From the IMG/VR virus record IMGVR_UViG_3300018910_000021, positions 1-26,973 of that record: 26,973 bases of DNA; one strand, written 5' to 3'. This DNA comes from a virus. A model generated the notes under the pieces. It was not told the origin of the DNA and made no database searches. It saw only the letters and a list, made by a program, of their open reading frames with translations. Positions 1 to 26,973 of the stretch are shown here, piece after piece; the stretch's first letter is position 1, and every line of letters starts with the position of its first letter. A program made the position numbers and the translations under genes.

Positions 1-516
1 ACCCAGGAGGGCGGCGTCGCCGTCGGCCACTGGGACATCATGAGCGAGGACTGGGGCGCCAACAACGACCTGCTCGGCTGGCACAAGTGGAAGCTGGGCT
101 GGCTGGACGCGACCCAGGTCGCCTGCGCCGCCCGTCCCGGCACCACCGAGCACACCCTCACCCCGCTCGCCCGCCCCGGCGGCCCGAAACTCGTCTTCGT
201 CCCCCTCGACCGCCGCACCGGCTACGCCGTCGAGCTGCGCACCCGCGAGGGCAACGACGAGGCGGTGTGCCGCCCCGGCATCCTCATCTACAAGGTCGAC
301 GCGACGGTGGACACCGGCCAGGGCCCGGTCACCGTCTACGACTCCCGCCGCGACAGCGGCGGCTGCACCCGCAGCCCCAACGTCCACGCCGAGCTCTCCG
401 ACGCGCCCTTCTCCCCCGGCGAGACCTTCAAGGACCCGCGGCACGGCATCCGCATATCGGTGGAGTCGGCGGACGAGGACGACGACGGGCACACGATCAG
501 AGTCACGAGAAGCTGA
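1..516 (+). CDS. M6-family secreted metalloprotease, C-terminal part (truncated by window edge)
   Basis: The reading frame is open from base 1, so the gene starts outside the window; the ATG at 40 is internal. The visible 171 residues begin with TQEGGVAVGHWDIMSEDWG. The GxWDIMS element followed by a WxKWKLGWLD stretch is typical of the region just downstream of the zinc site in M6 (immune inhibitor A-like) peptidases of Streptomyces. The HExxH zinc motif itself should lie upstream and is not seen. The rest looks like a beta-rich C-terminal domain with two or three cysteines, ending in an acidic patch (DEDDDG). These proteins are usually secreted. It is a host chromosomal gene that flanks the tRNA and lies outside the mobile element. 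Family assignment is from motif recognition only. Confidence 0.75.
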   Translation, partial: TQEGGVAVGHWDIMSEDWGANNDLLGWHKWKLGWLDATQVACAARPGTTEHTLTPLARPGGPKLVFVPLDRRTGYAVELRTREGNDEAVCRPGILIYKVDATVDTGQGPVTVYDSRRDSGGCTRSPNVHAELSDAPFSPGETFKDPRHGIRISVESADEDDDGHTIRVTRS

Positions 517-562
517 CGTCCCGCCCTCCCCCGCTCCGCCCACCCCCTGATCCGCCACCCGC

Positions 563-568
563 TACACT
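563..568 (+). promoter_or_regulatory. Possible -10 box for the tRNA-Arg gene
   Basis: TACACT lies about 40 bases before the tRNA and fits the actinomycete -10 consensus (TAnnnT). No convincing -35 box is visible at the usual distance, so this is a weak call. Confidence 0.3.
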
Positions 569-608
569 GGCCGCGGTGACGCAGGCCCCACGGCCCGCCC
601 ACACCACT

Positions 609-681
609 GCCTTCGTAGCTCAGGGGATAGAGCACCGCTCTCCTAAAGCGGGTGTCGCAGGTTCGAATCCTGCCGGGGGCA
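609..681 (+). tRNA. tRNA-Arg (anticodon CCU)
   Basis: A full cloverleaf can be folded. The acceptor stem is GCCTTCG (609-615) with CGGGGGC (674-680), including two G-T pairs. The anticodon stem is CCGCT (635-639) with AGCGG (647-651) around the loop CTCCTAA, which places anticodon CCT at 642-644. The T stem is GCAGG/CCTGC with loop TTCGAAT (662-668). Base 681 (A) is the discriminator and no CCA is encoded, as is common in actinomycetes. The tRNA reads AGG codons. It is intact and lies exactly where host-like sequence gives way to phage-like sequence, so it is the probable integration target of the element; tRNA 3' ends are the standard target of tyrosine integrases of AICEs and phages. Confidence 0.95.
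657..681. other. Probable left attachment site (attL) in the 3' end of tRNA-Arg
   Basis: Inference from context. Host-like sequence ends at the tRNA and mobile-element genes begin about 550 bases later. The T arm and acceptor end is the usual identity segment for actinomycete elements. The partner repeat (attR) is not present anywhere in this window and the exact core limits cannot be set from one side. Confidence 0.45.
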
Positions 682-698
682 CATCGCTGAACAGGACG

Positions 699-739
699 AA
701 GGCCCCGGAACTCCCAGGTCAGGGAGGGTCCGGGGCCTT
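699..739 (+). terminator. Intrinsic terminator after tRNA-Arg
   Basis: An 11-base perfect inverted repeat, AAGGCCCCGGA (699-709) and TCCGGGGCCTT (729-739), is followed by GTTTGTGTG. It probably ends the tRNA transcript. If the attachment core is inside the tRNA, this hairpin belongs to the element. Confidence 0.7.
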
Positions 740-765
740 GTTTGTGTGCTGGGCGCCCGAGCTGG

Positions 766-809
766 CTACAGGATGACTACACCCTCGCTACGCCCTCACT
801 ACGGGACTC
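766..809. repeat. Four consecutive 11-base units starting with CTAC
   Basis: CTAC occurs at 766, 777, 788 and 799, exactly 11 bases apart. The second and third units (CTACACCCTCG and CTACGCCCTCA) match at 9 of 11 positions; the first and fourth match mainly in CTAC. About one helical turn of spacing, within 130 bases of the tRNA, fits arm-type binding sites for an integrase or excisionase. The function is inferred. Confidence 0.45.
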
Positions 810-867
810 CGTCCCCTAAAAATCTCCTAAACGATCAACGCGTTTCCGCAGATGGGGCCAGACGTCA

Positions 868-903
868 GCAACCCCCGCACTCCTATCAGGAGGCGGGGGT
901 TGC
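868..903. terminator. Long hairpin, possible terminator
   Basis: GCAACCCCCGC (868-878) pairs with GCGGGGGTTGC (893-903). Inside this, CTCCT (880-884) pairs with AGGAG (888-892) around ATC, so nearly the whole element is paired. No T-run follows on either strand. It could stop transcription entering or leaving the element end, or be a recombination-site structure. Confidence 0.5.
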
Positions 904-1034
904 CTGTGCCGGGGGCGCCACCAGGAGGGGCCACCGTCCTGTGACACCCGGCACGTCGTGGGGCGCAGATGTTCGGACGCCGGACAACTCATGTCTAGCA
1001 GCGGCCATCTCCGCAGGTAATCACCCATTCGTGT

Positions 1035-1046
1035 GAACGTACGTTC
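1035..1046. promoter_or_regulatory. LexA (SOS) box candidate
   Basis: GAACGTACGTTC is a perfect 12-base palindrome matching the Gram-positive/actinobacterial LexA pattern GAAC-N4-GTTC; the right flank continues as GTTCGA. It lies about 200 bases before the XRE regulator gene, with no other gene between. It could tie element control to DNA damage. Confidence 0.5.
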
Positions 1047-1072
1047 GATTCACGACCATACCTGTACGCCTG

Positions 1073-1084
1073 TGGCATATGCCA
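1073..1084. promoter_or_regulatory. 12-base palindrome, candidate operator
   Basis: TGGCATATGCCA is a perfect palindrome extended by TGTGG and CCACA on its flanks. It lies between the LexA-like box and the XRE gene. Operator function is inferred from position only. Confidence 0.35.
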
Positions 1085-1186
1085 ACCACAGAGTTACCAA
1101 CCGGTGTGACTTCCGTGACGGCTCGACGGTTGCCCTGCCCATATGCCCGGAGATGACTGGGGCGCTCCACCGTAGACCGGAAAATG

Positions 1187-1201
1187 CCTGGTGTCACCAG
1201 G
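1187..1201. promoter_or_regulatory. 15-base palindrome upstream of the XRE gene, candidate operator
   Basis: CCTGGTG-T-CACCAGG is a perfect inverted repeat centred 43 bases before the ATG at 1238, a position suited to autoregulation by the XRE protein. No clear -10/-35 pair could be fixed around it. Confidence 0.45.
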
Positions 1202-1237
1202 CTGACATAGGTTCACGCAGGTCACAGCGTTGGTCGA

Positions 1238-1471
1238 ATGTCAGCAGACCTGCCCGATGACCAGCTCGACCGTGAAGTGCAGCGGATCGGCCAGCGCATC
1301 CGGGAGGTCCGCGAGCACAGGAAGCTCACCCAGGAGAAGGTGTTCCTCGCGGTGCCGATGAACCGGGCTCACTACCAGGACATCGAGGCGGGCCGGGCGA
1401 ATCCAACCCTGCGGACCCTGCTGCGCATCGCTCACGTCCTCGACGTTCCGCTCGCCGAGCTGGTGGGGTGA
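1238..1471 (+). CDS. Small XRE-family (Cro/CI-type) transcriptional regulator
   Basis: The 77-residue protein is essentially one HTH_3 domain: RIGQRIREVRE, then LTQEKVF, then the recognition segment and YQDIEAGRANPT, LRTLLRIAHVLDVPLAEL. These are the standard signatures of the XRE fold. It has no dimerisation or protease-like C-terminal domain, so unlike a classic CI repressor it cannot self-cleave. It may control lysogeny or excision, or be a Cro-like partner of a repressor encoded elsewhere. The ATG at 1238 has no good Shine-Dalgarno in front of it, so translation may be from a leaderless mRNA or weak. A palindrome lies directly upstream (1187-1201) and a convergent-end terminator directly after it. 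Confidence 0.85.
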   Translation: MSADLPDDQLDREVQRIGQRIREVREHRKLTQEKVFLAVPMNRAHYQDIEAGRANPTLRTLLRIAHVLDVPLAELVG

Positions 1472-1510
1472 GCGGCCCGTCCCCCACGGGGGCCCGGGGG
1501 CGGGCCGCTC
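1470..1510. terminator. Terminator between convergent XRE and zinc-finger genes
   Basis: GAGCGGCCCG (1470-1479) pairs with CGGGCCGCTC (1501-1510), and CCCCC-AC-GGGGG forms a second stem in the loop. The hairpin starts at the stop of the XRE gene and lies before the 3' end of the minus-strand gene, so it probably works both ways. Confidence 0.65.
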
Positions 1511-1551
1511 GTCGCAGCTGGCGCGGCCGGCGCGCACGCCAGATGCGAGTC

Positions 1552-1854
1552 TCATCGCGCGAGGTTGTAGAGAGCGCGGCTGTCCGAGCAGTACTCCCGG
1601 TGCGAGCAGCGGGCGCACGTCTTGATGTGCAGGCGGTACACCCGGGCGGCCTGGCGGGCGGCGCAGGGCTGGCAGGCGCGCGGCGTCCAGCGGTGCAGGT
1701 CGCCGCCGTGGGTGCTGAGCCGCGGGCCCAGGTGGAGGGTGGGCGGCTCGTCGCACCAGACGCACGTGAGGCCGTTGGCCTGCTCGGCCGTGATGCGGTC
1801 CGGTCGCGGTACGGGCAGCATGACGAGCGCGTCCGCGATGTCGGGGCGTGTCAC
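1552..1854 (-). CDS. Small cysteine-rich (zinc-finger-like) protein of unknown function
   Basis: The 100-residue protein starts at a GTG that overlaps the stop of the upstream gene (GTGA), so the two are translationally coupled. A longer upstream frame exists but is arginine/proline junk. Cysteine pairs are at residues 31/34 (CVWC), 61/64 (CQPC) and 80/83 (CARC), with C89 and nearby histidines (H76, H85). This suggests two zinc sites. The middle is basic (ARQAARVYRLHIKTC) and could bind nucleic acid. I recognise the general type as a small hypothetical protein common on Streptomyces mobile elements but know no function. Its place beside a GntR-type regulator argues for a role in element control rather than virion structure. 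Confidence 0.7.
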   Translation of the reverse strand: MTRPDIADALVMLPVPRPDRITAEQANGLTCVWCDEPPTLHLGPRLSTHGGDLHRWTPRACQPCAARQAARVYRLHIKTCARCSHREYCSDSRALYNLAR

Positions 1855-2048
1855 GGCTGGTCGGAGTACGGGGTGAGGTTGTACTTCACGCGGCACGGGG
1901 GGCAGGCGTACTGCGCGCCGCCCACTCCGGAGCCCTGCTCGACTACGTCGATGAGCCGCACGTCGTCGGCGAACCGTTGGTGCCACGAGCAGAAGCCGTA
2001 GCCGCGTGGGGTGTCGGTTGGGCTGGCGTGGTGCGTAGGCTCTGGCAT
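1851..2048 (-). CDS. Small CxxH/CxxC protein of unknown function
   Basis: The 65-residue protein has C20-SW-H23 and C49-PP-C52, a spacing that fits one zinc site. The ATG at 2048 is preceded by AAGGGAG at a good distance; an extension upstream lacks such a site. It is the first gene of a two-gene minus-strand operon: its stop overlaps the GTG of the next gene by GTGA. It is divergent from the GntR-type gene at 2199 and shares a 150-base control region with it that is full of repeats. No function is known to me. The pairing with a second cysteine-rich protein suggests the two products act together. Confidence 0.7.
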   Translation of the reverse strand: MPEPTHHASPTDTPRGYGFCSWHQRFADDVRLIDVVEQGSGVGGAQYACPPCRVKYNLTPYSDQP

Positions 2049-2109
2049 GTCGTCGCTCCCTTGTAGCGATGGCCACGCCCCCGGACCGGTCGCACGGTCG
2101 CGGGGGTCC

Positions 2110-2119
2110 TGCAATTGCA
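2110..2119. promoter_or_regulatory. 10-base palindrome in divergent control region
   Basis: TGCAATTGCA is a perfect palindrome 62 bases upstream of the minus-strand zinc-finger operon. Candidate operator; position is the only evidence. Confidence 0.3.
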
Positions 2120-2131
2120 CGCTACCCCTGC

Positions 2132-2158
2132 TTGTCAGGTGTTGTCAGGTGACGTCAC
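2132..2158. promoter_or_regulatory. Tandem 10-base direct repeats and overlapping palindrome, candidate GntR operator
   Basis: TTGTCAGGTG occurs twice head to tail (2132-2141 and 2142-2151). The second copy runs into GTGACGTCAC (2149-2158), a perfect 10-base palindrome. This compact cluster in the divergent promoter region is the most likely binding site for the GntR-type protein at 2199. Confidence 0.5.
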
Positions 2159-2178
2159 ACGACGAGAAGCATCGTCGT
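2159..2178. promoter_or_regulatory. Inverted repeat just before the GntR-type gene
   Basis: ACGACGA (2159-2165) and TCGTCGT (2172-2178) with a 6-base spacer end 20 bases before the ATG. This could be an operator or a 5'-leader hairpin. Confidence 0.4.
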
Positions 2179-2198
2179 AGCACACCTACGGTCGAAAT

Positions 2199-2444
2199 AT
2201 GACCCTCGACCTGGACGGGCCCGATCCGCTGTACGAGCAGATCGCACAGATCCTCGCGGCCCGGATCGCCGACGGCACCTACCCGCCGCGCCGCCGCATC
2301 CCGTCCGAGGCGGGCATCGTCGACGAGTTCGGGGTGTCCCGGCCCACCGCGCGAGCGGCCGTGCAGCTCCTCGCCGAGCGCGGCCTGGTCCACACCGTGC
2401 GAGGCAAGGGCACCTACGTAGTGGACACCCCACCCCAGACATGA
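2199..2444 (+). CDS. GntR-type winged-helix regulator without effector domain
   Basis: The 81-residue protein consists of a GntR N-terminal winged helix only. Motifs are PLYEQIAQILAARIADGTYPP, RRIPSEAGIVDEFGVSRPTARAAVQLL and the wing GLVHTVRGKGTYV. GntR proteins normally carry a ligand-binding C-terminal domain of over 130 residues, which is absent here. GntR-type repressors such as KorSA of pSAM2 control transfer and replication genes of AICEs, so a similar role is plausible, but this protein is much shorter. It is transcribed away from the zinc-finger operon, with repeats in the shared control region, and is followed directly by a strong terminator. There is no clear Shine-Dalgarno. Confidence 0.85.
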   Translation: MTLDLDGPDPLYEQIAQILAARIADGTYPPRRRIPSEAGIVDEFGVSRPTARAAVQLLAERGLVHTVRGKGTYVVDTPPQT

Positions 2445-2451
2445 CGAAAGC

Positions 2452-2479
2452 GCCCCCACCGCCCGAAGGCGGTGGGGGC
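2452..2479. terminator. Strong bidirectional terminator between GntR gene and lysis operon end
   Basis: A 12-base perfect stem, GCCCCCACCGCC (2452-2463) and GGCGGTGGGGGC (2468-2479), has the stable tetraloop CGAA. On the minus strand it is followed by GCTTTCGTC. It lies between the ends of convergent transcripts, so it should stop the long late operon as well as the GntR gene. Confidence 0.75.
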
Positions 2480-2541
2480 GGGGGCATGTGGATGGGGTGA
2501 GTCGTCCCGGGCCGGCCTCCCAGCACAGGGGGGCGGTTGAG

Positions 2542-2916
2542 TCACACTCCAGTTCGGTTGTACTCGTCGATCCGCTGGGGCGGGGGCGGGGGCTCTACGC
2601 CGTTCTGCCGCATCTGGCCGGTCAGCTCGGAGACGTACGAGGAGAACGCGCGGACGAGCGAGGTGAGGCTGTCGATGCGGCGCTCCTGCCGCTCGATCCG
2701 CCGCTCCAGCCCTTCCCGGATCTCCCGGAACGCGGCCAGATCCGCCGCCCGCTGCTGCGGCTCGGCTGCGGCCTCGGCCGCCGCGCGCTGGGCCTCGGCC
2801 GTCGTGCGCGCCGCTGCCTTCGTGGCCCGGGCCGCGAACAGGCCCGCGCCCAGCAAGGCGATGGCGCCGACGATGGAGCCGATGATCCCTGCTGCTACCC
2901 CCCACGCTCCGTTCAT
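2542..2916 (-). CDS. Lysis-cassette protein: N-terminal membrane anchor plus coiled coil
   Basis: The 124-residue protein starts at an ATG preceded by AAGAGGA and overlaps the stop of the upstream membrane protein (ATGA). Residues ~5-28 form one glycine/alanine/leucine-rich membrane segment. Residues ~30-95 are alanine, glutamate and arginine rich with heptad-like pattern (coiled coil), and the tail has a PPPPPQ run. It is the last gene of the late operon, directly after endolysin and holin. Position and build suggest a lysis accessory such as an antiholin or envelope-spanning factor; a general small phage membrane protein is equally possible. No family is recognised with certainty. Confidence 0.7.
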   Translation of the reverse strand: MNGAWGVAAGIIGSIVGAIALLGAGLFAARATKAAARTTAEAQRAAAEAAAEPQQRAADLAAFREIREGLERRIERQERRIDSLTSLVRAFSSYVSELTGQMRQNGVEPPPPPQRIDEYNRTGV

Positions 2917-3347
2917 CTGCGTCCTCTTCGTGGTGCGGTGTGGGGGACGGAGTGCTCGGGCACCGTCGCTATCCACATGATCAGGATGACGTGGCCGATC
3001 GCGTACCAGGCGGCGACCGCCAGCCCGCGCGGGTACTCGCCGGTCGCCGCGCCCCACAGGAACGCGAACCCCCACACGAACGGCGGCACCAGCGCGGCGA
3101 AGAAGCCGAGCCAGTCCCGGCCCACCCGCAGCCACGCGCACGCGAAGGTGATCGCCCCGCAGACGATCCACACCCAGGACCAGCAGCGGATGTCAGCGAC
3201 CCGGGTGAGCAGGCCGAGTCCAGCCGGGCGCGGCTCGGGCTGAAGTGCGTAGCCGAGCCCGAAGCAGATCTTGGCCAAGCCCAGGATGACCAGCGCTGTA
3301 CCGCGGCGGCCCAGACGAGCACTGAGCCGCCGGACCGCCGCGCGCAT
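2913..3347 (-). CDS. Four-helix membrane protein of the lysis cassette
   Basis: The 144-residue protein is coupled at both ends: its ATG overlaps the holin stop (TGATG) and its stop overlaps the next start (ATGA). About four hydrophobic segments can be seen: TALVILGLAKICFGLGYAL, WSWVWIVCGAITFACAWL, FFAALVPPFVWGFAFLWG and VAAWYAIGHVILIMWIA. The ends are arginine-rich. It could be a second holin, an antiholin or a pinholin-type regulator. The hydrophobic pattern and context are clear; the function is inferred. Confidence 0.7.
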   Translation of the reverse strand: MRAAVRRLSARLGRRGTALVILGLAKICFGLGYALQPEPRPAGLGLLTRVADIRCWSWVWIVCGAITFACAWLRVGRDWLGFFAALVPPFVWGFAFLWGAATGEYPRGLAVAAWYAIGHVILIMWIATVPEHSVPHTAPRRGRR

Positions 3348-3574
3348 CAGAGGTTCGCGCCCGGGCCACGCGGGGTGTGCTTGGCGGCCCAGCCTGACAC
3401 GAAGGTGATGCAGGCCGGGACCAGGGCGAGGACGAACGGCGCCAGGGCGGGCGGCATCCAGCCGACCAGCTCGGCATGATCCTGGACGGCCTCCAGTCCG
3501 GCGAGCAGTGCGGTGCTCCCCACATAGGTGCCGGCGGTCGCCGCGGTGACCTTCTTCTCGACGGGTGCAGCCAT
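3347..3574 (-). CDS. Phage holin
   Basis: The 75-residue protein starts at an ATG with an excellent AAGGAG site located in the gap just after the endolysin stop. It has a short basic N-terminus (MAAPVEKKV), a helix AATAGTYVGSTALLAGL, a charged turn around AVQDHAEL, a second helix PFVLALVPACITFVSGW and a basic tail (AAKHTPR). Two helices with a short loop and charged tails fit small class II holins, and this sequence type follows the amidase in many Streptomyces siphoviruses. It should permeabilise the membrane and let the amidase reach peptidoglycan. Confidence 0.82.
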   Translation of the reverse strand: MAAPVEKKVTAATAGTYVGSTALLAGLEAVQDHAELVGWMPPALAPFVLALVPACITFVSGWAAKHTPRGPGANL

Positions 3575-3577
3575 GGC

Positions 3578-4291
3578 TTACTCCTTCTTCTCCAGCGCGG
3601 TAACGCGCTTCTCCAGGGCGGTGAGCCGCTGCTCGACGGTGAGCGGCTTCGGGGCCGGGGTGGTGGGCGGCTTCGGCGCGGTGGGCGACCAGGACGCGGG
3701 GTGCTTCAGCCGCTCGGCGACACGCTCGCGGAACTTGTCCATGTCCACGCCCGCCGGGTCCGGCTTGCGGGGCTGCCACTCCTTGTGGCCTATGACCGAC
3801 GCGGCCTTCCACTTGTGGGCGCGGCAAAGGGCAGCCGACACCCGGACCATGGCCTCGACCTGGGCGGCGGGCCAGTCCTGTCCGCCACCGGTGTTGATCG
3901 CTTCGAAGCCGTAGAAGTGCCGATTGCCATCGGTGTTCGCCTCGTCGTCGACCGGCAGCGTGGTCTCCGCCACCACCGCGTCGTACACGTCGTCATCGCC
4001 CAGCCCGGCGTGGTTGGCGCGGCCGTAGCCGACGAGGTGCACGGTGCCCGCCCGGTCGATGACGCCGTGGCACAGCGGCCCGGTCAGCGTGCTGTGGCCC
4101 TTGCGGCACAGCTCGACCATGCCCTTCTCCGTGGAGTAGGGGCCGGTGTGGTGCTGCATGATCCCGTTGACCGGCCCCCACGGGCCCTTGTGGTTGCGGT
4201 TGTGGGTGCGCCAGTCGCCGACCTCGACGACCCGCACCCCCTCGGCGCGCAGCGCGGCAACGAACTGGGCGGCGGTCAGTGGTGTAGCCAT
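3578..4291 (-). CDS. Endolysin: N-acetylmuramoyl-L-alanine amidase (Amidase_2)
   Basis: The 237-residue protein cuts the amide bond between muramic acid and the peptide stem of peptidoglycan. Zinc-site signatures of the T7-lysozyme/PGRP fold are visible: MQHHTG (H47/H48), GHKEW (H169) and RKPDP (around D178), with the core segment FYGFEAINTG. A proline-rich linker (~199-216) is followed by a short leucine-zipper-like coiled coil (LTALEKRVTALEKK), which may oligomerise the enzyme in place of a separate wall-binding domain. I chose the ATG at 4291 because TGGAG precedes it; an in-frame ATG at 4306 lacks such a site. No signal peptide, consistent with the holin next to it. Confidence 0.92.
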   Translation of the reverse strand: MATPLTAAQFVAALRAEGVRVVEVGDWRTHNRNHKGPWGPVNGIMQHHTGPYSTEKGMVELCRKGHSTLTGPLCHGVIDRAGTVHLVGYGRANHAGLGDDDVYDAVVAETTLPVDDEANTDGNRHFYGFEAINTGGGQDWPAAQVEAMVRVSAALCRAHKWKAASVIGHKEWQPRKPDPAGVDMDKFRERVAERLKHPASWSPTAPKPPTTPAPKPLTVEQRLTALEKRVTALEKKE

Positions 4292-4313
4292 GCGGGCTCC
4301 AGACATGAAGAAG

Positions 4314-4336
4314 GCCCCGGCTGGCGGGCGCGGGGC
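4314..4336 (-). terminator. Weak hairpin between tail gene and endolysin
   Basis: GCCCCG (4314-4319) pairs with CGGGGC (4331-4336). On the minus strand it is followed by CTTCTTC. Possible partial terminator separating tail from lysis expression; low confidence because the stem is short. Confidence 0.3.
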
Positions 4337-4354
4337 GGAACGGGGTGGGGTGGG

Positions 4355-4852
4355 TCAGGACGCTGCTTCGTACATGAACGTCAGCCGGACCTGGTCGCCG
4401 GCGGCCAGGGTCTGGGGCGTGGTGGCGTTGAAGAAGGCGGCGCGGGTGTCGGTGCTCGTCGGCGGGAAGAAGGCGCTGCAGTTGGCGGCGCCGCTGCTGA
4501 TGACGGTCTGGCCGAGCCAGCGGGTGCTGCTGGTGAGCAGCTGCGCGTTGCCGACGACCGCGGCGCCGCCGCTGGCCGCCGTGAACGGCAGGCTCCAGTT
4601 GTAGGAGCCGGACCCGTAGGTGGTCGTCGAGCCGGTGGTCAGGTGGATGACCACGAACACGGTGCGGCCGATCTTCATGTAGCGGCCGACCAGCGTTCCG
4701 TTGCCGAGGCTGGGCGCGGTGCTCGATGTCCAGGTCGGCGTGTACGTCGTCCAGGCGGCGAACATGCTGTTGAACTGGTCGCGGATCTCCTGGTTCATGG
4801 TCGCCGCGCCGACGACCTCACCGACGACCCAGGTGCGGGGGGCGAACGTCAC
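4355..4852 (-). CDS. Minor tail / tail-tip protein
   Basis: The 165-residue protein starts at a GTG just after the previous stop. The N-terminus (APRTWVVGEVV, AATMNQEIRDQFN) is the characteristic start of a small tail protein found at the end of the tail module in many Streptomyces phages. It is followed by a threonine/serine-rich beta domain (YTPTWTSSTAPSLGNG, RYMKIGRTVFVVIHL) resembling tail-fibre tip or receptor-binding modules. It is probably exposed at the virion tip and could contact the host surface. The role is inferred from family resemblance and from its place between tail and lysis genes. Confidence 0.72.
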   Translation of the reverse strand: MTFAPRTWVVGEVVGAATMNQEIRDQFNSMFAAWTTYTPTWTSSTAPSLGNGTLVGRYMKIGRTVFVVIHLTTGSTTTYGSGSYNWSLPFTAASGGAAVVGNAQLLTSSTRWLGQTVISSGAANCSAFFPPTSTDTRAAFFNATTPQTLAAGDQVRLTFMYEAAS

Positions 4853-4856
4853 GGTG

Positions 4857-5294
4857 CTACACCTCGCTCAGCGGGCCCGGCTCGGGCACCGGTTCGGCCG
4901 GCGGCCGGTCGGGGTTGGCCGGGTCGTCCTCGTGCCACCAGTTCCGCAGGTACGGCTTGAGGTGCATCAGGCCGGCCTCCACAGCGTCGACGTCGTCGGG
5001 GAAGATCAGCAAGTTCCAGCCCCAGAGGCATTCGACGCACGCGTACCGCGGGTCCGCCGGGGAGACGACCTGCGCGGACCCGCACGAGGAGCAGTCGGCC
5101 ACCCATCGGTTCTGGTTGATGCGGGCGTAGTACGTCTCGCCGGTCTGGCCCTCGGGCGGGATGACGCGGCGGCCGGTGCGGGTCTCGTACCAGCGCCAGA
5201 CCAGCTCGGCCGGCGGAACGTCGGCCCAGGCGTCGGCGGGCATAGTGGGCGGCGGCAGGTAGAACGTCTCGGCCCGCAGGATTTCGATGGGCAC
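4857..5294 (-). CDS. Tail-region protein with a zinc-ribbon-like CxxC pair
   Basis: The 145-residue protein starts at a GTG with AAGGGG upstream, directly after the large minor tail protein. It carries CSSC (about residues 68-71) and CVEC (about 86-89), a spacing that fits one zinc-ribbon, between a tryptophan-rich N-terminal part (ELVWRWYETRTGRR) and an acidic, proline-rich C-terminal tail. I do not recognise a named family. Given its position it may be a minor tail component or a tail assembly factor. Confidence 0.7.
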   Translation of the reverse strand: MPIEILRAETFYLPPPTMPADAWADVPPAELVWRWYETRTGRRVIPPEGQTGETYYARINQNRWVADCSSCGSAQVVSPADPRYACVECLWGWNLLIFPDDVDAVEAGLMHLKPYLRNWWHEDDPANPDRPPAEPVPEPGPLSEV

Positions 5295-5305
5295 GGTGGC
5301 CCCTT

Positions 5306-8026
5306 TCAGTAGGCGAGGCGGGTGGTCGAGCCGAGGACGCTGTAGACGGGGTCGTCCAGGACCCAGACGGCGTCGGTGTCGGCCCGCGAGGTGTGGAAGT
5401 CGAGGTGGTGCTGGTTCAGCCCGATGCGCTCGGTGTAGCCCTCGATGGTGAGCGTTGCCGTCGAGGTGGGGGCCTGGGCGGGCAGGTCGGTGATGGTGAT
5501 CGCCGTGGACACATCGGCGTTGAGCAGCGCCCGGTAGGTGAAGAGGGGCAGGGAGTAGGCCTCGACCGGCACCTGCCGCATCTCCGGCGGCGGGTCCGCG
5601 TACCGGCTGACGAGCCAGTTGATGGCGTCCGCAGCCGAGTTGTCGTTGTCCTTGAACAGCGTCAGGTCGCGGGCCTTCACCCCGTAGGCGTCGATCGAGG
5701 CCTGGTTGTAGGCGCGCTGGGTGGCGCCGCCGACGCGGTTCCCCGTCACGTCGTTGACCATCTTCTGGTCGTCGTCCGCGTACCGGACGCCGTCCGTCTC
5801 CAGGTCGGCGTAGGCCAGGGTGATCGCGGCGGTGGGGTTGTACCGCAGGTCCCGGGACTGAAACAGCAGCGCGGCAGCGGAGCGGGAAGCGAGGAGCTTG
5901 CCGGACTCCGTGGTTTCGATCTCTCGCATGTGCTCCAGCGCGGAGCGGCCCAGCTCAGCCTGGGACGCCATCCCGTCGAACACCGCGCCCTGCGTGGTGA
6001 CGCTCAGGCCGGCGTAGGAGGCGAGCCGGAACAGCCGCTGGTTCGCGCCCTCGCCCACGTGTGCGGTCGTGCCGGTGATCCGGTGCGGCGTGAGGTCGGC
6101 GGTGGTCACCGACCGGACGTAGAGGGCGACGTGCGCGATGGTGCCGGACCACAGTCGCTGGCCGGCGTACCCGCCGACGGTCAGCATCCGCAGATCCGCG
6201 CCTGTGAACGAGGATGCGGTGTATGTGGTGCCGTCCACGGTCAGCTCGTGAGTGGCCTCGTTGTAGAGCACGTAGTGCAGCCGGCCATCGGCGAGGTTCG
6301 GGGTGGCGAAGACGGTGGTGGTCACGCCGTTGCCGAGCTGGTCCTTCTCAACGGCGAGCTTCCCGGTGCCAGCCTCAAGCAGGATGATCAGCTTCACGGA
6401 TGCGTCCGTCGAGGCGAGCGAGAGCAGCACTCGCCCGGACGTGCTCGTCGAGAACCACGCCTCGGCCCGGACTCGGAAGCGGGCGTTGGCGTCCTCGAAG
6501 GCGGGCCCGAGGTTGCCGGTGAGGTACTTGCCGACGTTCGACGAGGAGGGCGTGAACACGGGCGCCGGGAGGCCGTTCGGCCCGGACCCGGCGGCGAACT
6601 CCAGAGTGCCGCCGGTGCCTGCCGAGGTGACGGCGAGCGCGCCGACGCCCGCGGTACCGGACAGGTCGCCGGAGCTGGTGCTGCCGGACGCTTCGGTCAG
6701 CGGGAAGTAGACGGTGGGCCGGTCGAGCAGGACCTCATGAACGAGCATCGGCTTGAGCTGCTTGGCGAGTGCCGCCGAGGTCAGGACGTCCGTGCAGGTG
6801 ATGGTGACCTCGGACGACAGGCCGCGCCAGTCGACGGGCCACTGAGCCACCGTGCCGAAGTAGCGGGGGTGGATCTGTGCGCCGTCGAGCGGGGTGTACG
6901 CCGACGGCGTGGCCCCCTCCTCCACTTGGGCCGCGTCCACCCACACCTGCTGGCCTGCGGTGGGGGTCGTGACCGGCTGGATGCGCAGATCGTGCGATGC
7001 CGCGGTCGCGGTCCACGTCACCGTGATGCGCTGCCAGCCGTTCGTCACCGTGCTCGCCGCGCCGCTCACGATGCCCGCGATGCGCAGCTGCACCGCTGGG
7101 TGCCCGGCCGGGACCCACACGTAGGCGCTCGCGGTGTACGTCGTGCCGGAGACCAGGTTGCCGACGGTCGTGGCCACGAAGGTTCCGGCCGCCGCAGGCC
7201 AGGTCACCAGGAGGCTGGCGACACCGTCCTGGGCGCGGACCGTGGACCGGCTCAGGGTGGGCGACCCGGAGCTGACCCAGCCGGAGGTATCGGTCTCGAA
7301 GCTCGGGTTGGTCAGCAGGTTGAGCGGCAGCGGGCTGCTGCCCTCCCACACCTGCATGGCGTCGATCCATACCTGGTGACCGGCCGTCGGGGTGGTGAAG
7401 GAGCGGACGCCGATCACGTGCTGGGGGGCGGTCGCCGTGAACGTCACTGTGAGGCGCTGCCAGGTGTCGGTGAGCGTCGAGGCGGCGCTGTCGGCGACAC
7501 CTCCGACCCGCAGATGCACGTGGGTGCCGCCCGCCGGGACCCACACCCACGCGCTCGCGGTGTACGTGGTGCCGATACCGAGGCCGTACACCGTGGTCTG
7601 GGTGCTCTGTCCGTCCACCCCGACGCCGCCGAAGGTCAGCAGCAGCGACTGGCTGCCGACCTTCGCGCGCGCCGAGGACTGGGCGATCGTGGGAGTCGCG
7701 CTCTTCGCCCAGTCCGTCAGCCCGGTCTCGAACGACGGGGTGGTGACCAGGTTCCGGCCGGCGGACACGGCCCGGATCCGGATCGGCACGCCCTTTTTGA
7801 CGTTGGGGTAGTAGGCGCCCGTCGTCCGGCCGGGGGTGAACCGGCCGTCGCTGTTGTCGAGGACCAGGGTGGCCGTGCCGGGCTGTGTCTCGGACAGCTC
7901 ATCCTGCGCGCCCCGGGTGATCTCGATCCCCCGGGACAGGCGGACGTACTGGGTGATGTCCGTCCACACCGGGGACGCCGAGGCCAGCGTGTACCCGAAG
8001 GCGATCTCCACGATGGGACGCGTCAC
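5306..8026 (-). CDS. Large minor tail protein with two CBM-like repeats and a LamG/concanavalin-like domain
   Basis: The 906-residue protein starts at a GTG behind AAAGGAGGGG. Residues 1-90 look like a siphovirus tail-tip N-terminal domain (VEIAFGYTL, WTDITQYVRLSRG, TATLVLDNSDGRFTP). Two homologous carbohydrate-binding-like jelly rolls follow at about 91-232 and 236-372, each with PSFE, GTTYTASAxVWVPAG, WQRxTVTxTATA and TTPTAGxQVWxDAxQVxEG. About 430-650 is a LamG-like region (LDRPTVYFPLTEASG, WFSTSTSG, LHYVLYNEATHELTVDG, GTIAHVALYV). The rest is a conserved tail-tip C-terminal part. It is likely the central tail-tip protein and a candidate host-glycan binder. Confidence 0.85.
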   Translation of the reverse strand: MTRPIVEIAFGYTLASASPVWTDITQYVRLSRGIEITRGAQDELSETQPGTATLVLDNSDGRFTPGRTTGAYYPNVKKGVPIRIRAVSAGRNLVTTPSFETGLTDWAKSATPTIAQSSARAKVGSQSLLLTFGGVGVDGQSTQTTVYGLGIGTTYTASAWVWVPAGGTHVHLRVGGVADSAASTLTDTWQRLTVTFTATAPQHVIGVRSFTTPTAGHQVWIDAMQVWEGSSPLPLNLLTNPSFETDTSGWVSSGSPTLSRSTVRAQDGVASLLVTWPAAAGTFVATTVGNLVSGTTYTASAYVWVPAGHPAVQLRIAGIVSGAASTVTNGWQRITVTWTATAASHDLRIQPVTTPTAGQQVWVDAAQVEEGATPSAYTPLDGAQIHPRYFGTVAQWPVDWRGLSSEVTITCTDVLTSAALAKQLKPMLVHEVLLDRPTVYFPLTEASGSTSSGDLSGTAGVGALAVTSAGTGGTLEFAAGSGPNGLPAPVFTPSSSNVGKYLTGNLGPAFEDANARFRVRAEAWFSTSTSGRVLLSLASTDASVKLIILLEAGTGKLAVEKDQLGNGVTTTVFATPNLADGRLHYVLYNEATHELTVDGTTYTASSFTGADLRMLTVGGYAGQRLWSGTIAHVALYVRSVTTADLTPHRITGTTAHVGEGANQRLFRLASYAGLSVTTQGAVFDGMASQAELGRSALEHMREIETTESGKLLASRSAAALLFQSRDLRYNPTAAITLAYADLETDGVRYADDDQKMVNDVTGNRVGGATQRAYNQASIDAYGVKARDLTLFKDNDNSAADAINWLVSRYADPPPEMRQVPVEAYSLPLFTYRALLNADVSTAITITDLPAQAPTSTATLTIEGYTERIGLNQHHLDFHTSRADTDAVWVLDDPVYSVLGSTTRLAY

Positions 8027-8042
8027 CGGCCCCTCCTTTCTG

Positions 8043-11000
8043 TCAGGCGAGACCGAGGGCGGCCCCGCCGTTGATCCGCTTCAGGTCCAGCAGAGTGGTC
8101 CGGATCTCCCGGCCGATCGCAACACGGTCCGCCGTGGGCGCCACCTCGACGGTCACGTAGACGTTCATCCCGCCGCGGCCGGCGGTCACCGCCGCCCGGC
8201 CCAGTACCGGGCGGGTGGAGGCGACGCGCTGGCTGACGACGCCGAGGGCCTGGTCGACGGCGGGCAGCGCCTCGGTTAGCCCGCGGGCCAGGCCCCGGGT
8301 CGAGAAGGCGCCGATCTCCGCCATGACCCTGCTGGGGCTCTTGATGCCGAGTGCCTTCTTGATCGCCTTCTGCATACCCTTGGCGATCTGGACCATCAGG
8401 TTCTCGATGTCCTTCTGCTGGGCCTTCAGCCCGGTGAGGAAACCCGCGCCCGCTCGTTTGCCGGAGTCGTAGAGGATGTCGGCACCCTTGTTGCCGAGCT
8501 TCTTCGACTCGCTGTCGATCGCCGACTGGGTCTTGTTGATCGAGTTCAGCGTCACCCTGTCGGCCCCGGCGAGCGCGCTGGCGTAGGCGTAGCCCGCCTC
8601 GGGCCCCATGTTGAGGATCTGCCGCAGCAGCCCCTTGGCGAGGCCGCGCTTGGCGAGGATGTCGATGTACTTGGTGAACTGCTTGATCTGCGCGAGCTTG
8701 CTCGCCAGCCCGGCCTTGATACCGCCGGCGGTCACCTCCTCCGGCTGCATACCGAGCGCGGACAGGGACGACTGGTCGCGCGCGGTCCTGGTGACGTCGG
8801 CGGCGAAGGACTTCGCCTCCGCGATGCGCTTGGCGATCTTGTCGCGCTTGTCGGCGGCGTCGAGCAGCTTCTTCGTCTGCTTGTCCACCATCGCCAGCAG
8901 CGACGACTCCTTCTTGCCGGAGAACGCCGACTTGATGTCCTTGGCCAAGTCTTTGGCCACGGCCTTGATCTTGTCGCGGGACCCGGTCAGACCCTTGATG
9001 AACCCGGCGCCGACGTCCTTCGCCAGAGCCGCCGTCTTCTTGCTGGGCGAGGCGATCTGCAGCTCCTCGCGGATGCCCGCGGTGACGGCGGCTGCCATCG
9101 ACCGGGAGGCGTCGAAGACGGGCGCCCGAGACGAGCTCAACCCTGCGGCCAGCCCGGAGGCCACCGCGGCGCCGGCGCCGGGCAGACCAACGCCGTCGCC
9201 GAGCCGGTCCTGGTTGATGGCCTCGATGAGCCCTCGGTGCTTTGCGGTCGACTTGGCGTTGATGACGTACTCGCCGTCCGACGCCATGATTGGCACGCTG
9301 TCGGAGGTGCTGGTGCCGGGACCGTGGACCGGGCCACCCGCCGCCCGACCCACGATGTCGTTCCGCTTCTGCCTGCCAGCCGTGCCTTCCAGGCCGATGG
9401 TCTGGTGCACGGTGGTGATCGTGACCGACTTCCCCCGCAGGTTGTCGATCGCCCGCTGGATCGCGCGCGCCTGGGCCGAGGCCAGGTCCCTCGCCTTCAA
9501 GTCGATGGTCTTCGACTTCAGCGCGTCCCGAGCTTTCTGTACCGCGGCGATGTTCGACTTGGCCGTGCCGGTCTCGGCGATGACCTTGAACTGGCCGTCC
9601 TTCATCCGCTCGACCCGGAACCCCAGGTCGCGCAGCAGGGAGATGGCGTCGCTGGTCAGAGCCTTGACCTTGACGGACTTCGAGCCCGGTGTCTTGCGGA
9701 TGGCGGAGATGACGGAGTCCAGGCCGCGGACTGCGTCCTCGGTGCGCATCTCCAGGCGCATCTTCGGGCTGGGCATCTTCAACAGCTGGTCGGCCAGCCG
9801 CTTAGCCTCGGCACGGTTGCCGGTGATCGCGGCGATGTTGTCGACGAGGGTCTTGCGACCCTTGTCGTAGATCCCGGCCACCGTCTCCCAGGTCGCGCCA
9901 TTCTCGCGGGCCTTGGCCGCGGCGTCCTGGGTGGCCGACGCCATCTGGCTCAGGGCGTCGCGGTTGGCTCGCCCCTTCTCCGTGCCGACGTCGAGGGTGG
10001 CACCGTTCTCCCGGATCGACTTGGTGACGTTGTCGACCGCCTCCTCGAACTTCGTCTGCGCGTCGAACGCCGACCGGCTCGTGTCCGACAGGGCCTGGAT
10101 CGACTGGCGCAGGCCGTCCGCGCTGACCTTCTGGGCGGCCAGCTTCTCCTGCACGGACAGCGCCTGCCGGCCGAACAGCCCTTGGGCCTCGGCCGCCAGC
10201 TCGGCCTCGAACTTCGCGTCGGCCAGCGCCGACTTGTAGTCGCCCAGCTGGCTTGTGAACTTGCTGGTGTCCCGGCCGCCCCTGCCGTACTCGGCAGTCA
10301 GCCGCTTCAGCGCGGCTGCCGCCAGGTCGGCCTGGCCGCTGGAGACCAGCCCAGCGAGCGCCTTGTCGATGCTGTCGATGTGCTCCTTGGCGTCCTTGAC
10401 CGGGGTGGAGTCCCAGGAGCCGAGGCCGCCCAGGGTGACGATGAACTGCTGCACCCGGTCGGCAGTCGACGGGTCCGTCAAGCTGCGGACTTTGCCGTAC
10501 AGGCCGTCGAGGTCGGCGCCGAAGTGCTTGGCGGCCTCGCCCGTCACGGCGCCCGTGGCGCCCAACTGCTTGAGCGAGCCGGTCAGCTTGTCGACGTCGG
10601 GCGGTGCCTGCCGGCCGAGCTGAGCCAGCTCGGTCAGTCCCAGCACCAGCAGGCCGATGCCCGTGCCCGCCAGGGCGACCTTCGCTGTGCGGGACAGCGC
10701 GGCGATGGCGGCGCGGACCGCGGCGAGGCGTCCGGGCGCCGCAGCCGCGGCCGTGTTCATCGCGACCAGCGAGGCGCCGAACCCGGCGAGCGCGGTCCGG
10801 GCTGCGGCCATCCCGAGCGCCGCCGCCTTCGTCAACTTCAGGGCGATGGCCAGTTGGAGGAACAGGGCGATTGCCCCCGGGGGGACGGCGGCGACGATGC
10901 CCGCGAGCACCTTGATGACGCCCAGCAGGCTCACGCCCACGTCGCTGCCCGCTTCCAGGACGTTGACCAGCGCGGTCGCCACGCTGGACAGCGTGGCCGC

Positions 11001-11843
11001 CACGGTGGGCCCCTGGGCGCGCGCCCAGTCCATGAACCGGCGGGCGTTGCCGCCGACCTCGCCGGACTCGCTCAGCCGCAGCAGGTGCACGAGGCGGTCG
11101 TTGACGCGCTGCATCGTCGACTCGGCGAAGTTGGTGAACTTGCTGTTGACGCGGTCGAAGCCGGGTGTGGCTATCTCGCCGCCGAGGATGGTCATGAACC
11201 GGTCGGTCTCGCCCGATGCCGCCTTGACCAGGCCGGTCGTCTTGGGCAGCAACTCGTTGGTGAGGGCGACACCCTTGATGAGAGGTTCCATCGTGTCGCC
11301 GGCCAGACTGTCGGACCAGTCCTCGTAGTTCTCCTTCAGGTCCGCGACGGCCGCCGCCGCGCGCCGGGTCGGCGCGGGCATGTCCGCGATGGCCCGCTGC
11401 AAGTCCAGCTCGGCGGCTGCGGCTTCCTTCGAGGCGGCCCCGTTCTTGGCGACGGCGTCCGCGTGCTTCTTCTGCGCGTCGGAGGCCTCGCCGAGCTTGG
11501 AGATCTGCGGGCCGAGCGCGACGCCCATCGCGCCGAGCGCCACCGCGACCGCCCCGGCGCCGGCGGCGATCGGCGCCAGCGATGCGGCGGCGGGGATCGC
11601 AGCGGGCGCCAACATCATGGTGGCCTTGCGCAGGGCGTCAGCCGCCTGGGCGCCCGCAACCTGGTCGCGCTGGAGGTCCGCAAGGTGCCGCCCGGCGCTG
11701 GTACGGAAACGGGTCATCGCCGAGCTGGAATTGGTCATGGCGGCGCTGACTCGCCGGTGCATGCGCTCGGCCGAGTCGCCGGCCCGGTCCAAGACTCGGG
11801 AGAGCTGGTCTCGGCCGACCAGGGTGAAGTCGAGGCGGGCCAT
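8043..11843 (-). CDS. Tape measure protein
   Basis: The 1266-residue protein is the longest gene of the late operon and lies directly after the frameshifted G/GT chaperone genes, the universal place of the tape measure gene. Its ATG overlaps the stop of the frameshift product (TGATG). The sequence is long, alanine/lysine-rich and mostly helical, with hydrophobic clusters around residues 75-115 and 300-420 (for example IGLLVLGLTELAQL). Near the C-terminus it has the typical GIKSPSRVMAEIGAFSTRGLARGL segment, with a related IASPSKKTA element further in. At about 1.5 angstrom per residue this predicts a tail near 190 nm. It sets tail length and may be injected with DNA. Confidence 0.95.
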   Translation of the reverse strand: MARLDFTLVGRDQLSRVLDRAGDSAERMHRRVSAAMTNSSSAMTRFRTSAGRHLADLQRDQVAGAQAADALRKATMMLAPAAIPAAASLAPIAAGAGAVAVALGAMGVALGPQISKLGEASDAQKKHADAVAKNGAASKEAAAAELDLQRAIADMPAPTRRAAAAVADLKENYEDWSDSLAGDTMEPLIKGVALTNELLPKTTGLVKAASGETDRFMTILGGEIATPGFDRVNSKFTNFAESTMQRVNDRLVHLLRLSESGEVGGNARRFMDWARAQGPTVAATLSSVATALVNVLEAGSDVGVSLLGVIKVLAGIVAAVPPGAIALFLQLAIALKLTKAAALGMAAARTALAGFGASLVAMNTAAAAAPGRLAAVRAAIAALSRTAKVALAGTGIGLLVLGLTELAQLGRQAPPDVDKLTGSLKQLGATGAVTGEAAKHFGADLDGLYGKVRSLTDPSTADRVQQFIVTLGGLGSWDSTPVKDAKEHIDSIDKALAGLVSSGQADLAAAALKRLTAEYGRGGRDTSKFTSQLGDYKSALADAKFEAELAAEAQGLFGRQALSVQEKLAAQKVSADGLRQSIQALSDTSRSAFDAQTKFEEAVDNVTKSIRENGATLDVGTEKGRANRDALSQMASATQDAAAKARENGATWETVAGIYDKGRKTLVDNIAAITGNRAEAKRLADQLLKMPSPKMRLEMRTEDAVRGLDSVISAIRKTPGSKSVKVKALTSDAISLLRDLGFRVERMKDGQFKVIAETGTAKSNIAAVQKARDALKSKTIDLKARDLASAQARAIQRAIDNLRGKSVTITTVHQTIGLEGTAGRQKRNDIVGRAAGGPVHGPGTSTSDSVPIMASDGEYVINAKSTAKHRGLIEAINQDRLGDGVGLPGAGAAVASGLAAGLSSSRAPVFDASRSMAAAVTAGIREELQIASPSKKTAALAKDVGAGFIKGLTGSRDKIKAVAKDLAKDIKSAFSGKKESSLLAMVDKQTKKLLDAADKRDKIAKRIAEAKSFAADVTRTARDQSSLSALGMQPEEVTAGGIKAGLASKLAQIKQFTKYIDILAKRGLAKGLLRQILNMGPEAGYAYASALAGADRVTLNSINKTQSAIDSESKKLGNKGADILYDSGKRAGAGFLTGLKAQQKDIENLMVQIAKGMQKAIKKALGIKSPSRVMAEIGAFSTRGLARGLTEALPAVDQALGVVSQRVASTRPVLGRAAVTAGRGGMNVYVTVEVAPTADRVAIGREIRTTLLDLKRINGGAALGLA

Positions 11844-12471
11844 CAGTCACCGCCTTCCGCTGCGAGCTGCGCCTGGTGGGCGTCGATCCAGGCGATGAGG
11901 GAGTAGAAGTCGTCGACGGTCAGGTCATCGACGGCTGCAGGGGGGATGTGGAGGAGGTGGGCGAAGAGTCCGAGGTAGACGGTTCGGGCGTGCTCGACGT
12001 CGGGGTCGGGCTCGGCTCGGACGGCGATGTCTCCTCGAGGGACGGCTCCTCTTTTGGGACGTCCTGCGCCGTGAGTTCGGCGATCAGCTGGCGGCAGTGC
12101 TCCGGATCGTGGGCGGCGCTGGCCAGCTCGCTCAGCGCCTCGGCAACCCGCTCCCTGTCGATCTCCGGATCGCGGGCCACCGTGTCCATGACGTTCTCGA
12201 TGAGGTTGCGGATCTCGGTCTTGTCGTACCGGGTGACCATCTCGGTGACGCCGGGATCGAACTCGCTGAAGCGCAGGCTGAGGTTGCTGCGCTTCTTCAG
12301 CACCCAGACGATGCCGCGCATCGCGTCCAGGTCCTCATCGGGCAGACCGGCCTTGATGTCGGCCCAGCGCATGTCGATGGTGCGCTGCACGATGGACACC
12401 TCGGAGACGCGCAGTGTGGACGCGTCGTACTCCTCCGGCTCGCCGTCGGCGGGCGTGTAGACGATGATCAC
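11843..12471 (-). CDS. Tail assembly chaperone gpGT-like product made by -1 ribosomal frameshift
   Basis: The slippery heptamer C-CCA-AAA lies at 12058-12052 in the minus-strand reading, in frame with the G gene (codons GTC CCA AAA). A -1 slip moves translation into a frame that stays open for 69 more codons and stops at 11843-11845 by overlapping the tape measure ATG. The extension contains ARTVYLGLFAHLLHIPP and VDDLTVDDFYSLIAWIDAH, typical of the T domain in siphovirus chaperones. The product would be about 209 residues. G and GT normally coat the tape measure and recruit tail tube protein. This conserved arrangement in tailed phages makes the call strong although it rests on sequence only. 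Confidence 0.85.
11920..12471 (-). CDS. Tail assembly chaperone gpG-like (unshifted product)
   Basis: The 183-residue protein starts at a GTG behind AGGAGC. The first ~140 residues are a compact acidic helical domain (EEYDASTLRVSEVSIVQR, DLDAMRGIVWVLKKRSNLSLRF). After the slippery site the unshifted frame continues into a 40-residue low-complexity serine/proline/threonine/glutamate tail, which looks like a by-product of reading the T-domain DNA in the other frame. The gene lies between a gp10-like neck/tail gene and the tape measure gene. It acts in the cytoplasm during tail assembly. Confidence 0.88.
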   Translation of the reverse strand: MIIVYTPADGEPEEYDASTLRVSEVSIVQRTIDMRWADIKAGLPDEDLDAMRGIVWVLKKRSNLSLRFSEFDPGVTEMVTRYDKTEIRNLIENVMDTVARDPEIDRERVAEALSELASAAHDPEHCRQLIAELTAQDVPKEEPSLEETSPSEPSPTPTSSTPEPSTSDSSPTSSTSPLQPSMT

Positions 12472-12481
12472 GGGCTTGCTC

Positions 12482-12991
12482 CTATTCGAGGCGGCGGCGC
12501 ACGTCGTCGACGATGCGAGCGACCTCTCGCTCCATACGGGGGGTGTGTCGGCGGACGGTGGTGTCCCACCAGGGGGGCTGGGCCCACTGCGTGACCCACC
12601 GCCTGCGGTTGCCGAAGACGGGGTGCCGGATCCGCCCGTCGTTGATCGTCTTCGGCATGTTCACCAGGTCAGGCGGCAGAGCGCTGCGGTCGATCCACAC
12701 GCGGGCGCCGGCCGTGCCTCCGGTGTTGCGGACGCTGATCCGGATCGCCGAGGCGATCGTGGCCCGTAGCGGGCGGCTGGTGGGCGACGGTCCGCCCGGC
12801 CGGGTCGTGCGTCCGGGCGGGCGGATGTGCGTCGTCTGGATCGCCGACTGCAGGTCGTTGCGCAGGGGCTCGGCGGCCCGGCGGATGCGGCGCTGCATGG
12901 ACGCGCGCAGGTTCTCGTGCCCCGCGGCGCGCAGGCGGCGCTGCAGCTCCAGCAGCTGGCCGGTGCCGAGCAGCCGGATGTCCCGGGTCAC
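12482..12991 (-). CDS. HK97 gp10-like neck/tail completion protein
   Basis: The 169-residue, arginine-rich basic protein starts at a GTG shortly after the major tail gene. The C-terminal part has the gp10-family signature of a loop with HPVFGNR, WVTQWAQPPWW, and a final helix MEREVARIVDDVRRRLE. The N-terminus (LLGTGQLLELQRRLRAAG, RASMQRRIRRAAEPLRNDL) is also typical of this family. Such proteins sit at the head-tail joint or tail end and help attach the tail. Its position after rather than before the major tail gene is a variant order. No strong ribosome-binding site is seen, so it may be translated by readthrough coupling from the upstream gene. Confidence 0.7.
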   Translation of the reverse strand: MTRDIRLLGTGQLLELQRRLRAAGHENLRASMQRRIRRAAEPLRNDLQSAIQTTHIRPPGRTTRPGGPSPTSRPLRATIASAIRISVRNTGGTAGARVWIDRSALPPDLVNMPKTINDGRIRHPVFGNRRRWVTQWAQPPWWDTTVRRHTPRMEREVARIVDDVRRRLE

Positions 12992-12998
12992 GATCGAC

Positions 12999-13985
12999 TC
13001 ACAGAGTGACGTCGGTCGAGATGTACTCGATCTTCGGCTGGTTCGTCCCGTCGTACAAGCCCACGTAGTTGAACGTCGGCTTGACGACGCCGAAGCCGTC
13101 GACCACGGGCGGGCCCTCGTCCAGCTTCACCGCGGGCAGCGTGATCCGGAACGTCTCGAAGTGCGTCGCCTCGATGAGCGGGCCGACGAACTCCCACACG
13201 AGCGAGATCGCGCCGTCCGAGGTGTGCAGGTCGTCGAGGGTCGTGGTGACGTAGTCCGTCTCGAGCGACCCGGTGATCTTGACCTGGTCGTTCTCGATCG
13301 GCTCAGCCTTGAGCGCCGACTGCCCCGCGTAGAACCGCTCGACGTCCTGAGGGCGCTCCACCCTGCAGGTCATCTTGCGGATGCCGTCCAGCGCGGTCTC
13401 CGCGCCGAAACTGCCGGCCTTCACCGCCATCTGCCCGAAGTGGAACGGAGCCACGTTCGAGTAGCTGGCCGCCGCGAGGGTCTGGCCCTCGTCCACGGTC
13501 TTGCCGTCGATCTCGTACTGGGCAGTCAGCATCTCGCCGACACCGCACGAGAACTCGCCGCTGGTCACCTTGCAGCCCAGGAACGTCTTGTCCGTGACGA
13601 CGCCCGTGGTCAGCGGCACACCCTTCTGGATCGTCAGGCTCTTGCCCGCGACGCTGGACAGGGTATGGGTCTGCAGGTAGGCGGCGGTCGTGGCCTGCTG
13701 CACCGGCGTGACCGTCGTGCCCATCAGCGCCTGCAGCAGCAGCCCCATGGACTTGTTCGTCACCTCGAAGGAGACGCTGCCCTGAACCTCCTCGCGCGTC
13801 ACGACCCGGCGGGACGACAGCGCGAGCAGGCGGCCGGCCGCGATGCCCGCACTCTGGGCCGTGGTCTTCTTCAGCTGCAGGGACTCCTGCGTGAACTCGA
13901 TGAACCGGGTCGGCGCCGCGAAGGTGCCGTAGGTGCTCTCGGCGGCGAGCCCGAGCTGGGCGCCGAGTCCGGATCCGATCGCCAT
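12999..13985 (-). CDS. Major tail (tube) protein
   Basis: The 328-residue protein has the start MAIGSGLGAQLGLAAESTYGT followed by PTRFIEFTQESLQLKK, characteristic of the phage tail tube protein family in Streptomyces siphoviruses. It has a long beta-rich middle (GSVSFEVTNKSMGLLLQALMG, TIQKGVPL, GCKVTSGEF) and a C-terminal region with VKITGSLETDY and WEFVGPLIEATHFETFRITLP. It is the repeating unit of the tail tube through which DNA passes. The gene follows the neck proteins and precedes the gp10-like and chaperone genes. The ATG is preceded by GAGGG. Confidence 0.87.
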   Translation of the reverse strand: MAIGSGLGAQLGLAAESTYGTFAAPTRFIEFTQESLQLKKTTAQSAGIAAGRLLALSSRRVVTREEVQGSVSFEVTNKSMGLLLQALMGTTVTPVQQATTAAYLQTHTLSSVAGKSLTIQKGVPLTTGVVTDKTFLGCKVTSGEFSCGVGEMLTAQYEIDGKTVDEGQTLAAASYSNVAPFHFGQMAVKAGSFGAETALDGIRKMTCRVERPQDVERFYAGQSALKAEPIENDQVKITGSLETDYVTTTLDDLHTSDGAISLVWEFVGPLIEATHFETFRITLPAVKLDEGPPVVDGFGVVKPTFNYVGLYDGTNQPKIEYISTDVTL

Positions 13986-13988
13986 GGA

Positions 13989-14228
13989 TCAGCCCTCGTC
14001 CTTCTGCGGCCGTGCCGCGGTCGTCTTGGTGCGGGTCGGCGGGACGGGCGCCACCGTTTCCGCCGGCTGCTGCCTGGGCTCCTCGACGGCCTCCCACACG
14101 CCGGGCTGGCAGACGTAGCCGTCGTACCGGTCGTCGGGGACCTCGATGACCTCGTCCGGCTGGACAGACCGCCCGCCCAGCTCGGGCACGGTCACGGTCT
14201 CTGCACCCACGTAGCGCACACGCGCCAT
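13989..14228 (-). CDS. Small neck/tail-region protein, unknown
   Basis: The 79-residue protein starts at an ATG with a clear GAGGAG site. Residues 1-45 form a small compact part (VRYVGAETVTVPELGGRSVQPDEVIEVPDDRYDGYVCQPGVWE), reminiscent of short head-tail proteins with an SH3-like fold. The rest is a disordered proline/threonine/lysine tail. It lies between the tail terminator-like gene and the major tail gene. No name can be given safely. Confidence 0.7.
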   Translation of the reverse strand: MARVRYVGAETVTVPELGGRSVQPDEVIEVPDDRYDGYVCQPGVWEAVEEPRQQPAETVAPVPPTRTKTTAARPQKDEG

Positions 14229-14250
14229 GGCAACTCCTCGATTGAATGGA

Positions 14251-14712
14251 TTAGATGCGGGCTCGGCAGGAGACGGTGAACGCCAGGCCGGCGACCGCGC
14301 CCTCCGCGTGGGACTGGAACAGGTCACCAGCGGTCAGCTCCGACCACAGGACCGTGCCGTTCAAGGTGGGCGCCTCCGGGGCCGTGTTGGTGGCGCGCAG
14401 CGCCTGCTCGACGGCCGCGACCATCTCGAACACCTTCCGGCGCCGGAACGCCATGTCCGTGTCGCCGCCGCGGGACTCGGCGTAGCAGGCGATGGCGAAC
14501 TCCTCATCGCGAGTGCGGGCGCCTGCCGCGTTCCACTGCTGCTGCAGGGTCACGGACGACTCTGCGCTCGGTGCGTACCCGATGTGGATGCGGTGCTTCT
14601 CGGTGGCGTTGACCGCCTCTGGCCCATCGACGACCCGCACGCCGTCCAGGGCCAGACCGGTGACGATGGAGACCAGCGCGTCGACAGCGTCGGGCACTCG
14701 GGACGTCGCCAT
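14251..14712 (-). CDS. Probable tail terminator / neck protein
   Basis: The 153-residue protein is located between the head-tail adaptor and the major tail gene, the usual place of the tail terminator. It has alternating helix/strand character (DAVDALVSIVTGLALDGVRVVDG, HRIHIGYAPS, DEEFAIACYAESRGGD, RKVFEMVAAVEQALR) and ends in a strand with GLAFTVSCRARI. This matches the pattern of small ring-forming terminator proteins. The ATG follows the stop of the upstream gene with no gap (TAGATG). Confidence 0.65.
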   Translation of the reverse strand: MATSRVPDAVDALVSIVTGLALDGVRVVDGPEAVNATEKHRIHIGYAPSAESSVTLQQQWNAAGARTRDEEFAIACYAESRGGDTDMAFRRRKVFEMVAAVEQALRATNTAPEAPTLNGTVLWSELTAGDLFQSHAEGAVAGLAFTVSCRARI

Positions 14713-15255
14713 CTACGCCACCCCCGGTGGCAGCTTGAACGGCTCCAGCAGCTGCAGCACCCGGTTGGGCACCGCGTAGCCGAAGCCGGGGACCGGCTCG
14801 CTCACCGACCAGTCGTCGGCGCCGGCGACTGGCACCCGCGTCGCCCCGTACTGGGTACGCCACAGATGCTGCAGCAGGATCAGCGCGGCCAGCTTGATGG
14901 TCGGCGGGACGGTGGTACGGCCCGCGGTGTAGGTGACGGCGTACCTCCCGTGCGGGAACGAGCCGCCCTCCTTGCGGGTGATGACGCCCGCCGGGCCGTC
15001 CCAGTCCAGCGTGCTGGCCGCGTAGCTGACGCCGACGCCGGACAGCGCGCTGACGGACAGCACAGGCGGGTGCAGCACGGCCAGAGCGGGACCGCCGCCG
15101 GTGACCGTGTCGGTGATCTCGCGCTGCTCGACCACGCCCACGTAGCCCTCGATGACCGCGGGCAGCGCATCGACGTACACCTGCAGCTCGACGTCATGGG
15201 AGGTCGTCTCGATGTCGAGCTGCCGCTTGGCCTCTGCCAGCGTCACCAGCGCCAT
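14713..15255 (-). CDS. Head-tail connector (gp6-like adaptor)
   Basis: The 180-residue protein opens with LVTLAEAKRQLDIETTSHDVELQVYVDALPAVIEGYVG, the helical start typical of gp6/gp15-like adaptor proteins that bind under the portal. Strands follow (PPVLSVSALSGVGV, RYAVTYTAG), then a helix with LAALILLQHLWRTQYG, also a family hallmark. The C-terminus mentions FGYAVPNRVLQLLEPF, again typical. It should form the ring between portal and neck. It lies three genes after the capsid, as expected. Confidence 0.85.
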   Translation of the reverse strand: MALVTLAEAKRQLDIETTSHDVELQVYVDALPAVIEGYVGVVEQREITDTVTGGGPALAVLHPPVLSVSALSGVGVSYAASTLDWDGPAGVITRKEGGSFPHGRYAVTYTAGRTTVPPTIKLAALILLQHLWRTQYGATRVPVAGADDWSVSEPVPGFGYAVPNRVLQLLEPFKLPPGVA

Positions 15256-15267
15256 ACCCTCCCCCTC

Positions 15268-15492
15268 CTACGACTGGCCGCGCGGCGCGGCCCTACGGCG
15301 TGCAGGGCGGCGGGCGGCGGTCTCGGCGGTAGGCGGCCGCTCGGGCGTTTCCACCGGCTCGGCGCGGACAAGCTCGGCGCGGACGCCGTCGGCCCACGCG
15401 GCGGCCTCCGGGCCGGGGAGGTCGACCTCCTCCCCGGCCCGCCAGGAGAAGCCCTCACCCGCAACGCTGGTCAACAGGCGGATACGGGCCAT
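15268..15492 (-). CDS. Small head-region protein, unknown
   Basis: The 74-residue protein has an N-terminal compact part (RIRLLTSVAGEGFSWRAGEEVDLPGPEAAAWADGVRAEL) and an arginine-rich, disordered C-terminal tail. Its ATG overlaps the stop of the preceding gene (TGATG), so it is coupled to the capsid-linked protein. Similar short proteins lie between capsid and connector genes in many actinophages. The N-terminal build is also like the 79-residue protein at 13989-14228 (short strand-rich start, disordered tail). Function unknown. Confidence 0.7.
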   Translation of the reverse strand: MARIRLLTSVAGEGFSWRAGEEVDLPGPEAAAWADGVRAELVRAEPVETPERPPTAETAARRPARRRAAPRGQS

Positions 15493-15881
15493 CAGTCGCC
15501 GAGCCCCTGGTGCCGCTGCTCGACCTCGGACGCGGCCCGCTTCTTGGCCGCCTCGACGGCCTTGTCCTGGGCGTCCTTGAGGGCCTTCACCTCGGCGTCC
15601 GGCTCGCTGTCGCCGGCGCCGTCCGGGGTGGACGAGACGCCGCGGGCGGCGACGTCAACGGCGGACGCGGCCTGCTGCGCCAGCTGCTGCTCGGCTGCGG
15701 CGATGGCCGTCTCCTTGTCCCCGATGAACTCCGGGTCGACCTGGTCCATCGAGCCGTCCGCGCGGCGCGAGGCCATGACGATGCGGTCGTGGTCGCCGCG
15801 CTGGGCGGCGGCCGGTGTCGGCTTGTCCTGCACGACCCCACCGTCGGCGGCCGGGGTTTCCTTCTTCGGGGTGATCGCCAT
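15492..15881 (-). CDS. Head-region protein of unknown function, charged and helical
   Basis: The 129-residue protein starts at an ATG behind AAGGAG, just after the major capsid gene. It is rich in alanine, glutamate, aspartate, lysine and glutamine. A helical stretch (KETAIAAAEQQLAQQAASAV) and a second one near the end (ALKDAQDKAVEAAKKRAASEVEQR) look like coiled coil. It could be a head decoration-associated or scaffold-like protein. The major capsid already has its own N-terminal delta-like region, so a separate scaffold is not required. No family recognised. Confidence 0.65.
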   Translation of the reverse strand: MAITPKKETPAADGGVVQDKPTPAAAQRGDHDRIVMASRRADGSMDQVDPEFIGDKETAIAAAEQQLAQQAASAVDVAARGVSSTPDGAGDSEPDAEVKALKDAQDKAVEAAKKRAASEVEQRHQGLGD

Positions 15882-15922
15882 GGCAGGCGTCCTCTCCTTC
15901 GTGGGCGGGCCGGGCCAGCCGG

Positions 15923-17173
15923 TCAGCTGGCGGCGTTGCGGTAGGCGCGGTACGCGGCGGTGTCCTGCGGGGTGCCGTCCGTGCGCGCGAACGCCAGGAA
16001 GCCGACCTGGAGATAGTCGGCGTACCGCTCGGACAGGCGCAGCAGCTGCACGTCCTGCACGTCGCGGATGAGGTAGCCCGCGTAGAAGTCGCCGAACAGG
16101 ATCGACTTGGCGTTGGCGGACATCGTCGGCATGTCCTGGTTGATCGTGTAGCCGTAGCCCAGCAGGCCGTCCGGGACACCGACCTGCACCGAGGGCTCCC
16201 ACAGCGGGCGGTTCTGGCCGTCCTTCAGCTTCCGCGCGGCGGCCAGCGTGGCGTCGTTGAGCATGAACCGGGCCCGGCCGCTGTTGCGGTACGCCGGGTC
16301 CACGGAGTGGATCAGGTCGATCAGGTCGTCGTAGGTGACCGACGTGGTCTGGCCCGTGGCGCCGGTCTTGCCGACGACGGCGTTGGTCTGCACGCCCTCG
16401 GGCTGGTTGGTGCCGGTGCCGGTGGTGAAGTGGATGTTCTGCGCGCGGCCGATGCGCTGGCCCAGCTTGCCGGCCAGCCACGACTCCACGTCGAACGCGG
16501 CGTCGTTGAGCAGCTGCAGGGAGACCCGCACCAGCTTCGAGGTGTACGTGTAGGCGCCGACGTCCGCCTGCCCCAGCGTCAGATCCTGTTCGGTGACCTG
16601 GGTGTTCTCGCCGAGGATCGCGCCGACGTTGGCGGTGTCGTCGTTCGTCGGCCAGGGCAGGGTGGCGCCGGTCTCGGTGGTGATGACCTCGGCGACGTCG
16701 CGCATGGAGCTGAAGAACTTCTGAGCCTCGACCAGCTTGGCGCGGAAGGCTGGCGGGACGATGTAGCCGCCGGCCGCACCGGTGGCCACGCCCTGGGCGC
16801 GCAGCTCCTTGCCGTCGACCCAGCCGGTGCGCAGCGCGGCACGCTCCTCGCTGGTCAGCTCGGTGGCGCCTTCGCGCATCCAGGTACGCCAGGCGTCGGC
16901 GTAGGCCGCGGCCCGGTCCTCGCCGCCGTGACGCTCGGCGTCGGCTTCCTGGGTGGCCTGAATGACCTGGGAGTAGTCGACGGTCGCGAGGCGCTGGTGG
17001 CGCTCCTCGCGTTCGATGTCGGCGGACAGCCGCTCGACGTCGGCCAGGGCCTCGTCCCAGGCGGCGCGGTCCTCGGCGGACAGCTCCGCCTCGGACACGG
17101 CGCGGTTCTGGAACTTCTGCGCGGCGTCCCAGGCAGCGGCGCGCTGGTCCAGCAGATCCTTCAGGGTGGGCAT
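15923..17173 (-). CDS. Major capsid protein (HK97 fold)
   Basis: The 416-residue protein has an N-terminal charged, helical delta-like domain (about 1-105) that probably acts as scaffold and is removed by the protease encoded just upstream. The HK97 capsid core follows: GGYIVPPAFRAKLVE, FFSSMRDVAEVITTETG, LPWPTNDD, TYTSKLVRVSLQLLNDAAFDVESWLAGKLGQRIGRAQNIHFTTG, then LIDLIHSVDPAYRNSGRARFMLNDATLA and LLGYGYTINQDMP, ending with LRLSERYADYLQVGFLAFARTDG. It is the shell subunit. The ATG is preceded by GGAGG. Confidence 0.95.
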   Translation of the reverse strand: MPTLKDLLDQRAAAWDAAQKFQNRAVSEAELSAEDRAAWDEALADVERLSADIEREERHQRLATVDYSQVIQATQEADAERHGGEDRAAAYADAWRTWMREGATELTSEERAALRTGWVDGKELRAQGVATGAAGGYIVPPAFRAKLVEAQKFFSSMRDVAEVITTETGATLPWPTNDDTANVGAILGENTQVTEQDLTLGQADVGAYTYTSKLVRVSLQLLNDAAFDVESWLAGKLGQRIGRAQNIHFTTGTGTNQPEGVQTNAVVGKTGATGQTTSVTYDDLIDLIHSVDPAYRNSGRARFMLNDATLAAARKLKDGQNRPLWEPSVQVGVPDGLLGYGYTINQDMPTMSANAKSILFGDFYAGYLIRDVQDVQLLRLSERYADYLQVGFLAFARTDGTPQDTAAYRAYRNAAS

Positions 17174-17239
17174 GGTGCCTCCAGCACAAACGGCCCCGTG
17201 CCGGTCCGGCAGGGGCTGGGGGATGGGATGCGGGTGCGG

Positions 17240-17989
17240 CTACCGCGCCAGGCGGTAGCGGGCGGCGAGCAGGTCCATCTGCCTCGCCTGACGGCTCCCA
17301 GTGGTCTCTCCCGGCTGGGGTGCGTCGCTGCCCCGAGTGGCCGCCGTGGCGGTCGGCTCGTGGCGGAAGTCGAGAAGCTCGGGCCGGTAGGCGGCCCGGC
17401 GGTCGAAGGCGGCTTGGTCGCCGCGGACGGTGAGCGCCGTGGCGACGGAGCGCAGCGCGGCGTCGGTGCCTTCGTAGGCGGGGAACGTCACGGCCGAGAC
17501 TTCGAACAGCTGCACCTCGCGGATGATGCGCAGCTCGGCCTCCATGTCGCCCTCGGACGTCTGGACCGTGACGGACTGCCAGTCGTCCTTCACCGTGCGG
17601 AATCCGAAGCTCATGCCGGTGACGTTCTTGTTCTCCAGGTTCACGACGAGGTCACCGACGTAGGACAGGCGGGTGTCGAGGTCGGCGTCGACGGCCAGGC
17701 CGACGGCGTCCTGCGACAGGCGCAGACTGCCGGCCGACACCCGGGAGACGACCAGGCGGGTGTCGTGGTCGACGAGGAACCGAGCGTCCCCCTCACTGAG
17801 CGTCTTGGTGAACGCGCCCGGCGCGATCTCCTCATAGAAACCCCAGGTCAGCGGGTTGCCGATGGCGGTCCGCTGGTTGAAGACGGCAGCGTGCCCGGTG
17901 AACCCGCGGGTGCCCTGGTCGTCGTCGGTGGCGCGCAAGCTCACGCCGGCCGTGGCCAGGGCGAGGTCCCGCCTCTCTTCGGTCCTCAT
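17240..17989 (-). CDS. Prohead protease (HK97 family, U35/S78-like)
   Basis: The 249-residue protein starts at an ATG that overlaps the portal stop (ATGA). Family signatures are GHAAVFNQRT, FYEEIAPGAFTKTL, FLVDHD (catalytic His about residue 75), VTGMSFGF (catalytic Ser about 127) and LFEVSAVTFPAYEGT (acidic partner about E163). These are the expected triad elements of the HK97 maturation protease. It cleaves the N-terminal region of the capsid protein inside the prohead. Order portal-protease-capsid is the classic HK97 order. Confidence 0.93.
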   Translation of the reverse strand: MRTEERRDLALATAGVSLRATDDDQGTRGFTGHAAVFNQRTAIGNPLTWGFYEEIAPGAFTKTLSEGDARFLVDHDTRLVVSRVSAGSLRLSQDAVGLAVDADLDTRLSYVGDLVVNLENKNVTGMSFGFRTVKDDWQSVTVQTSEGDMEAELRIIREVQLFEVSAVTFPAYEGTDAALRSVATALTVRGDQAAFDRRAAYRPELLDFRHEPTATAATRGSDAPQPGETTGSRQARQMDLLAARYRLAR

Positions 17990-19218
17990 TGCTGCCCTCC
18001 AGTGTCCGGGCTGTCGTCGAGCGGGTCGGACCCCAGCGGGGCCATGTACGTCGGCTGCAGGTAGGTGTCGCCCTCGGGCCCAGCGATGGGCGGCAGGTCC
18101 TCGAGAGCGCGGATGTCGTTGGCGCTGAACGCACCGATGTCCCGCATGGCCCGGTAGAACGTGGCGCGCGCGGAGGAGTCGCCGCGCAGCAGGCCCTGCA
18201 GGGCGTACTTGGCGGACTCGCCGGGGGGCAGCAGCTCCTTGGTGATGCGCTGCTCGGCGGGCTGGAGCCACTGCGGGCCGAGGTCGAAGGTGACCCAGCC
18301 CTGCGCCTGCTGCTCCAGCCCGGTGCCCCAGCTGGTGCTCTTCTCGGTGGCCATCAGCAGGAACGGCGGAACGCCGAACATGCGGGCGATCTCGGTGACC
18401 TGGAACTGCCGGGACTCCAGGAACTGCGCGTCGACGTAGGGCATCACGATCGGCTTGAACGAGGCGCCGGAGTCGAGCACCGCCGTGCGCTGGGCGTTGG
18501 CCAGGCCCGAGGCGGCGGCGTCCCAGCGTGAGCGCAGCGCCTCCGCCTGCTCCTGGTTCAGCCGCTGCTCGGTCTGGAGTACGCCGCCGAGCAGGTTGCC
18601 CCGGCCGAACAGGGCGCCCGCCGACCTCTCCGCGGCCTGTGCCAGGCCGATCCCGCCAGCCGCCGCGCGCACAGGGGAGACGCCGGTCAGACCGTCGTAG
18701 CCGAGGCCGGGCAGGTGCAGGATGTCCCGGCTCGTCATGACGCGCTGGGCGCCCCAGTCGTCGGTGACCTCGAACAGCTTCCCGGAGGGAAGGTCCGGGG
18801 TGGGCCGGACCCGGCCGACCTTCACCCTGCCCGGGGTGATGGGCCACAGCTGCACGATCTCGCCACCGCCGTTGCGGACCTTCTGCACGTAGCCGTTGCC
18901 CCACAGCACCCGGGCCACGCCGACCACACGCCACAGCTCCAGCGGCGTCAGCTCGGGATGCGGGTCCTTCAACAGCGCGTTGGTGGTCCGGTCGCGGGTG
19001 CCGTCCGTGTAGGTGTGCAGCGGGAGCGCCGCGGACACCCCGGCGATCAGGGCCACCGACCGCCACACGGACGGCATGTGCAGCGAGGTCGTCTCGGTGA
19101 CGTGCACGCCGGACTCGGTGGAGGTGCCGCCGAGGACGTCGAGCAGGGAAGTGCTGGTCAGCGGCACGGCCGGGTTCTCGACACTGGCCCGCTTCTCGAA
19201 CAGCCCGAACAGGCTCAC
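17986..19218 (-). CDS. Portal protein (HK97 family)
   Basis: The 410-residue protein starts MSLFGLFEKR and shows typical HK97 portal elements: VWRSVALIAGVSAALPLHTY, a LWGNGYVQKVRNGGGEIVQLWPI block, ITPGRVKV, DILHLPGLGYDGLTGVSP, a long stem helix region, and FESR-like QFLESRQFQVTEIARMFGVPPFLL. The C-terminal residues include ALEDLPPI and a disordered acidic tail. Twelve copies should form the DNA entry ring. Start and stop both overlap neighbours (ATGA), so it is coupled to the small membrane protein before it and the protease after it. Confidence 0.95.
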   Translation of the reverse strand: MSLFGLFEKRASVENPAVPLTSTSLLDVLGGTSTESGVHVTETTSLHMPSVWRSVALIAGVSAALPLHTYTDGTRDRTTNALLKDPHPELTPLELWRVVGVARVLWGNGYVQKVRNGGGEIVQLWPITPGRVKVGRVRPTPDLPSGKLFEVTDDWGAQRVMTSRDILHLPGLGYDGLTGVSPVRAAAGGIGLAQAAERSAGALFGRGNLLGGVLQTEQRLNQEQAEALRSRWDAAASGLANAQRTAVLDSGASFKPIVMPYVDAQFLESRQFQVTEIARMFGVPPFLLMATEKSTSWGTGLEQQAQGWVTFDLGPQWLQPAEQRITKELLPPGESAKYALQGLLRGDSSARATFYRAMRDIGAFSANDIRALEDLPPIAGPEGDTYLQPTYMAPLGSDPLDDSPDTGGQQ

Positions 19219-19376
19219 CGCTTCACCTCCCTACGCCGGCCGGCCTGCAGCCGTTCCAGGACGACGACGCCGAGGACACCCCCGACGATCAGGGCGGCCG
19301 GGACCGACCACAGCGCGACACCGGCCACGATGGCGACTACGCAGAACAGTTCGAGGACGAGCAGCAGCAGGGTCAC
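19215..19376 (-). CDS. Tiny membrane protein between terminase and portal
   Basis: The 53-residue protein starts at a GTG overlapping the terminase stop (GTGA) and ends by overlapping the portal ATG (ATGA). It has two adjacent hydrophobic segments (LLLLVLELFCVVAIVAGVALW and PAALIVGGVLGVVVLERL) and a very basic tail (AGRRREVKR). No ribosome-binding site of its own is needed because of the overlap. Membrane proteins at this place are unusual; it could be a membrane anchor for packaging or simply a linker gene. Function unknown. Confidence 0.7.
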   Translation of the reverse strand: MTLLLLVLELFCVVAIVAGVALWSVPAALIVGGVLGVVVLERLQAGRRREVKR

Positions 19377-20881
19377 AGCCACAGGTTCGGCGCCCCTTCT
19401 TCCTCGACGTCGGCGCTCAGGCCCCACCGGGCGAGCGTGGCGGCCACCAGCGGGCTGATGTCCACCGAGACGATCCGGCGGGCCCACGCCCACGCGTCGC
19501 CCAGCAGTCGCTTCTGCGCGCCCGCCAGGGCCGACGCCAGCGGCGCGTCGTCGAAGTGCGTCAGCGTCTGCGTGGTCACGGCGTCGTAGAACTGGCCGCA
19601 CGCCGCCGCCATCTCCCGCGCCTTCGGCTTGACGATCTCGACGTCGAGGCCGGTCTCCTCGTCCTCCAGCTCGGGGATGAGGGACGCCGCCGGACTGGCC
19701 GGGTCGATGACCCAGCACCGCGGGGAGTACTTCGCGTGCAGCTCCTTCGCGCGCTCCACGATCCAGCCGGTGCCGGGCCGGTGGTCGACGACCGTGACGT
19801 GCACGCCGCCCAGGTACGGGAACGCCGCGCTGATCGCCGCGTGCGACCGCTCCGGGGTCATGTCGATGGACAGCGCCACGGGCCCCGCCTGCCGGGCCTC
19901 AGCGACCGCCCCGACGTCGCCGACCGCCAGGGCCCGCCACGCCTCCTCGCCGATGACCTGCCAGGTGTCGGCCTCGTCGGACGGGTAGTCGCCCACGCCC
20001 AGCCGCTCACGCTCGAAGATGCCGGACGAGCCGAGGGAGGCCCGCTCGTTGCGGACGAACTCCGGGGTGATCAGGTAGCCCAGCGACGGGTTCGCCTTCG
20101 CCCAGGCGGCGGGGTCGGCGGAGCTGTCGTGGTCGGTGCAGCCCGGCGGGCACTCGTCGAGGTGCGGGTCGACCGACCACTCGAAGTACGCCAGCGACGG
20201 GTCCGGCTCGCCGGCCTCCAGCGCCGCCAGGGCCCGGCGCCGCAGGCGGCCCAGCTGAACCGACGGAGCACCGATCCCGGCGCTGCCGAAGTACCACAGC
20301 TGCGGGTTCTCGACGGCGGACATCGTCGGCATCAGCGCGCCCATCGCGTCGTCGCCGAGGATCATCGCCTCGTCGAGGATGTTGCAGTCGCCGGTCCAGC
20401 CTCGGCCGGACCCGCCGGACCGGGCGATGAACTGCAGGGACTGCCCGGTGACCAGCGTGATCGAGGTCTCGGTCGTGTTGTTCAGCATCCGCTTGACGCG
20501 TTTCCGCAGGTCAGGGCACCCAAGGATCAGGGACTGGATTCGCTGGAACGCGACCCGCGCGGTCTTGAACTCGTGCGCGGAGTGGATGATCAGCCGCTCG
20601 CCGAGCAGGAACAGCCCGGCCAGCTCGCGGGCCTCGATGATGCCGCCCTTGCCGTTCTGGCGAGGGACGTTGACGCAGCACTCGAATGCCGCCCACTGGC
20701 CGTCGGCCCGCTCGCGCAGGCCGACGTCGAGGACGTGCTGCTGCCAGGGCATCAGGTCCAGTCCGGCGAGCGCCGCCAGCTCGACGGCTTCCTGCCCGGC
20801 CGACGACAGGAACGTCGGCGGCGCGGTGAACAGCCGCGGCGTCTGAGCGCCCCGCAGGTCAGGCTCGGCGAGCACGGACAC
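19373..20881 (-). CDS. Terminase large subunit
   Basis: The 502-residue protein is the ATP-driven packaging motor and headful/cos nuclease. The ATPase domain has the Walker A-like PRQNGKG (residues 73-79), preceded by MPWQQHVLDVGLRE, and Walker B NILDEAM (167-173). The RNase H-like nuclease domain has LSIDMT (D340) and VIDPASPAAS (D393), with further acidic residues (HFDD) near the C-terminus. I chose the GTG at 20881, preceded by GGGAGGA; longer in-frame starts give a composition unlike a protein and would overlap the small upstream gene fully. The gene overlaps that upstream gene by 23 bases. Confidence 0.94.
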   Translation of the reverse strand: MSVLAEPDLRGAQTPRLFTAPPTFLSSAGQEAVELAALAGLDLMPWQQHVLDVGLRERADGQWAAFECCVNVPRQNGKGGIIEARELAGLFLLGERLIIHSAHEFKTARVAFQRIQSLILGCPDLRKRVKRMLNNTTETSITLVTGQSLQFIARSGGSGRGWTGDCNILDEAMILGDDAMGALMPTMSAVENPQLWYFGSAGIGAPSVQLGRLRRRALAALEAGEPDPSLAYFEWSVDPHLDECPPGCTDHDSSADPAAWAKANPSLGYLITPEFVRNERASLGSSGIFERERLGVGDYPSDEADTWQVIGEEAWRALAVGDVGAVAEARQAGPVALSIDMTPERSHAAISAAFPYLGGVHVTVVDHRPGTGWIVERAKELHAKYSPRCWVIDPASPAASLIPELEDEETGLDVEIVKPKAREMAAACGQFYDAVTTQTLTHFDDAPLASALAGAQKRLLGDAWAWARRIVSVDISPLVAATLARWGLSADVEEEGAPNLWL

Positions 20882-21125
20882 GGCCGTCCTCCCGTCTCTT
20901 CGCCAGCTCGTCCACGCGGTCCGTCTCCGCGGCGACCGGTGCGAGCTTGCGCAGCTCGACCATGACGGCCCGTAGTTCACGGGCGGTGTTCGCCTTCGCG
21001 GTCGCCCCGTCGTCACCGTCCATCAGCCGGGCGAGAGTCAGGGCGAGTTGGGCGAGGCCGGGGGCACGGTCGGCGACACGGAGCTGATCGATCTCGGCGT
21101 CGACCGCCTCCACGTTGGTCGCCAT
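20859..21125 (-). CDS. Possible terminase small subunit / packaging-associated protein
   Basis: The 88-residue helical protein lies directly before and overlaps the large terminase gene. It contains AVDAEIDQLRV, APGLAQLALTLARLMDG and TARELRAVMVELRKLAP, i.e. several amphipathic helices, with a charged C-terminal tail (RREDGRVRARRA). Position argues for a small terminase subunit or packaging partner, though no HTH can be seen with certainty and small terminases are usually longer. The ATG at 21125 is preceded by a GGGGGG run; a GTG at 21155 is also possible. It is the first gene of the late operon. Confidence 0.6.
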   Translation of the reverse strand: MATNVEAVDAEIDQLRVADRAPGLAQLALTLARLMDGDDGATAKANTARELRAVMVELRKLAPVAAETDRVDELAKRREDGRVRARRA

Positions 21126-21155
21126 GATCACCCCCCGGCCATCACGCTCCGTCAC

Positions 21156-21227
21156 ATCACTGAGAGTGACGGGCTGCTATTTCACTCGAACTGAGTTGGC
21201 GTGGATTAGCGAGTACAGGCGCCGTGT
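21156..21227. promoter_or_regulatory. Probable start region of the late operon
   Basis: This short gap between a strong terminator and the first packaging gene must hold the late promoter if the late operon is read separately. It contains TCACT-GAG-AGTGA (21157-21169) and a nearby TTCACTCGAACTGAGT, related to each other. I could not fix a convincing -10/-35 pair. The function is inferred from position. Confidence 0.35.
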
Positions 21228-21261
21228 AAAAAATCGGGCGACAAGGGCGTTTGGGTCGCCC
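21228..21261 (-). terminator. Strong intrinsic terminator upstream of the packaging genes
   Basis: On the minus strand GGGCGAC (21261-21255) pairs with GTCGCCC (21242-21236) and is followed by GATTTTTTA with six T residues (21233-21228). This is the only textbook T-run terminator in the window. It stops transcripts coming from the kinase/HNH/transfer genes before they enter the late operon, unless an antiterminator acts here. Confidence 0.8.
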
Positions 21262-21372
21262 GGTCCTGCCCTGAAGTTCTGACCCACTCTCCCCCGCGTC
21301 CGCGGCTCCGATGGTGCGGCGACCGGGGCGGGAGCGCGGTGCACTACGCCAGGTGACAGCCGGTGAAGGGGG
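21262..21372. other. Non-coding stretch, candidate cos/packaging region
   Basis: No gene is supported here. The stretch contains GC-rich runs (ACTCTCCCCCGCGTCCGCGG, GACCGGGGCGGGAGCGCGG) next to the packaging genes. In many cos-type siphoviruses the cos site lies just upstream of the terminase genes, so it could lie here. No consensus can be recognised by eye. Confidence 0.25.
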
Positions 21373-21810
21373 CTACCACTCCAGCGTGGCGCCGGCGGTG
21401 ACGTCGCGTTGCCGTGCGCGCCGGGCGTTGTACCAGCGGGTGGCGACGCGGTCCATCTCGGGGTCACGCATGGCCTCGATGCGTTGCCGGACGATCGTCT
21501 CGCCGGGGTCGACGACTACTATGCGTGCGCCGAGGCGCCTGTACCGCGCGCGGGCCTTGGCGTCGGGCATCGTGTGGATCAGGTAGACGTCCAGCTTGTC
21601 CAGGTGTCGGCAAGCCTCGTCGATGGCTGCATAGCGTGCGCGGTGGGCGACCTTGAGGTGCAGCGGGTGCTGGCTCCACTGTGGTGCGCCTGGTCCGGTG
21701 AGCGCCGAGGTGATGCGGTCAAGGTCGATGACGATGTCGGTGGCCTTGGCGTGGGCGTCGATCCAGGACGACTTGCCCGCGGCCGGCGGTCCGGTGACGA
21801 CGATCAGCAC
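21373..21810 (-). CDS. P-loop kinase / AAA-type ATPase
   Basis: The 145-residue protein starts at a GTG and has Walker A VVTGPPAAGKSSW at residues ~4-16, then DIVIDLDRITSAL (probable magnesium-binding aspartates), a LID-like YRRLGARIVVVDPGETIVRQRI segment and a final RWYNARRARQRDV tail. It resembles small polynucleotide kinase or nucleotide kinase domains found in phages. It lies directly after the HNH gene. A role in repairing or modifying DNA ends, or nucleotide metabolism, is plausible. The exact substrate cannot be read from sequence. Confidence 0.8.
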   Translation of the reverse strand: MLIVVTGPPAAGKSSWIDAHAKATDIVIDLDRITSALTGPGAPQWSQHPLHLKVAHRARYAAIDEACRHLDKLDVYLIHTMPDAKARARYRRLGARIVVVDPGETIVRQRIEAMRDPEMDRVATRWYNARRARQRDVTAGATLEW

Positions 21811-21816
21811 GGACCG

Positions 21817-22095
21817 TCACCACCGAAGGGCCGGGCGCTGGGGCTGGCGGGGTGCCGTGGCCCGGTTGCCGCGGGCGCTGTTGCAGCGGCGGTGCGCGGG
21901 CCGGGCGTTGGCCCGGTCGAGGAGATCGCCGCCGCGGGACAGCGGCACCTGGTGGTCGAGGGTGAAGGACAGCGGATGGCGGGCGTCGAGGTCGTAGCCG
22001 ATCTCGTGGCCGCACAGCCAGCACGGCAGGCGCTGGGCGCGCAGCCAGGCGACGAGGCGGCGGTAGGGGCGCCCGTTGCGGGGGTTGCCGGCCAC
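21817..22095 (-). CDS. HNH endonuclease
   Basis: The 92-residue protein is a compact HNH nuclease: zinc-binding CWLC (C25, C28), catalytic LDHQVPLSRGG (D47, H48), NARPAHRRCNSARGN (N63, H68, C71, N72). I chose the GTG at 22095, preceded by GGGAGG; a GTG two codons earlier would overlap that site. It is followed after 6 bases by the kinase gene. HNH enzymes beside terminase genes often assist cos cleavage and packaging (as HK97 gp74), but here a terminator separates it from the terminase operon, so it could also act earlier or be a free-standing nuclease. Confidence 0.85.
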   Translation of the reverse strand: MAGNPRNGRPYRRLVAWLRAQRLPCWLCGHEIGYDLDARHPLSFTLDHQVPLSRGGDLLDRANARPAHRRCNSARGNRATAPRQPQRPALRW

Positions 22096-22115
22096 GGGCG
22101 CCACCTCCCGGCTCG

Positions 22116-22370
22116 TTACTGCGCGCCCTCGTCGAGCAGCCAGTCGGTGACTTCCTTGGCTTCCTTGTCGTGCGTCAGGACCCAGTGCATGAGGATCAGG
22201 TCGTAGTCCTCTTGGCTCAGGCTCTCGCAGGCCTCGGGCCGGTTCGTCTTGGTTGAGTCCTCGGTGATGGCTGCCTGGCAGTCGGCTTGCTGCTCGGCCT
22301 CGGACTTTCCGCAGGCGGTGGCGGCTGCCAGGAGTACGGCGGCGGTGGCGATGGCTCTGCGTGCTCTCAT
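22116..22370 (-). CDS. Small secreted lipoprotein
   Basis: The 84-residue protein has a basic N-terminus (MRARRAI), a hydrophobic core (ATAAVLLAAATA) and a cysteine at about residue 20 within AATACGKSE, which fits a lipoprotein signal with a relaxed lipobox. The mature part is about 65 residues, acidic, with two further cysteines (DCQAA, EACES) that could form a disulfide, and an SLSQEDYDLILMHWVLTHDKEAKEVTDWLLDEGAQ end. The GGGGGGA site precedes the ATG. Secreted lipoproteins on prophages often serve superinfection exclusion or lysogenic conversion; AICE entry exclusion is another possibility. No known family. Confidence 0.78.
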   Translation of the reverse strand: MRARRAIATAAVLLAAATACGKSEAEQQADCQAAITEDSTKTNRPEACESLSQEDYDLILMHWVLTHDKEAKEVTDWLLDEGAQ

Positions 22371-22388
22371 GGTCCCCCCAGGGAGTGC

Positions 22389-22406
22389 TGATGCTGGGGA
22401 GCATCA
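22389..22406. repeat. Hairpin in the leader of the lipoprotein gene
   Basis: TGATGCT (22389-22395) and AGCATCA (22400-22406) form a perfect 7-base stem around GGGG. It lies a few bases upstream of the ribosome-binding site, so it could affect translation or be an operator. Confidence 0.35.
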
Positions 22407-22451
22407 TCTCCGTGGGGCGGGCGGCGGGCGGGTGGTGTGGCCAGGTTGTGA

Positions 22452-22498
22452 CACGACGAAGCCCCCGGCTGGTGAAGGAGCGCGGGGGCTTCGTCGTG
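22452..22498. terminator. Long perfect hairpin terminator after the HTH gene
   Basis: A 16-base perfect stem, CACGACGAAGCCCCCG (22452-22467) and CGGGGGCTTCGTCGTG (22483-22498), with a 15-base loop, lies between the small HTH gene and the lipoprotein gene. It separates the transfer block from the lipoprotein/HNH/kinase block. Confidence 0.7.
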
Positions 22499-22563
22499 CG
22501 ACTGTGGTGCCGTGTGCGGGCACAGTTGTACACCGAGATCGTTGCACTCCGTCTGACCTGCGG

Positions 22564-22764
22564 TCAAGCGGCGCTGCGTTCGGCGCGCTTGGCGGCGAGG
22601 GCGGCGACGTCTTGGGCGGCGTACCAGGGCTGGCGGGGTGTGCCGCCGGAGCGCTTCAGCTGGCCGCGGTGGACGATGCTGCGGAGGCCGCCGAGGGTGA
22701 CGCCGAGCAGGCGCGCGGTCTGGTGGGCGGTGAGGTGGCCGGGCCGGATGATCTGCGACTCCAT
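22564..22764 (-). CDS. Small HTH protein, excisionase-like
   Basis: The 66-residue protein is a MerR/excisionase-type helix-turn-helix: LTAHQTARLLGVTLGGLRSIVHRGQLKR followed by a wing/beta hairpin and WYAAQDVAALAAKRAER. The ATG at 22764 has GGAGG directly upstream, though close; an in-frame ATG at 22773 lacks such a site. In AICEs an excisionase lies between replication gene and integrase. Here it follows the transfer ATPase directly and no integrase follows it, so it may be an excisionase, a transcription regulator or an early-late switch. Confidence 0.75.
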   Translation of the reverse strand: MESQIIRPGHLTAHQTARLLGVTLGGLRSIVHRGQLKRSGGTPRQPWYAAQDVAALAAKRAERSAA

Positions 22765-22810
22765 GCCCTCCATGATGCCCGGGGAGGGAGACCGGGCGGG
22801 GGAAGCGAAG

Positions 22811-22835
22811 GGCCCGGATCCGGGGGATCCGGGCC
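22811..22835. terminator. Hairpin between the transfer ATPase gene and the HTH gene
   Basis: GGCCCGGATCC (22811-22821) pairs perfectly with GGATCCGGGCC (22825-22835) around a 3-base loop. There is no T-run. Probable terminator or attenuator of the TraB-like gene transcript. Confidence 0.55.
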
Positions 22836-22854
22836 TCTCCTCGGGTGCCTCCCT

Positions 22855-22899
22855 CGCCTCCCTCACCGGGCGTATGTGCAGGTCATGTTGAGGGAGGCG
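22855..22899. repeat. Inverted repeat after the TraB-like gene
   Basis: CGCCTCCCTCA (22855-22865) and TGAGGGAGGCG (22889-22899) are 11-base perfect inverted repeats with a 23-base loop. A role in mRNA stability or as a DNA-binding site (for example a clt-like transfer sequence) is possible but not shown. Confidence 0.4.
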
Positions 22900-22933
22900 G
22901 TGCGGGGAGGGGTTCGGGGAGAACTCCCCAAGA

Positions 22934-25063
22934 TCAGTCGTCTCCCTCGTCGTCGGTGGCGTCCTCCAGGCGCGCCAGGATGGCCTCCTGGACGCGGTCG
23001 CGGGAGACGACCATGCGGCCGGCGGACTTGTACTGCTCGGCCCCGTGTGGCTCCAGCGCCCGCTTCAGGTCGGTCGGCGACCACTCCCGGTACTCGGTCG
23101 GGTTGCGCTCGGCGAGCCGGTGGAGGACCTCCTGGACGAGCATCCGCGGTTCGTCGCCGAGGACGGCGGCGACGTCGGCGAGCGGGTCGGCGGCCAGGCC
23201 CTCCAGGATGGCGACCACCGCCTCTCCGTCGCGCAGGGCCATCGCGCGCTCGACGACCGGGGTGACCTCGTCGACGCCCCTCTCCGGGTCGCGGGCGACG
23301 TAGTGGGAGCGGATCACCTCGAACGGCTTGTTGGTGAAGCCGACCGTGACCGCGGTGCCGATGTCCTCGCCGGGGATGAGCGTGGTGGCGGTGACGCCGG
23401 CCTTGTGCTTTCCGGAGCCGAGCAGGCCGTCGTTGGCGACGTGGTCGCCGACGGCGAAGGCGACGCGGTGGGACGTGTTGCGGGTGACGTCGCGCGGGAT
23501 GCTGTCGGCGGTCGGGGAGACGGTGACCCAGATGAGGGTGATGCCGACCTTGCGGGCCTTCTTCATCACCTTCACGGCCAGCTCGGCGGCTTCCTTGCCG
23601 TGGTCCTTGTGCATGAACAGCTCGTGGCACTCGTCGAAGACGACGACCTTGGGCCGCATCCGCGGGTCCCGGGTGGCGAGGTCGCGGGTGAGCTTCACCG
23701 TGTCGCCGCCGAGTTCCTCCAGGAGCTTGCCGCGCTCGGTGACCTCGTCGCGCAGGCGGCGCAGGGCGCGCACGGCCTCTTCGATCTGCTCGTCCTCGTC
23801 GCCCTTGACCAGGGCCCGCAGGCGGGGCTTGAGCGGGTCGTAGTCGACGTTGTAGGCCATGACGTAGGCCTCAACGTCGACCAGCGGGTCGAGGATCGCG
23901 CCGAGCAGCAGCGCGATGACCAGGCTCGACTTGCCGGAGCCCATGATGCCGCCGACCATCCAGTTCGCGGCCATGAGCTTGCCGATGATGGGTTCGCCGC
24001 GCTGGGAGACGGCGACGGGCACGCCCTTGAAGTAGTCGGTGGTGCCCTCGGTGAGGAGGGGCCAGGGCGGGACGGGACCGGACAGGGAGCCCTGGTCGGC
24101 GACCCACAGGTCGAGGGTGCCGGGGATCTTCGGGGGCTCGGTCGGCCACACCTCGACCGGCTTGCGCAGCAGGTTGTGCGCGAGAACGTTCTTGCGGGCG
24201 GCGATCATCTCGACGGTGACGCCCATGGGGAGCTGCAGCTGGGTGTGCCAGCCGTTCCCGGACCGGGTCGTCGGGGACACCCAGCGCGGCTGCCAGCCGT
24301 CCTTGATGGCGCGGTTCAGCGGGGCGATGCCGAGGTTGCCCAGGGCCCGCAGGATGGCGCCCTCGTCGGGGACGACGTCGCGGTCCTCGGCGTCCGCGGG
24401 CAGGGCCCAGGCGGGAGCGGCGTGCTGGCGGCGGCCGACCGCCCACGCCCCGGCGAGCGCGAGCCACGGCAGGGAGTACAGCAGCGGCTCCCACACCACG
24501 CCGGCGATGAACGCGACCCAGGCGACCAGTTCGATGGTGGCGGCGAGCGGGGTGAGGACGTCGGCCACGTCGTGGGTCGCGCAGGCCAGCATGACGCCCA
24601 GGAGCAGCAGCACGCCGGTGCCGGCGCCGACCCCGGTGGCCAGGGTCTTGGGGGCATTCATCACCATCTGCAGTAGTTCGACGCGGCGGCGGTGGCGGGC
24701 GAAGCGGTAGGCGTAGGCGCGCTGTTCCCACTGGCGCACCAGCTCCTCGTTCCCGGCGGCCTCGGCGGCGCGCATCATGCGTTCGTGGCGGGCGGTGGTG
24801 CGGGAGTCCCAGGCGCGGCGGGCGAGGATGCGGGCGCCGCCGAGGGTGTAGGCGCTGTGGCGGACCAGGGCGCGGTAGCCGTCGTCGGTGCGGATCTGGA
24901 CGACGATGCGGCGCAGGTGGTCGATGCGGACCCGGCGCCGCGGCTGCTCGGCGGCGGGCTCGACGGGCGCCGGTGGTGCGGGCGGCTGCTCGGGGGCGAA
25001 CTTCAGCAGGGAGACCTGCGGGCTCTTGTGCCCGTTGACCCGCTCGGGCGCTGTCTCGGTCAT
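22934..25063 (-). CDS. TraB/FtsK-SpoIIIE-type membrane DNA translocase
   Basis: The 709-residue protein has a charged, proline-rich N-terminus, membrane helices at about residues 143-161, 174-191 and 194-211, then a RecA-like motor. Walker A is GGIMGSGKSS (371-380) and Walker B VVVFDECHE (474-482), with an arginine-containing segment RDVTRNTSHRVAFAV. The C-terminal ~100 residues look like a winged-helix (EYREWSPTDLKRAL, EQYKSAGRMVVSRDRVQEAILARL). This is the layout of TraB/TraSA proteins, which move double-stranded plasmid or AICE DNA between Streptomyces hyphae, and of FtsK. It lies after SpdD-like and other small transfer genes. A phage packaging function is unlikely because a terminase is present. 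Confidence 0.9.
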   Translation of the reverse strand: MTETAPERVNGHKSPQVSLLKFAPEQPPAPPAPVEPAAEQPRRRVRIDHLRRIVVQIRTDDGYRALVRHSAYTLGGARILARRAWDSRTTARHERMMRAAEAAGNEELVRQWEQRAYAYRFARHRRRVELLQMVMNAPKTLATGVGAGTGVLLLLGVMLACATHDVADVLTPLAATIELVAWVAFIAGVVWEPLLYSLPWLALAGAWAVGRRQHAAPAWALPADAEDRDVVPDEGAILRALGNLGIAPLNRAIKDGWQPRWVSPTTRSGNGWHTQLQLPMGVTVEMIAARKNVLAHNLLRKPVEVWPTEPPKIPGTLDLWVADQGSLSGPVPPWPLLTEGTTDYFKGVPVAVSQRGEPIIGKLMAANWMVGGIMGSGKSSLVIALLLGAILDPLVDVEAYVMAYNVDYDPLKPRLRALVKGDEDEQIEEAVRALRRLRDEVTERGKLLEELGGDTVKLTRDLATRDPRMRPKVVVFDECHELFMHKDHGKEAAELAVKVMKKARKVGITLIWVTVSPTADSIPRDVTRNTSHRVAFAVGDHVANDGLLGSGKHKAGVTATTLIPGEDIGTAVTVGFTNKPFEVIRSHYVARDPERGVDEVTPVVERAMALRDGEAVVAILEGLAADPLADVAAVLGDEPRMLVQEVLHRLAERNPTEYREWSPTDLKRALEPHGAEQYKSAGRMVVSRDRVQEAILARLEDATDDEGDD

Positions 25064-25098
25064 GCTGGTGGTTCCTTCTCTCTGCTGAGGGACAGGGG

Positions 25099-25141
25099 CC
25101 CGGGGCGGCCGTCTGCTGCCAGGCGATCCGGCCGCCCCGGG
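25099..25141. terminator. Hairpin upstream of the TraB-like gene
   Basis: CCCGGGGCGGCCG (25099-25111) and CGGCCGCCCCGGG (25129-25141) form a 13-base perfect stem in the 85-base gap between two genes of the same strand. No T-run. It may attenuate expression of the TraB-like gene. Confidence 0.55.
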
Positions 25142-25147
25142 GCGTAG

Positions 25148-25324
25148 CTACTTGTTGCGGCGGGCGTCCTCGCGGGCCTGCGCCTTCTCGCGGATCTCGT
25201 CGACGCGGCGCTCCAGGCGGGCGGTGCCCTTGCCCTTCTGCTGGCGGCGCGTGATCCGGTAGCCGAGGGCGACCGTGGCCGCGAGTTCACGCAGGTTGTG
25301 CGGGTCGTGGTTCGTCGCGGGCAT
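25148..25324 (-). CDS. Small basic protein of the transfer module
   Basis: The 58-residue protein (start MPATNHDPHNLRELAATV) is strongly basic with RITRRQQKGKGTARLERRVDEIREKAQAR, a charged helix. The ATG is preceded by GAGAGG. It lies between the cysteine-containing small protein and the TraB-like gene, with the same direction and short gaps. Composition and position match the small unnamed proteins found in AICE transfer blocks. It may bind nucleic acid; function unknown. Confidence 0.65.
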   Translation of the reverse strand: MPATNHDPHNLRELAATVALGYRITRRQQKGKGTARLERRVDEIREKAQAREDARRNK

Positions 25325-25336
25325 GCTCGCCGCCTC

Positions 25337-25522
25337 TCAGTAGTGGTAGTGGCGGGTGATCTGGTTCGACGGCGGGCAGTGCCGCAGGGCGTCCTTCTCG
25401 GCGGCGTCCCGGTCGGGGGACGGGCTGGAGGCGCGGCGGCCGCAGGAACAGCTCCAGTCGAACTGGGCGGCCAGAGCGGGTCGGCGCGAGCGCCAGGGGG
25501 TGACGTCGATCTTGTGGTTCAT
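25337..25522 (-). CDS. Small cysteine-containing protein, resembles mobile element transfer proteins
   Basis: The 61-residue protein has FDWSCSCGRRAS and a later DALRHCPPSN, giving a CxC...C arrangement like a small zinc-ribbon. Its ATG has a GAGAGGA site. Short proteins with this look are annotated as mobile element transfer proteins beside SpdD in Streptomyces AICEs. It lies between the SpdD-like gene and the TraB-like gene, the expected place. The family call is by resemblance only. Confidence 0.65.
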   Translation of the reverse strand: MNHKIDVTPWRSRRPALAAQFDWSCSCGRRASSPSPDRDAAEKDALRHCPPSNQITRHYHY

Positions 25523-25567
25523 GAGGGTCCTCTCGGGTGGTGGGCCGGGGCTGTCCCGGCTCCCCTT

Positions 25568-25592
25568 GGGCCCCGCCGGCGAGGCGGGACCC
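25568..25592. terminator. Short hairpin before the cysteine-containing gene
   Basis: CCCGCC (25572-25577) pairs with GGCGGG (25583-25588), extended by GGG/CCC with one mismatch. It lies in the 80-base gap after the SpdD-like gene. Weak terminator or attenuator. Confidence 0.35.
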
Positions 25593-25604
25593 GCGGGCAG
25601 CCGG

Positions 25605-25907
25605 TCAGCGGCCCTTGCGGACTTCGCGCCACATGCCGCGCAGGACGATCAGGCAGGCGGTGGCGCACACGGCGCCGATCGCGATGGCCACGGCGAACAG
25701 GGCGCCGACCAGGCCGACCGACACGGCCACCCCGCCGATCACCAGCCACTTCTTCGCGTCGAACTCCTGCCGGGGCGCGGGGGCCGCCGCGGGCTGCTGC
25801 TGGTTGAGCAGCTGCTGGGCGGCGAGGATCGCGGCGATCTGCCGGGTCAACTCCGCGTTGTCGGCGGCCTCCACGGCGTCGCGGGCGGCCTTCTCCAGGG
25901 CGCTCAT
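25605..25907 (-). CDS. SpdD/SpdB-like membrane protein
   Basis: The 100-residue protein starts at the ATG at 25907, which overlaps the stop of the upstream gene (ATGA) and has GGGGA before it. An upstream in-frame start would lack a site. Residues ~1-35 form an alanine-rich helix, a short glutamine/proline/alanine linker follows, and residues ~55-90 form one or two membrane segments (KKWLVIGGVAVSVGLVGALFAVAIAIGAVCATACLIVL), ending in a basic tail. This glycine/valine/alanine membrane hairpin is the hallmark of SpdD/SpdB spread proteins that help distribute transferred DNA in the recipient mycelium. Moderate certainty. Confidence 0.72.
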   Translation of the reverse strand: MSALEKAARDAVEAADNAELTRQIAAILAAQQLLNQQQPAAAPAPRQEFDAKKWLVIGGVAVSVGLVGALFAVAIAIGAVCATACLIVLRGMWREVRKGR

Positions 25908-26392
25908 CGGGCTTCCCCTGCCAGCGGCACCGGCTGGATGCGCCACGCCACCTCGGAGGCGGGTACGTCGGTGCCGGGCGCTCCGTGGGTGAGCCAGCCG
26001 TCGGGGTGCGCCCCGTCGCGCTCGGCGGCCCGCTCGGCGGCCTCCCGGGTGGCGTGGACGCTGTGGAACGCTCCGCGGCGCAGCAGGACGAACACGCGCT
26101 GCTGCGCGGCGGCCGTCTTCCGGGCGGTACGCAGCAGCGTGCGCAGGACGGCCCGGTCCTCGGTGTCGAGAAGCTGCTGAGCGCGCAGCGTCTCCAGCTC
26201 GCCCTGGGCGCGGGCGGCGTTGGTGGTGAGGGTTGCGTGTGCGGTGCGCAGGTCTTCGAGGGCCGCCTCCGCCCGGACGGCGGAGCTGGTGGCGGTGGCG
26301 GCTTCGGCGCGGGCGGCCTCAGCGGCGGTCTCGGCTTCGGTGATGCTGGCGCGCAGGGCGCGCAGGGTGCGGGTACGCACGATGGCGATCAT
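25904..26392 (-). CDS. Coiled-coil protein of the transfer module, unknown
   Basis: The 162-residue protein starts at an ATG preceded by GAGGA. Residues ~10-75 are a long alanine/glutamate/arginine heptad region (coiled coil, EAETAAEAARAEAATATSS and onward). Residues ~78-110 are basic (DRAVLRTLLRTARKTAAAQQR). The C-terminal part (VFVLLRRGAFHSVHATREAAERAAERDGAHPDGWL) is a small folded region. Its stop overlaps the SpdD-like start. Similar coiled-coil proteins occur in AICEs without assigned function. Confidence 0.75.
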   Translation of the reverse strand: MIAIVRTRTLRALRASITEAETAAEAARAEAATATSSAVRAEAALEDLRTAHATLTTNAARAQGELETLRAQQLLDTEDRAVLRTLLRTARKTAAAQQRVFVLLRRGAFHSVHATREAAERAAERDGAHPDGWLTHGAPGTDVPASEVAWRIQPVPLAGEAR

Positions 26393-26444
26393 GAGAGTCC
26401 TCGGAAGTCTGGACGGTCAGATGGCGGGGCAGGACGGTGCGGCG

Positions 26445-26510
26445 GGGACCGGCACCGCGGCCAGGTGGAGCACCAGCAGCAGGCCCAGGACAGGCCTGCC
26501 GGCCGGTCCC
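26445..26510. repeat. Inverted repeat after the HTH gene
   Basis: GGGACCGGC (26445-26453) and GCCGGTCCC (26502-26510) are perfect 9-base arms with a long GC-rich loop, one base after the HTH gene stop. Possible terminator. Confidence 0.35.
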
Positions 26511-26511
26511 T

Positions 26512-26973
26512 TCAAACGGGCACAGCAACCTGGAAGGGCGGCAGGTCGTCCGGGTGGAAGAGGTTGCGTCCGGACCCGTCCTTGGTGTGGACGGGGATGC
26601 GTCCTGCGGCCACCCAGTTGCGGACCGTGGACGGCTTGATGCCGTAGTGGTCGGCGACGTCGTTGGTGGTCATCAGGGGCGGCTCGGGCGGGGGCCCGTC
26701 CTGGGCGTCTTCGGTGTCCTGGGTGGCGTCCTGGGCGTCCGGCGTCGTTGGCTCCTCGGGCGCCGGGCGCGCGATGATCGGGAGCAGCCGGGCGCCGGGC
26801 GGGACGGGGACGGGAAAGGGCGGGACGCTCGGGGACGCGGGCGCGTCCTGGGTGTCCTGCGCGTCCTCGGTGGCGTCCTGGGTGTCCTGGGGCGCGTCCT
26901 GCCACGGGGAGGGCAGGTCGATGGTGGCGAGCGCGGAAGCGTGGCGGCGGGCGGCGAGCAGCTGCATCAGGAC
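26512..26973 (-). CDS. HTH protein with acidic QD repeats (5' end beyond window)
   Basis: The frame stays open to the right edge, so the gene is probably partial; an ATG at 26967 is the first in-window start and may be internal. From that ATG, residues 24-42 and 77-91 are QD-rich acidic repeats (QDTQDATEDAQDTQD and DAQDATQDTEDAQD), split by a proline/valine-rich stretch. Residues 99-143 are a MerR/excisionase-like HTH with a wing: TTNDVADHYGIKPSTVRNWVAAGRIPV, then GRNLFHPDDL. The upstream LMQLLAARRHA could follow a membrane segment; if so, this would be a membrane/HTH fusion such as AICE DUF2637-type proteins. That is speculation. Confidence 0.7.
   Translation of the reverse strand, partial: VLMQLLAARRHASALATIDLPSPWQDAPQDTQDATEDAQDTQDAPASPSVPPFPVPVPPGARLLPIIARPAPEEPTTPDAQDATQDTEDAQDGPPPEPPLMTTNDVADHYGIKPSTVRNWVAAGRIPVHTKDGSGRNLFHPDDLPPFQVAVPV
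26695..26739 (-). repeat. QD-coding tandem repeat, second block
   Basis: A run of near-identical 6- to 9-base units such as CAGGACGCC and CAGGACACC encodes DAQDATQDTEDAQD. It lies in-frame in the HTH gene. Confidence 0.6.
26842..26898 (-). repeat. QD-coding tandem repeat, first block
   Basis: CAGGAC-type units (CAGGACACC, CAGGACGCC, GAGGACGCG) encode QDAPQDTQDATEDAQDTQD-like sequence. Unit number is likely to vary between relatives through slippage. Confidence 0.6.

Follow-up and report, generated by a model that had tools for sequence, protein, structure and literature searches.

A traB-like gene and a clt-like repeat array at a recurrent module boundary in a temperate Streptomyces siphophage

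Genes for DNA translocases of the TraB type belong to the transfer modules of AICEs, and the position of such a gene directly ahead of phage genes raises the question of whether two different elements have been joined at this place. The gene is found in a linear IMG/VR fragment of 26,973 bp, the whole of which was analyzed (the window). AICEs are defined by an integrase, a replication protein (RepSA, RepAM (DUF3631) or Prim-Pol) and a Tra protein of the FtsK/SpoIIIE family (Ghinet 2011, PMC3218068); the last of these is present in the window, where the traB product matches PF01580. The initial annotation regarded the small gene behind traB as excisionase-like, and proposed that phage genes occupy the place of rep and int, with a recombination seam at 22.4–22.9 kb. 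The features that bear on this proposal are listed in table 1.

Table 1. Features of the window and the evidence for each.
Feature	Position	Strand	Evidence or remark
Host tRNA-Arg (CCT)	609..682	+	ARAGORN; probable attachment site, on the structural-gene side of the prophage
HK97-type major capsid protein	15923..17173	-	PF05065, E 1.3e-70
Portal protein	17986..19218	-	PF04860, E 3.4e-83
Terminase large subunit	19373..20881	-	phrog_9, E 2.8e-84; start uncertain
P-loop kinase-like protein	21373..21810	-	AAA_33; phrog_4581
HNH endonuclease	21817..22095	-	phrog_338, E 3.9e-24 (open frame)
Lipoprotein-like gene, 84 aa	22116..22370	-	Variable slot, moron-like
Strong terminator-like hairpin	22452..22498	-	Conserved-block edge in phage relatives
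Small MerR/HTH regulator gene, 69 aa	22564..22773	-	phrog_2474, E 2.7e-13
clt-like repeat array, directly 3' of traB stop codon	22779..22931	-	nhmmer, E 1.6e-30
Terminator-like hairpin behind traB	22806..22836 (approximate)	-	Fold z -4.0
Two direct 8-bp repeats AGGGAGGC	22847..22863	-	
Array core TGACCTGCACATA	22873..22885	-	Related core in relatives and behind pSVH1 traB
Inverted copy of 8-bp repeat	22891..22898	+	
traB-like FtsK/SpoIIIE DNA translocase, 709 aa	22934..25063	-	PF01580, E 1.4e-7; phrog_1358
Small membrane-protein-like gene, upstream of traB	25605..25907	-	Often retained with the cassette; cluster 1 = 28/65 records clustered

Read from right to left on the minus strand, the window contains a short early segment followed by genes for the TraB-like protein, the HTH protein, a lipoprotein-like protein, an HNH endonuclease, a P-loop kinase, the terminase large subunit (terL), portal, protease, HK97-type capsid, tail tube, tape measure and minor tail proteins. 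The genes for terL, portal, capsid, tail tube and tape measure lie within one operon, which identifies an HK97-type siphophage. The window thus represents part of a temperate siphophage integrated in the chromosome of its Streptomyces host, and the reading of it as an AICE that had been cut open was ruled out. It was not filed as an AICE because virion genes are present, the canonical AICE module maps being read as without them. DNA of a prophage in Streptomyces sp. DH24 matched window positions 4298–25928 in ten colinear pieces with 72–86% identity, plus a separate piece of 46 bp. Searches of the phages collection with the right-hand 6 kb, TraB and the HTH protein returned nothing except the kinase gene of phage ThulaThula and phage Gilgamesh. 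The lipoprotein-like gene occupies a variable slot, because the alignments of DH24 and two other relatives (G003 and G004) skip most or all of the gene and resume on the HNH gene. A tRNA-Asn(GTT) gene was detected at 20793–20864 (minus strand) between the kinase and terL genes, where it overlaps the longest frame for terL; an ARAGORN scan of 20 stretches from 18 phage-context records gave no tRNA.

The first 480 or so positions belong to the host chromosome, and at least 15 of the 19 genomes searched have a chromosomal match to them with 76–86% identity. This flank and the adjoining tRNA-Arg(CCT) gene therefore identify the window as a prophage, cut off at its right end 1.9 kb upstream of traB. 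In one genome (G018), 3' copies of tRNA-Arg(CCT) lie about 20 and about 22 kb beyond the intact gene, and tRNA-Arg(CCT) therefore looks like an attachment site that has been used more than once.

Neither the integrase families PF00589 and PF07508 nor the Prim-Pol family PF09250 was detected within the window, as the initial annotation had stated for integrase and replication genes. This absence concerns the fragment and need not apply to the whole element. PF00589 was present in three of the 12 records searched, lying 13.2 kb upstream of traB in G005 and 11.7 kb upstream in G007 (below the cut-off), and occurring in G010 together with no TraB match. Serine integrases were found upstream of traB in G008 (about 10.5 kb), the DH24 prophage (about 12.7 kb) and the L049 prophage (about 10.7 kb). 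Since the integrase of these relatives is encoded about 10–13 kb upstream of traB, the absence of these families from the window is best explained by the end of the contig. Upstream of its traB, the DH24 prophage further contains a gene of the DUF3987 cluster and one for a Toprim protein. A replacement of the integrase by phage genes was ruled out, as the relatives carry it in the upstream part that is missing from this contig. What holds of that proposal is that related TraBs precede either the rep, xis and int genes of an AICE or phage genes. The annotated order (ATPase, hairpins, HTH gene, long hairpin, lipoprotein/HNH/kinase genes, packaging genes) agreed with the gene calls on the minus strand.

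The small gene behind traB matched a single family, phrog_2474 (MerR-like regulator), and no Pfam family. It also occurs in relatives with serine integrases (G008, L038 and L049). Within 2.5 kb downstream of traB, the HTH model matched 18 of 23 phage-context loci (including the window and the cut-off record G001), compared to 1 of 21 non-phage loci (Fisher p 5e-7). The phage-context loci without a match were G005, which has a different 61-aa HTH gene at this position, L075, L078, L079 and L085. The sole non-phage match, L043, was weak (E 9.6e-6), and the DNA match of L043 has a gap within the gene. The HTH gene goes with the phage context, and its product presumably acts as a regulator. A function as an excisionase common to AICEs was rejected, the HTH_17 genes of the scanned AICEs being other proteins: that of L053 lies beside int, and that of L048, another small gene, lies behind TraB and is not matched by the HTH model of the window.

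The search with the TraB alignment yielded 37 loci in genomes and 27 in viral contigs, eight of which were already known. The order TraB, HTH and further genes up to terL and portal was found in contigs from metagenomes as well as in prophages of named Streptomyces, and a phage family has TraB, HTH, (HNH/kinase), terminase as its native arrangement. One part of it, TraB and about 150 bp behind it, forms a cassette that is also present in AICEs and other integrated elements. Five AICEs (L048, L051, L053, L060 and L061) encode TraBs with 62–67% identity to that of the window. Behind TraB they have Prim-Pol, DUF3631 or DUF3987 genes and an integrase gene (assigned by Pfam or cluster), and most of them also have a small HTH_17 gene. 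L051 and L053 measure 15.0 and 15.1 kb between 43–47 bp repeats at tRNA-Pro, and L059, with a D5-type gene and an integrase gene, measures 19.0 kb between 39-bp repeats at tRNA-Ser. L053 has each of the three signatures by which Ghinet 2011 (PMC3218068) defines an AICE. A circular plasmid of 13.5 kb, the TraB of which is 35% identical, has the same AICE gene set and order. The Prim-Pol/RepAM AICEs thus share with the window the TraB family and the position of the array behind traB, but have rep-xis-int behind TraB where the window has its head and tail operon.

In the 17 genomes with non-phage traB genes, no phrog_9 terminase was found near those genes; four of the genomes had one on another contig or more than 1 Mb away (terminases of other families could be missed by this search). 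The capsid and portal matches, too, were located apart from these traB genes. In G014 and G025 (G014:C2:3304381-3312939 and G025:C5:438940-444408) the terminase gene lies 2–6 kb from another, more distant TraB (33% and 38% identical), indicating that further phage groups may carry AICE-type TraBs. A viral contig of 15 kb (L081:2914-15049) has genes for TraB, terminase large subunit, Prim-Pol, a small HTH protein and an integrase (the last three by cluster), a layout that resembles that of a satellite.

On a tree of 64 TraB rows (L076, the same as L046, left out; 29 rows "other"), 15 changes of the phage label were needed, 12 of them forced by well-supported branches. When the count was made with the 40 labelled rows (22 phage and 18 non-phage; contexts cut off or unsettled in the 24 unlabelled), 12 changes between phage and non-phage were needed. 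The row nearest to the window, L064, is 91% identical and has integrase and helicase genes, with no structural gene recognized. Comparison of the two traB genes, a phage and a non-phage copy, gave dN 0.062 and dS 0.422, indicating that traB is under purifying selection.

The limits of the shared DNA were taken from the blastn block that holds traB in each relative, pieces split by short gaps being counted as one. In phage-context relatives (21 block ends, G001 and the window left out), 16 of the 21 blocks extended beyond the HTH start and 11 of the 21 stopped within 22440–22455 (at 22447–22452), which is the edge of the hairpin 22452–22498. Non-phage blocks stopped at 22767–22849, the zone between traB and the HTH gene, in 16 of 19 cases; among the others, L053 and L061 stopped inside traB, and L043 reached 22447 with a gap inside the HTH gene. 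An extra short match at about 22340–22450 was seen in a few relatives (L062, L075, L080 and G003). The fold of 22447–22503 reached -42 kcal/mol (z -9.9, 0/200 shuffles as good). Downstream of traB, the stem GGCCCGGATCC-CCC-GGATCCGGGCC gave a z of -4.0 (0/200 shuffles), and the inverted-repeat zone 22840–22935 a z of -3.1 (1/200 shuffles). The "long hairpin" at 22811–22899 sits inside a conserved array of inverted 8-bp repeats with a TGACCTGC core. In the S. speibonae prophage L049 (12277–13792), about 1.5 kb with extra genes lies between the array and the HTH gene, and this gap can therefore also take cargo.

These results confirm both hairpins of the initial annotation, as well as its expectation that homology blocks would end at 22452–22498 and 22811–22899. 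The seam that it placed at 22.4–22.9 kb exists at the level of modules, as a recurrent module boundary in the phage family; a unique recent fusion was not upheld, since colinear relatives have the same junction. The annotation had added that many related phages with the identical order, and an HTH gene not shared with AICE relatives, would indicate an order native to a phage family. This was the pattern observed, with the order native to many related phages and the HTH gene in 1 of 21 non-phage loci.

When 41 sequences (window included) were read side by side, inverted 8-bp repeats AGGGAGGC/GCCTCCCT were found around a core TGACCTGC..AAA, and the array started at or just behind the traB stop codon. 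An nhmmer model trained on the arrays of 26 relatives, with the window left out, matched directly behind traB in 46 of 65 TraB records; the match in L074 overlaps the end of traB by 46 bp and falls just beyond the distance limit used. No array was found away from traB in 88 stretches (1.95 Mb, partly overlapping), the remaining matches being these sites met again within larger regions, together with the array on the 13.5-kb plasmid.

A repeat array at the 3' end of tra, as expected of a clt, is therefore evident from the relatives, and is weak in the window taken alone, where 12/200 dinucleotide shuffles equalled the 7-mer recurrence. In 50 of 63 loci (G007 and L057 have no sequence downstream and were left out) at most 10/200 shuffles matched the recurrence of the locus, a mark that was missed by the window and by twelve other loci, including the truncated L063. 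The unit AGGGAGGC occurs four times in the window, compared to 1.7 expected (11/100 shuffles as many). The repeats of the window are degenerate and not significant on their own. A core pattern, written after inspection, matched 34 of 63 loci, with the window not among them. Distant TraBs have a different repeat word at the same place (CTAACCC, CTAACTC or GGGTTAA). Downstream of traB in L079 the array repeats are altered in step, with CAGTGAGG for CAGGGAGG, and this array is a natural specificity variant.

The similarity of the arrays followed the identity of the TraB C-terminus after removal of the body (partial r 0.44, 0/999 permutations, which ignore relatedness; 59 loci, with G007, L057, L063, L076 and L091 left out, and also L083, which has no repeated word). 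The C-terminal domain is not alone in this, as array similarity also followed the TraB body after removal of the C-terminus (partial r 0.54). Three pairs with body identity below 50% and C-terminal identity above 60% have repeats in common; some other far pairs with similar C-termini (L073-L069 and L073-L087) have no common repeat.

Two Streptomyces plasmids provide a comparison for this array. The TraB target of pSVH1 is GACCCGGA (PMC5133688), and as a positive control the sequence behind pSVH1 traB yielded GACCCGG six times (0/200 shuffles) and ACCCGGA five times, both parts of GACCCGGA. A TGACCTGCGCAAA core is also present behind pSVH1 traB, and the pSVH1 clt has the array layout and the TGACCTGC core in common with the window. 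The clt of pWTY27 takes in 16 bp of traA and the 159 bp that follow, and TraA binds its 7-bp repeats (PMC3583192). As in the window, the short repeats of both plasmids lie just behind tra (in pWTY27 also just inside) and cover 150–175 bp, whereas the repeat unit is AGGGAGGC in the window and GACCCGGA or TGACACC in the plasmid clt loci. By this analogy we infer that the array is a clt locus, and the phage would therefore carry the motor and the cis site of Streptomyces-type double-stranded DNA conjugation. Some Streptomyces plasmids are reported to need a tra gene plus clt for their transfer (PMC3583192), and the phage thus plausibly keeps a second way to spread.

The structural model of TraB (mean pLDDT 78.7) has helices ahead of the motor, which are likely membrane helices, followed by an FtsK-like motor and a C-terminal unit. 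Comparison with known structures gave a Z of 31.4 for the FtsK motor and 28.8 for TcpA (comparison rows covering about residues 224–616). In the predicted model, residues 627–704 have the order H-E-H-H-H-E-E-H, suggesting a unit resembling a winged helix. An NCBIfam scan of eight cassette and early proteins of relatives, TraB and the HTH protein gave no family above its cut-off, and no spd or kor match. The motor domain is shared with gp10 of Streptomyces phage Gilgamesh and with phrog_1358 proteins; Gilgamesh has 24% identity to the window TraB across 46% of the protein.

According to the simplest alternative, TraB is the phage family's own FtsK-like gene, and the locus has neither a tie to conjugation nor a seam. 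The HTH and terminase order recurs in about 20 phage-context loci and FtsK-like genes are annotated in other phages (phrog_1358; phage Gilgamesh), as this would predict. The interleaving of phage and non-phage contexts on the TraB tree already strains such a reading, however, and the occurrence of TraB relatives, followed by relatives of the array, in compact AICEs that have att repeats makes it quite unlikely. A recent recombination that fused an AICE remnant to a prophage at 22.4–22.9 kb in the lineage of the window is very improbable. DNA homology to the non-phage locus L064, with its TraB of 91% identity, does end at 22780, but the same junction in DH24, L052, L055, L067, G003, G004 and others refutes a unique event, and the association of the HTH gene with phages also argues against it.

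The array could also be a replication origin (iterons) or an operator, bound by Rep or a small regulator, its proximity to TraB being incidental. Its layout is iteron-like and Rep iterons exist in Streptomyces plasmids (PMC3583192), but it lies behind traB in phages, AICEs and other elements with replication genes of differing families. Together with the scarcity of the HTH gene in non-phage loci (1/21), and with pSVH1, in which another rep gene accompanies the same layout and a published TraB target word (PMC5133688), this makes an origin or operator somewhat unlikely. A modest probability is given to co-option of TraB for the virion cycle, where it would bring replicated DNA of the phage from one hyphal compartment to another, or to where packaging takes place, and not to new cells. 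The location of traB before the packaging operon, with motor and array kept, agrees with such a role. It does not account for the related cassette kept in AICEs, near which the searches for terminase, portal and HK97 capsid genes gave none.

The explanation preferred in the current study is that an AICE-type transfer cassette, made up of traB and a clt-like site, probably has its downstream edge in this region, inside a temperate Streptomyces siphophage, with TraB-driven transfer as the likely mechanism. The cassette comprises traB, the clt-like inverted 8-bp repeats around the TGACCTGC core directly 3' of it, and a terminator-like hairpin; behind it follow the phage-associated HTH regulator with its own terminator, the slot of variable gene content, and the operon for packaging and head proteins. 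After excision, TraB hexamers may bind the repeats through the C-terminal winged helix, and TraB would drive the phage genome, as double-stranded DNA, into adjacent compartments or hyphae in the manner of AICEs. The same genome would also be packaged into virions. The hairpins coincide with exchange boundaries and may insulate the modules. Both the binding of TraB to the array and the transfer of DNA are putative steps of this scheme.

Seven chromosomal loci (L041, L044, L045, L047, L050, L056 and L058) combine the TraB cassette with a lone tape-measure gene of 1078–1485 aa, assigned by PHROG match in L041 and L047 and by BLAST kinship in the other five. L041 and L047 also have primase-polymerase and integrase genes. 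Near these loci, the searches detected neither a phrog_9 terminase nor a PF04860 portal nor an HK97 capsid. The L047 element (S. cyaneochromogenes chromosome; L097-L100) measures 27.8 kb between 60-bp repeats at tRNA-Ser. Such elements could be satellites of phages, or else AICEs that exploit a phage tail or interfere with it.

The streptomycete plasmid-phage pZL12 is reported to combine transfer with a lytic phage cycle (cited in PMC3583192). As such it is a precedent, but pZL12 is a plasmid-phage, and the window is an integrated siphophage whose traB-clt cassette is of the AICE type. In the openly accessible literature that was searched, no description was found of prophages with a traB-clt cassette or of AICE-like elements that bear a tape-measure gene, and integrated siphophages with a traB-clt cassette that AICEs also have, and that ends at a defined boundary, seem to be new. 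Tentatively, they could form a family of doubly transmissible phages, spreading as virions and by double-stranded DNA conjugation with their own TraB and clt, with traB-clt being traded among phages, AICEs and a third class with TraB and a lone tape-measure gene, some with primase and integrase.

The array is a candidate clt for AICEs, and its clade-specific repeat words may allow the specificity of TraB to be predicted from sequence. If the cassette works, one genome could spread within a colony without lysis and between colonies as particles, and phage and conjugative element would not be separate categories in mycelial bacteria.
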